Assembly: GCA_001464955.1 (NCBI GenBank)
Contig: LNEM01000024.1
Coordinates: 186,001 to 250,000 of the forward strand
Reading direction: 5' to 3'
Source of the DNA: Rhizobiales bacterium Ga0077537
GTDB lineage: Bacteria > Pseudomonadota > Alphaproteobacteria > Rhizobiales > Hyphomicrobiaceae
DNA length: 64,000 nucleotides
The position numbers and the translations under genes were made by a program. The notes under the pieces are model-generated. The model was not told where the DNA came from. It ran no database searches and worked only from the letters and a program-made list of their open reading frames with translations. Within the stretch, counting starts at the first letter, position 1. Each line of letters begins with the position of its first letter. Below, piece after piece: positions 1 through 64,000 of the stretch.

Positions 1-1
1 C

Positions 2-1120
2 AAGTTCACCGTCGACACGCCGGTTCCCTACCGCATCTCCGACCTGACGTCGCTGATCGACGAGCGCATGGGCAAGCTCGAGAACAAGCGCGACATCGGT
101 CCCTACCGCAATCTCAAGACGCGCTTCGAGACCCTGTCCCTCGATCCGCGCTATGCCTTCATGTTCGGCTCGCTCACCGTCTATGACGGTATGGCCCAGA
201 TCCTCGGGCGCATCTTCCGCGTTCCGGTGAACAACAAGCCGATCACCATTCTCGAGCTGACTGGTCTGCCGACCGAGATCGTCAACGTGGTCGTTTCGGT
301 GCTCTGCCGCATGACCTTCGATTTCGCGCTCTGGAGCGAGGGCAAGGTGCCCGTCACGCTCGTTTGCGAGGAGGCGCACCGCTACGTCCCGGCCAACCCG
401 AGCATGGGCTTCGAGCCGTGCAAGCGGGCCATCGCCAAGATCGCCAAGGAAGGCCGCAAGTACGGCGCATCGCTCTGCATCGTCACGCAGCGCCCCGCCG
501 AGATCGACCCGACGATCCTGTCGCAGTGCAACACCGTCTTCGCGCTGCGCATGTCGAACGATCGCGACCAGGCCATCGTGCAGTCCTCGATCTCCGACAC
601 GGGCTCCGGCCTGATGGAGTTCCTGCCCGCCCTCGGCCAGCGCGAAGCGATTGCCTTCGGCGAGGGTGTCACCCTGCCGGTCCGCATCCGCTTCGACGAG
701 TTGCCGAAGCACGCGCTGCCGCGCAGCTCCACGGCTCGCTTCTCCGAGGCCTGGCAGAGTTCGGTCGGCGACGAAAACTTCCTCGAGCAGGTGGTCGAGC
801 GCTGGCGTCATTCGGCGAGCGGCGCCTCGGTCGATCAGGCACAGAACACGGCCATGTTCGCCGAAGCCATGGGCATCAGTCAGACGGCTGCCGGCGACAC
901 CGACGGTCAACCCGGCGCCGACCCGCACGCGGATGGCCACCGCGGCCTCGTCGCGTCGCCATCGCACAACACGCGCGGCGGCGGCTTTCGCCCTGACCCG
1001 GGCGCGCAGCGGCGTGACAACCGCAACCAGCCGGTGATGCCGCCGGTCGCGAGCACGCCGCCGGCCTCAGCGTCGGGAAGCTTCAAGTCGTTGCGGGACC
1101 GGCTGTCGCAGAAGCGGTAG
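2..1120 (+). CDS. HerA/DUF87-family ATPase, C-terminal part (5' end outside window)
   Basis: The reading frame is open from the first bases of the window, so the gene starts upstream; 372 residues are visible. They contain the C-terminal half of a HerA-type hexameric ATPase core: a Walker B-like segment (VTLVCEEAHRY) followed by a sensor-type segment (CIVTQRPAEIDPTILSQCNT), as in DUF87/FtsK-HerA ATPases. The Walker A motif must lie upstream. The last ~100 residues are low-complexity, rich in Gly, Arg and Pro, and probably disordered. HerA ATPases act as DNA translocases, often with a nuclease partner; no partner lies downstream, and upstream cannot be seen. A hairpin at 1142-1163 follows the stop. 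The family call is firm; the role is unknown. Confidence 0.85.
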   Translation, partial: KFTVDTPVPYRISDLTSLIDERMGKLENKRDIGPYRNLKTRFETLSLDPRYAFMFGSLTVYDGMAQILGRIFRVPVNNKPITILELTGLPTEIVNVVVSVLCRMTFDFALWSEGKVPVTLVCEEAHRYVPANPSMGFEPCKRAIAKIAKEGRKYGASLCIVTQRPAEIDPTILSQCNTVFALRMSNDRDQAIVQSSISDTGSGLMEFLPALGQREAIAFGEGVTLPVRIRFDELPKHALPRSSTARFSEAWQSSVGDENFLEQVVERWRHSASGASVDQAQNTAMFAEAMGISQTAAGDTDGQPGADPHADGHRGLVASPSHNTRGGGFRPDPGAQRRDNRNQPVMPPVASTPPASASGSFKSLRDRLSQKR

Positions 1121-1141
1121 AGGATCGCCTTGGACGAGGAT

Positions 1142-1163
1142 CGCGCGTGGCACCCCACGCGCG
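1142..1163 (+). terminator. GC-rich hairpin after the HerA-like gene
   Basis: Perfect 9-bp inverted repeat (CGCGCGTGG / CCACGCGCG) with a 4-base loop, 21 bases after the stop of the HerA-like gene and upstream of manC. There is no T-run after it, so it would be an atypical terminator or an RNA-stabilising 3' hairpin. Confidence 0.45.
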
Positions 1164-1294
1164 CGTCATGTCGCGAGGCACGGAAGCTGTGCCGCGGTCG
1201 GTCGCAGAGGCCCGATGTTGCTAGGGCTGGCCGCGCCGCGCATCGAACGATAAGGGAGTGGGACCGCCCGTCGCGGCCCGGGGAGAGTGGCGTC

Positions 1295-2740
1295 ATGAGT
1301 AAGATTTATCCGATCATCCTGTCCGGCGGTTCCGGAACGCGGCTTTGGCCGCTCTCCCGCTCGATGTATCCGAAGCAGTTCATCCGCTTCTTCGGCGAAG
1401 GCACGTCGAGCTTCCTGGGTGCCACGCTGAAGCGGCTGACGGGCGGCACCGGGTTCGCGCCCCCGATCCTGCTCTGCAATAACGATCACCGCTTCCTCGT
1501 GAAGGACGAACTCGATCGCGCCGGCATCGAGGCGGGGGCGGTCTATCTCGAGCCCGTCGCCCGTAATACCGCGCCCGCCATCGCCGTCGCTGCGCTGGCC
1601 GTGACAGCCACTGACCCGAACGGCGTCATGGTCGTCATGCCGTCGGACCACATCATCCGTGACGAGGTCAAATTCGTCGCCGCCGTCGAGCGCGCGGCCC
1701 CAGTGGCAGCGACAGGACGCCTCGTCCTGTTCGGCATCAAGCCCGCCGAAGCCCACACCGGCTACGGCTACATCCGCCAGGGCGCCGCCCTTCCCGACTT
1801 CCCGGGCGCCGCGTTCGCCGTCGACGCCTTCTTCGAGAAGCCCGACGCCGCCACCGCCGCCGCCTATGTCGCGGCCGGCTCCTACTTCTGGAACAGCGGC
1901 ATCTTCGTCCTTCACGCCCGCACCTTCGTCGAGGAACTGGCCCGCCTCGCCCCCGGCATTCTCGAGGCGGCGCGCGGCGCGCTGGCCGGCGCCAAGCCCG
2001 ATCTCGGCTGCCTGCGTCTCGACCGCGCCGCCTTCGCGGCGGCACCCTCGATCTCGGTCGACTACGCCGTGATGGAGAAGACCGCGCTCGCCGCCATGCT
2101 TCCGATCGACGTGGGTTGGAATGACGTCGGCTCGTGGGGTTCGTTGTGGGACGTCGCGCCGCGTGACGCCGACGGCAACTCCGTCCACGGCGACGCCATC
2201 ATCGAGGACAGCACGAACCTCTATATCCACTCCGAGCGCTCGCTTGTCGCGACCATCGGCGTCAAGGACCTCGTCATCGTCGACACGCCCGACGCGCTTC
2301 TCGTGGCCGACAAGTCGCGCTCGCAGGACGTGTCCACGATCGTCAAGCGCCTCAAGGCCTCCAACCGCAAGGAGCAGGAGCAGCACCTCCGGAATCATCG
2401 TCCGTGGGGCTACTTCGAGACGCTCAACATCGCCCCCCGCTTCCAGGTCAAGTTGCTGCACGTGAAGCCGGGAGCCAAATTGTCCATGCAGATGCACCAT
2501 CACCGCTCCGAGCACTGGATCGTGGTGCAGGGCACGGCCAACGTCGTCATCGGCGACATCGAGAAGCTCGTTCGCGAGAACGAGAGCGTCTACATTTTCT
2601 CCACCCAGTGGCACCGCCTCGAGAACCCGGGCAAAGTTCCGCTCGAGCTGATCGAGGTGCAGATCGGCACGTATCTCGGGGAGGACGACATCGTCCGCAC
2701 CGACGACATCTACCATCGCGCCCCCGAGGAGACCCGCTGA
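1295..2740 (+). CDS. manC: Mannose-1-phosphate guanylyltransferase / mannose-6-phosphate isomerase
   Basis: Makes GDP-mannose from mannose-1-phosphate and GTP; the type II bifunctional enzyme also interconverts fructose-6-phosphate and mannose-6-phosphate. The 481-residue length fits the family. The N-terminal nucleotidyltransferase signature (IILSGGSGTRLWPLSR, residues ~7-22) is intact, as is an FFEKP segment. The C-terminal cupin (residues ~395-470) carries the isomerase signature QMHHHRSEHWIVVQGTA. I chose the ATG at 1295 because the nucleotidyltransferase fold begins right there and GGGAGAG precedes it; an in-frame start at 1130 would add 55 Arg-rich residues that match nothing. The product probably feeds exopolysaccharide or O-antigen synthesis. 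It is separated from the heptose cluster at 20-30 kb, so a functional link is only conjecture. Confidence 0.93.
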   Translation: MSKIYPIILSGGSGTRLWPLSRSMYPKQFIRFFGEGTSSFLGATLKRLTGGTGFAPPILLCNNDHRFLVKDELDRAGIEAGAVYLEPVARNTAPAIAVAALAVTATDPNGVMVVMPSDHIIRDEVKFVAAVERAAPVAATGRLVLFGIKPAEAHTGYGYIRQGAALPDFPGAAFAVDAFFEKPDAATAAAYVAAGSYFWNSGIFVLHARTFVEELARLAPGILEAARGALAGAKPDLGCLRLDRAAFAAAPSISVDYAVMEKTALAAMLPIDVGWNDVGSWGSLWDVAPRDADGNSVHGDAIIEDSTNLYIHSERSLVATIGVKDLVIVDTPDALLVADKSRSQDVSTIVKRLKASNRKEQEQHLRNHRPWGYFETLNIAPRFQVKLLHVKPGAKLSMQMHHHRSEHWIVVQGTANVVIGDIEKLVRENESVYIFSTQWHRLENPGKVPLELIEVQIGTYLGEDDIVRTDDIYHRAPEETR

Positions 2741-2841
2741 CGCGCTTCCGGCGACGTTCCTGTTGATCGTTGCCGTAGAGCCCGGTCGCGGCCGGCGCCC
2801 CATGTTATCCCGGTCCCCGACGAGAGATTCGCGGGGGCTCC

Positions 2842-3837
2842 ATGTCACTGTCGCTGCCGTGCGCCGGGCGGCTGTTGCCGGGCCGGACCGGCTCGGCACT
2901 GGTCGGCGTCCTGTTGCTCGGCGCCGGCGGCTGCAGCACCGTGCCCGGTGCCACGCTCGAGACGCCGACTGCACAGGCGTTCTTCGGCATTTCCTTCAGC
3001 CCGCGCGAGGCTCGCGCCGAGCGCTACACCTTCAGTCGGGCCCGCCTCGCCGTCGCCATCGAAGGCACGTCCGTCCCGCAGCGCCGCGCCGGCCGCCCTG
3101 CCGGCTTTACCCACACCCTGACCCTGACCGTCGCTCAGCCCAAGTTCAACCTCGACCCGGCGTCGAGCGCCCGTCTCACCCGCGAGCCGGGCGACCCGTT
3201 CGAGATCGAATTCGACAGCCAGCGCCGATTGACTGCGATCACAGCCATCCCCTCGGCCGGTGCGCCCCCGACCATTGCCCGCGCCGGTATCCCTGATCTA
3301 TCGGCCGTCCTCACATCGGCCAGACCGGCGGGCCCCATGGTTGCCGTTGCCACCTCGACCGGCCGCGACCGCTTGCAGCCGTTCCGTCACGAAGCCGAAG
3401 TCGATCCGGCTTCGGCCGGCGAAATCGCCGTGCTCCAGGCTGAACTCGAGCGGCTCGCGAAGGGCTGGGGGCTCCGCGTCGACGCCGCGGCCGTGCCGGT
3501 GACCGCGACCGTGATGGCGACGCCCGTGACCCTCGCCCCGGCCATTGGAGCCAGGTGCTTGGAGCGCATCTGTTTCCGCCTGCCGATCCCCTATCGCCTC
3601 ACCGTGACCCCTGCGGTCCCGTCCGGATGGTCCGGACGTGCCGAGACGCTGGCATGGCTGCCGAATGACGGTCCCTTCGGCCACATTGATGTGAAATCGC
3701 CGAGCTTCTCCGACGGCGGCGTCCGCGCCACCTTCGACAACGGCATGCTGCGCTCGATCTTGGCGCGCGACATGGCCGACGTCGCGGCCGTACTCCGTCT
3801 GCCCGGCGCCGGCCTCACGTCCGCGACGGGCCGCTGA
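2842..3837 (+). CDS. Putative lipoprotein of unknown function
   Basis: 331 residues. The N-terminus is a signal peptide with a hydrophobic stretch (SALVGVLLLGAGG) ending at Cys31. The lipobox-like AGGC is not ideal, because A and G replace the usual L and A, but Ser follows the Cys as in many lipoproteins. The rest is soluble and proline-rich, with no motif I recognise. The stop is 8 bases from the stop of the convergent MBL-fold gene. It lies 101 bases downstream of manC on the same strand, so co-transcription is possible, but a link to polysaccharide synthesis would be inference only. Secretion and lipidation are likely; function unknown. Confidence 0.7.
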   Translation: MSLSLPCAGRLLPGRTGSALVGVLLLGAGGCSTVPGATLETPTAQAFFGISFSPREARAERYTFSRARLAVAIEGTSVPQRRAGRPAGFTHTLTLTVAQPKFNLDPASSARLTREPGDPFEIEFDSQRRLTAITAIPSAGAPPTIARAGIPDLSAVLTSARPAGPMVAVATSTGRDRLQPFRHEAEVDPASAGEIAVLQAELERLAKGWGLRVDAAAVPVTATVMATPVTLAPAIGARCLERICFRLPIPYRLTVTPAVPSGWSGRAETLAWLPNDGPFGHIDVKSPSFSDGGVRATFDNGMLRSILARDMADVAAVLRLPGAGLTSATGR

Positions 3838-3845
3838 GCGTCCCC

Positions 3846-4724
3846 TCAGAGCGCCTGGACCCACGCTTCCGGCACCAGCCGATACCCGTCCCCCTCGCGC
3901 ACCACATGCGCGAAGCCCGGAAAATGAAGGTGCATGCCGGTCACCAGAAGGCGCTCGCTCGCCGCCATGTCGAAGGCGCGCCGCCGCGTTGCGGCCGCGG
4001 CCTCCGGGTCCGTATCGACCACCATCGAGACGTCCGGCCGCGGCACCTGCACCTCGGGCATGTGCACGACATCGCCCCAGATCAGCAGGCGCTCTTCTCC
4101 GGATTCGATCAGGAACCCCGTGTGCCCCGGCGTATGCCCCGGCAGCGGCACCGCCGTGATCCCCGGAAACACCTCACCGGCCGTGAACGTCCGCATGCGA
4201 TCACGATAAGGCGCCGTCTGCTCCCGCGCCTGCTGGAACATCAGCTTCTTTTCGCGCTCCGTGCCCCGCGCCATGGCCGCATCGTCGAACCAGTGGCGCG
4301 GCTCGGTCTCGTGCACGACGAGTTCGGCCCGAGCATAGTTCGCCTGCCCGCTCGCGAGATCCGTGAGGCCTGCCGAATGATCCGGGTGCATGTGCGTCAG
4401 CAGCACTGCGTCGATATCGTCGGGCGTCACGCCGGCGGCGGCGAGATTGGTAATGAGATGCCCCGCGCTCGGCCCGAGATAGGACCCTGACCCGGTCTCG
4501 ATCAGCGCCACACGCCCGGCCGCATGCACGACGAAGCAGTTGACCGACAGGACGAACGTCTCTCGACACGCGGCGTCCAGATGTCCCCGCGCCTCGTCCG
4601 CCCCGACGCCGAGCATCATCTCGTGCGTGCGCGTCAGCGTGCCGTCACTGACGGCCGTCACGATGATATCGCCGATACGCCGCCGGTAGACCGGGGCGAT
4701 CTGCTGCTTTGGAACATCGCGCAT
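3846..4724 (-). CDS. MBL-fold metallo-hydrolase
   Basis: 292 residues of the metallo-beta-lactamase superfamily. The metal-binding motif HMHPDH is at residues 111-116 (His111, His113, Asp115, His116), followed by a downstream histidine in LPGHTPGHTGF, an aspartate in WGDVVH and a histidine in GMHLHFPG. The signature set is therefore complete for a binuclear metal hydrolase. No signal peptide is evident. The general form resembles quorum-quenching lactonases and related lactone or ester hydrolases, but the substrate cannot be read from sequence. It is the last gene of a minus-strand run and starts 27 bases after the pssA stop. Confidence 0.85.
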   Translation of the reverse strand: MRDVPKQQIAPVYRRRIGDIIVTAVSDGTLTRTHEMMLGVGADEARGHLDAACRETFVLSVNCFVVHAAGRVALIETGSGSYLGPSAGHLITNLAAAGVTPDDIDAVLLTHMHPDHSAGLTDLASGQANYARAELVVHETEPRHWFDDAAMARGTEREKKLMFQQAREQTAPYRDRMRTFTAGEVFPGITAVPLPGHTPGHTGFLIESGEERLLIWGDVVHMPEVQVPRPDVSMVVDTDPEAAAATRRRAFDMAASERLLVTGMHLHFPGFAHVVREGDGYRLVPEAWVQAL

Positions 4725-4751
4725 CGCCGCGTCTCCTGCCGGTCGGCCTGT

Positions 4752-5651
4752 TCAGTGTCGCGTTTCTCCGGGCGGCGCACCGGTCAGCGGTGGAACGGCC
4801 GAAGAGGGCTCCACCGCCGTTGTGCCTTCAACGGGCGGCGGGCTCGTGACGGGGCCCACGCCTGCCGCGTGTTGCCGCTTGAGCTCGAGGAAACGCCGTA
4901 CCCCGATCGGGATGAGCCCGAGATAGGCGAGCGAGGCGACCGCCAGCGTCGCGTGTGGATAGGCGACGAGCATCGCCATGGCGAACGCAGCGAGAACGAG
5001 TGCCGGCGCCACGTATTCGCGCGCGATCCGCTCTCCTGCGAGCTTGCCCGAGTAGGTCGGCAGCGTCGACACCATCAGCGCCGCGACGAGCACCACGTAG
5101 AGCGCCACCGGAAACGGCCAGCTTCGCGTCGGCAACAGTCCCGAGCCATCGAGATAGAGCGGCAACATCACGAGCAGCGCCCCCGCCGGCGCCGGCACGC
5201 CGGTGAAGAAATTGCCCTGCCATCTCGGCCGCTCCTCGTCGAGCGCCGCATTGAACCGCGCCAGCCTGAGGCTCGCCGCCGAGGCGAACACCAGCACCGC
5301 GATCCAACCGAGATCCTTCAGCGGCGCCATCGCCCACATGAAGATAAGGAACGCCGGCGCCACCCCGAAACTGACGAAATCGGCGAGGCTGTCGAGTTCC
5401 GCCCCGAAGCGTGATTGCGCTTTCAGAGCCCGCGCCACGCGCCCGTCGACTCCGTCAAGGAACGCCGCCAGCACGATCAGTCCGATCGCCAGGTCGTATC
5501 GCCCCTCGATGGCAGCCCGGATCGACGTGATGCCGGCGCAGAGCGCGAGCAGCGTGAAGAAATTCGGCACCAGATAGCGCACGGGCACCATCTTCGGCCG
5601 CATGCGTCGTGGCCGGTCGCCGCCACGCCATGCCCCCCGCCGGTGCATCAT
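4752..5651 (-). CDS. pssA: CDP-diacylglycerol-serine O-phosphatidyltransferase
   Basis: Makes phosphatidylserine from CDP-diacylglycerol and serine in the inner membrane, the step before Psd. The CDP-alcohol phosphotransferase motif is complete (DGVDGRVARAL...GAELDSLAD, with the DG, AR, G, D and D positions present). Several hydrophobic segments follow, as expected for this polytopic enzyme. I place the start at the ATG at 5651 because GGGAG sits 8 bases upstream; a GTG at 5660 is too close to that site. The gene follows psd by about 15 bases, a standard alphaproteobacterial pair. A Pro/Thr/Val-rich tail of about 45 residues extends beyond the last membrane segment. Confidence 0.93.
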   Translation of the reverse strand: MMHRRGAWRGGDRPRRMRPKMVPVRYLVPNFFTLLALCAGITSIRAAIEGRYDLAIGLIVLAAFLDGVDGRVARALKAQSRFGAELDSLADFVSFGVAPAFLIFMWAMAPLKDLGWIAVLVFASAASLRLARFNAALDEERPRWQGNFFTGVPAPAGALLVMLPLYLDGSGLLPTRSWPFPVALYVVLVAALMVSTLPTYSGKLAGERIAREYVAPALVLAAFAMAMLVAYPHATLAVASLAYLGLIPIGVRRFLELKRQHAAGVGPVTSPPPVEGTTAVEPSSAVPPLTGAPPGETRH

Positions 5652-5665
5652 CCCTGCCACTCCCT

Positions 5666-6379
5666 TCAGGCCGCGCGGGCTTCCCGCTCCGGCTCGCTGG
5701 ACTTGAGATCGGCGAGCACCGTCTCGCCCCCGATGGCGAGTTGTCCGACCGCGACCAGGGCCGACTTTCCGGGCGGCAGATAGACGTCCACCCGGCTGCC
5801 GAAGCGGATGAGGCCGAATCGCTCGCCGACGCCGATGCTCTCACCCTCGCCTTTGAACGTCACGATCCGCCGCGCGATGAGCCCCGCGATCTGTACCACG
5901 CCGATTTCCGTGCCGTCCGCATGCGTGATCACCAGCGCCCGCCGCTCGTTCTCCTCGCTGGCCTTGTCGAGGGCGGCGTTGAGGAACGCACCCGGCACAT
6001 AGACCGACCGCAGGATCCGCCCGGCGATCGGCGCCCGATTGATGTGCACGTCCAGCACCGAGAGGAAGATCGAGATCCGGATCCGCTCGCCATCGCCGAG
6101 CCCCATCTCGACTGGCGGCCGCACCGCCTCGACGGCCGTCACCCGGCCATCCGCCGGCGAAATCACGAGACCGTCGCGCAACGGCGTCACCCGCTCCGGA
6201 TCACGAAAGAAATAGGCGATGAAGAGGGCGAGGAAGACCAGCACCCATCCGAGTGGCGGCCACAGCATCAGCATCACGAGCGCGGCGACGGCAGCAATCG
6301 CGATGAACTTGTGCCCGTCGCGATGCACGGGCGAGAAACTCGACAGCAGGCTGTCGATGATGTGGTGACGCTCTGACAA
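5666..6379 (-). CDS. psd: Phosphatidylserine decarboxylase proenzyme (short form)
   Basis: Decarboxylates phosphatidylserine to phosphatidylethanolamine. The proenzyme cleaves itself at a Gly-Ser bond and the serine becomes the pyruvoyl group; the site here is RFGSRVDVYLP near the C-terminus. An N-terminal hydrophobic stretch anchors it. Start choice: the family begins close to the SFSPVHRDGHKF segment, and a TTG at 6379 with GGAG nine bases upstream gives 237 residues. An in-frame ATG at 6538 would add 53 Arg/Ala-rich residues unlike the family, so I regard that part as untranslated. Followed closely by pssA, with which it forms the PE pathway. Confidence 0.9.
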   Translation of the reverse strand: MSERHHIIDSLLSSFSPVHRDGHKFIAIAAVAALVMLMLWPPLGWVLVFLALFIAYFFRDPERVTPLRDGLVISPADGRVTAVEAVRPPVEMGLGDGERIRISIFLSVLDVHINRAPIAGRILRSVYVPGAFLNAALDKASEENERRALVITHADGTEIGVVQIAGLIARRIVTFKGEGESIGVGERFGLIRFGSRVDVYLPPGKSALVAVGQLAIGGETVLADLKSSEPEREARAA

Positions 6380-6557
6380 GGAACCGTACTCCAGGAACGC
6401 CGGTGAAGGCCCGGCCCGCCTACGTCGAGGGAGAGCGCGACACGCCGGGACGACGGCACCCGCGGCGTCCCGCGCCGCACCATGCCCGGTGATCACCGCA
6501 GGAACGCGAGTGGTAGCTCCGCCTCGCCCGGGCTGCAAGGGCCCTGATCAGCCGGAT

Positions 6558-6591
6558 TGCCCCCGCCCCGGGGCGCGGCGCGCCGGGGGCA
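6558..6591 (-). terminator. GC-rich hairpin between degP and psd
   Basis: 8-bp perfect stem (TGCCCCCG / CGGGGGCA) around an 18-base GC-rich loop that itself contains CCCCGGGG. It lies 25 bases beyond the degP stop in the direction of transcription and ahead of psd. No T-run follows. It could end the hflKC-degP transcript. Confidence 0.4.
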
Positions 6592-6615
6592 GCCCATGAT
6601 GCCTCTTCCCGTGCC

Positions 6616-8112
<1,497 letters not shown>

Positions 8113-8191
8113 GCCTGTTCCTCGGACAATGCCCCCCGACGCTGGGGCGCAACGCCCCTGAGGTGGGCAAGCTGGTACACTCGCACCGGCC

Positions 8192-8218
8192 GGAACCGGG
8201 GCTTGCGCGCCCGGTTCC
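8192..8218 (-). terminator. Hairpin between hflC and degP
   Basis: Perfect 9-bp inverted repeat (GGAACCGGG / CCCGGTTCC) with a 9-base loop, 19 bases past the hflC stop. A second small hairpin (GGGGCG-CAA-CGCCCC, 8144-8158) lies between it and degP. Neither has a T-run. They may attenuate or separate hflKC and degP expression. Confidence 0.4.
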
Positions 8219-8237
8219 TCCGGCAGACAGCGCCGCG

Positions 8238-9128
8238 TCAGCGCTTCGGCTGGCTCGGAGCTGCGGTTCCTGCCGGATTATTGAAGTACCGGAAGAACTC
8301 GCTGTCGGGAGACAGCAGAAGCCGTGTATCGCCGGCCTTCATGCTGGCTTCATAGGCCTGCATCGACCGGTAGAACGAAAAGAAGTCCGGATTTCGGCCG
8401 AAGGCATCGGCGAACACCTTGTTCCGCTCCGCCTCGCCCTCACCGCGCATCTGCTCGCCCTTCTTGGTCGCCTCGGCCTTGATGACCGTCGCCTCACGAT
8501 CGGCCGTCGCGCGGATCCGGTTGGCGGCCGCACCGCCTTCGGCTCGGAACTCCGCCGCCTCGCGCTGACGCTCGGCCCGCATCCGGTCGAAGATGTTCTT
8601 CGAGTTCTGCTCCGGCAGATCGGCCCGCTTCAGGCGCACGTCGACCACCTCGAGACCGAAATCCTTGCCCTCGGTGTTCACCTGCGCGGCGATGCGCTTC
8701 ATGAGCTCTTCACGCTTGTCGCGGACCACGTCCTGGAAGGTCTGCGAGCCGAGCACGCGCCGAATGGACGACTCGACGATCGGCCCAAGGCGCGAGCGCA
8801 CGTTACGCTCGTCCCGCACCGTCTGGTAGAACTTCAGCGGATCGGTGATGCGGTAGCGCGCGAACGCATCGACGACAAGACGCTTCTGGTCGGACGCCGT
8901 GACTTCCTGCGGCTGCGTATCGAGGTCGAGAATGCGCTTGTCGAAGAAATCGACGCTCTCGACGACGGGGATCTTCCAGTGCAGCCCCGGCTCCGTGATC
9001 ACGCGCTTCGGCTTGCCGAATTCCAGCACGAGCGCCTGCTCGTTCTGGTGCACGATGAAGGCTGCGAAGTAGACCGCCGTTGCGGCTGCACCGATGAGTG
9101 CCAGAAATATTCCGAGAAGGACACGCAT
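8238..9128 (-). CDS. hflC: Protease modulator HflC
   Basis: 296 residues. A single N-terminal membrane anchor (about residues 1-24) is followed by a SPFH/band-7 domain and a long charged, Ala/Glu-rich helical region, the typical HflC layout. With HflK it forms a large membrane complex around FtsH and restrains its proteolysis of membrane proteins. It starts 3 bases after the hflK stop, so the two are translated from one message. The C-terminal tail (NNPAGTAAPSQPKR) is short and unstructured. Confidence 0.93.
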   Translation of the reverse strand: MRVLLGIFLALIGAAATAVYFAAFIVHQNEQALVLEFGKPKRVITEPGLHWKIPVVESVDFFDKRILDLDTQPQEVTASDQKRLVVDAFARYRITDPLKFYQTVRDERNVRSRLGPIVESSIRRVLGSQTFQDVVRDKREELMKRIAAQVNTEGKDFGLEVVDVRLKRADLPEQNSKNIFDRMRAERQREAAEFRAEGGAAANRIRATADREATVIKAEATKKGEQMRGEGEAERNKVFADAFGRNPDFFSFYRSMQAYEASMKAGDTRLLLSPDSEFFRYFNNPAGTAAPSQPKR

Positions 9129-9131
9129 GGC

Positions 9132-10301
9132 TCAGTTGCTCCCCGCGGGCTGGGCCGGCTTCGCCCGCTGCTGCAGCTGGTCGAGGGGCAGGAACGGAAC
9201 GACGCCCTGCCCGCCCTTGTTGTCGAGAATGATCTTGTCGGCGCCGGCGAGCACGCGTTCCATGGTCTCGAGGAACAGCCGCTGCCGGGTCACTTCGGGG
9301 GCCTTCTCGTATTCCTGGTAGACACTGAGGAATCGCGACGCCTGGCCTTGCGCCTCGGCGACGGTCTGCTGCTTGAAGCCCTCGGCGCCCTGCAGGATGC
9401 GCTCGGCCTCGCCGCGTGCCTCCGGAACGATCCGGTTGGCGTACGAGAACGCCTCGTTCTGCAGCCGCTCCTGGTCGGCCCGCGCTGCCTGCACGTCACG
9501 GAACGCGTCGATGACCTGCATCGGCGGATCGACCTTCTGCAATTGAACCTGATCGATCTGGATACCTGAATTGTAGCTGTCGAGTGTCGACTGGATCAGA
9601 CGCTGCGCGTCGGCCTCGGCTTTTTGCCGGGCTTCGGTCAGCAACGGCGCGATGTTCGACTTGCCGACGATCTCGCGCATGGCGCTTTCGGCGACCTCTT
9701 TGACCGTCGCCTCGGGCTGCTGGATGTTGAACAGGTACGACGCGGCATCCTTGATCCGCCAGTAGACCACGAAGTCGACGTCGACGATGTTCTCGTCACC
9801 TGTCAGCATCAGGCTCTCTTCCGGCACGTCGCGCACCGTCGTCTGCAAGCCGCGCGTCGAGGTGCCGGAACGCATGCCAACCTCGATGATGTTCTGGCGC
9901 GTCACCTTCGGCAGGCGCACTTCCTCGATCGGAGGCGGCAACCTGAAATGAAGGCCCGGCGGCTCCTGACGCACGAATTCGCCGAACCGCAGCACCACGC
10001 CGAGTTCGTCCGGATTGACCCGGAACGTGAACAGATAGAACCCCAGCACCGCCACGATCGGCGCCGCCAGCAGCAGCATGAGCGGCCCCGGCAGTCCCGA
10101 GCCCGGCATGACCTGCTTCAGACGGTCCTGGCTCCGCTTCAGCAGCTCTTCGAGATCGGGCTGTTGCCCACCCCCACCGCCGCCGCCGCCGCCCGAGGGC
10201 CCCTGCCCCCACGGTCCCTGACCCCAGGGCCCGCCACCGTTATTGCCGCCGCCGCCGCCGCTTTTCCAGCCGCCGCCGCCGCTTTGATTGCTCCAAGGCA
10301 T
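9132..10301 (-). CDS. hflK: FtsH protease activity modulator HflK
   Basis: 389 residues. The first ~45 residues are a Gly/Pro/Trp/Gln-rich cytoplasmic tail, usual for HflK. One membrane segment follows (about 73-93), then an SPFH/band-7 domain and a helical region ending in a short tail. It pairs with HflC to form the cage around FtsH. A promoter-like element at about 10417-10422 sits 116 bases upstream of the start. The Gly-rich tail is encoded by repetitive GGC/GCC runs at 10170-10290, which could slip during replication. Confidence 0.93.
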   Translation of the reverse strand: MPWSNQSGGGGWKSGGGGGNNGGGPWGQGPWGQGPSGGGGGGGGGQQPDLEELLKRSQDRLKQVMPGSGLPGPLMLLLAAPIVAVLGFYLFTFRVNPDELGVVLRFGEFVRQEPPGLHFRLPPPIEEVRLPKVTRQNIIEVGMRSGTSTRGLQTTVRDVPEESLMLTGDENIVDVDFVVYWRIKDAASYLFNIQQPEATVKEVAESAMREIVGKSNIAPLLTEARQKAEADAQRLIQSTLDSYNSGIQIDQVQLQKVDPPMQVIDAFRDVQAARADQERLQNEAFSYANRIVPEARGEAERILQGAEGFKQQTVAEAQGQASRFLSVYQEYEKAPEVTRQRLFLETMERVLAGADKIILDNKGGQGVVPFLPLDQLQQRAKPAQPAGSN

Positions 10302-10416
10302 ACATCACCGCCGTTTCTTGAGGATTTTGACGGACTGGCCGCGCGCCAACCTGCCCGGTTGTCCGATCCGGAGAGCCGTGCCCTGCGCAGCCGTCGCCAT
10401 GAAAACACGTGCGACA

Positions 10417-10422
10417 GTTATA
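10417..10422 (-). promoter_or_regulatory. Possible -10 element for hflK
   Basis: Read on the minus strand this is TATAAC, five of six matches to the sigma-70 -10 box. The -35 region 18 bases upstream (TTGCGC) matches only in its first three bases. It lies in the 179-base gap between folA and hflK, the only sizeable gap ahead of hflKC. Confidence 0.3.
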
Positions 10423-10480
10423 GGACATGCCCAACGGGTAGCGCAAACCTCACGCCAACATGGTGACGGGCCGCCAAGGT

Positions 10481-11035
10481 TCAAGTTTCGGGCAACGACT
10501 TCACCACACCGATACGCTCATAAGTTGCAACCGACGCGGGGAATTCGTCCTTTGGCAGGCGCGCCAGCGGCACCGTCGAGACGAGGCGCCAGTCGGCCGT
10601 GTCGAGTTCGGGAAAAACGGTATCCCCGACCGGCTCGGCGTCGATGACGTCGACGATGGCCCGGGTTGCATAGGGCAGCGCCAGAGCATAGATCTCGCCA
10701 CCGCCGGCGATGATCACCTCGTCGACGCCGCGCCGTGCCGCCAGGGTGGCCGCGAGGCGCAGTGCTTCAGCCAGCGAAGTCGTGCTGTGCACCCCGTCGG
10801 CCGCAAAGCCCCTGTTACGCGTCACGACGATCGTATCGCGCCCGTCGAGCGCCTTGCCGATCGATTGGAACGTCTTGCGTCCCATGATCATGGGCCGCCC
10901 AATCGTGAGCTTGCGAAAATTGCGGAGCGACGTGGGCATCTGCCAAGGCATGTCGCCCTCGCTCCCGATGACCCGGTTGCGTCCCATGGCGACCACAATG
11001 GTCACGTGCAACGCGCCTGGCGCCTGATGTGGCAT
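10481..11035 (-). CDS. folA: Dihydrofolate reductase
   Basis: Reduces dihydrofolate to tetrahydrofolate with NADPH, regenerating the cofactor oxidised by the neighbouring ThyA. 184 residues. The DHFR core is clear: VAMGRNRVIG, DMPWQMP, IGRPMIMGRKTFQSIG and IAGGGEIYALALP. I use the ATG at 11035, with GAGGAG five bases upstream; the longer in-frame form would add 70 Arg/Ser-rich residues. Odd point: the active-site acid that normally follows the MPW segment (Asp27 of E. coli, in PADL) is Ser here (PTSL). The codon is TCG, so this is not a translation slip. The gene starts 25 bases after the thyA stop. Confidence 0.9.
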   Translation of the reverse strand: MPHQAPGALHVTIVVAMGRNRVIGSEGDMPWQMPTSLRNFRKLTIGRPMIMGRKTFQSIGKALDGRDTIVVTRNRGFAADGVHSTTSLAEALRLAATLAARRGVDEVIIAGGGEIYALALPYATRAIVDVIDAEPVGDTVFPELDTADWRLVSTVPLARLPKDEFPASVATYERIGVVKSLPET

Positions 11036-11060
11036 GGGCTCCTCGGCGCTCCTTGCGCGG

Positions 11061-11855
11061 CTATACTGCGACCGGCGCCTTGATGTGCGGATGCGGATCG
11101 TAGCCCTCGATGCGGAAGTCCTCGTAGCGGAAACCGAAGATCGACGTGACCTCCGGGTTGAGCACGAGGCGGGGCAGCGGCCTCGGCGCCCGCGAGAGTT
11201 GCAGATCGGCCTGCTCGAGGTGATTGAGATACAGGTGCGCGTCACCGAGCGTGTGCACGAACTCGCCCGGCTTGAGCCCGGTCACCTGTGCCATCATCAC
11301 CGTCAGAGCCGCGTAGCTCGCGATGTTGAACGGCACGCCGAGAAAGACGTCGGCCGACCGCTGGTAGAGCTGGCACGAGAGCCGGCCATCGGCGACGTAG
11401 AACTGGAACAGGCAGTGACAGGGCGCCAACGCCATGTCCGGAATGTCGGCCGGGTTCCACGCCGAGACGATCATGCGTCGGCTGTCGGGATTCGTTTTGA
11501 GCGTCTCGACCACATCGCGGATCTGATCGATCGTCCGACCGTCCGGCGCCGCCCAGGACCGCCACTGCCGACCATAGACCGGCCCCAGCTCGCCCGCTTC
11601 GTCGGCCCATTCGTCCCATATGCTCACGCCGTTGGCCTTCAGGTAGGCGATGTTGGTATCGCCGGCCAGGAACCAGATCAGCTCATGCACGATCGATTTG
11701 AGATGCAGCTTCTTCGTCGTGACCAGCGGAAAACCCTCCGCCAGATCGAACCGCATCTGATGGCCGAACACGCTCAGGGTGCCGGTGCCGGTGCGATCCG
11801 ACTTCCTGACGCCATGGTCACGCACGCGCCGCATGAGATCGAGATAGGCATCCAT
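11061..11855 (-). CDS. thyA: Thymidylate synthase
   Basis: Converts dUMP and methylene-tetrahydrofolate to dTMP and dihydrofolate. From the ATG at 11855 the product is 264 residues, the same length as E. coli ThyA. Key segments are present: RTGTGT near the N-terminus, the catalytic cysteine in [13 protein letters not shown], and the substrate-binding segments [18 protein letters not shown] and HLYLNH. AGGA is 8 bases ahead of the start. The in-frame extension to 12017 is discarded because it matches nothing. It precedes folA and the two serve one cycle. Confidence 0.95.
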
Positions 11856-12013
11856 GACGATCGTCCTTCTTCCGCGAGTCCGGCGCGTGGCTGGCATCCC
11901 ACCGCCCTCATGTGGACCCGCGATGCCGCCACCGCAATTCGCCAGCCCGCCGCGCCGCCGATTTTTCCCCATCGGATTGTTCGAGCAGGCCGGGCGACCG
12001 GGCCCGCCGAGCG

Positions 12014-13912
12014 TCAACCCTTGCCCGAATATTTGGCCAGCACCTTCCGCGCCGCCTCGACGGTAGCATCTCCGATCGCCGCCTGCCCCTCCGCGGTCGG
12101 GTGGAAGGCTCCCGAATAGAGGCTCGCCAGCAGCACTTGGAACCAGTTCACCGTCTTCGTCGGCAGCGCCTTCTGCAGGATCGTCCGACTGACGTGAAAA
12201 TGCCCCACCAGGAACGCGTCATTGGGCGTTCGGAACCATCTCTGCCGCGACGCATAGGCCTGAAAACTGGCGGGATTGTAAGGCACCCACGCCCCGTCGA
12301 TCTTGCGCGGCAGCCTCAGATCGTCGGCCGTCGACAGCGCGTTGTCGAGCCAGCCCGCACAGATGCTTCGGCCATTGAACTTCGCCCGGTGCGCCTGCAC
12401 GAACGTCCAGCCGTGGGCACTGCTCGAGGCCTTCATCGTCCGGTCGAGCCGCTCCGCCGCCTCCATCGAATCCCGTGCCTTCTGCTCCGACAGCGCGAAA
12501 TCACTGACGACCGTCATACCCGCCCGGCTGTCCGGGCACACCGACCGCCCGTCGTCCAGCAGCGTCAGCGCCGGGTACGAGACGAGCACCACCCGATCGG
12601 ACTGTCCCCATGGCACATGCAGGAGATTGTGCACCGCCCGGTTGAACGACTTGTACCGTTCACCGAGGGCTGCGAGCTGCTTGCGAGCCTCGGCGTAGCC
12701 ATAGACCTGCCCCATCCAGCCGCCGAGGCGGCGCAGCAGCGATTCGTCAGACAGGATGGCATTGGCGACGAGTCGCGAGAACCCGACGTCGTTGCCGCCG
12801 ATCGAAACGAGCAGCAGATCGATCTTGCGCGCATGCTCGGCGTCGCACTTGAGAAGGACGAGCCCACCCTGCAGATCCGGCACCCGCCCCCGATTGTGGT
12901 AGGCCTCCGGAAGATCGTACGCTGGCGCCTCCCGCGAGCCGCATTGCTCGCGCGCCACTGCCGAGATTTGCGACAGATCGGGCGGTGACGGAACCCACTC
13001 GTGTCCCTTGTAACGCAGGAACAGTCCCCTCACGATCTCCGCCCCCGAGCACGCGAAACTGACGAACGTCACCGCTCGCTGGGGCTTCTCGACAGCGAGC
13101 TGCAGCGCCACGCGCAGCTGATGTGAATAGAGCGATCTGTGGCACGCCTGATCGAGCCACCGGGGATTGGCGTCGATGAACGACTTGTCGCCGATTGACG
13201 CCCAGTCGCCGACGCGCGCCGGATACCCCGTCAAGTGCGGCTCCTTGACCGGATCCCCATAGTCGGCCGAACGCTCCCGCGAGAACCGCACGGGCACGTC
13301 GGGATTGCCTTCGCCGGACCCGAAACTGTCGCCGACGCCGACGACGAGCACGTCCTCGACCTCGACCTCGGTCTCCGCGATCCGCACACCGCCGACATCG
13401 ACCGTAACCATGGCGCCGTCCGGGTAAGGGATGGCGAGCTTCACCTCCACGTCGCACGGCACGGTGAGCGTCGTGCTGTCACCGCTCGACGGGCGCACGC
13501 TCCACGCGCAATCGACCGCCGCCGTATCGACGGCACCTTTCAGCGTCGCAACGATGCGGTGGGCCTTCGGATGCAGGTAGTCGGGTTCCGCCTTGCAGGT
13601 GTGGCGGTTCTGCACCGGGTCCCAGCAGGTGCGGTCGAGCATCGTCGCGGCCCAGCCCTCGCCGCCGTGCCGCTCGGCGAGCGCCCGCTCGGCGCTCAGG
13701 ATCGGCATAAGCCGTTCCTCCTCGCTCAGCGCTTCGTAAGTGGCCCGGTGCGCCTCGGTCGCCTTCGGATCGGTGAAGAAACGGAACGGATTCTCGAGCC
13801 GCCAGGAGATCTGCGGCGTGGCGGCGGCAGCCGGCTCGATCGCCGATCCCGCGATGCTCGCCGTCACCGCGACGGCGAGCATTCGCACGTAGAGCGCGAT
13901 CCTGAGGCTCAT
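12014..13912 (-). CDS. Exported SGNH/GDSL-family hydrolase
   Basis: 632 residues with a signal peptide (about 1-32, ending AAAA-TPQ). A ~170-residue N-terminal region precedes an SGNH esterase core. Block I is [14 protein letters not shown] with Ser as nucleophile, block III is SIGGNDVGF, and the catalytic histidine is in [10 protein letters not shown]. The position three before that histidine is Gly, not Asp, so it may use a Ser-His dyad like some actinobacterial SGNH esterases (family knowledge). Several cysteines in the core suggest disulphides. Substrate unknown; lipid or carbohydrate ester is plausible. It starts 17 bases after the preceding squalene/phytoene-synthase-like gene. A 158-base gap without other features separates its stop from thyA. 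Confidence 0.8.
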
Positions 13913-13929
13913 TGGCCAACTCCCCGACT

Positions 13930-14805
13930 TTAGATCCGCCCCGTAAAATGGGCCATTGCCAGACGAACAACGCGCGAAAACGGCGCGACGTCCGTCATCT
14001 CTGCGATCAGCCGACGTCCGCTCTGAGCCTTGAAATATGGTTCGATCATGGCAAGGGGGAGAAGGACGGCACGCTGCGCTCCTGTCAAGCCCGCTCGGGC
14101 ATGCCGCACGGTTGCAAGCTCGTCGCGAACCAGCGCCCGCAACTCCTCCGCGATTACCGACACCGCCGCCGCCGTCCGCGCATCCTCGCGCTGCTCCACG
14201 AGGTGGTCCGGCTCGAGCCCCTGGTCCCTGAGCCGGCGCGCCGGCAGCGGAAAGCCGCCATTGTGCAGAAGCTTGGGCAGCATCCCGAGCCGCCGCGCGA
14301 TGCCGTAGCTCCGCCCGGCCGCCAACGCAATCGGACGCAGAGCCTCGCCATCGCCGCCACAGAGCCCGAAGCCCGCCTCGAACAGCGCCCCGTCGGTCTT
14401 GTCGATGTAGGCGAAAAGTCCGGCGTCGTCTGCCACCAGTCCGCCCGCGAGATCGAATTCCCGCGCCGTGATCACGGCGTCGAGACGTGCGAACGGCACG
14501 CCGCGTCCCAGCACCTCCGACACCACGGCATCGGCGACAGGGTGCCCGCTCCGCTCGCCGCCAGCCCCTGCCACCAGCGCATCCCGCCACCATTGCAGCC
14601 GGATTTCGCCGAGCATGGCCTCGCTGACCTGCTCCGGAATGCGCCCGACTTCGGCGGCGAAGGCAGCGAGCGCCGCAAGTGCCGGACGCAACGACTTCGG
14701 CGCCAGTGTCGCGGCCAGATAGCGATCCGGCTCGCCCCGCATCGCTGCGTCCCGCACGTCCCGGCTGACGCCACCGCCCGTTGGTCCTCCAGTGCCGAAC
14801 GCCAT
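13930..14805 (-). CDS. Squalene/phytoene synthase-family protein, NDUFAF6-like
   Basis: 291 residues from the ATG at 14805, which lies one base after the stop of the preceding gene (TGACATG). The all-alpha isoprenoid-synthase fold is suggested by EIRLQWWRDALV, ADDAGLFAYIDKTDGAL and the C-terminal helical segment LLPLAMIEPYFKAQ. The two DxxxD metal-binding motifs of true squalene and phytoene synthases are not evident, and no carotenoid or hopanoid gene is nearby. This matches the NDUFAF6 branch, whose mitochondrial member helps assemble respiratory complex I. Presence two genes from an NDUFAF3-like protein supports that reading. An enzymatic role is not excluded. Confidence 0.75.
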   Translation of the reverse strand: MAFGTGGPTGGGVSRDVRDAAMRGEPDRYLAATLAPKSLRPALAALAAFAAEVGRIPEQVSEAMLGEIRLQWWRDALVAGAGGERSGHPVADAVVSEVLGRGVPFARLDAVITAREFDLAGGLVADDAGLFAYIDKTDGALFEAGFGLCGGDGEALRPIALAAGRSYGIARRLGMLPKLLHNGGFPLPARRLRDQGLEPDHLVEQREDARTAAAVSVIAEELRALVRDELATVRHARAGLTGAQRAVLLPLAMIEPYFKAQSGRRLIAEMTDVAPFSRVVRLAMAHFTGRI

Positions 14806-14806
14806 G

Positions 14807-15406
14807 TCAGTAGAGATGCGCGGCAGCGACCATCGCGAATGTGGTCGGGACCGAGAGCGCGAGATTGACACGCGCGGCGGCCTTCATCCGGTAACGCGCG
14901 AGTTCGCGCTCGCCGTCGCTCGTCTTCGGATCGAGCACCGACGTCAAGCTCGGCAGGATCATCCGGTTGACGAGCCACCACATCCCGATGCCCGCGATCA
15001 CCCCGAGCCACAGGATGATCCCCCGCGCTGTCGGAATGTAGACGGCCGACGGAAACACCCAGCGATCGAGCACATAGCCCGTCGTGAGCAGCAGCACACC
15101 CCCGCTGGCCAGGACGACATGCGAGGCCCCGCGAAAGACGCGCGCCACCCGTGGCACGATGCTGCGCATGAGCACGGCCCGTCCGACGTCGTCCGTCTCC
15201 TGCAGCGCGATGATCTGGATGAAGTTGACGAACCAGATCATTCCGACCCACAGCATCGCCGCTCCCACGTGCGCGAGGCGCGCCAGGAACGAAATCAGCC
15301 CGATGGTATCGCTGCTGTTTGCGCCGAGCCAGATGGCCAACAGCGCCGCCGCGGCTCCGATCCCGACGGCGAGCGCAACCATCGGATTGTTGAACAGGCT
15401 CGTCAC
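14807..15406 (-). CDS. Integral membrane protein with urate hydroxylase (PuuD)-like domain
   Basis: 199 residues with about four to five membrane segments: the N-terminus, LAHVGAAMLWVGMIWFVNFI, the VVLASGGVLLLTTGYVL stretch, ARGIILWLGVIAGIGMWWLV and the C-terminus. The HVGAAMLWVGMIWFVNF segment is typical of the membrane domain of PuuD-type urate hydroxylase and of related uncharacterised proteins. No cytochrome c CXXCH motif is present, unlike full-length PuuD, and no purine catabolism genes are near. It lies between two complex I assembly-factor homologues in the sec transcription unit. Confidence 0.65.
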   Translation of the reverse strand: MTSLFNNPMVALAVGIGAAAALLAIWLGANSSDTIGLISFLARLAHVGAAMLWVGMIWFVNFIQIIALQETDDVGRAVLMRSIVPRVARVFRGASHVVLASGGVLLLTTGYVLDRWVFPSAVYIPTARGIILWLGVIAGIGMWWLVNRMILPSLTSVLDPKTSDGERELARYRMKAAARVNLALSVPTTFAMVAAAHLY

Positions 15407-15451
15407 GCGACGTCCCTCTTGTTGCTTCGTTGCGCCCTTGCCGCCGATGCT

Positions 15452-15856
15452 CTACGGCGCCGATCGGGCGGCGTCCGGCTCGTCGACGGCAATGAGGGCG
15501 GTCGCCACCCGCCGCTTCTCGGCCAACAGGATGTTGTACGTGCGCGCGGCAGGTCCAGTTGCCATGATTTCGAGACCGAGGCCAGCCGCCTTGATCAAAT
15601 CCCGCACCCCGTTCGGCGGGAGAAGATGTCGCTGGCCGGTTCCGATCAGGACGAAGTCGATCTCCTCTCGAGCGGCGAGGATCCGTGCGAGATCGGCCTC
15701 GCTCACGTCATCGAGCCTCTCCGGCCGCCACGCCTCGATGGCATCCGGGAGGCAGAGGATCGACCCCCTGTGACTCATCCCGGCAAACCGGAAACCGCCA
15801 TTGCCGTAAGCATCGATCGGCGCGCGGCCCGGATATCTGGCACCGGCAGTCAGCAT
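15452..15856 (-). CDS. Mth938-like domain protein (NDUFAF3 homologue)
   Basis: 134 residues of the Mth938-like (DUF498) fold. The segments IDAYGNGGFRFAG, VLIGTGQRHLLPP and YNILLAEKRRVATALIAV are characteristic. The mitochondrial relative NDUFAF3 is a complex I assembly factor, and in alphaproteobacteria the gene is typically downstream of secDF, as here (33 bases after secF). No catalytic residues are known for the family. The bacterial role is not settled. Confidence 0.85.
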   Translation of the reverse strand: MLTAGARYPGRAPIDAYGNGGFRFAGMSHRGSILCLPDAIEAWRPERLDDVSEADLARILAAREEIDFVLIGTGQRHLLPPNGVRDLIKAAGLGLEIMATGPAARTYNILLAEKRRVATALIAVDEPDAARSAP

Positions 15857-15890
15857 CGCGACGAACCTCCTGGTCTCGGCAGAAAGGCCG

Positions 15891-16850
15891 TCAGGCCGTC
15901 TTCGCCTCCGCTTTGTCTCCCGCCTTCGCGTCGAGGTCGCGCGGCACGCCCACGTATTCGAGCACCGGCGCCGCGATGAAGATCGACGAGTACGTGCCGA
16001 CGAGAATGCCGAACAGCATCGCGAAGTTGAAGTTGCGGATCACTTCTCCGCCGAAGATGAACAGCGCGATCAAAACAGCGAACGTCGTGGCGCCCGTGAG
16101 GATCGTCCGCGAGAGCGTCTCGTTGATCGACAGATTGAGCAGTTCGCGGAGTGGCATTCGCTTGAATTTGCGTAGGTTTTCGCGAATTCGATCCGACACG
16201 ACGACGGTGTCGTTGACCGAGTAGCCGAGAATGGTGAGCAGCGCCGCGACGATGGACAGATCGAACGCCATGTCGAACAGCGAAAACAGCCCCACCGTCA
16301 GCAACACGTCGTGCGTGAGCGCTACCACCGTACCAAGCGCGAACTGCCACTCGAACCGGAACCAGACGTAGGTGATGATGGCGAGGATGCCCGCGATGAC
16401 CGCGATCGTCCCGGTCCACCGCAGCTCCTGCGACACCGCCGGCCCGACGACCTCGACCCGCCGCACTTCGAACGCACTGCCGAGCGAATCCGTGACTTTC
16501 TTCAGCCCCTCTTGCTGCGCGGCTTCTCCGCCCGGCTGCTGCTCGAGGCGGATCAGCGCGTCGGTGGGGACGCCGAACTCCTGGATCTGCACGTCGCCGA
16601 GCCCGAGCGCTCCGAGCTGCGACCTCAGCTTGCCGATGTCGATCGGCTTGTTCGCCGTGTCCTTCACCTCGATGAGCGAGCCGCCTTTGAAGTCGACGCC
16701 GAAGTTCAACCCTTTGACAAGGAAGAGCCCCAGCGACGCCACCATCATCACGATCGACGCGAAGAAACACACGTCACGCCAGCGCATGAAATCGATGCGC
16801 GTGCCGTGCGGGAAGAAGTCGAACCCCTTGAAATTCGGGATGGGAAGCAT
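15891..16850 (-). CDS. secF: Protein translocase subunit SecF
   Basis: 319 residues. One N-terminal membrane segment (around 25-45) is followed by a periplasmic domain starting at GLNFGVDFKGGSLIEV, the SecF counterpart of the SecD D-LQGG motif, and by five more membrane segments. The conserved VSDRIRENLRKFK cytoplasmic segment and LNLSINETLSRTILT are present. It works with SecD and YajC to use the proton gradient to pull exported proteins through SecYEG. The ATG is 18 bases from the secD stop. The tail is Ala/Lys-rich. Confidence 0.96.
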   Translation of the reverse strand: MLPIPNFKGFDFFPHGTRIDFMRWRDVCFFASIVMMVASLGLFLVKGLNFGVDFKGGSLIEVKDTANKPIDIGKLRSQLGALGLGDVQIQEFGVPTDALIRLEQQPGGEAAQQEGLKKVTDSLGSAFEVRRVEVVGPAVSQELRWTGTIAVIAGILAIITYVWFRFEWQFALGTVVALTHDVLLTVGLFSLFDMAFDLSIVAALLTILGYSVNDTVVVSDRIRENLRKFKRMPLRELLNLSINETLSRTILTGATTFAVLIALFIFGGEVIRNFNFAMLFGILVGTYSSIFIAAPVLEYVGVPRDLDAKAGDKAEAKTA

Positions 16851-16868
16851 GGGTTTGCTGTCCTGACC

Positions 16869-18485
16869 TTAGATCGGCACGACGATTTTCTGGGGGCGCA
16901 TCTTCTGGCTCTTCAGCCACGTCACGACGAGCAGGCGCGTCACGAACACGGCCGAGAAGATCGACGTGAAGATGCCGATCGACAGCGTGACGGCGAAGCC
17001 CCGGATCGGACCGGAGCCGAGCCAGAACATGAGGAGCGCCGCGGCCAGCGTGGTGAGCTGGCTGTCGAGGATGGTGACCACCGCCCGCTTGAACCCCGTC
17101 TCGATGGCAGTGATCGCCGTCTTGCCGGCCCGGATCTCCTCGCGGATGCGCTCGTAGATGAGAACGTTCGCATCGACGGCCATGCCGATCGTGAGCACGA
17201 GGCCCGCGATGCCAGGCAGCGTCAGCGTGATGCCGATGCCGCTCATCAGCGCCACGATGATGATGCCGTTCACGATGAGCGCGATCACCGCGAAGATGCC
17301 GAACGTACCGTAGGCAGTGATCGTCATCGCGAACGTCGCGAGCGCGCCGACGATGCCGGCGAAGCGCCCCGCCGCGATGGAGTCGGAACCCAGCGACGGC
17401 CCGACCGTCCGCTCCTCGACGATGGTCATGTCGACCGGCAGTGCGCCGGACCTCAGCTGCACGGCGAGGCGGTTCGCGCTGTCGACCGTGAAATTGCCGG
17501 AGATCTGGCCCGTGCCGCCCAGAATGGCCGTCTGGATCACCGGTGCCGACAGGACCTTGCCGTCGAGCACGATTGCGAACGGCCGACCGACGTTGGCCTG
17601 CGTGAAGCGCCCGAACTTGCGCGCCCCCGACTGATCGAACCGGAACGTGATGATCGGCTGGTTGTTCTGCTGGTCGAAGCCCGGCTGGGCATCCACGAGT
17701 TCCTCACCCTTCACCACCGGCGTCTCGCGAAGGAGATGCGGTGGCTCGCCAGCCTCATCAGACGGGAATACCCGCCAACCGGCCGGCGCGCGACCCTGCT
17801 GCGCGTCTTCCGCCGTGAACTGGTTGTGGACCTCGTGGAACGTGAGGCGGGCAGTCTCCTTGATCAGCGCCTTGAGCTGACTTGCGTCCTTGAGCCCTGG
17901 ATACTGCACGAGGATGCGGTCGGCGCCCTGCCGGACGACGGACGATTCCGCCGTACCGAGCTGGTTGATGCGTCGGTTGATGGTCTCGATGGCGGCGCTG
18001 GCCGCATTCGCCGTGCGCTGCGTGATGCCCGCGGCCGACGGCGTGATCGTGATCTGTCCGGCGTCGTTACGCGTGATGTCGAGATCGACGGCGCTTGTCC
18101 CGAGGAGCGCGTTGCCGATGTTCTGCTGCATCTTGCGCGCTTCGCGCATCGTCGCCTCGAGCTGATCCGCCCGCGTCGGCCTGACGATCACGCTGTTACC
18201 CTGCAACGTGACGCTGGCTGGGATCTTGCCTTCAGTGATGACCACGCGACGCGCATCGTCCCGGATGCTCTGCAGCCAGTCGCGGCGGAGCTGGGCCGAA
18301 TCCATGGCGAGCAGCAGATGTGCGCCGCCCTGCAGGTCGAGACCCGGCGGGATCTGCTTCTTCGGCGCCCAGGATGGCCACGCGTCCACCGTTTCGCGGG
18401 CGAAGAAGTTCGGCAGAGCGAAAATGAGCCCGATCAGACAGGCGGCGATGATCGATATGTTGCCGAAGCGCGAAAACTGCAGCAT
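16869..18485 (-). CDS. secD: Protein translocase subunit SecD
   Basis: 538 residues. The N-terminal membrane segment (about 9-28) is followed by PPGLDLQGGAHLLL with Asp50 of the SecD signature, a large periplasmic P1 domain, and then five membrane segments in the C-terminal third. The stretch IGMAVDANVLIYERIREE is the RND-type segment expected in SecD. It forms a complex with SecF, encoded immediately downstream. YajC is encoded 65 bases upstream on the same strand, so the three are probably one operon. Confidence 0.96.
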   Translation of the reverse strand: MLQFSRFGNISIIAACLIGLIFALPNFFARETVDAWPSWAPKKQIPPGLDLQGGAHLLLAMDSAQLRRDWLQSIRDDARRVVITEGKIPASVTLQGNSVIVRPTRADQLEATMREARKMQQNIGNALLGTSAVDLDITRNDAGQITITPSAAGITQRTANAASAAIETINRRINQLGTAESSVVRQGADRILVQYPGLKDASQLKALIKETARLTFHEVHNQFTAEDAQQGRAPAGWRVFPSDEAGEPPHLLRETPVVKGEELVDAQPGFDQQNNQPIITFRFDQSGARKFGRFTQANVGRPFAIVLDGKVLSAPVIQTAILGGTGQISGNFTVDSANRLAVQLRSGALPVDMTIVEERTVGPSLGSDSIAAGRFAGIVGALATFAMTITAYGTFGIFAVIALIVNGIIIVALMSGIGITLTLPGIAGLVLTIGMAVDANVLIYERIREEIRAGKTAITAIETGFKRAVVTILDSQLTTLAAALLMFWLGSGPIRGFAVTLSIGIFTSIFSAVFVTRLLVVTWLKSQKMRPQKIVVPI

Positions 18486-18550
18486 GGGGCTTCAGCCCTT
18501 CGATTGTTGGACGGGTGGCGCGGTAGCCCCGCACCTCGGCTCGGTCGGGC

Positions 18551-18883
18551 CTATGTGCTCTCCTTCACAGGCTCGCCCTTGCCGCGGACTTCGGCGACGG
18601 CGCCGCGCGTGACCCTGATCCGCATCGTCTCGTTGAGCTCGACCTCGAGCTCGTTGTCGCCGTCCTTTGCCTTCATCACCTTGCCGATGAAGCCGTTGGA
18701 GAGAACGACGGTGTCACCGCGCCGGACGGCGTTGATCAATTCACGCCGCTCCTTTTCGCGCTGCTGGTTCGGGCGGATGACCAGGAAGTAGAAGATCGGA
18801 ATCATCAGCGCCAAAGGCACCAGCATGCTGGTGAATGGGTCGGCGCCGGGCGCCTGAGCGTAGGCCGGAGTGATGAAAAGCAT
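18551..18883 (-). CDS. yajC: Preprotein translocase subunit YajC
   Basis: 110 residues from the ATG at 18883. A hydrophobic segment (MLVPLALMIPIFYFLVIRP) is followed by the conserved NQQREKERRE and an SH3-like soluble domain with VVLSNGFIGKV. This is the standard YajC architecture, a single-span accessory of SecDF. The in-frame extension to 18928 would add 15 residues ahead of the usual start and is unlikely. The promoter-like pair at 18980-19007 lies about 100 bases upstream and would drive the whole yajC-secD-secF run. Confidence 0.93.
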   Translation of the reverse strand: MLFITPAYAQAPGADPFTSMLVPLALMIPIFYFLVIRPNQQREKERRELINAVRRGDTVVLSNGFIGKVMKAKDGDNELEVELNETMRIRVTRGAVAEVRGKGEPVKEST

Positions 18884-18979
18884 CGCGATGGAGGTCCTGT
18901 GAACGGAGCAGCTCACTGTCAGGGGCATCGGCCCCCGGATGACAGACGGATGACAGTGGCGCCTTCCTTGGCGCGGCGG

Positions 18980-19007
18980 ACTATAGTGTCCGTTGCATGG
19001 TTTGCAA
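18980..19007 (-). promoter_or_regulatory. Predicted sigma-70-type promoter for yajC-secDF
   Basis: On the minus strand, TTGCAA (19007-19002) is followed after 16 bases by TATAGT (18985-18980). Both hexamers match well and the spacing is close to ideal. It lies in the 334-base divergent gap between yajC and the DUF815 gene, upstream of the only large minus-strand export operon. Confidence 0.45.
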
Positions 19008-19117
19008 CCCGATTAGGCAGTCCGCGCGACCTGCCCCGTCCGCCCGACGGGACTTCGCGCGCTGCCTCAGGTCCCGCGACCAGATGGCGCCTCCCGTCGA
19101 GGGCCCGGGACAATCGC

Positions 19118-19146
19118 GTGACGTCGCGCTAAGCGTCCCCTATAGA
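19118..19146 (+). promoter_or_regulatory. Predicted sigma-70-type promoter for the DUF815 ATPase gene
   Basis: GTGACG (19118-19123), a 17-base spacer, then TATAGA (19141-19146), about 70 bases upstream of the ATG at 19218. Both hexamers are near consensus for a high-GC alphaproteobacterium. The rest of the yajC/DUF815 gap shows no further gene or RNA. Confidence 0.45.
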
Positions 19147-19217
19147 ACCCGCCCTGTCTCCGTCGCCGGACGGACCTGGCCAGATGGCCTTGGGATTGCC
19201 GAGGAGTGTTTTTCGCG

Positions 19218-20090
19218 ATGACCGCCGACCCGAACCTGCTCGACCGCATCGAACGCCTCGCAGCCGCACTCGAGCGCATGGCGCCGCCGCCCGCGCCCGC
19301 GATCGACTTCTCGTCGGCGGAGGCCTTCGTCTGGCAGACGGGGCCAGAGGCCTTCATTCCCGTCCCGCACGTCAATCGGCAGCCGCTGGGCCTCCTCAAG
19401 GGCATCGAACGGGCATCCGACCAGCTTCTCGACAACACCCTGCGCTTCGCCAAGGGCTTCCCGGCGAACAATGCGCTGCTGTGGGGCGCCCGCGGCATGG
19501 GCAAATCGAGCCTCGTCAAGGCATCGCACGCCGAGGTGCGCCGGCAGCTCGGCAAGAAGCTCGACCACGACGACCTGAAGCTCGTCGAAATCCACCGCGA
19601 GGATATCGACAGCCTCCCGCGCTGCCTCTCCCACATGCGCCCCGCCCCGCACCGCTTCATCGTGTTCTGCGACGACCTGTCCTTCGACCATGACGACACG
19701 TCGTACAAGTCGCTGAAGGCCGTGCTGGAGGGCGGCATCGAGGGTCGGCCGGAGAACGTGCTGTTCTACGCCACCTCGAACCGGCGTCATCTGATGCCGC
19801 GGCACATGATGGAGAACGAGCGCTCGACGGCGATCAATCCGTCCGAAGCGGTGGAAGAGAAGGTATCGCTCTCGGATCGGTTCGGACTGTGGCTTGGATT
19901 CCACAATGGCACCCAGGACCAGTACCTCGACATGGTCCGGGGCTACGCAGCCCACCACAAGCTGAAGATCGCGGACGACGAACTCGTCCGCGATGCGCTC
20001 GAGTGGAGCGTCACCCGCGGCGGACGCTCAGGCCGCGTCGCGTGGCAATATATTCAGGACCTTTCGGGACGCCTCGGCATCCGACTTTGA
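19218..20090 (+). CDS. DUF815-family AAA+ ATPase
   Basis: 290 residues from the ATG at 19218, with GAGGAG at 19201-19206. An alternative GTG at 19206 overlaps that site. The P-loop LLWGARGMGKSSLVK is followed by a Walker B-like segment (FIVFCDDLSFD), and then a sensor-1-like stretch with Asn (ATSNRRHLMPRHMMEN). These are the landmarks of DUF815 proteins (IPR008533), a widely conserved but functionally uncharacterised ATPase family. It is predicted to be cytoplasmic. No partner gene is in the same unit; the heptose cluster starts 211 bases later with its own possible promoter. Confidence 0.85.
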   Translation: MTADPNLLDRIERLAAALERMAPPPAPAIDFSSAEAFVWQTGPEAFIPVPHVNRQPLGLLKGIERASDQLLDNTLRFAKGFPANNALLWGARGMGKSSLVKASHAEVRRQLGKKLDHDDLKLVEIHREDIDSLPRCLSHMRPAPHRFIVFCDDLSFDHDDTSYKSLKAVLEGGIEGRPENVLFYATSNRRHLMPRHMMENERSTAINPSEAVEEKVSLSDRFGLWLGFHNGTQDQYLDMVRGYAAHHKLKIADDELVRDALEWSVTRGGRSGRVAWQYIQDLSGRLGIRL

Positions 20091-20211
20091 CGGCCAGGGT
20101 GGTTGGCGCAGGGCATCACTGCGTCCTCCCCCGTCGACAAACGGCGCCATAGGACGAATTCTGTTCGCAGGCGTCATGCGCCGTGCCGTTTGGCGTCGGG
20201 GCGTGTATGTG

Positions 20212-20240
20212 TTGACAGCATGGGGTTGGATCGGGTTTTC
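20212..20240 (+). promoter_or_regulatory. Possible promoter for the heptose cluster
   Basis: A perfect TTGACA (20212-20217) lies 85 bases ahead of the first gene of the cluster. The -10 position (GTTTTC at 20235-20240, 17-base spacer) is poor. The 211-base gap from 20091 to 20301 holds no other feature I can support. Confidence 0.3.
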
Positions 20241-20301
20241 GCATTTGCCCGACCGGACAGCCTCTCGTCCCGCGCGTCCCGCCCGGGTGATGGTGAGATA
20301 G

Positions 20302-21795
20302 ATGCCACTGTTTGATATGTACGATTCGGATACGGGCTTGCTCAGATTGTCCGAGCTGGCGAGAGCAGGTCAGCGGGTCACGTTCGTGTCCGGCAACTTC
20401 AACGTACTGCACCCGGGTCATCTGCGCCTGTTGAAGTTTGCAGCCGAGCAGGCCGACCTCTTGCTCGTCGGCGTCAATCCGGACACGACACCCGGGGTAT
20501 CTGTGCCGGCCGCCGATCGGCTCGCCAACGTCCGCGCCCTCTCGCTTGTCGATCACGCATTCCTGTTGACCGGTCCGCCGTCCGACTTCATCGGCCGCTT
20601 TCGTCCCGCACTCGTCGTCAAGGGCAAGGAATTCGAGCACCGGGATAACCCGGAGCAGGACATCGTCGCATCCTACGGCGGTCGAGTTGTCTTCGGATCG
20701 GGCGAAACCCTGTTCTCCTCTTTCTCGATGCTCAACGAGGAGTTCACCCAGACCAACTTCTCGAGCATCCGCAAGGCGACGGAGTTCCCGCGCCGCCACG
20801 GCTTCGACGTTCGCTCGCTGCACGACTGCCTCGCGAGGTTCGCCGGTTTGCGCATGCTGGTGATCGGCGACCTGATCGTCGACGATTACATCACCTGCGA
20901 CCCCCTCGGCATGTCGCAGGAGGACCCGACGATCGTCGTCACGCCGATCGAGACCAAGACGTTCGTCGGCGGAGCGGGTGTCGTCGCGGCGCACGCGCGC
21001 GGGCTTGGCGCCGACGTGCGCTTCATGACCGTCGTCGGCGACGACGAGGCGGCCGAGTTCAGCCGCGCCAATCTAGAGCACCAGGGGATCGGCGTCTCGA
21101 TGGTGTTGGACGAAACGCGCCCCACCACGCGCAAGCAGCGCTTTCGCGCCAACGGCAAGACGCTCTTGCGGGTCAACCATTTGCGCCAGCATGCGATCAG
21201 TCCCGAGCTGTCCGCCCGGCTGCTGCGCGAGATCGAGGCGGCACTCCCGACCACCGATCTGTTACTGTTCTCCGACTTCAACTACGGCTGCCTGCCGCAA
21301 CCGCTCGTCGATGCCGTGACCGCGCTTGCCGGCGCCCGCGGCATCCCCATGTCCGCCGACAGCCAGGCATCGTCGCAACTCGCCGACATCTCCCGCTTCA
21401 AGGGCATGAGCCTGATCACGCCGACCGAGCGTGAGGCGCGCCTCGCCCTGCGCAACAACGAGGACGGCCTCGCCATCATCGCCGGTCAGCTCGCCGAGGC
21501 GGCCCGCGCCGAAACGGTGATCGTGACGCTCGGCTCCGAAGGCCTTCTGGTCCACGCGCGAAAGGGCGGCCACTACACGACCGACCTGCTGCCCGCCATG
21601 AACACCGCGCCGAAGGACGTGGCCGGCGCCGGCGACGTCCTCTTCACCAGCGCTTCGCTGGCGCTCGCCGCCGGCGTCGACATCTGGCGGAGCGTCTACC
21701 TCGGCGCCATCGCGGCAGCGTGTCAGGTGGGCCGGGTCGGCAACGCCCCGCTCTCGCTGCGCGACATCATCACCGAGCTCGACGCCCCCGGCTGA
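20302..21795 (+). CDS. Domain-permuted HldE-like nucleotidyltransferase / PfkB-family kinase
   Basis: 497 residues with two domains. Residues ~25-150 form a cytidylyltransferase-fold domain with FVSGNFNVLHPGHLRLLKFA (HPGH at 37-40). Residues ~180-490 form a ribokinase/PfkB domain: VIGDLIVDDYITCDP, FVGGAGVVAAHARGLGA, and the catalytic PKDVAGAGDVLF. These are the two domains of HldE (RfaE), which phosphorylates heptose-7-phosphate at C1 and adenylylates heptose-1-phosphate, but in the reverse order: E. coli HldE is kinase first. GmhA-like and GmhB genes in the same region support a heptose substrate. Other sugar phosphates remain possible. First gene of the cluster. Confidence 0.8.
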   Translation: MPLFDMYDSDTGLLRLSELARAGQRVTFVSGNFNVLHPGHLRLLKFAAEQADLLLVGVNPDTTPGVSVPAADRLANVRALSLVDHAFLLTGPPSDFIGRFRPALVVKGKEFEHRDNPEQDIVASYGGRVVFGSGETLFSSFSMLNEEFTQTNFSSIRKATEFPRRHGFDVRSLHDCLARFAGLRMLVIGDLIVDDYITCDPLGMSQEDPTIVVTPIETKTFVGGAGVVAAHARGLGADVRFMTVVGDDEAAEFSRANLEHQGIGVSMVLDETRPTTRKQRFRANGKTLLRVNHLRQHAISPELSARLLREIEAALPTTDLLLFSDFNYGCLPQPLVDAVTALAGARGIPMSADSQASSQLADISRFKGMSLITPTEREARLALRNNEDGLAIIAGQLAEAARAETVIVTLGSEGLLVHARKGGHYTTDLLPAMNTAPKDVAGAGDVLFTSASLALAAGVDIWRSVYLGAIAAACQVGRVGNAPLSLRDIITELDAPG

Positions 21796-21821
21796 GCACG
21801 TCCCTGGCACGGAGCCGACGC

Positions 21822-22547
21822 ATGAAAGCCCTTTTGCTCGCCGCCGGTCTCGGCACGCGGCTCCGTCCCCTGACGGACACGGTACCCAAGTGCCTCGTGC
21901 CGATCCACGGAGTACCGCTCCTCGACTACTGGCTCCGCCTCGCTTTCGCCGGCGGCATCCAGCGTTGTCTTCTGAACACGCATTGGCTGGCCGAAAAAGT
22001 GGCGGCGCACGTGGCAGCCTCCCCCTGGCGCGATCGCGTCGACCTCGTCTACGAACCGGAATTGCTCGGCACCGGCGGCACATTGCTCGCCAATCGTGCC
22101 TGGTTTGGCGACGGCCCCGTGCTGGTCGCCCACGCCGACAACTTGACCGATTTCGACGTCGCAGCCTTCCGCACGGCTCATGCCGCCCGCCCTGCCGGCT
22201 GCGCCATGACCATGCTCGCATTCCGCACAGATGCTCCTGGCACGTGCGGCATCCTCGAACTCGACCCTTTGGGCATCGTGCGTCAGTTCCACGAGAAGGT
22301 GGCGAACCCGCCGGGCAATCTCGCCAATGGGGCCGTCTACATTCTGGAGCCTGAGCTGCTCGACGCGATAGCCGCTGCGTCTGCTGCCAAGGCGAGCCCT
22401 TTCGTCGATCTCTCCACCGAGATCATTCCGGCGTTTCTGGGGCGCATTCTGGCCTGGGAGACGACCGGCTATCATCGCGACATTGGCAACCCTGAAAGTT
22501 TGGCGCGTGCCCACGAGGAGTTTCGGCCACACATGGACGCCCCATGA
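21822..22547 (+). CDS. Sugar-phosphate nucleotidyltransferase (HddC/RmlA-like)
   Basis: 241 residues from the ATG at 21822, with GGAG seven bases upstream. The N-terminal signature LLLAAGLGTRLRPLTD...PKCLVPI is complete. LGTGGTLL and the metal-binding VAHADNLTDFD segment follow, as in the NTP-transferase family. In a heptose setting the expected role is GDP- or ADP-heptose formation from heptose-1-phosphate (HddC type). The upstream gene also carries a nucleotidyltransferase domain, so the cluster may make two activated sugars or use one domain for another step. The next 220 bases hold no gene; GAGGGGA precedes the following start. Confidence 0.8.
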   Translation: MKALLLAAGLGTRLRPLTDTVPKCLVPIHGVPLLDYWLRLAFAGGIQRCLLNTHWLAEKVAAHVAASPWRDRVDLVYEPELLGTGGTLLANRAWFGDGPVLVAHADNLTDFDVAAFRTAHAARPAGCAMTMLAFRTDAPGTCGILELDPLGIVRQFHEKVANPPGNLANGAVYILEPELLDAIAAASAAKASPFVDLSTEIIPAFLGRILAWETTGYHRDIGNPESLARAHEEFRPHMDAP

Positions 22548-22768
22548 GATGGCCGCATCTCAAGTCATGTTCAGTTCTGTGAGTATTGTCGATATCAGCA
22601 CTGGCTTCACTTGCCGCGGCCATCGGCTGCCGGTAAACCCGGCCGGTGACGCGAGGTCGCCCATGCAACACTCGCAATTGGCAGGCATTGGTTCGCCACG
22701 GTGTGCCGCGGCTGCTGCGGCTGCGTTAGGGGACCGGTTGGCGAAGCGGCATTATCGAGGGGACGGAT

Positions 22769-23707
22769 ATGAAGCTTTTTGTGACGGGCGCCTGTGGCTA
22801 TAAGGGCAGCGTCCTGGTGCCCAAATTGCTCCGCGCCGGCCACCAGGTGGTGGCGTTCGACGCGCAGTGGTTCGGAAACGAGCTGCAGCCCCACCCCGAC
22901 CTGAAGGTCGTGAAGGGCGACGTCCGCAATCCCGACGAGATCGATCTCACCGGCATCGACGCCATCATTCACCTCTCGAGTGTCGCCAACGATCCCTGCG
23001 GCGATCTCGATCCGAAACTCACGTGGGAGATCAGCTGCCTCGCCACCATGCAGCTCGCCGATCGCGCCAGGCGCAGCGGCATCAAGCGCTTCATCTACGC
23101 CTCGTCCGGCAGCGTCTACGGCGTCAAGGACGAGGAACACGTCACCGAGGATCTCGAGCTGCTGCCGATCTCGGAGTACAACAAGACCAAGATGTGCGGC
23201 GAGCGCATCGTGCTCTCCTATGCTGACGACATGGTGGTCCAGATCGTGCGCCCGGCGACGGTCTGCGGCTACTCGCCCCGCATGCGCCTCGACGTGTCGG
23301 TCAACATGCTGACCATGCAGGCGCTCCAGAACGGCAAGATCACGGTGTTCGGCGGCGACCAGACGCGCCCCAACATCCACATCGACGACATCACCGATCT
23401 CTACATATTCCTGCTCGATCACCCCGAGCATACCGGCGTCTATAATGCCGGATTCGAGAATATCTCGATCATGGACATCGCGCGCATGGTCTCGAACCAC
23501 GTCGCCGCCGAGATCACGGTGACGCCGTCCAACGACCCGCGCTCCTATCGCGTCAACTCCGACAAGCTGCTCGCCACTGGTTTCCGCCCGAAGAAGACCG
23601 TCGAGGACGCGATCAAGGAGATCGTCGGCATGTATCGCCAGGGCGCCCTGAAGAACGACGATCGCTGGTACAATCTCAAATGGATGCAGAAAGAGGTGCT
23701 CGGATGA
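22769..23707 (+). CDS. NAD-dependent epimerase/dehydratase (extended SDR)
   Basis: 312 residues. The Rossmann motif is TGACGYKGS (residues 6-14, GxxGxxG), the catalytic Ser/Tyr/Lys are in SSGSVYGV and YNKTK, and the C-terminal half carries the substrate-domain segment RPNIHIDDITDLY. This is the extended SDR form acting on nucleotide sugars (epimerase, dehydratase or reductase). The exact reaction cannot be read from sequence. Its stop overlaps the next start by four bases (ATGA). All active-site residues are present, in contrast to the second SDR of the cluster. Confidence 0.85.
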   Translation: MKLFVTGACGYKGSVLVPKLLRAGHQVVAFDAQWFGNELQPHPDLKVVKGDVRNPDEIDLTGIDAIIHLSSVANDPCGDLDPKLTWEISCLATMQLADRARRSGIKRFIYASSGSVYGVKDEEHVTEDLELLPISEYNKTKMCGERIVLSYADDMVVQIVRPATVCGYSPRMRLDVSVNMLTMQALQNGKITVFGGDQTRPNIHIDDITDLYIFLLDHPEHTGVYNAGFENISIMDIARMVSNHVAAEITVTPSNDPRSYRVNSDKLLATGFRPKKTVEDAIKEIVGMYRQGALKNDDRWYNLKWMQKEVLG

Positions 23708-24333
23708 GCATCGCAGCCAGCACGGTGCCAGTCCCACCCGCGGCTGCGATGGCGGACGCCTCCGGCCTCTTTCGCGATTACGCCGAGCGACTGTCCGCGA
23801 CACTCCGCGGTTTCGATTGGTCGCCTGTGGAGACGCTTGCAGCCGACCTGCTCGACTGCTGGCGCACCGGTCGTCAGGTGTTCATCTGCGGCAACGGCGG
23901 CAGCGCCGGCAACGCCAACCACCTCGCCAACGACTTCATGTATCCGCTCTCGAAGCGGAAGGGCTCCGGCATCCGCATCCACGCCCTGTCGGACAATCCG
24001 GCCATTCTGACCTGCCTCGCCAACGACGAAGGCTACGACAACGTCTTCGCCTACCAGCTCGCCATTCAGGCCGACCGCGGCGACGTGCTGCTGGCCTTCT
24101 CCGGCTCTGGCAACTCCCCCAACATCGTGAAGGCGCTGGAGGAGGCCCGCACCATCGGCATGCGCAGCTACGCCGTGCTCGGCTTCGGGGGCGGCAGAGC
24201 GCTGTCGCTCGCCGACGTGCCGATCCACTTCGCCGTCGACGACATGCAGATCGCCGAGGATACCCAGACCATCGTCGGCCATATGATCGTGCAGTGGCTC
24301 TTCAAGCACCGCGACACGGTCCACGCCCCATGA
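23704..24333 (+). CDS. gmhA: SIS-domain isomerase, GmhA-like (sedoheptulose-7-phosphate isomerase)
   Basis: 209 residues from the ATG at 23704, which overlaps the previous stop. The SIS domain shows CGNGGSAGNANHLANDF, LAFSGSGNSPNIVKAL and the C-terminal IAEDTQTIVGHMIVQWLF, matching GmhA. GmhA converts sedoheptulose-7-phosphate to D-glycero-D-manno-heptose-7-phosphate, the first committed heptose step. The flanking transketolase could supply the substrate, and GmhB and the HldE-like enzyme act later. It overlaps the next gene by four bases as well. Confidence 0.85.
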   Translation: MSIAASTVPVPPAAAMADASGLFRDYAERLSATLRGFDWSPVETLAADLLDCWRTGRQVFICGNGGSAGNANHLANDFMYPLSKRKGSGIRIHALSDNPAILTCLANDEGYDNVFAYQLAIQADRGDVLLAFSGSGNSPNIVKALEEARTIGMRSYAVLGFGGGRALSLADVPIHFAVDDMQIAEDTQTIVGHMIVQWLFKHRDTVHAP

Positions 24334-25328
24334 CTGGCACACCACGCTTCCTCGTGCTCGGCTCGAACTCGTTCTCGGGTGCGAGCTTCTGCGACTTCCT
24401 CGCTGCGGCCGGCTACGACGTGCTGGCGACGAGCCGCTCCGACGAGCCCGACGCCGCGCTGCTCCCGTACAAGTGGCAGCCCCGCAAGGGCTCGGTCCGT
24501 TTCCGGCGCATCGATCTCAACCACGATCTCGATGCGCTCGCCGGCCTGATCGCCAGCGAACGACCGACCCACGTCGTCAATTTCGCGGCCCAGAGCATGG
24601 TCGGCGAGAGCTGGCTCTATCCCGACCACTGGATGATGACCAACGTCGTCTCGCTCGCCCGTCTCTCCGATGTCCTGCGCCGCGCCAGCGGCGTCGAGCG
24701 CTACGTCCACGTGACGACGCCGGAGGTCTACGGCTCCACCGAGGGCTGGGTGAAGGAGACGGCGCCCTTCAACCCGTCGACGCCCTACGCGACGTCGCGC
24801 GCCGCCGGCGACATGCACCTGCGCACCTATTTCGCGAACTACGGCTTCCCCGTCGTCTTCACGCGCGCCGCCAACGTCTACGGTCCGGGCCAGCAGCTCT
24901 ACCGCATCATCCCCCGCACTATCCTCGCCGCAATCGGCGGCCAGAAGCTGAAGCTCGACGGCGGCGGCAAGTCGGTGCGCGTCTTCATCCACATGACGGA
25001 CGTGTCCGACGCCACGCTCGCGATCGCGCTGCGCGGTACGCCCGGCGAGACCTATCATATCTCCGGCTATGAGCTGGTCTCGATCCGCGCCCTCGTCGAG
25101 ACCATTCTCCAGCGCCTCGGCAAGCGCTTCGAGGATTGCGTCGAGATCGGGCCCGAGCGTCCAGGCAAGGACACCGCCTACACTCTAGACAGCCTGAAGC
25201 TGCGCACCGAGCTCGGCTGGCGCGACCGCATCGGCCTCGAGGAAGGTATCGCTGACGTCGTGGCCTGGGCCGAGCGCTTCAAGGACCGCCTCGCATCGTT
25301 GCCGTCCCGCTACGACCACAAACCCTGA
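24330..25328 (+). CDS. NAD-dependent epimerase/dehydratase (GDP-mannose 4,6-dehydratase-like SDR)
   Basis: 332 residues from the ATG at 24330, four bases inside the previous gene. The overall layout is that of GDP-sugar dehydratases: FAAQSMVGESWLYPD, TPEVYGSTEGWVKE, FTRAANVYGPGQQ and FIHMTDVSDA. Two odd points are visible. The nucleotide-binding motif reads GSNSFSG, so the central Gly of GxxGxxG is Ser, and the catalytic YxxxK is YATSR, with Arg in place of Lys (codon CGC). It may be a diverged enzyme acting on an NDP-heptose rather than NDP-hexose. Activity should not be assumed. Confidence 0.8.
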   Translation: MTGTPRFLVLGSNSFSGASFCDFLAAAGYDVLATSRSDEPDAALLPYKWQPRKGSVRFRRIDLNHDLDALAGLIASERPTHVVNFAAQSMVGESWLYPDHWMMTNVVSLARLSDVLRRASGVERYVHVTTPEVYGSTEGWVKETAPFNPSTPYATSRAAGDMHLRTYFANYGFPVVFTRAANVYGPGQQLYRIIPRTILAAIGGQKLKLDGGGKSVRVFIHMTDVSDATLAIALRGTPGETYHISGYELVSIRALVETILQRLGKRFEDCVEIGPERPGKDTAYTLDSLKLRTELGWRDRIGLEEGIADVVAWAERFKDRLASLPSRYDHKP

Positions 25329-25382
25329 TCGTTCGCCGCAGCCTGAGTGAGCCCCTCCGAGAGAGCCCCCAGAGAGAGCACG

Positions 25383-26222
25383 ATGAGCCAGATGAAGCGC
25401 GAAGCCCCGGATCGAGCAGCCCTTTCGCGAGAAGCTGCGCGTCTCCGTGGGCGCGTGATCCAGATGAGCCACAAGGCGAGTGCGGCCCATCTGGCCTCAT
25501 CGCTCTCGTGCTGTGACGTCCTCGCGGCTGCCTATTGGCACGTCCTCCGGATCGATCCGGCGAAGCCCGCCGACCCCGCGCGCGACCGCTTCATCCTCTC
25601 GAAAGGTCACGCGGCGGCGGCGCTCTACGCGATCCTCGCTTTCCGTGGCTACTTCCCCGAGGAGGAGCTTGAAACCTACTGCCAGGACGGCGGCCGGCTC
25701 GCCGAGCACCCGCCGGCCAACATGCTGCCCGGCGTCGAGGCGGCGACCGGCTCGCTCGGGCACGGTCTCCCCATCGGAGTCGGGATGGCGCTCTCGGCCC
25801 GCATCAACAAGGCGAGCTACCGCGTCTATGCGCTGCTGTCGGACGGCGAGAACAACGAGGGCTCCGTCTGGGAAGCCGCGATGCTCGCCGCCGCCCAGCG
25901 CCTCGAGCACCTCTGCGTGATCGTCGACTACAACAAGTGGCAGGCGACGGCCCGCTCCAACGAAACGCTGATGCTGGCGCCCCTCGTCGACAAGTGGCGC
26001 GCCTTCGGCTGGGACGCCGTGGAGACCGACGGTCACGACGTCGCCGCTCTCGCGAACCTGATGCAGAACGTGCCGAACGGCTCTGGCAAGCCCGTCGCCA
26101 TCATCGCCCACACGGTCAAGGGCAAGGGCGTGTCGTTCATGGAAGACGACAACAACTGGCACTACCGCGCGCCCACCGCCGACGAGGTGGTCAAGGCCAT
26201 GAAGGAGCTCGGCCTCGCATGA
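25383..26222 (+). CDS. Transketolase, N-terminal subunit
   Basis: 279 residues from the ATG at 25383. It is the thiamine-diphosphate-binding half of a split transketolase: SKGHAAAALYAIL, the TGSLGHGLPIGVGMAL segment, and the TPP/Mg motif SDGENNEGSVWEAAM followed by DYNKWQAT. The motif begins SDG instead of GDG. The C-terminal half is the next gene, overlapping by four bases. It moves two-carbon units between ketose and aldose phosphates, which would give sedoheptulose-7-phosphate for GmhA. Split transketolases also occur in antibiotic and sugar clusters, so a different ketose product is possible. Confidence 0.88.
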   Translation: MSQMKREAPDRAALSREAARLRGRVIQMSHKASAAHLASSLSCCDVLAAAYWHVLRIDPAKPADPARDRFILSKGHAAAALYAILAFRGYFPEEELETYCQDGGRLAEHPPANMLPGVEAATGSLGHGLPIGVGMALSARINKASYRVYALLSDGENNEGSVWEAAMLAAAQRLEHLCVIVDYNKWQATARSNETLMLAPLVDKWRAFGWDAVETDGHDVAALANLMQNVPNGSGKPVAIIAHTVKGKGVSFMEDDNNWHYRAPTADEVVKAMKELGLA

Positions 26223-27142
26223 GAAACGCATTCGCAGACGAGCTGACGAAGCTCGGGAGCACCGACAAGCGCGTGGTCATGCTGTCGGGCGACATCGGCA
26301 ACCGCCTGTTCGACAAGTTCAAGGATGCCAATCCGGACCGCTTCTTCAATTGCGGCGTCGCGGAGCAGAACATGATGGGCCTCGCCGCTGGCATGGCCAT
26401 GTCGGGGCTCCGCCCGGTGGCCTATACGATCACGCCGTTCATCACCTCGCGCTGCCTCGAACAGATCCGCACCGACGCCTGCTATCACGAGCTGCCCGTC
26501 ACCATCGTCGCGGTCGGAGCGGGCCTCGCCTACTCGGGCCTCGGCCCGACGCACCACGCCTGCGAAGATATCGCACTGCTGCGCGCGCTCCCCAACATGA
26601 AGGTCGTCTGTCCGGCCGACGCATGGGAAGTACGCGGCGCGCTGCGGGCGGCACTGCGCCAGGATGGCCCCGTCTACATCCGCATGGGCAAGAAGGGCGA
26701 GCCGGTCATCCATTCCGAAGTGCCGGCCAGCTTCGAGATCGGCCGCGCCATCACCATCGAGGACGGTGCCGACGTGTGCCTCCTCTCGACGGGCAACATG
26801 CTGCCGGAAGCCATCGAGGCGGCGCACGCGCTCCGCGAGAAGGGCATCACCGCCCGCGTCGTGAGCTTCCACACCGTGAAGCCGCTGGACGAGGCATGCC
26901 TCTCGGAGGCGTTCGCCCGCTTCAAGCTCGTCGTCACGATCGAAGAGCATTCCCTGATCGGCGGCTTCGGCTCGGCCGTCGCCGAGTGGGTGATCGACAA
27001 TGGCGTCCGCACGGCGCCGTTGCTGCGCATCGGCACGCCGGATCGCTTCTTCAAGAAGTCGGGCGAGCAGGAATACGCGCGCGAGGAACTGGGCCTCACC
27101 GGCCACCAGATCGCCGACCGCGTCGCCCGAGCGCTCGGCTGA
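26219..27142 (+). CDS. Transketolase, C-terminal subunit
   Basis: 307 residues; the ATG lies inside the N-subunit stop codon region (ATGA). It carries the pyrimidine-binding domain (FNCGVAEQNMMGLAAGMAM, with the catalytic Glu) and the C-terminal transketolase domain (ADVCLLSTGNMLPEAIEAA, VVSFHTVKPLDEA, TIEEHSLIGGFGSAV). Together with the upstream gene it reconstitutes one complete transketolase. The tight coupling suggests equal expression of both halves. Confidence 0.88.
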   Translation: MRNAFADELTKLGSTDKRVVMLSGDIGNRLFDKFKDANPDRFFNCGVAEQNMMGLAAGMAMSGLRPVAYTITPFITSRCLEQIRTDACYHELPVTIVAVGAGLAYSGLGPTHHACEDIALLRALPNMKVVCPADAWEVRGALRAALRQDGPVYIRMGKKGEPVIHSEVPASFEIGRAITIEDGADVCLLSTGNMLPEAIEAAHALREKGITARVVSFHTVKPLDEACLSEAFARFKLVVTIEEHSLIGGFGSAVAEWVIDNGVRTAPLLRIGTPDRFFKKSGEQEYAREELGLTGHQIADRVARALG

Positions 27143-27201
27143 GCCCTGCCGGCTGGCGCCCGGCGCGCGTCCCAAAGTGATCTCGAAACCTCGGTGACCC
27201 C

Positions 27202-28242
27202 ATGAAGACCGAAGCAGCAATCCTCGTCGAGCTCGGAAAGCCGCTGGTCATGGCCGAACTCGAGATGCCCGCCATGAAGCCCGGCCAGGTACTCGTCGAG
27301 ATCGCCTACTCCGGCGCTTGCGGCACGCAAGTCAACGAGGCCATGGGCCACAAGGGCGAGGACAAGTGGTTGCCCCACTGCCTCGGCCACGAGGCGACCG
27401 GCATCGTGCTCGAGACCGCCACCGGCGTCACGCGCTTCAAGGCCGGCGACAAGGTCGTGCTGTCGTGGATCAAGGGACCCGGCTACGAGGCCGGCGGCGC
27501 CGTCTACGGCTGGGACGGTCGCAAGGTCAATGCTGGCGCCGTGACCACGTTCCAGCGCCACGCCCTGGTCTCCGAGAACCGCCTGACCCCGTTGCAGCCC
27601 GGTCTCGCCATGGACACCGCGATCCTTCTCGGCTGCGCCGCGCCGACCGGCATGGGCGCCGTCCTGAACGTTCTGAAGGCCGGCCCCGGTGACAGCATCG
27701 CCGTCTTCGGCACCGGAGGCATCGGCCTCAACGCCTTGATGGCTGCGTCATTTTCCGGCGCGACCACCGTCATCGGCGTCGATCCTGCATCGACACGCCG
27801 CGATCTGGCGCTCCGCTATGGCGCGACCCACGTCCTGGACCCGAACGCCGCCGACATCCTTGCCGAGATCCGCAAGCTCGTGCCGGGCGGCGTCGATCTC
27901 GCCGTCGAAGCGACCGGCATTCCCACGGTCATGGAACAGGCGATCAACGCCACCCGCGTTCAGGGCGGCCGCGCCGTCGTCATCGGCAACGCACGCGCCG
28001 GCTCGCGACTGACGCTCGACCCGTCGGTCTTCAATCAGGGCAAGAGCCTGATGGGCACCTGGGGCGGCGACAGCGTGCCGGATCGCGACTACCCGCGATT
28101 CGGCCGCCTGCTGGCGTCGGGACGCTTCCCCGTGGCCGGACTGCTCTCGGCGCCCTACCGCCTCGAGGACGCCGACAAGGCGCTGAAGGATCTCGCCGCC
28201 GGCACCATCGGACGCCCGCTGATCGACATGAGCCTCCGGTGA
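27202..28242 (+). CDS. Zinc-dependent alcohol dehydrogenase-like protein (medium-chain dehydrogenase)
   Basis: 346 residues of the medium-chain dehydrogenase family. Catalytic-zinc ligand segments are ACGTQV and CLGHEATG, and the cofactor-binding motif is GTGGIGLNALMAA with VGVDPAS after it. The four-cysteine structural-zinc loop of class III enzymes is absent; that place reads YEAGGAVYGWDGRK. Such enzymes in sugar clusters oxidise or reduce a polyol or aldose. The substrate is unknown. Its last bases overlap the start of the next gene as GTGA. Confidence 0.85.
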   Translation: MKTEAAILVELGKPLVMAELEMPAMKPGQVLVEIAYSGACGTQVNEAMGHKGEDKWLPHCLGHEATGIVLETATGVTRFKAGDKVVLSWIKGPGYEAGGAVYGWDGRKVNAGAVTTFQRHALVSENRLTPLQPGLAMDTAILLGCAAPTGMGAVLNVLKAGPGDSIAVFGTGGIGLNALMAASFSGATTVIGVDPASTRRDLALRYGATHVLDPNAADILAEIRKLVPGGVDLAVEATGIPTVMEQAINATRVQGGRAVVIGNARAGSRLTLDPSVFNQGKSLMGTWGGDSVPDRDYPRFGRLLASGRFPVAGLLSAPYRLEDADKALKDLAAGTIGRPLIDMSLR

Positions 28243-28856
28243 GCGCGCCCATGCGCATCGGCATCGACTTCGACAACACCATTGCCTGTTACGACGGCGT
28301 GTTTCGTGCGGCGGCCATCGAGCGCGGCCTCGTTCCGCCGGACATCGGTCCCTCGAAGAACGCTGTCCGCGACCTCCTGAACGGCACCGGCCGAAAGGAC
28401 GCGTTCACCGAGTTGCAGGGCTACGTCTACGGCGCGCGCATGGACCTTGCGCGGCCCTATCCCGGTGCCGCCGAGGCCATCGCATCCCTCCGCCGCGCCG
28501 GCCATGCGCTCTTCGTCGTCAGCCACAAGACGCGCACGCCCATGCGCGGCCCGGACTACGACCTCCACGCGGCCGCCCGGGGCTTTCTCGAGGCGAACGG
28601 CCTCGTCGGGCCCACCGCCTTCGCCGCTGACTGCATCCATTTCGAGGTGACGAAGGAGGCGAAGATCGCCCGCGCGACGGCGCTCGGCTGCGATGTCTTC
28701 ATCGACGATCTGCCGGAGATCCTGCGCATGGCCGACTTTCCGGCCGCCTGCCGCGCCATCCTGTTCGATCCCGAACGGCAGTGGCAGTCCGAGACGTTCG
28801 AGCGCCACGAGAGCTGGTCGTCTATCGCCGCAACGCTGATGGACGCCCGCTCGTGA
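28239..28856 (+). CDS. HAD-like protein, probable sugar phosphatase
   Basis: 205 residues. Motif I is DFDNTIACYD (DxDxT), motif II/III are carried by VVSHKTRTP, and motif IV is IDDLPEI. It is short and without a large cap, so it probably acts on a small phosphate ester or a phosphorylated protein. I use the GTG at 28239 that overlaps the upstream stop; an ATG at 28251 is equally possible. A four-base GTGA overlap links it to the kinase-like gene that follows. The substrate is not identifiable. Confidence 0.75.
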   Translation: MSAPMRIGIDFDNTIACYDGVFRAAAIERGLVPPDIGPSKNAVRDLLNGTGRKDAFTELQGYVYGARMDLARPYPGAAEAIASLRRAGHALFVVSHKTRTPMRGPDYDLHAAARGFLEANGLVGPTAFAADCIHFEVTKEAKIARATALGCDVFIDDLPEILRMADFPAACRAILFDPERQWQSETFERHESWSSIAATLMDARS

Positions 28857-29881
28857 CCACTTCAGCCGGCGCCCCCGAGGTCTGCGCTCTCGCCGCGCGC
28901 CTCGCCACCGCCGCGAAACTGCCGCCGCCTGTTTCTCTGACCGGCCTCGCCGGCGGCAAGAATAACCGCGTCTACCGCGTGACCCTCGAAGGCCGCGACG
29001 CACCGGTCGTTCTCAAGTGCTACTTCTCCGATGCGCGTGATGTGCGTGACCGGCGTCATGCCGAGTGGACATTCCTCGAACGCGCCTGGGCGGCGGGCAT
29101 TCGCAACGTGCCCGAGCCGCTCGCGACCGAACCTGCAGCTCACGCCGCCCTCTACAGCTTCGTCACCGGCGGCAAGCTCGCACCCGGCGAGGTCGCCGAT
29201 GCGCATGTCGCAGCCGCCATCCGCTTCGTCGTCGCGATCAACCGGACCGCCGGGATCTCGCTCCCCTTGCCGACGGCGTCCGAGGCCTGCTTCTCCATCG
29301 CGGCTCACGTCGATACTGTCGACCGCCGCGTCGCGCGCCTCGCGAACCTCGACGGCACGGCTCCACGCGTCGACGACGCACGACGCCTGGTGGCCGATCG
29401 CCTCGTGCCGGCCTGGACGCGCATCCGCAGCCGCATCCTGGCACTCCCCGGCGACGCGACGGAGGAACTGGGTCAGGCCAACCGCTGCATATCGCCGTCC
29501 GACTTCGGTTTTCACAACGCGCTGGTCTCAGCGACGGGCGACGTCTCATTCATTGATTTCGAATACGCGGGCCGCGACGATCCCGCGAAGCTTGTCTGCG
29601 ATTTCTTCTGTCAGCCCGAGATCCCCGTGCCGACTGGCCATCTCGACGGCGTTCTCGATGGCCTGAGCGGCGGCTTGCCGGTCGATGCTCACTTCCGGGA
29701 CCGCGCGATGACCCTTCTCGACGCCTATCGCATCAAGTGGGCGTGCATCATCCTGAACGAGTTTCTGCCCGTCGACGCCGCCCGCCGGGCGTTCGCGGAT
29801 GCAGGCGCGCGGGAAGCGCGGTGCGAGATCCAGCTCGCCAAGGCCGCACACACGCTGTCGCAGGTGGACGAGACGGCCTGA
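28853..29881 (+). CDS. APH/choline-kinase-fold phosphotransferase
   Basis: 342 residues starting at GTG 28853, inside the stop of the HAD gene. Features of the aminoglycoside/choline kinase fold: VVLKCYF (ATP-binding Lys), then SPSDFGFHNAL, where the catalytic Asp sits in a Brenner-type motif lacking the usual preceding His, then FIDFEYAGRDDP for metal binding. These kinases phosphorylate sugars, choline or antibiotics. In this cluster a sugar, perhaps at the anomeric carbon, is most likely. It ends 11 bases before the stop of convergent gmhB. Confidence 0.75.
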   Translation: MTTSAGAPEVCALAARLATAAKLPPPVSLTGLAGGKNNRVYRVTLEGRDAPVVLKCYFSDARDVRDRRHAEWTFLERAWAAGIRNVPEPLATEPAAHAALYSFVTGGKLAPGEVADAHVAAAIRFVVAINRTAGISLPLPTASEACFSIAAHVDTVDRRVARLANLDGTAPRVDDARRLVADRLVPAWTRIRSRILALPGDATEELGQANRCISPSDFGFHNALVSATGDVSFIDFEYAGRDDPAKLVCDFFCQPEIPVPTGHLDGVLDGLSGGLPVDAHFRDRAMTLLDAYRIKWACIILNEFLPVDAARRAFADAGAREARCEIQLAKAAHTLSQVDETA

Positions 29882-29892
29882 CGTGGTCGATT

Positions 29893-30456
29893 TCAGGGCG
29901 GGTCGATCGCGGCGGCATTAAGCCAACTGGCGGCGGCCTTCACGTCCGGCAGACGCACGACGCCGTCCAGTCCCGGCGGCGGCGAGGCCTTCGGCTCACC
30001 GACGAGCAGCAGCCGCCCGACACCCGCCGCATGTCCCGCCTGCATGTCCGTCCACTGGTCGCCGATCATGATCGACCGCCCGAGATCGAGACCGAGGTCC
30101 TGCGCCGCCTGCAGCAGCATGCCGGGCTCGGGCTTTCGCCAGGGATGCGCCGCCCGATAGCGCTCGACCACCGCCTCCGGATGGAACGGACAGTGGTAGA
30201 CCCGCGCGATGTCGATACCCCGGTCGGCCAGTTGCTCGAGCATCCACCCCGTGAGGCGCTCGAAATCGTCGGAGGTATAATAGCCTCGCCCGATCCCCGA
30301 CTGGTTGGTGACGATGACGAGCAGATGGCCGCGCTCCTGCGCCTTCGCGAGCATGTCGAACACGCCGTCGCGCCACTCGAACGCCGCGATCTCGGAGACA
30401 TACCCGCGATCGACGTTGATCACGCCATCACGGTCGAGAAGGAGCGCAGTTCGCAT
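29893..30456 (-). CDS. gmhB: D-glycero-D-manno-heptose 1,7-bisphosphate 7-phosphatase-like HAD protein
   Basis: 187 residues of the HAD-IIIA/GmhB family. LLLDRDGVINVD is motif I, VTNQSGIGRG motif II, and WRKPEPGM plus MIGDQWTDMQAG motifs III and IV. GmhB removes the C7 phosphate of heptose-1,7-bisphosphate. The zinc loop of E. coli GmhB has four ligands; here the first pair is kept (HCPFHP) but the second reads AHPWRKP instead of CxCRKP, so the site is incomplete or uses His. Transcribed toward the heptose cluster from the opposite strand. The 143 bases between it and the next gene hold nothing I recognise. Confidence 0.85.
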   Translation of the reverse strand: MRTALLLDRDGVINVDRGYVSEIAAFEWRDGVFDMLAKAQERGHLLVIVTNQSGIGRGYYTSDDFERLTGWMLEQLADRGIDIARVYHCPFHPEAVVERYRAAHPWRKPEPGMLLQAAQDLGLDLGRSIMIGDQWTDMQAGHAAGVGRLLLVGEPKASPPPGLDGVVRLPDVKAAASWLNAAAIDPP

Positions 30457-30599
30457 CGCAGTACACCCAAATCAGCGGACCGCGCCGGTCGCGCAAGGCC
30501 GCCGTTTCCCCAGCTTCACCCATCAAGTGGGCTATCGCAAAAGCGGCGTCAACGGCTGAGCCGCTCACGTCGAGCGTGCCCTGATTTCGCATCGTCGTC

Positions 30600-31556
30600 T
30601 CAGAAATTCCACTGCACCGGCGCGGCTCCCGCGATGGGAGAGCGGAACGTGGCTATCCGGCTGCCGGCAAGATTGCCGAGATAGACGGTCTTGAGGTCCG
30701 GCCCGCCGAACGCGACACTCGCGATGTTCTTGAGGCTTCGCTTCGCGCCGATCTCGACGTGCGCGCGGCCCCGCCGACCGGCGTTGAAATAGTCCTCCGC
30801 CCAAGCGACGTCGGCTGCGTCCGCGTCGTCGAGGATGAGGGTCCTTGTGCCATCGCGCGCGATGCGGATCACGCGGTTCGAGCAGACGCACGCGACCCAC
30901 ACGCCACCCTCGCCATCGAACGCGAAGCCGTCCGGGAACTCGCCCGCACCGAACGTATGCACGGTCTCACGCCGTCCGAGCTTTTTGCCTTTTACCGGGA
31001 ACCGCGACACCCGCTTGGCGCAGGTCTCGTTGACGTAGAGCCATTCCCCCGTCGGATCGACGCGGCACTCGTTGGTGAACCCGATGCCATCGGCGACGAT
31101 GTGCGCGCCGTCCGCGTCCCGTCGGACGATGAAACCGTCGGCATGGCGCGGATGGAACGAGATCTCGCGGGGATAGGCGCGCGTCGAGACCGAGATCCAC
31201 TCCGTCCCGTCCCGATCGACGCCGACGAAATTGCACACCCGCAGAAGCTCGCCGTCCGCCTCGAAAAGATGCGGAAAGAGCCGCCACTCCCGATCGAGCC
31301 GCCACACCCCGCCACCGGGTCCGAGGTTGGCGAGCAGGAACTCCCGATCCCGGGTCATCGCGACCCCGTTCGGAATGAAGCCGGGCGGCGCGCCGATCAT
31401 CTCCCGCTTCGGCTTTCCGATCTCGGCGATGCCGCTGTGGTGGTCGCCGGCGAACACCTCGCCTTTTGCAGTCGTGAGCACGCACTCGGGCCGCTTGAGG
31501 CCTTCGCCGACCCAACTGACGGCGCTGAGCGGGATGAGCGGTGTTTCGGCGGACAT
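30600..31556 (-). CDS. SMP-30/gluconolactonase-family protein
   Basis: 318 residues from the ATG at 31556; a longer frame to 31757 would add 67 residues without homology. It looks like a six-bladed beta-propeller of the SMP-30/gluconolactonase/LRE family: FIPNGVAMTRDREFLLANLG, GIGFTNECRVDPTGEWLYVNET and FPDGFAFDGEGGVWVAC are typical metal-ligand blades. These enzymes hydrolyse sugar lactones or act as lactonases with a divalent metal. No signal peptide. Divergent from metY, with a 131-base gap between them. Confidence 0.8.
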   Translation of the reverse strand: MSAETPLIPLSAVSWVGEGLKRPECVLTTAKGEVFAGDHHSGIAEIGKPKREMIGAPPGFIPNGVAMTRDREFLLANLGPGGGVWRLDREWRLFPHLFEADGELLRVCNFVGVDRDGTEWISVSTRAYPREISFHPRHADGFIVRRDADGAHIVADGIGFTNECRVDPTGEWLYVNETCAKRVSRFPVKGKKLGRRETVHTFGAGEFPDGFAFDGEGGVWVACVCSNRVIRIARDGTRTLILDDADAADVAWAEDYFNAGRRGRAHVEIGAKRSLKNIASVAFGGPDLKTVYLGNLAGSRIATFRSPIAGAAPVQWNF

Positions 31557-31687
31557 GGTGCGGCCCCTGGGCTTCGGATCTGGAGGCGAAAGGATGCGGC
31601 AGCCGCAGGGCCGCGTAAAGCCGTACGCGATGATGGACGGCAAGGCGTCCCACGGCCTAGGTTTGCCCGACCCGCAACGGAGGCCCC

Positions 31688-32983
31688 ATGCCCGCCGATC
31701 AATACCCGCGCCTCGACACCCTCGCCTTGCATGCGGGCCAGCAGCCGGACCCGACAACCGGTGCCCGCGCCGTGCCCATCTACCAGACGACCTCGTTCGC
31801 TTTCGAGAGCACCGAGCACGCCGCCGGCCTTTTCAACCTGGAGCGCGCCGGCCACATCTATTCGCGCATCTCGAACCCGACCGTCGCCGTCTTCGAGGAG
31901 CGCATGGCGGCCCTGGAGGGCGGCGTCGGCGCGGTCGCGACCGCGAGCGGACAGGCCGCCCTGTTCCTCGCCATCGCGACCCTGATGGGAGCCGGCGCCC
32001 ATATCGTCGCCTCGAGCCGTCTCTACGGCGGCACACACAATATGCTGGTCCACACGCTGCCGCGGTTCGGCATCACGGCGACGCTCGTCGATCCGGGCGA
32101 CGCCGCGAACTTCGCGGCCGCAATCCGCCCCGAGACGCGTCTGGTGCTGGCCGAGACATTGGGCAACCCGGGCCTCCAGGTGCTCGATATCCGGGCCGTC
32201 GCCGAGGTTGCGCACGCAGCCGGCCTGCCGCTGATGATCGACTCGACCTTCTCGACGCCGGTCCTGAACCGCCCCTTCGAATGGGGCGCCGACATCGTCA
32301 TGCACTCCGCGACCAAGTTCATCGGCGGCCACGGCATCGCCATCGGCGGCGTGGTCGTCGATAGCGGTCGCTTCGACTGGACCGCGTCCGGCAGGTTCCC
32401 GACCCTGACCGAGCCCTATGCCGGCTACCACGGCCTCACCTTCGCCGAGGAGTTCGGCCCGGCCGCGTTCGCCATGCGCGCGCGCGCCGAAGGTCTGCGC
32501 GATTTCGGCGCCGCCATGGCCCCGCAGACGGCGTTCTATCTGCTGCAGGGCCTCGAAACGCTACCCGTCCGCATGGCCCGGCATGTCTCGAACGCGGAGA
32601 CCGTTGCCGCGGCCCTAGAGCGGAACCCGGCCGTGAGCTGGGTCCGCTATCCGGGTCTCGACAGCCATCCCGGCCGCGCCCTCGCGAAAATACAGTTCCC
32701 GAAGGGCTGCGGCGCCATGCTGAGCTTCGGCGTGAAGGGCGGTCGCGCGGCCGGCGCCCGCGTCATCGAGCGGCTGCGGGTGTTCTCGCATCTCGCCAAC
32801 GTCGGGGACGCCAAGTCGCTGGTGATCCACCCGGCGTCGACGACACACCAGCAGATGAGCGCCGCCGAACTCGACGCTGCCGGGATCGGCGAGGATCTCG
32901 TGCGCCTGTCGGTCGGCCTCGAAGACCCCACCGACCTGATCGAGGATCTCGAGCAGGCCCTCAAGGCCTCGCAGAAGGGCTGA
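31688..32983 (+). CDS. metY: O-acetylhomoserine sulfhydrylase / Cys-Met metabolism PLP enzyme
   Basis: 431 residues of the fold-I PLP gamma-family. The pyridoxal-phosphate lysine is in HSATKFIGGHG, preceded by YSRISNPTVAVFEERMAALEG-type and LMIDSTFSTPVLNRPFEWGAD segments. The length (~430) and the long middle region after the lysine are those of MetY-type O-acetylhomoserine aminocarboxypropyltransferase rather than shorter cystathionine enzymes. It joins O-acetylhomoserine with sulfide to make homocysteine. GGAGG is four bases before the ATG. The alpha/beta hydrolase gene follows after four bases. Confidence 0.85.
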   Translation: MPADQYPRLDTLALHAGQQPDPTTGARAVPIYQTTSFAFESTEHAAGLFNLERAGHIYSRISNPTVAVFEERMAALEGGVGAVATASGQAALFLAIATLMGAGAHIVASSRLYGGTHNMLVHTLPRFGITATLVDPGDAANFAAAIRPETRLVLAETLGNPGLQVLDIRAVAEVAHAAGLPLMIDSTFSTPVLNRPFEWGADIVMHSATKFIGGHGIAIGGVVVDSGRFDWTASGRFPTLTEPYAGYHGLTFAEEFGPAAFAMRARAEGLRDFGAAMAPQTAFYLLQGLETLPVRMARHVSNAETVAAALERNPAVSWVRYPGLDSHPGRALAKIQFPKGCGAMLSFGVKGGRAAGARVIERLRVFSHLANVGDAKSLVIHPASTTHQQMSAAELDAAGIGEDLVRLSVGLEDPTDLIEDLEQALKASQKG

Positions 32984-32987
32984 CGCC

Positions 32988-33788
32988 ATGCACCTGACTG
33001 TCGACGCAGAGAAGGTCTATGCCGCGACCGGCGGCCGCTCGCTCGAACCCGGCAAACCGACGATCGCGTTCATCCACGGCGCGGGGCTCGACCACACCTG
33101 CTGGCAGATGCAGAGCCGCTGGTTCGCGTGGCACGGCTGGAACGCCCTCGCGCTCGATCTCCCGGCGCACGGCCGCTCCGGCGGCGCGCCCCTGACGAGC
33201 ATCGAGGCCATGGTCGCGTGGCTGTTCCGCGTGCTCGATGCGGCAGGTGCGCCCAAAGCCTCTCTCGTCGGCCATTCCATGGGCGCCGTCATTGCCCTCG
33301 AAGCCGCCGCCACGGCACCGGACCGGATCGAGCGCCTGGGCTTGCTCGGCGTCTCGTCCGCGATGCCCGTCCACCCGTCGCTTCTCTCAGCCGCCCGCGA
33401 CACCCCGGACAAGGCCTACGACATGATGACGGGCTGGTGCTTTGCCGCCCCTGCGAAGATCGGCGGCAACAGGGCCTCGGGCATGTGGATGACCGGCGCC
33501 GCCCGGGCGTTGCTGGGACAGGGGCGGGACGGCGCGCTTGCCGCCGACCTCGCGGCCTGCAATGCCTGGACGACGGCGACTGCGTCGGCCGCCCGCATCT
33601 CCGCCCCGACGGTGCTGGTCCTGGGCGACAGTGACGTCATGACGCCCGCGAAGAAGGGCCGTGAACTTGCGGCACTCGTCCCCGGCGCACGATGCGAGAT
33701 CCTGTCCCGCTGCGGCCACATGATGATGCAGGAGCGACCGGACGAAACCCTCGACGCCTTGATCCGTCATTTCGGCCCCCGGGCCTGA
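32988..33788 (+). CDS. Alpha/beta-fold hydrolase
   Basis: 266 residues. The oxyanion-side FIHGAGLDHTCW, nucleophile elbow GHSMGA with Ser97, acid in LGDSDVMTP and histidine in CGHMMMQE make a complete triad. No signal peptide, so it is cytoplasmic. The substrate cannot be named. It lies four bases after metY and 22 bases before the gamma-glutamyltransferase-like gene, so the three are probably co-transcribed. Confidence 0.85.
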   Translation: MHLTVDAEKVYAATGGRSLEPGKPTIAFIHGAGLDHTCWQMQSRWFAWHGWNALALDLPAHGRSGGAPLTSIEAMVAWLFRVLDAAGAPKASLVGHSMGAVIALEAAATAPDRIERLGLLGVSSAMPVHPSLLSAARDTPDKAYDMMTGWCFAAPAKIGGNRASGMWMTGAARALLGQGRDGALAADLAACNAWTTATASAARISAPTVLVLGDSDVMTPAKKGRELAALVPGARCEILSRCGHMMMQERPDETLDALIRHFGPRA

Positions 33789-33810
33789 ACCCCGAAACCG
33801 CGAGAGCCCC

Positions 33811-35412
33811 ATGCCGTCCCATCATGATCTGCGTTCGCCCAACCAGTCCCGCCGTCGCTCGGTGACGAAGCCGTCGACCCGGTCGCGCAAGGGCATAGTG
33901 GTTACCCAGAATCGCATCGCCTCCGAGGTCGGCGCCCGCGTCTTGAAGGAAGGCGGGAACGCCATGGACGCCGCCATTGCCGCCGCCTTCGCGGTCGGCG
34001 TCGTCGAGCCCTGGATGAGCGGCATCGGCGGCGTCGGCGCCCTGCTTCACAGGAACGCACGGACGGGCAAGGTCACGGCGGTCGATTTCGGTGGCCGCTC
34101 CCCGGCTGGCCTCCGCCTCGAGGATTTCAAGGTCACCAGCGACCATGACAAGGCCAATCCGTTCGGCTGGCCGGCCGTCGCCGGCAACGTCAACACGGTC
34201 GGCGCCAAGGCCGTGGTTGCCCCCTCGCAGCCGGCCGGTCTGGCCCTCGCCCACAAGCTGCTCGGCTCAAAGCCGTGGGCCAGGCTCGTCGCACCGGCCG
34301 CAGCCCTTGCCGACGAAGGCATGGTCGTCGACCACCACACGACGCTGACCATCGCCAACGCCCTCGCCGACCTGAGGAACGATCCCGGCGCCAGCGAGCG
34401 CTACCTCCGCGGCGGCTGCCCGCCGATCGCACCCGCGCCCCAGACCGGCAATGAGATGCTGCGGCTTCCCGCGCCGACCCTCGCCCGCACGCTGCGCACA
34501 ATCGCGTCCGAAGGCGCCGACGCCATGTATCGGGGTCCACTCGCACGTGCGATCGCCGAGGATGTGCAGGCGCTCGGCGGCTATCTCTCGGTCGAGGACA
34601 TGGCAGGCGTTGCGCCGGTGGAGCGCGAGCCGCTCTCCCGCGACTATCGCGGCCACCGTCTGACGGTTCTCCCCGAGCTGAACGGCGGCCCGACGCTGCT
34701 CCTCGCCTTTGATCATCTCGCACGTCACGGCGGCGCGCCGACGACCCACCCGGACGGCGACCGTTTCGTCGCCTACGCGACGGCGCTGGCGTTCGCCTGG
34801 GACGACCGCTTCCGCCGCATGGGCGACGCGGGCGAGCGCGGCCTGCCGACATCGACGACGCATCTCTCCGTCATCGACGCGGAAGGCAACATCGTCACGC
34901 TGACGCAGACACTGTTGTCGCTGTTCGGTTCGCGCATCGTCCTGCCGAAGTCCGGCATCCTGATGAACAACGGCATCAACTGGTTCGATCCCCGGCCGGA
35001 TCGCCCTAACGGCCTCGCGCCGGGCAAGCGCGGGCTCTCGAACTATGTGCCGACGCTGATGGAAAAGGATGGTATGGCCGTCGGCATCGGCGGCTGCGGC
35101 GGCCGACGCATCATCCCGGCCGTGTTCCAGATCCTCGCCATGATGGCCGATTTCGGCTGGGATCTCGACACGGCCTTCCACCAGCCTCGGATCGACGTCT
35201 CGGGCGGCAAGGCGGTCACCGTCGATCGCCGCCTCCCGGACGCGACGCGCCACGCCTTGTCACGTTCGTTCGATACGATGGAGGTGGACCCGCTGCCGCA
35301 TCCGACCAACTTCACGATTGCGGGCGCCGTTCGACGCCTCGGCAGCGAGAACGAAGGCGCGACCGAGCCCCAGCAATCGTGGAGCGAGGCCGTCTCCGAA
35401 GACGAGGTCTGA
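33811..35412 (+). CDS. Gamma-glutamyltransferase-family protein (Ntn hydrolase)
   Basis: 533 residues. The N-terminal GIVVTQNRIASEVGARVLKEGGNAMDAAIAAA is the start of the GGT fold. The autocleavage and nucleophile threonine is in PTSTTHLSVIDAEGNIVTLTQ, about residue 349, which would give chains of about 348 and 185 residues. No signal peptide is seen, whereas true GGTs are periplasmic, so a cytosolic acylase or catabolic hydrolase is more likely. Genes for a Rid-like protein and an unknown protein follow. GAGAG lies just upstream of the ATG. Confidence 0.85.
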   Translation: MPSHHDLRSPNQSRRRSVTKPSTRSRKGIVVTQNRIASEVGARVLKEGGNAMDAAIAAAFAVGVVEPWMSGIGGVGALLHRNARTGKVTAVDFGGRSPAGLRLEDFKVTSDHDKANPFGWPAVAGNVNTVGAKAVVAPSQPAGLALAHKLLGSKPWARLVAPAAALADEGMVVDHHTTLTIANALADLRNDPGASERYLRGGCPPIAPAPQTGNEMLRLPAPTLARTLRTIASEGADAMYRGPLARAIAEDVQALGGYLSVEDMAGVAPVEREPLSRDYRGHRLTVLPELNGGPTLLLAFDHLARHGGAPTTHPDGDRFVAYATALAFAWDDRFRRMGDAGERGLPTSTTHLSVIDAEGNIVTLTQTLLSLFGSRIVLPKSGILMNNGINWFDPRPDRPNGLAPGKRGLSNYVPTLMEKDGMAVGIGGCGGRRIIPAVFQILAMMADFGWDLDTAFHQPRIDVSGGKAVTVDRRLPDATRHALSRSFDTMEVDPLPHPTNFTIAGAVRRLGSENEGATEPQQSWSEAVSEDEV

Positions 35413-35451
35413 GAACGCCGTAAGTGAACCGACCAACCCGAGGAGGTGCCC

Positions 35452-35847
35452 ATGGCCCTGAAGATCGAGCAGATCGCAGCAAAGAGCGTTTTCGACCCGC
35501 CCGGCTACACCCAGACCATCAAGGTGACCGGAGCCCAGTCCATCATTCTGATCTCCGGGCAGGTCGACTATGATGAAAAAGGCAGCGTCGGCCATTCCGG
35601 CGACTTCGCCGCCCAGGCGCGCGCCGTATTTGCGGCATTGAAAGCCCAGGTCGAGGCGGCCGGTGGCACGGTCGCCAACATCGTAAAGCTGAACACCTAT
35701 CTCGTGGATGTTCGCCATCGCGCCGAGTTGGCCGCCATCCGCGAGGAGGTCTTCGGCAAGAAAGCCCCCGCATCGACCCTGATCGGCGTGACCGCACTGG
35801 CGCTGCCCGGCTGGCTGATCGAGGTCGAGGCCATCGCCGTCATCTGA
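35452..35847 (+). CDS. Rid (YjgF/YER057c/UK114) family protein
   Basis: 131 residues from the ATG at 35452; AGGAGG five bases upstream fixes the start. The Rid fold is indicated by SIILISGQVDYDE, NIVKLNTYLVDVRHRAELAAIREEVF and the C-terminal EVEAIAVI. In canonical RidA an Arg in the segment after the FG-x-x-P stretch binds the imine carboxylate; here that segment reads PASTLIGV with Ser in its place. It may therefore belong to a Rid subfamily without imine deaminase activity. Located in a run with the GGT-like gene. Confidence 0.82.
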   Translation: MALKIEQIAAKSVFDPPGYTQTIKVTGAQSIILISGQVDYDEKGSVGHSGDFAAQARAVFAALKAQVEAAGGTVANIVKLNTYLVDVRHRAELAAIREEVFGKKAPASTLIGVTALALPGWLIEVEAIAVI

Positions 35848-35868
35848 ACCCTGAACACGGAGTATCAC

Positions 35869-36447
35869 ATGTCTATCGCAGACCCGAACAAGACCATCCT
35901 GACCGGCGAGAACCCGTTCATCCGCCTGTCGGCCAAGGACGGCGACCCCAACTCGACCGATGCCAGCTTCTGGCGGATCTATCTGTCGCCGGCCGGCCCC
36001 GGCCACGTGCTCTACATGAAGAGCGAACTGACCGACGGCAAATGGCGCATCTGGTCCGACAACATCTCCATGGCCCGCTGGCTGCAGACGACGGTGCAGG
36101 GCATGCTCAATGCCGAACTCGCCAATACCGACATCCCGGTCTACGACGCCGAGTTCGACAAGGAGGGCGATCCGCGCACGTTCTGGACCGAGCGCATCGT
36201 CTCCACCACCGATGAGATCAACCTGACCTGGTACGACATCGGCGAGCCGCTGATGCTCCACACCCAGCCCAACCAGGTTCCGGGCCGCAAGTACGGCCTC
36301 AACACCGTGCTGATCCCGACACTCGGGGCCCGCATCGAGCGCAATGGCATGCTCGCATCCGGCAAGCCGTGGAAGCGGGAACGTGAGGGCCGTCCGTTCT
36401 CGACCTGTGCGCTCGCCTTCTCGGAGAGCTGGACCGAGCCGCGCTGA
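35869..36447 (+). CDS. Conserved hypothetical protein
   Basis: 192 residues, soluble, without signal peptide or membrane segment, and with no motif I recognise. It is rich in Trp and has a well-packed composition (SFWRIYLSP, GKWRIWSDNISMARWLQ, FWTERIVSTTDEINLTWYDI), suggesting a beta-rich globular domain. It starts 21 bases after the Rid-like gene and shares its strand, so it is probably the last gene of that unit. A hairpin at 36478-36502 follows. Confidence 0.65.
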   Translation: MSIADPNKTILTGENPFIRLSAKDGDPNSTDASFWRIYLSPAGPGHVLYMKSELTDGKWRIWSDNISMARWLQTTVQGMLNAELANTDIPVYDAEFDKEGDPRTFWTERIVSTTDEINLTWYDIGEPLMLHTQPNQVPGRKYGLNTVLIPTLGARIERNGMLASGKPWKREREGRPFSTCALAFSESWTEPR

Positions 36448-36477
36448 GCGGCCTGCACACCTGAGGACACGCATCAC

Positions 36478-36502
36478 GGCCGGCAGCTCACCCCTGCCGG
36501 CC
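36478..36502. terminator. Bidirectional hairpin terminator between convergent genes
   Basis: Perfect 9-bp inverted repeat (GGCCGGCAG / CTGCCGGCC) with a 7-base loop. It stands between the stop of the hypothetical gene at 36447 and the stop of the DUF1272 gene at 36523, and could serve both. No clear T-run on either side. Confidence 0.5.
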
Positions 36503-36522
36503 ATCGGGGTTGCAGATCCCGG

Positions 36523-36768
36523 TCAGCTGCAGAAGGCGTGGGCCTTGCGCACCCGCTCGCGCGAGGCCGGGAACTTGCCAAGCCGGTCGGCCGGCCTGAC
36601 CGGCCGCTTCACGAGTTCGCCGCCGCAATTGGGGCACGTGCCGCCCGGAAGCCGCGTTGCGACGCAGTCTGCACAGAATGTGCATTCGAACGAGCAGATC
36701 CGCGCCTCACCCGACTGGGGCGGCAGATCGCGATCGCAGCATTCGCAGTTCGGTTTCAGGGTGAGCAT
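36523..36768 (-). CDS. DUF1272-family zinc-ribbon protein
   Basis: 81 residues from the ATG at 36768, with GGAGAG seven bases upstream. A dense set of cysteines forms paired knuckles: CECCDRDLPP, ARICSFECTFCADCV and GTCPNCGGEL. This is the DUF1272 pattern and predicts zinc binding. Basic residues follow at the C-terminus. The function of the family is unknown. It is transcribed away from the inositol monophosphatase gene; the 220 bases between them hold no other gene. Confidence 0.8.
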   Translation of the reverse strand: MLTLKPNCECCDRDLPPQSGEARICSFECTFCADCVATRLPGGTCPNCGGELVKRPVRPADRLGKFPASRERVRKAHAFCS

Positions 36769-36988
36769 CGGCACTCTCCGTCCAGCCATCGTGCTTAATT
36801 TCGAGGAGAGACAGGACGCTGTCCATCGCGATCCGCCCGCGGCGACGCCCGCCGTCCGTCAAGGCGAAGCTTGCCAGCCGAGCCCCCCGGCTGATATTGC
36901 ACCGCATCATGATCGGCGGCGCCTTGAAGCCCGCCACACCGTCGGCAACGCAATTGGCGGCCCGGCAAACAACGAGAGAGTAGAGCCC

Positions 36989-37780
36989 ATGCCCGCGTCC
37001 GCACTCATGAACGTCATGGTCGCGGCCGTCCGCAAGGCTGGCCGGAGCCTCGCCCGCGATTTCGGCGAAGTCGAGCAGCTTCAGGTGTCCGTGAAGGGGC
37101 CGGCGAACTTCGTTTCAGCCGCCGATCACCGCGCCGAGGACATTCTTTACAACGAGTTGTCCCGCGCCCGCCACGGCTACGGCTTCCTGATGGAGGAGCG
37201 CGGCGCTGTCGAAGGCCCCGACAAGTCGCACCGCTGGATCGTCGATCCCCTGGACGGCACGACAAACTTCCTCCACGGCATCCCGCACTTCGCCATCTCC
37301 GTCGGCCTCGAACGTGAGGGCGAGATGGTGGCTGGCGTCATCTACAATCCCGCCTCGAACGACCTCTTCACGGCCGAAAAAGGCAAGGGTTCCTTCGTCA
37401 ACGACCGTCGCCTGCGCGTTGCCAACCGCCGCTCTCTGACCGACTGCGTGGTCGTGACCGGAATTCCTCACCGCGGCCGCCCCGGCCACAAGCGGTTCCT
37501 CGCCGAGTGCGGAGCGGTGATGGCGGAGACCTCGGGGGTACGGCGCTATGGCGCGGCGGCACTCGATCTCGCCTGGGTGGCGGCAGGCCGCTTCGATGCC
37601 TATTGGGAGCACGCCATCCAGCCGTGGGACATGGCGGCAGGCCTGCTGATGGTGCGCGAGGCCGGCGGCATCGTGTCGGATCTCGAAGGTCGCCAGGAGA
37701 TGTTCGGGACAGGTGGGATCATCGCGGGGAACGCCGCGATTCAAAAGCAACTTCTGGCATTGCTCCAGTCTGGCAGGTGA
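36989..37780 (+). CDS. suhB: Inositol monophosphatase-family protein
   Basis: 263 residues from the ATG at 36989; an in-frame extension back to 36344 is a read-through of noncoding and antisense sequence. The metal-binding motifs of the family are all there: LMEERG, WIVDPLDGTTNFLHG and AIQPWDMAAGLLMVREAGG. It hydrolyses inositol-1-phosphate and related sugar phosphates; in bacteria the SuhB member also affects rRNA processing. It is followed after 93 bases by the stator-like pair on the same strand. Confidence 0.9.
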   Translation: MPASALMNVMVAAVRKAGRSLARDFGEVEQLQVSVKGPANFVSAADHRAEDILYNELSRARHGYGFLMEERGAVEGPDKSHRWIVDPLDGTTNFLHGIPHFAISVGLEREGEMVAGVIYNPASNDLFTAEKGKGSFVNDRRLRVANRRSLTDCVVVTGIPHRGRPGHKRFLAECGAVMAETSGVRRYGAAALDLAWVAAGRFDAYWEHAIQPWDMAAGLLMVREAGGIVSDLEGRQEMFGTGGIIAGNAAIQKQLLALLQSGR

Positions 37781-37873
37781 TGCGTTGCGCCGGTCCCGGC
37801 GCACCTCTGCCATGTGGTGTTCTGCCATGATCGTGCGGTATCGTTCGAACCGGGACGCGACGGGAGACATGGC

Positions 37874-38920
37874 ATGGCGCGAGCACGAACAGCCGACGCT
37901 GCGGCACGCCCGCTATCGCGGACGATGAACACGCCGGGCACGTTCCTGCGCGGCATGCTGATCTTCATTGCCCTTGTCGGCTTCCTGATCGCGATCGTCG
38001 CCAAGGATCTGACGACGGCCTTCTGGAACAATCCGGCGTTGAACGGCCTGATTGTCGCGGTGCTGTTGATCGGCATTTTGCGAGCATTCGGTCAGGTCGT
38101 CCGTCTCTATCCGGAAGTTCGCTGGGTCAATGCCTTCCGCATCGCCGATCCCGGTCTCGCCATCGAGCACAAGCCTGTCCTGCTGGCGCCTATGGCGACC
38201 ATGCTGCGCGACCGCACCGGCACGCTTTCGCTCTCGGCGACCTCCATGCGCTCGATCATGGATTCGATCGGCGGTCGCCTCGACGAATCCCGCGAGACCG
38301 GCCGCTATCTGGTGGGCCTGCTGGTCTTCCTCGGCCTGCTCGGCACCTTCTGGGGCCTGCTCGAGACGATTCAGTCCGTCGGCAAGGCGATCAACACGCT
38401 GGATACCCGCCAGTCGGACAGCGTGCTCGTGTTCGAGGAGCTGAAGAACGGTCTGGCAGCTCCGCTTCGCGGCATGGGCACGGCGTTCTCGGCATCGTTG
38501 CTGGGCCTTGCGGGCTCTCTCGTGCTGGGCTTTCTCGAACTGCAGGCCGGCCACGCCCACAATCGGTTCTACAATGAACTTGAGGAGTGGCTGTCCGGGA
38601 TCACGGACCTGTCGCCGGCCCAGGGCCCCTCACCGGCATCCGATGCCGCGAGCCGTCACCTCCAGACGGCGATCTACGACTTGCAACGAGCGATCGCCGA
38701 CCTCGGAGCCCGCCTGCCGGCCGATGCCTCCGCCGCAAACACCGCCTCGACCGAGCAGCCGATCCGCGAACTCGCGCAGGGGATCGACCAGTTGGTCCGC
38801 CAGATGCGCTCCGAGCAGAAGGTCGTTCGCGAATGGGTGGATGAGCAGGCCGTCCGCCAGACGGAGGTCGCCGGCGTGCTGAAGGACCTCGCCCAGAGCC
38901 TCGCCCGCAGGGGCGCCTGA
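37874..38920 (+). CDS. MotA/TolQ/ExbB-family proton-channel protein
   Basis: 348 residues from the ATG at 37874, with GGGAGA six bases upstream. Four membrane segments: about 25-45, 55-75, the LVGLLVFLGLLGTFWGLLETI segment and the GMGTAFSASLLGLAGSLVLGF segment. The last two carry the conserved MotA/ExbB pore sequence. A C-terminal extension of about 100 residues after the last span is helical and polar. The next gene encodes a MotB/OmpA-like partner, four bases away. Together they would form an ion-driven stator; no flagellar, Ton or Tol genes are present to say what they energise. Confidence 0.82.
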   Translation: MARARTADAAARPLSRTMNTPGTFLRGMLIFIALVGFLIAIVAKDLTTAFWNNPALNGLIVAVLLIGILRAFGQVVRLYPEVRWVNAFRIADPGLAIEHKPVLLAPMATMLRDRTGTLSLSATSMRSIMDSIGGRLDESRETGRYLVGLLVFLGLLGTFWGLLETIQSVGKAINTLDTRQSDSVLVFEELKNGLAAPLRGMGTAFSASLLGLAGSLVLGFLELQAGHAHNRFYNELEEWLSGITDLSPAQGPSPASDAASRHLQTAIYDLQRAIADLGARLPADASAANTASTEQPIRELAQGIDQLVRQMRSEQKVVREWVDEQAVRQTEVAGVLKDLAQSLARRGA

Positions 38921-38923
38921 CCC

Positions 38924-39952
38924 ATGGCCCGCGGACGCTCACGTCGCGGAGGCGATCACGGCGAGTTCTGGCCGGGCTATGTCGACGTGCTGTCGACGTT
39001 GCTGCTGACCGTCACGTTTCTGATGTCGATCTTCATGATCTCGCAGTACTTCGTCGGCCAGGAATCATCCGGCAAGGACAACGCGCTCCGCCGCCTGAAC
39101 CGCCAGATCGCGGAGCTGACGAATCTTCTGTCGCTGGAGAAGGGCAAGGGAAAGTCGCTGGAGGACGAGTTGGCCTCGCTGAAGGCATCGCTTGCATCGG
39201 CCCTCGCAGAGAGCGAGCGCCTGAGCGGCGCCGCTGGCCTGGGCGATGAGCGCGTGCAGACCGCCGAGACCCGCATTTCCGAGCTGTCGAAGCAGCTGGG
39301 CGACGAAAAGAACCTCTCGGCCGATGCGCTCGCCAAGGTCGATCTCCTGAACCAGCAGCTGCTCGCCTTGCGCCGTCAGGTCGCGGCCCTGAACGAGGCC
39401 CTCCAGGCCGCCGAGGCGAAGGACAAGGACGCCCAGGCCCGCATCACGGATCTCGGAGCCCGCCTCAACCTCGTGCTGGCCCGGCAGGTCCAGGAGTTGC
39501 AGCGCTACCGCTCGGATTTCTTCGGCCGGCTGCGGGAGTTGCTGCGCGGTCGCAAGGACATCCGCGTCGTCGGCGACCGCTTCGTCTTCCAGTCCGAAGT
39601 GCTCTTTCCCTCGGGCCAGGCCCAGATGACGCCGGAAGGCCTCGGTGCCATCGACCAGCTCGCCCAGGCGATCGTCGAGGTCGAGCGTCAGATCCCCCCG
39701 GAGGTCGATTGGGTGATCCAGGTCGACGGCCACACCGATGCCCGGCCGATCGCGAGCCGCGAATTTCCCTCGAACTGGGAACTGTCGTCGGCACGCGCCA
39801 TCTCGGTGGTGAAGTACCTGATCAGCCGCGGCGTCGCCCCGAACCGCCTCGTCGCGGCCGGCTACGGCGAGTTTGCGCCCCTCGAAGCCGGCGACTCGGA
39901 TGAAGTCCTGCGCCGGAACCGCCGGATCGAACTCAAGCTGACCAGCCGCTGA
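38924..39952 (+). CDS. MotB/OmpA-domain peptidoglycan-binding protein
   Basis: 342 residues. A single N-terminal membrane segment (about 18-42) begins with GYVDVLSTLLLTVTFLMSIF, where Asp corresponds to the proton-binding Asp of MotB. A long coiled coil follows (about residues 55-185, Leu/Lys/Glu/Ala-rich). The C-terminal OmpA-like domain (about 215-342) has WVIQVDGHTDARPI and LSSARAISVVKYLISRGV, which bind peptidoglycan. The MotB-like layout fits a stator partner for the preceding gene, but the coiled coil is longer than in flagellar MotB. The stop is 16 bases from the ABC transporter stop on the other strand. Confidence 0.85.
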   Translation: MARGRSRRGGDHGEFWPGYVDVLSTLLLTVTFLMSIFMISQYFVGQESSGKDNALRRLNRQIAELTNLLSLEKGKGKSLEDELASLKASLASALAESERLSGAAGLGDERVQTAETRISELSKQLGDEKNLSADALAKVDLLNQQLLALRRQVAALNEALQAAEAKDKDAQARITDLGARLNLVLARQVQELQRYRSDFFGRLRELLRGRKDIRVVGDRFVFQSEVLFPSGQAQMTPEGLGAIDQLAQAIVEVERQIPPEVDWVIQVDGHTDARPIASREFPSNWELSSARAISVVKYLISRGVAPNRLVAAGYGEFAPLEAGDSDEVLRRNRRIELKLTSR

Positions 39953-39959
39953 TCTATTC

Positions 39960-39979
39960 GCGGCGCACTATTGTGCCGC
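39960..39979. terminator. Imperfect hairpin spanning a convergent stop region
   Basis: GCGG-C-GCAC / GTGCCGC pairs with one bulged base around a 4-base loop, in the 15-base gap between the stator gene and the ABC transporter gene, including the latter's stop codon. Weak evidence only. Confidence 0.25.
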
Positions 39980-41806
39980 TTCCGACCGGCCGAGTTGGAT
40001 TTCGGCAAGCCGCGCATAGAGGCCGCCCTTGGCAAGCAGGCTCTCGTGCGTCCCCTGCTCGACGATCCGGCCGTCGTCCATCACGACGATCCGGTCCGCC
40101 CGCAGCACCGTCGACAGCCGATGCGCGACGATCAGCGTCGTTCGCCCCTGCCGGAGCGCGTCGAGCGCACCCTGCACGGCCACTTCGCTTTCAGCGTCGA
40201 GCGCGCTGGTTGCCTCGTCGAGGAGCAGGATGGGCGCATCCCGAAGCACCGCCCGGGCGATGGCGATCCGCTGGCGCTGCCCTCCCGAGAGCTTGACCCC
40301 GCGCTCGCCGAGCGGCGTCGCGTAGCGCTGGGGAAGCGCCATGATGAAATCGTGGGCGTAGGCGGCCTTTGCGGCTCGCTCCACGTCGGCCTGGCTCGCA
40401 TCGGGCAGACCGTAACGGATATTCTCGGCGATCGAGTCAGCGAACAGCGCGACGTCCTGCGGCACGAGCGCGATCCGCTCCCGCACGGCCGCCGGGTCGG
40501 CATCGGTGAGCGGCACGCCATCGAGGCGGATCTGACCCGCATCCGGATCGTAGAAGCGAAGCGCCAACGCCAGAATGGTACTCTTTCCAGCCCCCGACGG
40601 GCCGACCAATGCCACGGTCTCGCCGGGCGCGATGGCCAGATTGAACTGCACGACGGACGGTTGATCACGTCGCGACGGATAGGCGAACCGCACCTGCTCG
40701 AACTGCAGACGGCCTTGCGGCGGCGTCGGGAGCGGCAAGGGATGTGGCGGCGCCACGATGTGTGGCGTCTCCTTGAGGATTTCGGTCAGCCGCTCGGCGG
40801 CGCCAGCGGCCTGCTGCAGCTCACCCCATACTTCTGAGAGGCCAGCGAGTGAGCTGCCCGCGAACACCGCGTAGAGCAGGAACTGGCTGAGTTCACCAGG
40901 AGTAAGTTGCCCCGCCACCACCAGCGATGCGCCATACCAGAGAACACCGACAAGCCCCGTGAACACGAGGAGGATCACGAGCGCCGTGAGCCCCGCGCGC
41001 GCCATCATCCGCGATCTGGCCGCGCTGAACGAGCGCTCGACGGCGACGTTGTAGCGACTGATGACGTGCGGTTCGGCGTTGGCCGCCTGCATCGTGCGAT
41101 GGGCGGAGAGGTTCTCGGCGGCGAACGCTGCAGCCTCAGCGAGCGTGTCCTGCGCCGAGCGCGACAGCCGCCGCACGCTACGCCCGTAGCCGACGAGAGG
41201 CAGAACGATCAGCGGAATGGCGACCAGCATGACACCGGCGAGCGTCCCGCTCGTCACGATCATCATCACCAGCGCGCCGCTGAGCATGATGGTGTTTCGG
41301 ACCGCCTGCGACGCAGCAGCCCCGGCCGCCCCGGTGATTTGGGTCGTATCGGCGGTGATCCGGCTCATCAGCTCACCCGAGCGCGTCACCTCGAAGTAGG
41401 GCGTTCCGAGGCCCGTCACGTGCACGAAGACACGCGACCTCAGGTTCGCGACGACCCGCTCGCCGATCCAGTTGACGGCATAGAAGCGCATGGCGCTGGC
41501 AACGGCGAGGGCCACGCCCAGCGCAAACAGCCCGATGAAGTACTGGTCGATGAGGTGTCCGCCGACCCCCGTGAAACCGCTGTCCACCATGCGTCGGATC
41601 GCGACCGGAACGGCCAGCAGGACCCCCGCAGAAACCACGAGCGAAACCGCCGCCAGCGCCAGCATCCCCTTGTAGTGGCTGATCTCGGCCAGCAGTGCGG
41701 CAAGCGGCTTGAGCGATTTCGCCTTGGCGGCGGCTTGGCTCTCGGCCACCGCCACGTCTTCGCTCTCGCCAGACCCTCTGATCACGAACGGCTCCTCGCG
41801 TCTCAT
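39968..41806 (-). CDS. ABC transporter, fused permease and ATP-binding protein
   Basis: 612 residues from the ATG at 41806. The first half is a six-span exporter-type membrane domain with the signature GTPYFEVTRSGELMSRITAD, and the second half is an ATPase with GPSGAGKST (Walker A), LSGGQRQRIAIARA (signature) and ILLLDEATSALD (Walker B), then the H-loop VAHRLSTVL. It is a homodimeric MsbA/LmrA-type exporter. Substrate unknown; lipid or peptide export is typical. The 252 bases between it and dnaJ hold no other feature I can support. Confidence 0.9.
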   Translation of the reverse strand: MRREEPFVIRGSGESEDVAVAESQAAAKAKSLKPLAALLAEISHYKGMLALAAVSLVVSAGVLLAVPVAIRRMVDSGFTGVGGHLIDQYFIGLFALGVALAVASAMRFYAVNWIGERVVANLRSRVFVHVTGLGTPYFEVTRSGELMSRITADTTQITGAAGAAASQAVRNTIMLSGALVMMIVTSGTLAGVMLVAIPLIVLPLVGYGRSVRRLSRSAQDTLAEAAAFAAENLSAHRTMQAANAEPHVISRYNVAVERSFSAARSRMMARAGLTALVILLVFTGLVGVLWYGASLVVAGQLTPGELSQFLLYAVFAGSSLAGLSEVWGELQQAAGAAERLTEILKETPHIVAPPHPLPLPTPPQGRLQFEQVRFAYPSRRDQPSVVQFNLAIAPGETVALVGPSGAGKSTILALALRFYDPDAGQIRLDGVPLTDADPAAVRERIALVPQDVALFADSIAENIRYGLPDASQADVERAAKAAYAHDFIMALPQRYATPLGERGVKLSGGQRQRIAIARAVLRDAPILLLDEATSALDAESEVAVQGALDALRQGRTTLIVAHRLSTVLRADRIVVMDDGRIVEQGTHESLLAKGGLYARLAEIQLGRSEAAQ

Positions 41807-42057
41807 GGCTCGGTCGGACGCCCCGGAACCGGCCTGATCGAATTTTGTCAGGTCTCGATGCACGAGCCCGGGCTTGCGCTCAAGTGCGCATATCGTGGCA
41901 AGGCCAGGGGAAAGGCCCCATGTGCCCGGTATCCGGTTGTGGGGGACGCGGATCTCGGCGTGCGTTCGACAAAATTGCGCCATAAGATTGCGGCCGTTGG
42001 CCCAGCGACGGACGTCTTCTGCGTGGATGGGTCCTGTGCGATACCCCGGGCGACACA

Positions 42058-42936
42058 ATGGCCGATGATCCCTATTCCGTTCTGGGCGTGGCGCGCACCG
42101 CCAGCGACGAGGATATTCGTCAGGCGTTTCGGAAACTGGCCAAACAGTTGCACCCCGACGTCAACCCCTCTGACGCCTCGGCGGGCGAGCGTTTCAGGCG
42201 GGCGTCGGCGGCCTACGAGATCCTCGGAGACCCCACCAAGCGGCAGGCCTACGACCGGGGCGAGATCGATGCGGCGGGCGAGCCGAGGCGCGCCTACCAG
42301 CATGCCGGCGGCCCCCGTGGCGGTGGTCCGGAATTCGGCTTCGGTGACATCTTCTCGGATCTGTTCAATCAGCCGGGCGCCCGGGGCCCGGGCGCGGGCT
42401 TCAGCCTGCGCGGCCAGGACATGCGCTACACGCTGGACGTGGACTTCCTCGAGGCGGTCCTCGGCACCAGGAAGCGCGTCACGATGCCCGAGGGCGGGCA
42501 ACTCGATCTCAACGTCCCCGAGGGCGTGATCGACGGCCAGGTTCTGCGCCTGAAAGGCAAGGGCAGTCCGGGCATCCGAGGCGGCGAGCCGGGCGACGCG
42601 TTGGTCGAGATCCGGGTTCGCCCTCATCCGCGGTTCAAGCGCGACGGCGACGACATCCTGGCCGATGTTCCGATCTCGATCGACGAGGCCGTCCTCGGCG
42701 GCAAGATCGAGGTCGAAACCGTGACCGGACGCGTCAGCCTCACTTTGCCGAAAGGAACCGGCTCGGGCCGGGCGTTCCGCATGAAGGGCAAGGGCGCCCG
42801 CAACACCGCCACCGGCGCCTACGGCGATCAGATCGTCACCGTTCGCATCGTGCTTCCCGAGACGATCGACGACAGCCTCGCCTATTTCCTCACCGAGTGG
42901 CGCAAGAAGCATGCCTATGACCCCGGCCGGACCTGA
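42058..42936 (+). CDS. DnaJ-family co-chaperone (CbpA type)
   Basis: 292 residues. J domain at residues ~3-70 with the HPD motif (LHPDVNPSD), then a Gly/Phe-rich linker and two beta-barrel C-terminal substrate domains (DVDFLEAVLGTRKRVTMPEGG and ISIDEAVLGGKIEVETVTG). There is no CxxCxGxG zinc-finger region, so it is a type II (CbpA-like) protein, which binds unfolded clients and stimulates Hsp70. The next gene begins inside its 3' end. Confidence 0.92.
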   Translation: MADDPYSVLGVARTASDEDIRQAFRKLAKQLHPDVNPSDASAGERFRRASAAYEILGDPTKRQAYDRGEIDAAGEPRRAYQHAGGPRGGGPEFGFGDIFSDLFNQPGARGPGAGFSLRGQDMRYTLDVDFLEAVLGTRKRVTMPEGGQLDLNVPEGVIDGQVLRLKGKGSPGIRGGEPGDALVEIRVRPHPRFKRDGDDILADVPISIDEAVLGGKIEVETVTGRVSLTLPKGTGSGRAFRMKGKGARNTATGAYGDQIVTVRIVLPETIDDSLAYFLTEWRKKHAYDPGRT

Positions 42937-43543
42937 TACCGCGACCGTCCGTCATGCTGGTCGCGCGGCCGGGTTCGCGATCCTCGGCCTTGCTCTGTCG
43001 ATGGGGAGCCCGGCAGCATCGCGTGATCGCTCGGATACGGCGATCACGTTCCGGGCAGAGGGTGTCGACCGCCTGGAGATCGTCGAGCGAGGCGCGAGCG
43101 TCGAACGGCTCGGCCAGGTGACACGCCGCGCGGTGTCCGATGTCGTGGTCCGCTTTCGGCCTTGGGCCGGCCGCTCGCTCGAAACCGCGCTCGCGGCTCC
43201 ACTCTCAACGCGCTATTCGGCGACAGCCACACAATTCGCCGCGGAGTTGATCGTCGTGGCCGCCGGTCGTATCCATCTCGAGGATCGCGCCGCATGCGGC
43301 GACTGGGTCGGCGATATCGCGATCTGTCGGACGGAGTGCGAAGGTGGCGCTTTCGCCATCTCGCGGCGTCGCCTCGGCAGCGAACCCGAATTCTCGTTGC
43401 TGCTGGGCCGATTGAAAGCCATGGCTGATGCTGGTTTCGGCGAGACCGTGAAGCTCGGGGCATGCGCCGACGACGACAAGCCGTCCGCGTTGGCGGTCGC
43501 CGGCGGCCGGGACGCCCTCGAGCTGACCCTGAAGCCCCGCTGA
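42911..43543 (+). CDS. Putative exported protein of unknown function
   Basis: 210 residues starting 26 bases before the DnaJ stop; a second in-frame ATG at 42917 is also possible. A hydrophobic stretch near residues 17-36 (GRAAGFAILGLALSMGSPAAS) looks like a signal peptide. The mature part has conserved-looking pairs of Cys (AACGDWVGDIAICRTECEGG and the KLGACADDD segment) that may form disulphides. No family is recognised. The overlap with dnaJ implies translational coupling. Confidence 0.6.
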   Translation: MPMTPAGPDTATVRHAGRAAGFAILGLALSMGSPAASRDRSDTAITFRAEGVDRLEIVERGASVERLGQVTRRAVSDVVVRFRPWAGRSLETALAAPLSTRYSATATQFAAELIVVAAGRIHLEDRAACGDWVGDIAICRTECEGGAFAISRRRLGSEPEFSLLLGRLKAMADAGFGETVKLGACADDDKPSALAVAGGRDALELTLKPR

Positions 43544-43615
43544 CGCGCCGCCGCCACGAAATTCAGAGCGCGATGGCGGAACCGCCCGCGCCCGAGACAG
43601 AGAAGGACCCATCGT

Positions 43616-44548
43616 ATGACTGGAACATCGACCGGAACACCCCTGAGTGGCGTGCTGCCCATTGCGCCGACACCCTTTCTGGACAACGGCGACCTCGATC
43701 TGGAGGGCATGCGCCGCGTCCTCGACTGCATGATTGATCAGGGCGTCGACGGGATCTGTATCCTGGCGAACTACTCCGAGCAGTTTGCGCTGACCGACAG
43801 CGAGCGCCAGACCCTCCTCGAATTGTCGACGGCCCATGTCGCGGGTAGCGTGCCGGTCATCGCGACCATCAGCCATTTCTCGACCCGCATCGCAGCCGAG
43901 CGCGCCCGGCAGTCGGCCAGCGCCGGCGCGGCCATGGTCATGATGATGCCGCCCTATCACGGCGTCGGATTGCGCGCCGACGAGGACGGCATGCTCGAGC
44001 ACTTCCAGCACGTGGCCGAAGCCGGCCGCTTGCCGATCATGGTCCAGGATGCGCCGCTCGCGGGCGTTCCCCTCTCGGTCCAGTTCCTCGTCCGGCTTGC
44101 GCGCACGATCCCGCTCGTCCGCTATTTCAAGATCGAGGTCCCCGGCACCGCGAACAAGTTGCGTGCCCTGATCGCCGCCGGCGGTGACGCGATCGAAGGT
44201 CCGTTCGACGGCGAGGAAGGCATCACCCTGCTCGCTGATCTCGACGCCGGTGCCACCGGCACCATGACGAGCGCGCTTTACCCCGACCTCGTGAAGCCCA
44301 TCGTCGAGGCGCATCGTGAGGGTCGCCGAGAGGAGGCGCGGGCGGCCTATGCCCGGCTGCTCCCACTCATCAACTTCGAGAACCGACAGTGCGGCCTCCG
44401 AGCCACCAAGACGGTGATGATGGAAGGCGGTGTCATCCGCTCCGACCATGTCCGTCATCCGCAGATGCCGTTGCCACGCGAAACCCGCAACGAACTGATG
44501 GAACTCGTGCGCGAGGCGCGCCCTCTTGCCCTCACGTGGGGCAAATAA
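43616..44548 (+). CDS. Dihydrodipicolinate synthase (DapA)-family class I aldolase/dehydratase
   Basis: 310 residues with an intact TIM-barrel aldolase signature: the LPIAPTPFLDNGDLD start, the Tyr in MMPPYHGVG, and the Schiff-base lysine in RYFKIEVPGT. Tyr and Lys are the residues of the DapA mechanism. The sequence between resembles sugar-acid dehydratases and KDG/KDA-type aldolases, and a true DapA is typically shorter in the C-terminal region (family knowledge). The substrate is probably a 2-keto-3-deoxy acid but is unproven. Ends 89 bases before pepN. Confidence 0.8.
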   Translation: MTGTSTGTPLSGVLPIAPTPFLDNGDLDLEGMRRVLDCMIDQGVDGICILANYSEQFALTDSERQTLLELSTAHVAGSVPVIATISHFSTRIAAERARQSASAGAAMVMMMPPYHGVGLRADEDGMLEHFQHVAEAGRLPIMVQDAPLAGVPLSVQFLVRLARTIPLVRYFKIEVPGTANKLRALIAAGGDAIEGPFDGEEGITLLADLDAGATGTMTSALYPDLVKPIVEAHREGRREEARAAYARLLPLINFENRQCGLRATKTVMMEGGVIRSDHVRHPQMPLPRETRNELMELVREARPLALTWGK

Positions 44549-44637
44549 GCGCCTGACGTCGGCAGTCGGCCACCTTGTACCGAGGGCAGCACCCCGCCAT
44601 AAAGGGTCGACGAGCAACGATCCAGGAGCAGCGCACC

Positions 44638-47286
44638 GTGGCGGAGACCGAGACCCCGAAGACGATCCTGCTCAAGGACTACAAGCCCTCTCCCTGGCTG
44701 ATCGCCACCGTGCATCTCGATGTGGCTCTCGACCCGACCGAGACCCGGGTCGTCGCGACGCTGTCTGTCAGGCCAAACCCCGCCGCTCCGCAACGCCGGA
44801 CGCCGTTGGTGCTCGATGGCGAGAACCTTGTCCTCGACGCGGTCTCGGTCGACGGCAATCCGCTGCCGCCGTCCGCGTTCAAGGTGACTGATGAAGAACT
44901 CCGTATCGCCGCCCCGCCGGCGGGCCCGTTCGAGCTGCGGATAGAGACGCGCTGCAATCCCGAGGCGAACAAGGCCCTCTCGGGCCTTTACCTGTCGAAG
45001 GGGATCTATTGCACGCAGTGCGAGGCCCAGGGCTTCCGTCGCATCACGTATTTCCTGGACCGCCCGGACGTCCTCGCGGTGTACACGACCCGCATCGAGG
45101 CCGACCCTGCCGTGGCGCCAGTCCTGCTTTCCAACGGCAATCTGGTCGAGCGCGGCAAGCTCGACCGTGGCAAGCGCCACTACGCGGTCTGGAAGGATCC
45201 CCACCCGAAACCGGCCTACCTGTTCGCTCTCGTCGGCGGCCGCCTCTCAGCACTGACTTCGACATTCACCACACAGTCGGGTCGCAAGGTCGATCTCGCG
45301 ATCTACGTCGAGCCGGGCAAGGAAGATCGCTGCGCCTGGGCCATGGACTGCCTGAAGCGGTCCATGCGCTGGGAAGAGGAGAAATTCGGCCGCGAGTACG
45401 ATCTCGAGGTGTTCAACATCGTCGCGGTGTCCGATTTCAACATGGGCGCCATGGAGAACAAGGGCCTCAACGTCTTCAATGACCGGCTGATTCTCGCGAG
45501 CGCGCGGACCGCGACCGACAGCGACTACTTCAACATCGATCGCGTCATCGCCCACGAGTACTTCCACAACTGGACCGGCAACCGGATCACATGCCGCGAC
45601 TGGTTCCAGCTCTGCCTCAAGGAAGGACTGACGGTCTTTCGCGATCAGCTCTACTCGGCCGATCATCGCTCGCCGGCCGTCCAGCGGATCGCGGACGTCC
45701 GCGTCCTGAAGGCCCGCCAGTTCCCGGAGGATGCGGGCCCGCTGGCCCACCCCGTGCGCCCGGATCGCTTCATCGAGATCAACAATTTCTATACGGCGAC
45801 CGTTTACGACAAGGGCGCCGAACTCTGCCGCATGGTCCACACCCTGCTGGGCGCGGATCTCTTCCGGAAGGGCATGGACCTCTACTTCGAACGCCACGAC
45901 GGCGAGGCCGCGACGGTCGAGGACTTCATCGCCAGCTTCGCCGAGGTCAGCGGCCGTGACTTCTCGCAATTCATGGTCTGGTATGCGCAGGCCGGCACGC
46001 CGAGCCTCGTCTGCGACATGGCGCACGATCCGGTCAAGCGCACGCTCGAGCTGACCGTCGAACAGGTGCTGTCTTCGACACCGGGCCAGCCCACGAAAAA
46101 ACCGCTCCACATCCCCCTCCGCCTCGGCCTGCTCGGCGGCAACGGCAACGACCTTCCACTCGAGCTAACCGGCGGAGCGGACGTGTCCGACCATGTGGTC
46201 GAGATCAGGAAGCGCAAGCAGACGTTCAAGTTCACCGGCATCCCGACCCGCCCCGTGCCGTCGCTGCTGCGCGGCTTCTCTGCCCCGGTCAACCTGACGA
46301 TCGAGCTGAGCGACGCCGACCTGTCGTTCCTGATGGCCAACGACAGCGACGAGTTCAATCGCTGGCAGGCGAGCCAGGACTACGCAACTCGCCTCCTCAT
46401 CGCAGCCGTTACCGCGATCCGTAAGGGAAAGCCCCTCCCGGACTTCGAGAACTTCATCGCGGCGATCGACGCCATCATCTCGAACGATCGCCTCGATCCG
46501 GGGTTCCGAGCCCAGGTGCTGACGCTGCCGTCCGACACCGATGTCGCGCGGATCATCGGCTCGGAGATCGACCCGGACGCCATTCACGAGGCGCGCCGTC
46601 AGCTGCGCCGCAAGATGGCGTCGACCATCGGCGGCAGACTGGAAGCGCTCTACGGGGATCTGGCGATCAAGGGAGCCTACGCTCCGACACCCGAGCAGAC
46701 GTCGAAGCGTGCGCTCCGCAACGCGACACTTTCACTGCTGACCGCCCGCAATCGCGCCGAGGACATTGCCCGCGCCGCCCGCCACTTCGCCTCCGCCAAC
46801 AACCTGACGGACGAGATCGCCGGCCTCGCCGCACTGTCGATGACCCGGGGTGCGGAACGCAGGAGCGCCTTCGAAAGCTTCTACCAGCGCTGGCACGAGG
46901 ACCATCTGGTCATCGACCATTGGTTCCTCTATCAGGCCGCCGTTCCGGCCCATGCGACGCTGGCAGTGGTCCGCCGCCTCGCACGCCATCCGCTGATGTC
47001 GATGCAGAACCCGAACAAGGTACGCACCCTGATCGGCGCCTTTGCCTCGAACATGGTGGCGTTCAATCGTCCCGATGGGGCCGGCTACGACTACTTCGTC
47101 GAGCGCATCCTTGAGATCGACCGGTTCAATCCGCAGCTGGCGGCGCGTCTGCTGACCGCGTTCCGAAGCTGGCGGACGCTCGAGCGCAACCGGCGCAAGC
47201 TGGCGGAAAAGGCCCTGAAACAGATCGCCCGTACCAAGCCGCTGTCGAAAGACGTCTACGAGATCGTCACCAAGGTTTTCGACTGA
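44638..47286 (+). CDS. pepN: Aminopeptidase N (M1 metallopeptidase)
   Basis: 882 residues starting at GTG 44638, with AGGAG nine bases upstream; earlier in-frame codons lack a ribosome site. GAMEN exopeptidase motif at residues 270-274 and zinc motif HEYFH (His306, Glu307, His310) with Glu329 18 residues beyond complete the M1 active site. The length and C-terminal domain match the ~880-residue E. coli PepN group. Removes N-terminal residues from peptides in the cytoplasm. Convergent with the metal-sensor gene, with 38 bases between stops. Confidence 0.95.
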   Translation: MAETETPKTILLKDYKPSPWLIATVHLDVALDPTETRVVATLSVRPNPAAPQRRTPLVLDGENLVLDAVSVDGNPLPPSAFKVTDEELRIAAPPAGPFELRIETRCNPEANKALSGLYLSKGIYCTQCEAQGFRRITYFLDRPDVLAVYTTRIEADPAVAPVLLSNGNLVERGKLDRGKRHYAVWKDPHPKPAYLFALVGGRLSALTSTFTTQSGRKVDLAIYVEPGKEDRCAWAMDCLKRSMRWEEEKFGREYDLEVFNIVAVSDFNMGAMENKGLNVFNDRLILASARTATDSDYFNIDRVIAHEYFHNWTGNRITCRDWFQLCLKEGLTVFRDQLYSADHRSPAVQRIADVRVLKARQFPEDAGPLAHPVRPDRFIEINNFYTATVYDKGAELCRMVHTLLGADLFRKGMDLYFERHDGEAATVEDFIASFAEVSGRDFSQFMVWYAQAGTPSLVCDMAHDPVKRTLELTVEQVLSSTPGQPTKKPLHIPLRLGLLGGNGNDLPLELTGGADVSDHVVEIRKRKQTFKFTGIPTRPVPSLLRGFSAPVNLTIELSDADLSFLMANDSDEFNRWQASQDYATRLLIAAVTAIRKGKPLPDFENFIAAIDAIISNDRLDPGFRAQVLTLPSDTDVARIIGSEIDPDAIHEARRQLRRKMASTIGGRLEALYGDLAIKGAYAPTPEQTSKRALRNATLSLLTARNRAEDIARAARHFASANNLTDEIAGLAALSMTRGAERRSAFESFYQRWHEDHLVIDHWFLYQAAVPAHATLAVVRRLARHPLMSMQNPNKVRTLIGAFASNMVAFNRPDGAGYDYFVERILEIDRFNPQLAARLLTAFRSWRTLERNRRKLAEKALKQIARTKPLSKDVYEIVTKVFD

Positions 47287-47295
47287 TCTTGCTAC

Positions 47296-47339
47296 GGCAC
47301 ACCGGGTCGGCTGCGGGGCCGCCCCTAGGGGCGTGTGCC
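47296..47339. terminator. Nested inverted repeats between convergent pepN and metal-sensor genes
   Basis: GGCACAC (47296-47302) and GTGTGCC (47333-47339) are perfect inverted repeats; a 12-bp perfect palindrome GCCCCTAGGGGC (47321-47332) lies directly against the right arm. The structure starts 10 bases after the pepN stop and overlaps the last codons of the convergent gene. No T-run. It could end both transcripts. Confidence 0.4.
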
Positions 47340-47918
47340 CGTGGTCGCCTGCGGAACCTTGCCGACGCCGGCAGGCAGGTCACTTTCCGACCCGAGGCCA
47401 CCCTCGCCGTCCTGCCCACGATCCCGGAATCGGCGCCGCCACGGCTTTTCTGCGCGTGGCTGCCATTTCGCGAAGGCGGACCGCTCCACGGCGTTCAATT
47501 CCATCGCCACCCGATCGAAGAGGACGTGCGCGGAACGCCGCGCCTGCAGCTCCGCCTCGAGCAACCGCGCATGCAGGTCTTTGTACCGGTCCCGCTCGAA
47601 CGGCTCGGCCGCGAGTGCGGTCCTGACGGCGATCCTGAGCCGGCGCACATCGGACCATGCGGTCTTCAGTTCGGCGCGCTGCCCCTCGGTCAGCGCCCAA
47701 AGCGCATCCCGGCGATCTTTCGGCAGCGTCCTGACAAACGAGACGAGCGTTGCATGCCCGCTCGAGAGATAGGGCGGCGGGCCGAACCGATGTCGCACGA
47801 TCTGGGCCGCGACCGCGCCGAAGATCAGGAGATTGAGGGCGAGCGACACGACGAGCAAGATGCTCTTCCAGCGCGGCCAGCGCCGTACCGTCGATGGCGT
47901 CGGCGCAACGTCGGTCAT
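47325..47918 (-). CDS. Periplasmic heavy-metal-sensor-like membrane protein
   Basis: 197 residues. One N-terminal membrane segment (about 20-42) is followed by a periplasmic, all-helical, Arg/Glu-rich region (RTLPKDRRDALWALTEGQRAELKTAWSDVRRL), the pattern of the CnrR/Spy/ZraP-type sensors annotated as periplasmic heavy-metal sensors. Metal-binding His/Cys are few, so metal binding is unproven. The ATG overlaps the anti-sigma stop by four bases, and GAGGAG lies just ahead of it, so the two proteins are co-expressed and probably act together at the membrane. Confidence 0.7.
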   Translation of the reverse strand: MTDVAPTPSTVRRWPRWKSILLVVSLALNLLIFGAVAAQIVRHRFGPPPYLSSGHATLVSFVRTLPKDRRDALWALTEGQRAELKTAWSDVRRLRIAVRTALAAEPFERDRYKDLHARLLEAELQARRSAHVLFDRVAMELNAVERSAFAKWQPRAEKPWRRRFRDRGQDGEGGLGSESDLPAGVGKVPQATTGTRP

Positions 47919-48469
47919 ATCGCCTCCTCGTCCATGCCGTCGATCTGAAGGCCCGAGAGCGCATACTCGGCATCCGTCGTCCCCGGCGATGCCAGCTCCG
48001 CCAGAGCCGCCAGCGGCGACGGCGTCAGATCCGCAAGCCCGACAGAGATGCCGAACGCCAGTGACGCGACGAGCGCCGCAGCCGCCTGCCAGCCACTCTG
48101 ACCGCGGCGCGCCGACATGCGACGCGGCGCCTCCGCGCGTGGTGCCGCCGACCCCGCCGGAAGTGCCTCTTGCCGCCGGGGGAACTGCACGACGTTTTCT
48201 GCCGCGCTGGAGTCGACAGTATGCGTCGAGCCCGCTGCCGCAACGATCCGGTCTGCAAGCGTTGAGAGTCGTTCCCGATCCGGCGGCTGATACGTCGCGA
48301 GAACCCTGTCGAGCGCGCGCGCTTCGGCGAGTAGCCCGGCCGCCTCGGACGATGACGCCAGCAGACGTTCAGCGGCAGCCCGGCGCTCGTCGGGCCAACG
48401 CGCGGCCTCACCACCGTACGCATCGAGCAGATCGCCGAATTCCTCGAGAGTCATGGCTCCAGTGTCCAT
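47915..48469 (-). CDS. Putative membrane anti-sigma factor
   Basis: 184 residues from the ATG at 48469; other starts are an ATG at 48454 and a TTG at 48496 preceded by GGAG. The N-terminal cytoplasmic half starts TLEEFGDLLDAYGGEAARWPDERR, with a Trp-containing segment often seen in anti-sigma helices. A single membrane span lies near GWQAAAALVASLAFGISVGL. It is in the usual anti-sigma position, 50 bases downstream of an ECF sigma gene and overlapping the sensor gene. No zinc-binding HxxxCxxC motif is present. Confidence 0.72.
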   Translation of the reverse strand: MDTGAMTLEEFGDLLDAYGGEAARWPDERRAAAERLLASSSEAAGLLAEARALDRVLATYQPPDRERLSTLADRIVAAAGSTHTVDSSAAENVVQFPRRQEALPAGSAAPRAEAPRRMSARRGQSGWQAAAALVASLAFGISVGLADLTPSPLAALAELASPGTTDAEYALSGLQIDGMDEEAI

Positions 48470-48518
48470 CGTTCGCAAGCTTCCATCTGCCAGCAACTGG
48501 CGTTAGCTCCCCTGCCCG

Positions 48519-49139
48519 TCAAGGCGCGTCCCTCACGTCAGGGAGCAACTCGCGCCATTCGTCCTTCAGCTCCGCCTTGAGCGATCGCCGCGCCCGGGCC
48601 AGCAGCGATTCGACCGCCTCCTCCGATATCCCGAGCCTCTGCGCCACCTCGCCCTGCCCCTGCCCCTCGAAATGAAACAACGTGACCGCGAGGCGCTGGC
48701 GCTCGGGTAGCGTCGCGAGGGCGTCGGCGACACGAACCGAAAGGTCCTGCTCGACCAGCGAGGTCTCTTGCGTGGCCGCCTCAGGTACCTCGGGCACCTC
48801 GTCGACGACGGCCATGTGGCGCCGCGCCCGGACCCGATCGATGCACAGATTGCCGACGACGCGCCGCAACCAGGGCTTGAACCCGCCGGGGCCGAGTTCG
48901 AGATCGCCGGCATTCCGCCACAGCCTGAGCAGCGCCTCCTGCGCCACGTCCTCCGCTTCCGTCTCATCCCGCAACGTGCGTCGCGCCACAGTGAGCAAGA
49001 GTGGCAGATAGCGCTGCACGACGAGCCGGAATGCCGCCGAGTCGCCTGCAGCGAGGCGGACGAGGAGTTGCCCGTCCTCCACCGCTTGGGACAGCGCAGC
49101 CTGTCCGTGATCCCCGGCTCTCGCCAACATCGTCCTCAT
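48519..49139 (-). CDS. ECF-type RNA polymerase sigma factor
   Basis: 206 residues from the ATG at 49139, with GAGG eight bases upstream; alternatives at 49178 (ATG) and 49196 (GTG) lack a good ribosome site. Sigma region 2 is AEDVAQEALLRLWRNAGDLELG and region 4 is LPERQRLAVTLFHFEG...EVAQRLGISEEAVESLLARARRSLK, with region 3 missing, as in ECF factors. Downstream genes for an anti-sigma and a sensor-like protein define an envelope signalling module. Upstream on the same strand is the EF-hand protein gene, 90 bases away. Confidence 0.9.
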   Translation of the reverse strand: MRTMLARAGDHGQAALSQAVEDGQLLVRLAAGDSAAFRLVVQRYLPLLLTVARRTLRDETEAEDVAQEALLRLWRNAGDLELGPGGFKPWLRRVVGNLCIDRVRARRHMAVVDEVPEVPEAATQETSLVEQDLSVRVADALATLPERQRLAVTLFHFEGQGQGEVAQRLGISEEAVESLLARARRSLKAELKDEWRELLPDVRDAP

Positions 49140-49228
49140 CGCAAAGGCCTCGTTGGGCCGCTGGTGCCTGCCTAACATCCTTGCCGCATCAGGCACCAGC
49201 CATGGTTTGCATCCTGCGAGGCGGGAGG

Positions 49229-50164
49229 TCAGTCCTTGCGCCGTTCGTCCGCACCTCCTTCGGCCTTGCCGTCACGCGACATGTCGGCTCGGTCGCGAGC
49301 AGAGTGCCCTTCATCCCGCGACCAACGCCCCCATCCCCTGTGCCGCCCACCCCACGGCATCTCGTCCCGCGTGAGCTTGTCGTCGCGATTGTAGTCGAAA
49401 CGGGCAAATCGCTCGGCCGCCTTGGCGGCGAACTGTTCACGACTGACCCCGCTGGCAGGAGTGCCACCAAAATGATGCGTGAACCGTTGCACCCGGTAAT
49501 TCGTCATCTCCTGCCTGAGGGCATCCCTGTCCGCGGCATCGACGACGCCATCGCGGTTCCGGTCGAAGCGTGCGTGATGCCTGACGGCCAAGGCGACTGC
49601 TTCGTCGCGGCTGACGGCCCCATCTTTGTCGGCGTCGGCGCCCTGAAGCCATCTCATGCGCGGCCCGCCCTCACCGATCGCCTCCCGGCCTCGCATGAGT
49701 GGCGGTAGATCCTGGTCGTCGATCCGCCCATTACGATTGAGATCCGCTTCGTCGAAGCGGCGGGCGAAATCGGCCCTCACCTCGTCGACTGTGATCTTGC
49801 CGTCCCGGTCGGCATCGAGGTAGCGCGCCAGCGAGCCTCCGGATTGATCCGCCCCGCGGCCGCGCCGCCACTTCCGCCCCTCATGCCGGTCCGCCATAGC
49901 CGTTCCGATCTCGGACGCCTGGATGACGCCGTCGCTGTTGCGGTCGAGCCGGGCAAACCGCTCGCGCACGCGGGCGTCGAAGTCGGATTTGGAAATTTCC
50001 CGACCGAACTTCCCGCCACGGCCGAAGCCGATGCTGTCGAAGTCCTCATGCATGTGCGGGTGCTTGTGCCAGCCACCGCGATGGCCCTGGGCCGCGACCG
50101 CGGCAAGGGCTCCGGCCGCGACGAGCAAACCGACGGCGACAAACGCGATTTTCTTCCGGGACAT
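49229..50164 (-). CDS. Exported protein with six EF-hand calcium-binding motifs
   Basis: 311 residues with an N-terminal signal (KIAFVAVGLLVAAGALAAVAA). Six 12-residue EF-hand loops can be read: DRNSDGVIQASE, DADRDGKITVDE, DLNRNGRIDDQD, DADKDGAVSRDE, DRNRDGVVDAAD and DYNRDDKLTRDE. The first five keep the central Gly; the last has Asp there. Charged Arg/Asp/Gly-rich tail. A His-rich segment (HRGGWHKHPHMHED) near the N-terminus may bind metals. CAGGAG precedes the start. Gene order suggests co-regulation with the ECF sigma module downstream. Confidence 0.85.
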   Translation of the reverse strand: MSRKKIAFVAVGLLVAAGALAAVAAQGHRGGWHKHPHMHEDFDSIGFGRGGKFGREISKSDFDARVRERFARLDRNSDGVIQASEIGTAMADRHEGRKWRRGRGADQSGGSLARYLDADRDGKITVDEVRADFARRFDEADLNRNGRIDDQDLPPLMRGREAIGEGGPRMRWLQGADADKDGAVSRDEAVALAVRHHARFDRNRDGVVDAADRDALRQEMTNYRVQRFTHHFGGTPASGVSREQFAAKAAERFARFDYNRDDKLTRDEMPWGGRHRGWGRWSRDEGHSARDRADMSRDGKAEGGADERRKD

Positions 50165-50259
50165 TGGGGTCTCCTGCGTGACGGCCAGTTAGCGGCCGGT
50201 CTCGATCTGATGCAGGAGAAACGAAGGCGGCAGCCGGATTCCGTCGCCAGGTCCGTGAA

Positions 50260-53238
50260 TTAAGTGACCAGTTCGTCGAACAGGCGAGCCACGTCTGAGG
50301 TTGTCTCGGCAAGCACGGCTTCGAGCCGGGCGAAGCTGGGCACCTCACCGACCCGTGCAAGGAGATCCTTGAGCCCGTCCGGCGCCTTCCCCGGATCGAA
50401 AGGACCGTCAAGGGTGAGGCGGGTCACCTGGGTCAGGTTGTGGATGAGATGCGCCGCCGGAATGAGGACGTCGGCTGCGGCAGGTGGGATGAATCCGGCC
50501 GTGGCCAGTTTCTGGAGCGCGACAACCGTCGTCTGATCGAGAACTTCCGGGTTTGTGGCGGCATGGACGAGTTGCAGGAACTGCGCAATGAACTCGAGGT
50601 CCACGAGGCCACCCCGCACCTGCTTCATGTCCCAGAGATTGTCGGTGCCCTTCTCCTTCGCAATCAACGCGCGCATCTCGCGAACGTCGGCCGAGATCTT
50701 CGTCCGATCTCGTGGCCTGACGAGGGTCGAGCGGATGGCCTCCTCGACAGCGGCTCGGAAGGCAGCGGGCCCCGTCACGACCCGGGCGCGGGTGAGCGCC
50801 ATGTGCTCCCAAGTCCAGGCGGTACTGGTCTGATACTCGATGAAGCTCGAGAGCTGCGTCGCGACCGGCCCTTTCTGGCCCGAAGGCCTGAGACGCATGT
50901 CGACGTCGTAAAGTGACCCTTCGGCAGTCGGCACGGAAAGAGCTGAAATCAGCCGCTGCGTGAGGCGCGCGTAGTACTGCGTCGGCGCGAGCGGCCGCTC
51001 GCCGTCCGATTGTTGACACTCGGCGTCAAAATCGTAGATCACGATGAGGTCGAGATCGGATGTCGCGGTCATCTCGCGTCCGCCGAGCTTGCCCATGGCG
51101 ACCACTGCTGTCGCCCCGTCGCGGACTTTGCCGTGCGACTTGACGATCTCTGCCTCGACGCGCTCCTCAAGAGACTGGATGAAGCGCGAGGCGAGCTCGG
51201 CATAAGCTCCACCGGCTTGGCTCGCGGAAATGGTTCCCGAAAGGACACGCACACCGATGAGAAACGCCTGCTCGCTGCCGATCACGCGCGCACGGTCGAG
51301 TGCTTCCTGGAAGTCGCCGCCCGCATCGATCTCGCTGTTGACGATCCGCTTGAGCGCCGCGCTGTCGGGAAGACTGCCGAAGAAGCCAGGATCGAGCACC
51401 GCGTCGAGAACGCGACGCCGCCGGCCGAGAATGCGGGCAAGGCGCGGCGCCGTACCGACGATGTCCGCGACGAGGCGCAGCAGCCGCGGATTGGCACGCA
51501 GCAACGAAAACAGTTGCACACCGGACGGCAGATCCGAAAGAAAGCGGTCGAAGCTCACCAGCGCGCTGTCCGGGTCCGCCGTGCGGCTCAACGCCTCGAT
51601 GAGGAGCGGCTGCACCTCCGTCAGCAGTTCCCGCGCTCGAGGCGTGCGCACCGCGCGATAGCGGCCATGATGCCAGCCGCGCACGGCTGCGATCGCATCG
51701 GCCGGACGCTCAAAGCCCATGCGCGACAGCGCCTCGAGTGTCCCGGGGTCGTCCGCCTCGCCGGCAAACACCATGTTGGAGCCGGCCGACGTCAGCTCGG
51801 GTGTCGCCTCGAAGAGCGCCGCGTAGTGCGTCTGGACGCGCTCGAGCCGTTCGACGAGCGCCACTTTGAAGGCGTCGAGAGTCTCGTAGCCGGAGAACAG
51901 CGCGAGCCGCGTCAGATCGTCCTCGGCATGGGGCAGCGTCTGGGTCTGCTCATCGGCGAGCATCTGTAGCCGGTGCTCGATGCGACGCAGAAACTGGTAC
52001 GCCTCCGAGAGATCGGCTACGACCGGCGGACGGATCCATCCTCGCTCGGCCAGCTTCTCCAGCGCACCGAGAGTAGTCGGGACTCGCAGATCGGTTTGAC
52101 GACCGCCAGCGATCAACTGCTGGGTCTGCACGAAGAACTCGATCTCGCGAATGCCGCCGCGCCCGAGTTTCACATTGTGTCCGGCGACGCCGATCTCGCC
52201 GAACCCCTTGAAGGCATGGATCTGGCGCTTCATGGCATGGATATCGGCGATAGCCGCGAAATCGAGATACTTGCGCCAGATGAAGGGCGCGAGCTCGGCG
52301 AGGAAGCTCGCACCCGCCGCGAGATCTCCCGCAATCGGCCGCGCCTTGATCATCGCAGCGCGCTCCCAGTTCTGTCCGAAGCTCTCGTAGTAGTTGAGGG
52401 CCGCGTCCGTCGAGATCGCGACCTGCGTCGCGCCGGGATCGGGCCTCAGCCTGAGATCCGTCCGGAAGACGTAGCCGTCCGCCGTCCGCTCCTGCATGAG
52501 CTTCACGATATCGCGCGTCATGCGGATGAAGAATGTCGCCGGCTCGAGACCCGGCTTCAGGCGTGCCCGCTCCGCCTCGTAAAAGACGATGAGATCGATG
52601 TCGCTCGAGTAGTTGAGTTCCCGCGCGCCGTGCTTGCCCATCGCAAGCACGATGTAGCCGGCATCGGCCTCTGGACGGCCCGGCCCCTCTGCAAGCCAGT
52701 CACCACGCTTCACGGCCTGCCGAAAAAGAAAGCCGACGCTAGCAGCGACAGCCGCATCGGCCGCGGACGTGAGCGCCGAGGTGATCGTCATCACGGGCAA
52801 GACGCCGCCGAGATCGGCGAGTGCCAGCAGCAGCGCAACCTCGCTTTTGAACGTCCTGAGGAGCCGCATGGCGTCGGTCATCGATCCGGCTGTCGCCACG
52901 TCGCCGTAGAGCCGACCAAGAAGTTGTTCGAACTGGTGCTCTGGAGCCGTGTCGAGAATGCGGGCGAGGCGAACGGGATCGCGCCGCATCAGGCCAGAAA
53001 GATAGGGCGAGCAGCCGAGTGTCCCGACAATCAATGCATCGACCGCCGGCACGGCGAGCAGGCGGTTCAGGCGCTCTCCGTTCTCGATCGAACGGCCTTC
53101 GGCTTCGATGTCAGCGAGCAGCAGCCGCGCGCGCTCCGGGTCTGGCGCGAGCGGGGCCTCGGCAAGTCTCGTCCAGAGCGGCTTGGGTTGGGCATCTTCC
53201 ACGGTCGACCCCGGCGGATTGAGCGGCATTGGTGGCAT
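50260..53238 (-). CDS. glnE: Glutamine-synthetase adenylyltransferase/deadenylase
   Basis: 992 residues from the ATG at 53238 (a second ATG at 53229 is possible); the in-frame extension to 53544 has no family match. Two nucleotidyltransferase domains carry the DxD motifs: GKHGARELNYSSDIDLIVFY (Asp213, Asp215) and GKLGGREMTATSDLDLIVIY (about residues 714-735). The N-terminal domain removes and the C-terminal domain adds AMP on glutamine synthetase in response to nitrogen status. It begins 25 bases after the histidine kinase stop, a linkage seen in rhizobia. Complete length. Confidence 0.94.
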   Translation of the reverse strand: MPPMPLNPPGSTVEDAQPKPLWTRLAEAPLAPDPERARLLLADIEAEGRSIENGERLNRLLAVPAVDALIVGTLGCSPYLSGLMRRDPVRLARILDTAPEHQFEQLLGRLYGDVATAGSMTDAMRLLRTFKSEVALLLALADLGGVLPVMTITSALTSAADAAVAASVGFLFRQAVKRGDWLAEGPGRPEADAGYIVLAMGKHGARELNYSSDIDLIVFYEAERARLKPGLEPATFFIRMTRDIVKLMQERTADGYVFRTDLRLRPDPGATQVAISTDAALNYYESFGQNWERAAMIKARPIAGDLAAGASFLAELAPFIWRKYLDFAAIADIHAMKRQIHAFKGFGEIGVAGHNVKLGRGGIREIEFFVQTQQLIAGGRQTDLRVPTTLGALEKLAERGWIRPPVVADLSEAYQFLRRIEHRLQMLADEQTQTLPHAEDDLTRLALFSGYETLDAFKVALVERLERVQTHYAALFEATPELTSAGSNMVFAGEADDPGTLEALSRMGFERPADAIAAVRGWHHGRYRAVRTPRARELLTEVQPLLIEALSRTADPDSALVSFDRFLSDLPSGVQLFSLLRANPRLLRLVADIVGTAPRLARILGRRRRVLDAVLDPGFFGSLPDSAALKRIVNSEIDAGGDFQEALDRARVIGSEQAFLIGVRVLSGTISASQAGGAYAELASRFIQSLEERVEAEIVKSHGKVRDGATAVVAMGKLGGREMTATSDLDLIVIYDFDAECQQSDGERPLAPTQYYARLTQRLISALSVPTAEGSLYDVDMRLRPSGQKGPVATQLSSFIEYQTSTAWTWEHMALTRARVVTGPAAFRAAVEEAIRSTLVRPRDRTKISADVREMRALIAKEKGTDNLWDMKQVRGGLVDLEFIAQFLQLVHAATNPEVLDQTTVVALQKLATAGFIPPAAADVLIPAAHLIHNLTQVTRLTLDGPFDPGKAPDGLKDLLARVGEVPSFARLEAVLAETTSDVARLFDELVT

Positions 53239-53263
53239 CTCATCGTGGCATACGTCGGCGGCT

Positions 53264-54637
53264 CTATGCGAGCGGCAGCTCCAACACCACTCGAAGGCCT
53301 GGTGCATTGTCCTCGAGCTTGATGCGTCCCTTGTAGATCCGCGCCACCGCTGCGACCAGACTGAGTCCGAGCCCCGTGCCGGGTTTCGAGCGACTGGCCT
53401 CGAGACGCACGAAGCGGCGGAGCACGCGGTCACGCTCGCTTTCGGCGACACCCGGGCCGTTGTCGGAGACGACGATGCGCGCGAAACCGTCAGCTTGCGA
53501 AACGCCAAGGCCGATCTGGCCCGGCCTGCCATGAGAGACTCCATACTTCAGGGCATTGTCGATGAGGTTGGCGAGCGCCTGCCCGAGCAGATGGCGGTTG
53601 ACGCGGGAGACCGGATTGCTGGTGACATCCACGGTCAACTGGACACCGGCGTCATCGGCAACCGGCTCGTAGAGTTCATGGACGTCCCGAGCCAGCGCGC
53701 CGATCTCCACCGTCTCGAAGGCGTCGGGCCCGCTTCCCGCTTCGAGACGGGCGATCATGAGAAGCGCATTGAAAGTCTTGATGAGACCGTCGGCTTCGTC
53801 GATCACGCGTTCGAGGCCGGACTTCCACGCCTCCGCTCCGGACTGGGCGGCGAGTGCTGCCTCGGCGCTGTTACGCAGGCGATTGAGCGGCGTCTTGAGA
53901 TCGTGGGCGATGTTGTCCGACACCTCCCTGAGGCCGGTCATCAGTTCTTCGATGCGTGCCAGCATGTCGTTCAATTGCATACTCAGCCGATCGAGTTCAT
54001 CGCCCGACCCATCGAGCGGCAGGCGCCGGCTGAGGTCGCCCGACATGATGTGCCGCGTGGCAGCACTCATGCCGGCGATCCGGTGCTGCACGTGGTGCGC
54101 GATGACGACACTGCCGACCAGGCCGAGCAGCGCCAGCAGGACAGCCGCGAGCCCCGTGGTGCGAAAGATGGCGTCGAGCAGCGCGCGCTGATCATCAACA
54201 TCCCGGCCGATTACCAGCCGCGGACGGCCATCGATATCGATCAGCAGACCTGCGGCGACGCGCGACGTCCGCGTCGCACCCGCAATCGAAGGATAGGTGA
54301 ACGTTCCGCGGCCGGACGCACCGGACCAAGTCGGCAGGACCGTCAGGTTTCCAGCCCGCCACTGACCGTTGGCATCGGCAAGATAGTAGAGGCTCGCCCC
54401 ACCGCGACGGCTCCGCTCGCCGACTGCGATGGCCAGGGCGTCGAACCCGCGCGCGACCAGTTCGGCCTTCAACTCGGCAGCTTCTGCCTCGATCATCTTC
54501 TCGGTGCCGCGGGTCAACAGGCTGTTCGCATACCAGCCGACGAGGCCGACGCAGCTCGCGGCGACGAGCGCCAGCAAAAGCACGACGACCGCAGTCCGCC
54601 GGAAGACGGTGGATTTGAGATAGCTAGACGTCGCCAT
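53264..54637 (-). CDS. Sensor histidine kinase (OmpR-type system)
   Basis: 457 residues: membrane span at 14-37, a periplasmic loop of about 120 residues, a second span at 159-181, HAMP-like region to about 235, phospho-acceptor His245 in DNIAHDLKTPLNRLR, the N box in LANLIDNALKYG, and the G boxes SDNGPGV and PGTGLGLSL. All kinase elements are present. It overlaps the response regulator gene by 14 bases (54624-54637), so the two are a translationally coupled pair. The next gene downstream is glnE. Confidence 0.92.
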   Translation of the reverse strand: MATSSYLKSTVFRRTAVVVLLLALVAASCVGLVGWYANSLLTRGTEKMIEAEAAELKAELVARGFDALAIAVGERSRRGGASLYYLADANGQWRAGNLTVLPTWSGASGRGTFTYPSIAGATRTSRVAAGLLIDIDGRPRLVIGRDVDDQRALLDAIFRTTGLAAVLLALLGLVGSVVIAHHVQHRIAGMSAATRHIMSGDLSRRLPLDGSGDELDRLSMQLNDMLARIEELMTGLREVSDNIAHDLKTPLNRLRNSAEAALAAQSGAEAWKSGLERVIDEADGLIKTFNALLMIARLEAGSGPDAFETVEIGALARDVHELYEPVADDAGVQLTVDVTSNPVSRVNRHLLGQALANLIDNALKYGVSHGRPGQIGLGVSQADGFARIVVSDNGPGVAESERDRVLRRFVRLEASRSKPGTGLGLSLVAAVARIYKGRIKLEDNAPGLRVVLELPLA

Positions 54638-55304
54638 CTCGCATCATGTAGCCGGCGCCTCGGACCGTATGCAGCAGCGGCTTGTCGAACCCCTTGTCGA
54701 TCTTGCCCCTCAGACGCGAAACGTGCACATCGATGACATTCGTCTGTGGATCGAAATGATAATCCCAGACGTGCTCGAGCAGCATCGTGCGCGTCACGAC
54801 TTGTCCTGCGTTTCGCATCAGATATTCGAGCAGGCGATACTCGCGCGGCTGCAGCACGATGACATCGCCGGCACGAGTCACCTTGTGTGTCAGCCTGTCC
54901 AGGGCGAGGTCGCCGACCATGTAACGCGTCACCGTCTCGTCCGGCGAGATGCGACGGCCGAGAGCCTCGATGCGCGCGAGCAGTTCGGTGAGCGCAAACG
55001 GCTTGGTCAGATAGTCGTCGCCACCCGCCTTGAGACCCTTGACCCGATCGTCGACCTCACCGAGCGCGGAAAGGATGAGAACGGGCGTACGGCTTCCGCT
55101 GGCCCGTACCGCCTGGATCAGCGACAGCCCGTCCCGGCCGGGAAGCATGCGGTCCACGATGATCACGTCGTAGTCGCCCGACAGCGCGTGTTCGAGCCCG
55201 TCGTCGCCGTTGAACACGACATCCGCACCATGACCGCTTTCCTTGAGCCCACGCTGCACGAAATGCGCGATCTCCCGATCATCCTCGACAATCAGAACCC
55301 GCAT
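54624..55304 (-). CDS. OmpR/PhoB-family response regulator
   Basis: 226 residues. Receiver domain with phospho-Asp51 in DVIIVDRMLPGRDG and the conserved Lys in DDYLTKPF; a DNA-binding winged-helix domain follows (QPREYRLLEYLMRNAGQVVTRTMLLEHVWDYHFDP, VIDVHVSRLRGKID). The standard layout is complete. It is transcribed 100 bases downstream of degP, with a strong hairpin between. Confidence 0.93.
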   Translation of the reverse strand: MRVLIVEDDREIAHFVQRGLKESGHGADVVFNGDDGLEHALSGDYDVIIVDRMLPGRDGLSLIQAVRASGSRTPVLILSALGEVDDRVKGLKAGGDDYLTKPFALTELLARIEALGRRISPDETVTRYMVGDLALDRLTHKVTRAGDVIVLQPREYRLLEYLMRNAGQVVTRTMLLEHVWDYHFDPQTNVIDVHVSRLRGKIDKGFDKPLLHTVRGAGYMMRDGDV

Positions 55305-55350
55305 GCGACGTCTCCGTTTCCCTCCCGTCGGGATCAGCTCAAATACGGAA

Positions 55351-55376
55351 GGCGCGCCCGCTTTCCAGGGCGCGCC
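55351..55376 (-). terminator. Hairpin terminator between degP and the response regulator gene
   Basis: Perfect 9-bp inverted repeat (GGCGCGCCC / GGGCGCGCC) with an 8-base loop, 28 bases after the degP stop. On the minus strand it is followed by TTCCGTATTTG, a weak T-containing stretch. It would separate degP from the two-component system and glnE transcript. Confidence 0.5.
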
Positions 55377-55404
55377 AACCGATTACTCCACAAAATGCCT
55401 CGGG

Positions 55405-56949
55405 TTACTCGTCCCTGAGTTGTACGGCGATGAACCGCGCCGTCTCGCCCTGCCTCACCCTGAGCAAAACACCCTTGCGCCCATCGCCACGAGCTTTCTT
55501 CACGGCGTCCTCGACGTCCTTGGCGGACCTCACGGTCTGCCCCTGGACCTCGATGATGATATCGCCGACCTTGATACCCTTGAACGCAGCATCAGAACCG
55601 CTCTCGACTTGCCGCACCGCGACACCGTCGGCTTTCGTACCCTTGGGGCTCTCGCCGAGCGTGAGGCCGAGGCTGGCCACCGCCGCCTCACCAGCCTTGG
55701 TTTCCGGCTTGGGCTGGGCTGCAACCTGTGGGTCGGTCGGGAACGTCCCGAGCTTGACCTGCACGATCTCTTTCTTGCCGTAGCGCGAGACTTCCAGCGA
55801 CACTGTCGTGCCGGGCGAGAACTCGGCGATCTTGCGCGCCAGGTCACGACTGTTGTCAACCTGCTGATCGTTGACGGAAAGCACTACGTCGCCGGCCCGC
55901 AACGTGGACGACGCCGCAGGCCCGCCGGCCGTCACTTCGTTGACGAGCGCGCCGCGCGGTTCGTTGAGCCCGAGCGTCGTGGCCTTCTCCTCGTCGACAC
56001 TCTCGATCTTGACGCCGAGCCAGCCGCGGCTGACCGTCTTGTTGACGCGCAACTGCTCGATGACGTCGCTGGCCGTCTTGGCGGGCACGGCAAAAGCGAT
56101 GCCGACGTTGCCGCCCGATGGGCTGTAGATGGCCGTGTTGACGCCGACGACCTCACCTTCGAGATTGAACGTCGGACCGCCAGAGTTGCCCTTGTTGACC
56201 GCTGCATCGATCTGCAGGAAATCGTACGGCCCCGAGCCGATGTCACGGCTCAATGCCGACACGATGCCCGCCGTTACCGTACCGCCGAGACCGAACGGAT
56301 TGCCGACCGCCAGAACCCAGTCGCCGACCCTGACGGGCTTCGCGGCGAAACGGACGTGCTGCAGCGGCGCCTTCGGATTGGTGATCTTGAGGAGCGCGAT
56401 GTCGGTGCGCGGATCCGTCCCGATCAGTTCGACGTCGATCTTCTCGCGCTCGTCGAAGCTGACCTGGATCTTGCTTCCGCCAGAGATGACGTGATTGTTT
56501 GTCACGACGTAGCCGTCCGCCGAAATGACGAAACCTGAGCCCTGCGCCATGGACCGGCGCGGACCCTCCGGGCCCCCTCCGCCGCCGCCACCGAATTCGC
56601 GGGGCAGGTTCTTGAAAAACTCCTTCAGCGGGTGATCGTCGGGGAGTTCAGGCAGCGGGTCGCGGCCGCCTCCGCGGCCCGGCGCAGCGACGCGCGGCGC
56701 GGCGCCTGCCGTCACATGGATGCTGACCACGGCCGGTCGCACCTTTTCCACGATGTCGGCGAAGGAATAGGGGGCGCGGCCGAAGGGCGCCCCAGGGACC
56801 GCGACTTCGGGGCGCTGAGCCTGCGCACTGGGCAGCGCGAGCATCGAGGCCCCGCCGACCGCGGACGCAGCAAGCAGGCCAGCCGTGACCCGTCTCCGCA
56901 CGGACGGATCACGCGTGATACGGGTGAGACCGGAACGTGGAGCAGCCAT
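55405..56949 (-). CDS. degP: Do-family periplasmic serine protease (second DegP paralogue)
   Basis: 514 residues with a signal peptide (about 1-44, ending AQA-QRPEV). Catalytic triad: His153 in TNNHVISGG, Asp183 in RTDIALLK, Ser256 in NKGNSGGPTF. Two PDZ domains follow, and a Gly-rich loop (GGGGGGPEGP) sits between the N-terminal segment and the protease domain. It is distinct from the first DegP in the window, which has a different linker. Position beside the two-component system and ccm genes is the usual rhizobial one. The 170-base divergent gap to the next gene has no clear promoter. Confidence 0.94.
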   Translation of the reverse strand: MAAPRSGLTRITRDPSVRRRVTAGLLAASAVGGASMLALPSAQAQRPEVAVPGAPFGRAPYSFADIVEKVRPAVVSIHVTAGAAPRVAAPGRGGGRDPLPELPDDHPLKEFFKNLPREFGGGGGGGPEGPRRSMAQGSGFVISADGYVVTNNHVISGGSKIQVSFDEREKIDVELIGTDPRTDIALLKITNPKAPLQHVRFAAKPVRVGDWVLAVGNPFGLGGTVTAGIVSALSRDIGSGPYDFLQIDAAVNKGNSGGPTFNLEGEVVGVNTAIYSPSGGNVGIAFAVPAKTASDVIEQLRVNKTVSRGWLGVKIESVDEEKATTLGLNEPRGALVNEVTAGGPAASSTLRAGDVVLSVNDQQVDNSRDLARKIAEFSPGTTVSLEVSRYGKKEIVQVKLGTFPTDPQVAAQPKPETKAGEAAVASLGLTLGESPKGTKADGVAVRQVESGSDAAFKGIKVGDIIIEVQGQTVRSAKDVEDAVKKARGDGRKGVLLRVRQGETARFIAVQLRDE

Positions 56950-57119
56950 ATCTCGTTACCTTTGGGTTCCTGGGCGGCTGAATTCCGCCTTGTCGATGCC
57001 CCTTGATAGGAAGCGTCGCATTACAGGGACCTTGCGGTGCCATTAATCTTTGGTAATCCAAGTGAAGGTACGACAGTATTTTGACATGGCCCGTGCTCGC
57101 AACGTTCGAAAGAAGACCC

Positions 57120-58358
57120 ATGAGCAGTCGCGGTTCGAAGTGGCGTCAGCCGCCGAGATGGCCGTCGGAAAGCAGGCTCTGCGCCGTGGCGCGCGGACTC
57201 TGGTTGGCCGGGATGGTTCTCGCTCTTGCGACCCTCGCAGGACCGACAGCGACAGCCACCTCCCAGGTATCCCGCGCTCATGTCGGCATGAGTCCCACAT
57301 CGCTGGCGACACCGGTTGCGGTTTTCGGCACGGATAACCGGAAGGCGGTCCCCGCTCGGCTCGCCCGAGTCAGTGAAGCGGTGGGGCTGTTCTTCTCGAA
57401 TCAGTCGCGCACCGTCTGTTCGGCGTTTTGCGTCGCCCCCGGGATCATCGCGACCGCCGCCCATTGCCTCGCCCAGCCCGGCGGTCGTCCGGCGCGCCTC
57501 GCCGATTTCACGTTCGCACGCGGCTACGACCGTATCCGCGACTACGCCAAGATCGAAGGTCATGCGAACGGATCGAGCACTCAAAGCATGATCGTGGGCG
57601 ACTTCCAGCACCGCGTGAAGCCACCGATCGACGCGGCACATGATTGGGCGCTCATTCGACTCGCCCGACCGGTGTGCAAGGGACACGTCCTGCCCGTCGC
57701 CCAACTGTCGACCCCGTCGATCATCGCCGACGCGGCAGCCGGCCGGGTATTCCAACTCTCCTACCATCGAGACTGGACCCAGTGGCGGATCGCCTTCTCC
57801 GAACCCTGCAGCGTGGCCCGCAGCTTCAACGCCATTCCCTGGTCGTCGATCGCTCCTGATTTTCTCAACGCAGACCAGATGCTCTTGCACCAATGCGATA
57901 CCGGCGGAGCGTCGTCGGGATCACCATTGATCGTCGAGCGGGACGGCGCATTCTCTGTCGTCGCCATCAACGTCGGGACATACGTTCAAGCCAAGATCCT
58001 GACCGAACGCGGCCAGGTGACGCTGCGCGAGAAGGCCGAGACGGTGGCCAATACGGCTGTGAACGCCTCTGTATTCGTCGGACGCATCGGATTGCTCGAG
58101 ACCGCCGACATCATCACGAGTGGTCCGAGATTAAGGACGCTTCAGCAGCATTTGACGGACCAGCGGCTCTACCAGTCGACCATCGACGGCTCATACGGTC
58201 CGATGCTCAAGACCGCCATCGAAGGCTACGAGCGGGTCAACCGGCTGCCCATCACGGGCTTGCCGACGGAGACCCTGCTGAAGCGATTGGCAAAGCAGGC
58301 TAATGGACTTGGGGAGGTGGCGCCGTCGAGCGCCCCACGCCAGCCCCGTCTTCCCTAG
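57120..58358 (+). CDS. Exported trypsin-like serine protease with C-terminal peptidoglycan-binding-like domain
   Basis: 412 residues from the ATG at 57120, with AAGAAGA upstream; an earlier ATG at 57081 adds 13 residues. A signal peptide is predicted near residues 23-48 (VARGLWLAGMVLALATLAGPTATA). The triad is visible: His in ATAAHCLAQ, Asp in AAHDWALIRL, Ser in CDTGGASSGSPLI. The C-terminal ~60 residues (LRTLQQHLTDQRLYQSTIDG then YGPMLKTAIEGYERVNRLPITGLP) resemble a PG_binding_1 fold. It is the only plus-strand gene between degP and the ccm genes. Target unknown; cell-wall-associated proteolysis is plausible. Confidence 0.75.
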   Translation: MSSRGSKWRQPPRWPSESRLCAVARGLWLAGMVLALATLAGPTATATSQVSRAHVGMSPTSLATPVAVFGTDNRKAVPARLARVSEAVGLFFSNQSRTVCSAFCVAPGIIATAAHCLAQPGGRPARLADFTFARGYDRIRDYAKIEGHANGSSTQSMIVGDFQHRVKPPIDAAHDWALIRLARPVCKGHVLPVAQLSTPSIIADAAAGRVFQLSYHRDWTQWRIAFSEPCSVARSFNAIPWSSIAPDFLNADQMLLHQCDTGGASSGSPLIVERDGAFSVVAINVGTYVQAKILTERGQVTLREKAETVANTAVNASVFVGRIGLLETADIITSGPRLRTLQQHLTDQRLYQSTIDGSYGPMLKTAIEGYERVNRLPITGLPTETLLKRLAKQANGLGEVAPSSAPRQPRLP

Positions 58359-58374
58359 GCGGCCGAGGCCCGGA

Positions 58375-58899
58375 TCAATCCGTCGGACGCTTGAGCAGCG
58401 AGTCGAGCCTTGCCTGTTCGTCGGATGTCAGCGGAGCCTCCGCCATCACGGCATCAGGCGTTGCCGATCCCGAACGCAGCCACAGCCGCAGCGCAAATCC
58501 GCTGGCTGCGACGAGCAGCAACCCCGGCGCGATCCAGAGCATCAGCGTGCTGGCATTGACAGGCGGCCGCAGCAGAACGAACTCGCCATATCGGCCGACG
58601 ACGTAGGCGACGACTGCCTCGTCACTGTCGCCGGACTTGATGCGCTCGCGAACGACGAGGCGGAGATCGCGTGCCAGTGGCGCGTTGGAATCGTCGATCG
58701 ATTGGTTCTGGCAAACGAGGCACCGGAGGCCGGCCGAGATCCCACGCGCACGCTTCTCGAGCGCCGGATCGGTAAGCACCTCGTCCGGCTGCACGGCAAC
58801 GGCGCGATCCACCGCGCCGGACGTTGCGACCGACAAAGCGGCCACGACGGCGAGAGCCGCGATGCCACGTCGATCGATTTTCGCGGAGATCCGGCCCAT
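58375..58899 (-). CDS. ccmH: Cytochrome c maturation protein CcmH
   Basis: 174 residues. Signal/anchor at the N-terminus, the thiol motif LRCLVCQNQ with Cys60 and Cys63, and a C-terminal membrane span ([20 protein letters not shown]). CcmH reduces the apocytochrome haem-binding cysteines for ligation with CcmF. The start is 5 bases from the ccmF stop. Also called CycL in rhizobia. Confidence 0.93.
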
Positions 58900-58903
58900 T
58901 GCG

Positions 58904-60883
58904 CTACTCCGCCGGTACGGCCATCGGGGGCCGCGCCTTCCTCGGCGCCCCGACCCGGAGACGTCGATCGCTGAGCGAGAACGCGCCGCCGATGAACATC
59001 AGCACGGCCCCGAGCCAGATGAATCGGACCAGCGGGTTGAAATAGAGGCGGACGGCAAAGGACCCGTCGGTCTGCGCATCACCGAGAATGATGTAGAGAT
59101 CACCCGACAGCGCGGCATGGATACCCGCCTCCGTGGTCGGCTGCCGCGGCGCATCGTAGAGCCGCTTGGTCGCCTCGAGCAGCAGCGGTGTACGACCCTC
59201 CCGCGGGACTTCGAACACGCCGGCCTCCTCGCCGAAATTCGGCCCGCGACGGGTTTCGATGCCCTTGAGCGTGACGCGATAGCCGGCGATCTCCGCGGTA
59301 TCGCCGGCCTTCATCGGGACGATCTTCTCGGACTGCCAGGCCGTGGTGCCGACGATCCCGATGACCATCACACCGACGCCAGTGTGAGCGATGAACGAGC
59401 CCCACGCCGATCGCGGGAGATTGGTGAGCCGGCGAAACACCTCGGCGCGATCGCCCTGCCCGAGACGGGCCCGGAACAACACCTCAGAAACGGCGCCCGC
59501 GATGACCCATACTCCGACCGCGAGCGCCAGCGGCGCAAGCCACGGACCCCGCCAGAACAGCGCGCCGGCCACGAGCGCCGTGCCCAGCGTCACGACTGCC
59601 GCCGCCATCAGGCGCTGCCGTGCCGCAACCAGATCACCGCGCTTCCAGCCCAGAAAGGACCCGAACGGAAGCGCAATGAGCAACGGGATCATCAGCGGCA
59701 CGAAGGTCATGTTGAAGTAGGGAGGACCGACGGAGATCTTGGCCCCGGTGATCGATTCGAGCACCAGCGGGTAGAGCGTCCCGATCAGCACCGTACCGGT
59801 TGCGGTCGCCAGCAGGACGTTGTTGAGGACGAGCGCGCCTTCCCGCGAGATCGGCGCGAACATGCCCCCCTGCCGAAGACTTCCGGCCCGCGCGGCGAAC
59901 AAGGCGAGCGCACCGCCCGTGAAAAGCACCATGATCGCCAGGATGAAGACGCCGCGCTGCGGATCGACGGCGAAGGCATGAACGGAGGAGAGAACGCCGG
60001 ACCTGACGAGGAACGTGCCCATCAACGACAGCGAGAACGTGAGGATCGCAAGCAGGACGGTCCACACCTTCAGCGCCTCGCGCTTCTCCATCACCAGTGC
60101 GGAATGGAGCAGCGCCGTCCCCGCGAGCCACGGCATGAAGCTGGCGTTCTCGACCGGATCCCAGAACCACCATCCGCCCCAACCGAGCTCGTAATACGCC
60201 CACCACGATCCCATCGCGATCCCGAGCGTGAGGCACATCCAGGCCGCAAGCGTCCAGGGCCGCACCCAGCGCGCCCAGGCCGCGTCGGTCCGGCCCTCGA
60301 GCAGCGCGGCGATGGCGAAGGAGAAGGCCATCGAGAACCCCACATAGCCCGCGTAGAGGAACGGCGGGTGCAACGCCAGCGCCGGGTCCTGCAGGATGGG
60401 ATTGAGGCCTTTGCCCTCCATGGGCGCCGGCACGATGCGCTCGAACGGATTGGACGTGAGGAGAATGAAGAGCAGGAACGCCACCGAGATCGACGCCTGT
60501 GTGGCGAGGACGTTGGCCTGCAGCGTCTTCGGCAGATGGCCGCCCGAGACGGCGACCGAAGCGCCGAAAGCGACCAGGATCAGCACCCAGAGCAGCATCG
60601 AGCCTTCGTGGTTCCCCCAGACGCCGGACACCTTGTAGAGCATCGGCTTGGCGGAGTGTGAGTTGGCCCAGACATTGGCGACCGAGAAATCGGAGCCGAC
60701 ATAGGCGTAGGTCAACGCGGCGAACGAGATCGAGACCAGCACGAGCGACGCGAGCGCGGCGGGCTGGGCGACCGCCATCAACCGATCGTCGCGGCTCGCC
60801 GCACCGACGGCCGGAAGGACCATCTGCCCCATCGAAACGAGGAGCGCGAGAATGAGGGCGAAGTGTCCGATCTCGACGATCAT
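58904..60883 (-). CDS. ccmF: Cytochrome c haem lyase subunit CcmF
   Basis: 659 residues, polytopic with many membrane segments. The haem-handling WWD region is visible as [19 protein letters not shown], and the [16 protein letters not shown] segment is typical. CcmF attaches haem from holo-CcmE to apocytochrome c in the periplasm. Followed by ccmH. Gene order ccmI-ccmE-ccmF-ccmH equals cycHJKL. The C-terminal end is Arg/Pro-rich and lies in the cytoplasm. Confidence 0.95.
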
Positions 60884-60939
60884 CTGAGGGTCCCGCTTCC
60901 TGGTGCGCCGCGACGAGAGCCGGCTGGCGCGCTATCGCA

Positions 60940-61413
60940 TCACTTGATCGACTTGGCCTCGCCGCCGGGGTGCGTCGCGCCCGGGCCGAGCTTTACACCT
61001 CGCTCCTTGAGCGACTTCGCGACCTCTGGCGGCATGTAGTTCTCGTCGTGTTTTGCGAGCACGCTGTCGGCGCGGAACAGTCCGTCACCTTCCAGCCGGC
61101 CCTCGGCCACCACGCCTTGTCCCTCGCGAAAGAGATCGGGGAGAATTCCCTTATAGACCACGGGGACCGTCTTGAGGGTATCGGTGACGACGAAACGGAC
61201 TTCGAGGTTCTCGCCGCGCTTGACGCTGCCGTCGGCGACGAGCCCCCCGAGACGGAACCGTTGGCCGGCCGCCAGTGGCTTCTCCGCCAGATCGCTCGGT
61301 GTCTTGAAGAAAGTGATGGTGTCGTTGAGCGCGACGAGTACGAGGCCCACGGCCGCACCGAGGACCACCAGTCCGGATGCAATGAAGGCCAGTCGTCTCT
61401 GTTTGCGTGTCAT
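60940..61413 (-). CDS. ccmE: Cytochrome c maturation haem chaperone CcmE
   Basis: 157 residues. N-terminal anchor (about 9-29), a beta-barrel domain, and the haem-binding histidine His122 in [13 protein letters not shown], with Tyr126 nearby, as in CcmE. It receives haem from CcmC (not in this window) and passes it to CcmF, encoded next. The start is 12 bases after the ccmI stop. Confidence 0.95.
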
Positions 61414-61425
61414 GGCGCCCTTTCG

Positions 61426-62610
61426 CTAGGTCCCGAGCCCCAGGCTCTTGGCCAGATCGCCGAGCGCTGCAGACGCCTTTGGATCGTCGCCGAGCGACTG
61501 GCGTGCTCGGCCCAGCGCAGCCGCAGCATCGTCCATCCGCCCGAGCACGACGAGCGAGCGCACCAACCGCTCCCAGCCGGCGAGATCACGACCGTCCCTG
61601 GCGAGACGCTGCTCGAGCCCGTCGACCATCGCCGTGATCATCTTCTGGCGATCGGCCGGCGACATCTGCTCGGCCGCGGAGATATCGGCCGCGCTAGGTC
61701 CGGACGGGCCGGTCACCGGCGGAGCCGAGGGCGGACGTGGCGCACTGTCGGCCTGCGCGGCAGCTTTCCGCACCTCCACCAGCCGCTCTTCGAGCATGGC
61801 GCGCCACGGTGCGTCCGCCGGCGACGCCTTCAGGATCTCGTCGTATTCCCGCGCCGCCGTCGCCACGTCTCCATCTTGCTCCTTCCCGAATGCAAGCCAG
61901 AAACGGGCCTGAACGTGATCTGGGTCGAGCGCAAGAAGCCGCCCCATGACCTGCCGCGTCTCATCCGAGAGCCGCCCATCGCCGGACAGCATCAGAACCT
62001 CGGCAAGCCCGGCCAGCCGCCTCGGAGACTCGCCGAGCAATCGGATGGAGCGTCGGAACGCATCTTCAGCCTCAGCGTACCGCCCGAGACGCAGATAAAC
62101 GGGCCCGATGACGTCCCAGCCCCGGCCGTCCTCCGGGTTCGTCTTGAGGCGCGCCTCGACGGCCCCGAGGAGCTGGGCTATCTCCGCCGGGATCGCAGGC
62201 GTTGACTTCAGGCGCGCCGAGAGCGGCTGATCCGGAACGCCCGGACGCCCGGTCTGGGCGTAAATGAGGATAGCGGAGATCGGCAGCATCGCGGCGATGA
62301 GCGGAACGGCGAGCCGCGTGCCGAGGCTGCGGGCAGGACGACCCTCACCATCATGCGCGGCTTGCGAAGCGCCGCCGCGATCGGTTGCAGCGAGAAGGCG
62401 TCGGGCTATTTCGCGGCGGGCATTCTCGGCCTCGGCGATGCTGATCAGCCCACGCCGCAGCTCGGCGTCGACCTCGGCGAGCTGGTCCTTGTAGACGGCC
62501 GTCGCCCCATCATCGACGCCATCGGACCGCTCGCGCCGAGCGACGAGAGGGTGGAGCAATGCCACGACCACAGCCGTGGACATCAGAGCGAACACCACCC
62601 AGACCAGCAT
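61426..62610 (-). CDS. ccmI: Cytochrome c maturation protein CcmI
   Basis: 394 residues: a membrane segment at the start (LVWVVFALMSTAVVVALLHPL), a short cytoplasmic loop, a second span (LGTRLAVPLIAAMLPISAILIYAQ), then a periplasmic TPR domain rich in Leu/Ala helices (WDVIGPVYLRLGRYAEAEDAF repeats). CcmI holds apocytochrome for ligation. First gene of the ccmI-E-F-H run. The 110 bases between it and the glycine-zipper gene show nothing notable. Confidence 0.9.
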   Translation of the reverse strand: MLVWVVFALMSTAVVVALLHPLVARRERSDGVDDGATAVYKDQLAEVDAELRRGLISIAEAENARREIARRLLAATDRGGASQAAHDGEGRPARSLGTRLAVPLIAAMLPISAILIYAQTGRPGVPDQPLSARLKSTPAIPAEIAQLLGAVEARLKTNPEDGRGWDVIGPVYLRLGRYAEAEDAFRRSIRLLGESPRRLAGLAEVLMLSGDGRLSDETRQVMGRLLALDPDHVQARFWLAFGKEQDGDVATAAREYDEILKASPADAPWRAMLEERLVEVRKAAAQADSAPRPPSAPPVTGPSGPSAADISAAEQMSPADRQKMITAMVDGLEQRLARDGRDLAGWERLVRSLVVLGRMDDAAAALGRARQSLGDDPKASAALGDLAKSLGLGT

Positions 62611-62720
62611 CGTCCTCCCCTTACGGCAGCATCATGCCGTTTGAATAGGCAGCCGATGTGGCCGGGACAAGGAGGCAGCGCCGAATTGCCCGTTATGTCG
62701 CGGGGATCGAAGGCCGAAAA

Positions 62721-63191
62721 CTAGGCTTCGTTGCGCCAAGTGCCATCAGGATTACGGCATGCCGTGCCACGCATGGTCTGAGGCCGCCCATCGATGTAGA
62801 TGGTATGCGTATAATCGCGGCAATCGAAGGAGCCGCGCCGGTAGGGCTCCATGGGAACGACCTCGCCGTAGCGACCGTTCTCCGAGTTCCGCCAGCGCAC
62901 CGGCCGCCCCGCATCGCCCCGCTCGAAAGCGTCGAACTCGGCCCGCTCGGCCAAAATCCGGTCCTGCCGGTCCATCGAGCGCCCGATCTCGCTGCCGACG
63001 ATGCCACCGACGACGGCGCCGACCATCGTGGCGGCGATCCGGCCGCCGCCGCCACCGACCGTGCTCCCGAGGAGACCACCCGCGATGGCCCCGACAGCGA
63101 GGCCGGTATCGGCCTTGTTGGGGCCCTCCGGCCCGCATCCGGCAAGCAGCAGAGCCACGGCCAGCACACCCGAGACGGCGATCTTGCTCAT
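62721..63191 (-). CDS. Glycine-zipper lipoprotein (17-kDa surface antigen-like)
   Basis: 156 residues from the ATG at 63191, with AGAGGGG eight bases upstream. A lipobox ends in LLLAGCGPEG (Cys about residue 19). A Gly-rich region of repeated small residues (GLAVGAIAGGLLGSTVGGG and GAVVGGIVGSEIG) is a glycine zipper like that of the 17-kDa rickettsial antigen family and other outer membrane lipoproteins. The C-terminal part is charged with two Cys (FDCRDYTHTIYIDG, GTACRNPDG) and resembles 17-kDa antigens. Function unknown. Confidence 0.8.
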   Translation of the reverse strand: MSKIAVSGVLAVALLLAGCGPEGPNKADTGLAVGAIAGGLLGSTVGGGGGRIAATMVGAVVGGIVGSEIGRSMDRQDRILAERAEFDAFERGDAGRPVRWRNSENGRYGEVVPMEPYRRGSFDCRDYTHTIYIDGRPQTMRGTACRNPDGTWRNEA

Positions 63192-63307
63192 ATCGAGAAC
63201 CCCTCTCACAACCGCAGCGCGGCCGTTCCATGACAGGCGTAGCTGAAGGCCGATTCGGGCGAAACTTCGACCTAGCTGAGATCGAGGAGGGCAAAGTGAG
63301 GCGGGCT

Positions 63308-64000
63308 TCACGCCGCCGGCAGGTCAAGCCGCGCGCTGAGCCCGCCCAAAGCTGATTTCTCGAGTCTGAAGTGTCCACGATAGGATTGGCACAGATCGGC
63401 GACGATCGAGTGTCCGAGGCCGGAGCCGGGCTTCGTCTCGTCGAGGCGGCGGCCCCGTTTGATGCCCTGCGCGCGCTGCTCCTCCGTCAAGCCCGGGCCG
63501 TCATCGTCAACCTCGATCAGGAGGCGCTGGGGATGCCGGTCGGCCGTTGACGTCGCGACGCCGACTGTGATTCTCACCTGCCGCCCGGCCCATTTGCAGG
63601 CGTTATCGGCAAGGTTGCCGAGCATCTCCTCGAGATCCTGCTTCTCGCCCTGGAAATTGACGCCGGGTGGACAGACGAGCTCGATCTCGATGCCGCGGTC
63701 ACGATGCAGGCGGGAGAGGGCGCGGACGATCGCCTCCGCGGTCGGACCCACAGGTGTCACCCGGCCGATCACGTCGACCTGCGCCACCATCCGCGCGCGA
63801 TCGAGATAGTAGGCGACCTGATCGCGCATCACGGCGGCCTGCTCGGCGACCTTGCGCGCCTGAGGCGACGGGTCCTCGCCGATCTCGTTGGCGATCACCG
63901 CAAGTGGCGTCTTGAGGGCGTGCGCGAGGTTGCCAACCTGCGTTCGCGCTCGTTCGATGATGTCCTGGTTCGACTTGATGAGCGCATTGAGCTCCGTCTG
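63308..64000 (-). CDS. Sensor histidine kinase, C-terminal part (5' end outside window)
   Basis: The frame stays open to the window edge; 230 residues are seen. The phospho-acceptor histidine is in GNLAHALKTPLAVIANEI, the N box in LEEMLGNLADNACKWAG, and G boxes in VDDDGPGLTEEQ and PGSGLGHSIVADL. The missing N-terminus should hold two membrane spans and HAMP. The kinase would form a pair with a regulator beyond the edge. In rhizobia a FeuPQ- or ChvGI-like system is found near cycHJKL, but this identification is inference. The 116-base gap to the lipoprotein gene shows nothing notable. Confidence 0.9.
   Translation of the reverse strand, partial: QTELNALIKSNQDIIERARTQVGNLAHALKTPLAVIANEIGEDPSPQARKVAEQAAVMRDQVAYYLDRARMVAQVDVIGRVTPVGPTAEAIVRALSRLHRDRGIEIELVCPPGVNFQGEKQDLEEMLGNLADNACKWAGRQVRITVGVATSTADRHPQRLLIEVDDDGPGLTEEQRAQGIKRGRRLDETKPGSGLGHSIVADLCQSYRGHFRLEKSALGGLSARLDLPAA

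Follow-up and report, generated by a model that had tools for sequence, protein, structure and literature searches.

A reversed-order HldE-like protein opens a ten-gene operon shared with the gdh locus of Bradyrhizobium and is probably linked to bradyrhizose-type sugars

The NT-PfkB locus

The window, i.e. the whole stretch of DNA that was analysed (64,000 nucleotides, positions 186,001 to 250,000 of contig LNEM01000024.1 of Rhizobiales bacterium Ga0077537), contains at positions 20302-21795 of the + strand a single, intact open reading frame with an ATG start, which encodes a protein of 497 amino acids (NT-PfkB). It opens a run of ten genes, being followed by NTPt, SDR1, SIS, SDR2, TKN, TKC, ADH, HAD and APH, and the gaps and overlaps between the NT-PfkB and APH genes are consistent with one operon. 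The features of the locus are the following.

20302..21795, + strand: NT-PfkB, reversed-order HldE-like protein (open reading frame, Pfam, named models, AlphaFold2, structure matches)
20389..20427, + strand: codons of the HxGH motif, SGNFNVLHPGHLR (residues 30-42), with N in place of the D of canonical HldE
20905..21774, + strand: PfkB kinase region (residues approx. 202-491; Pfam and motifs), with SDFNYG and DSQ (not SDYxKG and DPK) and GAGD
21822..22547, + strand: NTPt, sugar-1-phosphate nucleotidyltransferase (PF00483), 26 bp downstream of NT-PfkB
22769..23707, + strand: SDR1, NAD-dependent epimerase/dehydratase, 87-89% identical to the Bradyrhizobium orthologues
23680..24333, + strand: SIS, GmhA-like sugar isomerase, start uncertain
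24330..25328, + strand: SDR2, dTDP-glucose 4,6-dehydratase-like, orthologue of gdh of Bradyrhizobium ORS285
25347..26222, + strand: TKN, N-terminal half of a split transketolase
26219..27142, + strand: TKC, C-terminal half of the split transketolase
27202..28242, + strand: ADH, zinc-type alcohol dehydrogenase
28239..28856, + strand: HAD-like phosphatase, with a Pfam score under the gathering threshold
28781..29881, + strand: APH, phosphotransferase-family kinase, start uncertain, overlaps HAD
29893..30456, - strand: GmhB-like phosphatase (TIGR00213, 182.4 bits, cut-off 149.6), convergent and outside the operon

No glycosyltransferase or O-antigen exporter gene adjoins the operon within the window. 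The genome has a second, full-length transketolase apart from the operon, so that the split enzyme is a dedicated one. In the SIS protein, as in nearly all SIS proteins linked to such cassettes, Asp aligns with the catalytic Glu65 of E. coli GmhA, while His61 is kept in these proteins and His180 in most of them. Given the Asp at this position, the isomerase is probably not a standard GmhA. The convergent GmhB-type phosphatase may supply a distal phosphatase step.

Domain organization and predicted fold

Pfam places CTP_transf_like at residues 29-89 of NT-PfkB, ahead of PfkB at residues 202-481, both above the gathering score, and the corresponding domains span approximately residues 20-150 (HxGH nucleotidyltransferase) and 178-491 (PfkB kinase). 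The first-pass annotation, made from the letters of the DNA, had described the gene as an HldE-like fusion with its two domains in reverse order, and this description holds. It had also noted the active-site motifs of both domains, of which HPGH (residues 37-40) and GAGD (residues 442-445) are indeed present, but GNFN replaces GxFD in the N-terminal domain and the KG..RP loop is missing. An AlphaFold2 model (NT-PfkB with 43 relatives, mean pLDDT 89.6) consists of two separately folded domains, the stretch between them (residues approx. 132-152) being weakly predicted.

The closest solved structure to the kinase half is that of HldA (4e84, Z 38.3), the next different kinase scoring 32.4. When folded alone, the N-terminal half has HldC (5xf2, Z 17.4) as its top match, tied with the cytidylyltransferase domain of Fom1 (17.1). 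An assembly artefact, a frameshift, a chimera or a chance open reading frame were ruled out, the same order being found in one open frame in more than 100 genomes. A defence system was also considered and dropped (no PADLOC match).

Position with respect to HldE

NT-PfkB resembles HldE (E. coli b3052), HldA and HldC in both domain families and in the GAGD and HxGH motifs. With respect to HldE, it differs in domain order, in scores that stay below the cut-offs, in two kinase lysines, in GNFN, in the absent KG..RP loop and in its operon. In HldE the kinase comes first in a single chain, whereas here the transferase leads. The best named models for the two halves are TIGR02198 for the kinase (199.6 bits, about half of the cut-off of 345) and TIGR02199 for the transferase (66.5 bits, about a third of the cut-off of 181.5), both matches lying below the equivalog level, and NF008454 gives 163.5 against a cut-off of 521.

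The first-pass annotation had named ribokinase and glycerol-3-phosphate cytidylyltransferase as groups with which either domain might instead be found; neither domain groups outside the HldE lineage. A ribokinase identity of the kinase domain was rejected on the basis of its score (66.5 bits, cut-off 299.65) and of the position of ribokinase as outgroup in the tree, and the glycerol-3-phosphate cytidylyltransferase model TIGR01518 gives only 18.4 bits (cut-off 165.4).

Trees of both domains were built from samples that leave aside the single-domain HldA and HldC and Coxiella CBU0678, and in neither of them does the reversed protein nest inside the canonical clade. In the kinase tree all reversed proteins form one group beside canonical HldE (SH-aLRT 95), while ribokinase and the remaining PfkB kinases branch outside both; this tree carries a long-branch warning for the outgroup, and only the ingroup split is relied on. 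The transferase tree splits reversed from canonical proteins at 100/99 and gives the clade containing the window's protein a support of 98/91. One sequence labelled as canonical (L120) sits in the reversed group of the kinase tree; it is a fragment of a reversed gene cut off by the end of its contig. Thus, as judged from the sequences, the reversed family belongs to the HldE lineage, beside canonical HldE and not inside it. Since the two trees agree, the halves have travelled together, and a single origin of the reversed order across the family is the simplest reading. The order may go back either to a permuted HldE or to the joining of two genes that were once separate.

Distribution of the reversed-order family

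Reversed proteins were found in 37 of 385 alphaproteobacterial genomes (E<=1e-40). Among 297 genomes of the window's taxonomic order they fall into three groups, assigned by motif and indicated here as clade A (approx. 60% identity), clade B (approx. 33%) and clade C (approx. 26%), the window's protein belonging to the first. Clade A was detected in 16 of 265 Bradyrhizobium genomes (E<=1e-80). A scan of genome contigs yielded 80 loci from Pseudomonadota, Omnitrophota, Acidobacteriota, Actinomycetota, Bacteroidota, SAR11 and a metagenome-assembled genome (MAG) of Thermoplasmata. In the latter (L097), a clade-B gene lies with a GmhB-like and an SDR gene. Three loci (L044, L064, L100) with differing reversed genes come from MAG records titled Bordetella parapertussis, titles that are probably wrong.

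Within the taxonomic family of the window's organism, the reversed protein was absent from all 12 further members sampled (0/12), and from this patchy presence horizontal transfer of the gene seems likely. The reversed order is therefore neither unique nor new, but the mark of a patchily widespread family. The suggestion that it might reflect an independent fusion in the organism of the window is not borne out, the order being widespread and having already been described in Coxiella (PMC5843353).

Residues that set the family apart

The lysines of SDYxKG and DPK are both present in all 15 canonical HldE sequences aligned, and also in the solved HldA, whereas neither is found in any of 121 reversed proteins. 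In nearly all of the latter the first motif reads DFxxG, the residue ahead of the G being Y, F or H. At the DPK lysine position the reversed proteins have Q. NT-PfkB fits this pattern, with HxGH followed by PfkB, DFxxG in the kinase and Q in place of the DPK lysine. Glu143 of ribokinase, a sugar contact, is the residue aligned with the D of SDYxKG, so that a changed acceptor pocket in the reversed proteins is a reasonable inference; the role given here to the two canonical lysines is a putative one, read from the alignment.

The transferase domain divides the family: clades B and C still have GxFD together with the KG..RP loop. In clade A, HxGH is kept, the KG..RP loop is lost and nearly all members have GxFN, mostly GNFN (the exceptions are four marine members with GNFD and one with GNFF), but the contig scan was seeded with the patterns [NVT]F[DN] and GGAG, so that motif counts could be biased.

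Correspondence with the gdh operon of Bradyrhizobium

A transposon screen of Bradyrhizobium ORS285 yielded gdh mutants without bradyrhizose O-antigen, gdh being a dTDP-glucose 4,6-dehydratase gene in a conserved cluster of eleven genes (PMC4743980). According to the authors the mutants may be polar (PMC4743980), so that bradyrhizose is tied to the operon and not to each of its genes. The genes for bradyrhizose synthesis were stated by the discoverers of the operon to be unknown (PMC4743980); no later account of them was found in the literature searched. Likewise, the search returned no published cassette of split transketolase, SIS and nucleotidyltransferase (subscription journals lay outside it).

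The published gdh primers for ORS285 encode DAFLPYKW and DMSLRTYF, which are motifs of SDR2. In one Bradyrhizobium genome (G920) both match SDR2 without mismatch, with a product of 381 bp, and both rfaL primers match without mismatch within an open reading frame of 427 amino acids, with a product of 338 bp; the two primer sites are 43.8 kb apart. A homologue of the 427-residue protein in another Bradyrhizobium genome has the Wzy_C ligase domain. The published figures are a ligase of 427 amino acids, fragments of 300-400 bp, a distance of approximately 44 kb between gdh and rfaL and eleven genes (PMC4743980). On the basis of primer matches and spacing, we take G920 to be ORS285 or a near-identical strain, and the published cluster was matched through primers, spacing and gene count rather than gene name by gene name.

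Ten Bradyrhizobium genomes and two further loci (L050, Bradyrhizobium sp. SRS-191; L054, B. erythrophlei) share one arrangement of exactly eleven genes, namely NT-PfkB, NTPt, SDR1, SIS, SDR2, TKN, TKC, ADH, HAD, APH and a methyltransferase. The window contains the first ten of them in the same order and on the same strand, with no loss or insertion, at 51-89% identity. Its SDR2 is 77-80% identical to the Bradyrhizobium orthologues and has the same 381-bp primer spacing. The eleventh gene, 80% identical, lies on a different contig of this genome (G000:C8:65309-65968, L204), where it adjoins a TPR-like and a weakly sulfotransferase-like open reading frame. Thus the window has ten of the eleven genes of the ORS285 operon (PMC4743980) in unchanged order, and the genome has the last one elsewhere, but the window's operon is not beside O-antigen export or ligase genes.

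In the five Bradyrhizobium genomes examined for it, a canonical HldE is encoded approximately 40-50 kb from the operon, so that their core heptose is not the task of the reversed protein. This bears on one alternative, namely that NT-PfkB is a heptose enzyme in which domain order makes no difference. For such a role one may cite the HldE domains as best named models and HldA and HldC as best structures, the adjoining GmhA-like and GmhB-like genes, and the fact that no other HldE was found in the window's genome. However, every HldE-family score is far below its equivalog cut-off; neither HldD nor GmhA was found above cut-off in the same genome, the sole GmhA-like match being the SIS gene of the operon; the kinase pocket lysines and the GxFD and KG..RP motifs of the transferase differ; and Bradyrhizobium strains have NT-PfkB in addition to canonical HldE. 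We consider this alternative very unlikely. Of the heptose-enzyme reading in the first-pass annotation there remains the descent of both domains from the HldE lineage (with TIGR02198 and TIGR02199 as best named models), but a permuted HldE at work in ordinary heptose synthesis is opposed by the scores, the trees, the missing lysines and the operon. NT-PfkB is most likely a reversed HldE paralogue in a pathway for a bradyrhizose-type, i.e. unusual, sugar, and not for the ordinary heptose of lipopolysaccharide.

Neighbouring genes across the clades

NTPt accompanies the reversed gene in all 34 long clade-A loci and in none of the 22 loci of clades B and C, while GmhB-like genes show a roughly opposite distribution (15 of 18 in clade B, three of 34 in clade A). 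Genes for SDR1-like proteins and for split transketolases turn up in each of the three clades. Together, the GNFN change and the link with NTPt suggest that nucleotidylation may have been handed over to the neighbouring enzyme, with the proviso that the correlation corresponds to one evolutionary split.

Roughly half of the clade-A loci had neither a transketolase nor a SIS gene in the stretch of DNA seen, which indicates that the NT-PfkB/NTPt pair serves other sugars too; probably it serves several. Clade-A genes also occur together with C-methyltransferase, aminotransferase and flagellin genes. Flagellin-like genes near by suggest that some clade-A cassettes make flagellin glycans; there are eight loci of this kind, including L072 (14294-15169). 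In another locus (L034) a gene related to the GmhB-type phosphatase of the window comes after the cassette.

Proposed pathway

Bradyrhizose is a ten-carbon, inositol-fused sugar. The anatomy of the protein, its phylogeny and the identity of the operon are demonstrated; the enzyme activities and the product of the window's operon are inferred, and we know of no clade-A member with a known activity. With these premises, it seems fairly probable that the ten-gene operon provides the precursor of bradyrhizose or of a close relative, being orthologous to the gdh operon of photosynthetic Bradyrhizobium. In the route envisaged, a higher-carbon aldose (phosphate) would be built by the operon's own split transketolase together with the SIS isomerase, carbon count and order of steps being provisional. 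The PfkB domain would phosphorylate the anomeric oxygen (O-1) of this aldose, and the HAD phosphatase, or the adjacent GmhB-like one, would take off the distal phosphate. The sugar-1-phosphate would then be nucleotidylated, in clade A mainly by the neighbouring PF00483 enzyme (NTPt), while the HxGH domain at the N-terminus would have been kept for an altered function and would perhaps share in this step. Finally, SDR1, SDR2 and ADH would oxidise, epimerise and help to close the ring.

A more radical version of the same scheme, compatible with it as a sub-case, regards the N-terminal domain as catalytically retired and serving as scaffold or regulator, nucleotidylation having been taken over by the PF00483 enzyme. 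It agrees with the joint occurrence of GNFN, the lost KG..RP loop and NTPt throughout the long clade-A loci, with the retention of GxFD in clades B and C, which lack NTPt, and with the low confidence of the prediction for the segment that would hold the ISTT motif. However, clade A has preserved HxGH and the VKG motif almost completely, which is not expected of a dead domain, the correlation amounts to one split, and other active proteins of the same fold (NMN adenylyltransferases) tolerate an N in place of the D of GxFD. On balance, retirement of the domain is a possibility that we regard with some doubt.

Rather unlikely, in our view, is that the operon makes a different sugar here, e.g. one with a two-carbon branch, the transketolase branching a keto-sugar nucleotide and bradyrhizose being one product of a wider family. 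The varied company of clade-A genes (C-methyltransferases, aminotransferases, flagellins), the partial cassettes and the occurrence in Rhodopseudomonas favour it, as does the branched sugar known from the O-antigen of R. palustris (PMC9912281), but the window has the Bradyrhizobium operon unbroken from its first to its tenth gene, with the eleventh elsewhere in the genome.

A broader proposal, which extends the bradyrhizose precursor route to the whole family, is put forward tentatively and at somewhat less than even confidence. The reversed proteins would form a family of their own rather than misordered HldE, providing the sugar-1-kinase (and, in some clades, the nucleotidyltransferase) of a widespread split-transketolase pathway for higher-carbon or branched surface sugars, of which bradyrhizose and the O-antigen sugar of Coxiella would be two outputs, the fused transferase of the window's clade being repurposed with a new PF00483 partner.

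What was already known is the reversed order; the operon identity and the family-wide changes in pocket and motifs are new. The gene content of the operon is thereby identified, and found nearly intact outside Bradyrhizobium. Its first enzyme is tied to a family with fixed substitutions with respect to HldE, which gives a defined set of proteins for testing. It also follows that the automatic label 'bifunctional heptose kinase/adenylyltransferase HldE' is probably wrong for a large family.

Comparison with other systems

The reversed order, adenylyltransferase followed by kinase, was reported in 2018 for CBU0678 of Coxiella burnetii, which is needed for phase I lipopolysaccharide with full-length O-antigen, has genes for a phosphoheptose isomerase and an epimerase near by and occurs in an organism that also encodes a canonical HldE, CBU1655 (PMC5843353). 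CBU0678 shares with NT-PfkB the domain order, a comparison made by description and not by sequence. By annotation its locus, with SIS, GmhB and two SDR genes upstream, is like clade B and not like clade A of the window, so that the Coxiella O-antigen locus may belong to a clade-B-like family of cassettes.

The lincosamide octose pathway (LmbR, LmbN, LmbP, LmbK, LmbO) offers an analogy of logic. Both comprise an enzyme forming a C-C bond, an isomerase, a kinase, a phosphatase and a nucleotidyltransferase, then a dehydrogenase and an epimerase, which is the order of steps in the octose pathway. The difference is that a transaldolase is used there and a split transketolase is present in the window's operon. 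The functions of the octose genes are described in PMC12945683.

In the clade-B loci L035-L039 and L098-L123 the gene order is SIS, GmhB, SDR, SDR, NT-PfkB, which resembles the annotated CBU0674-CBU0678.
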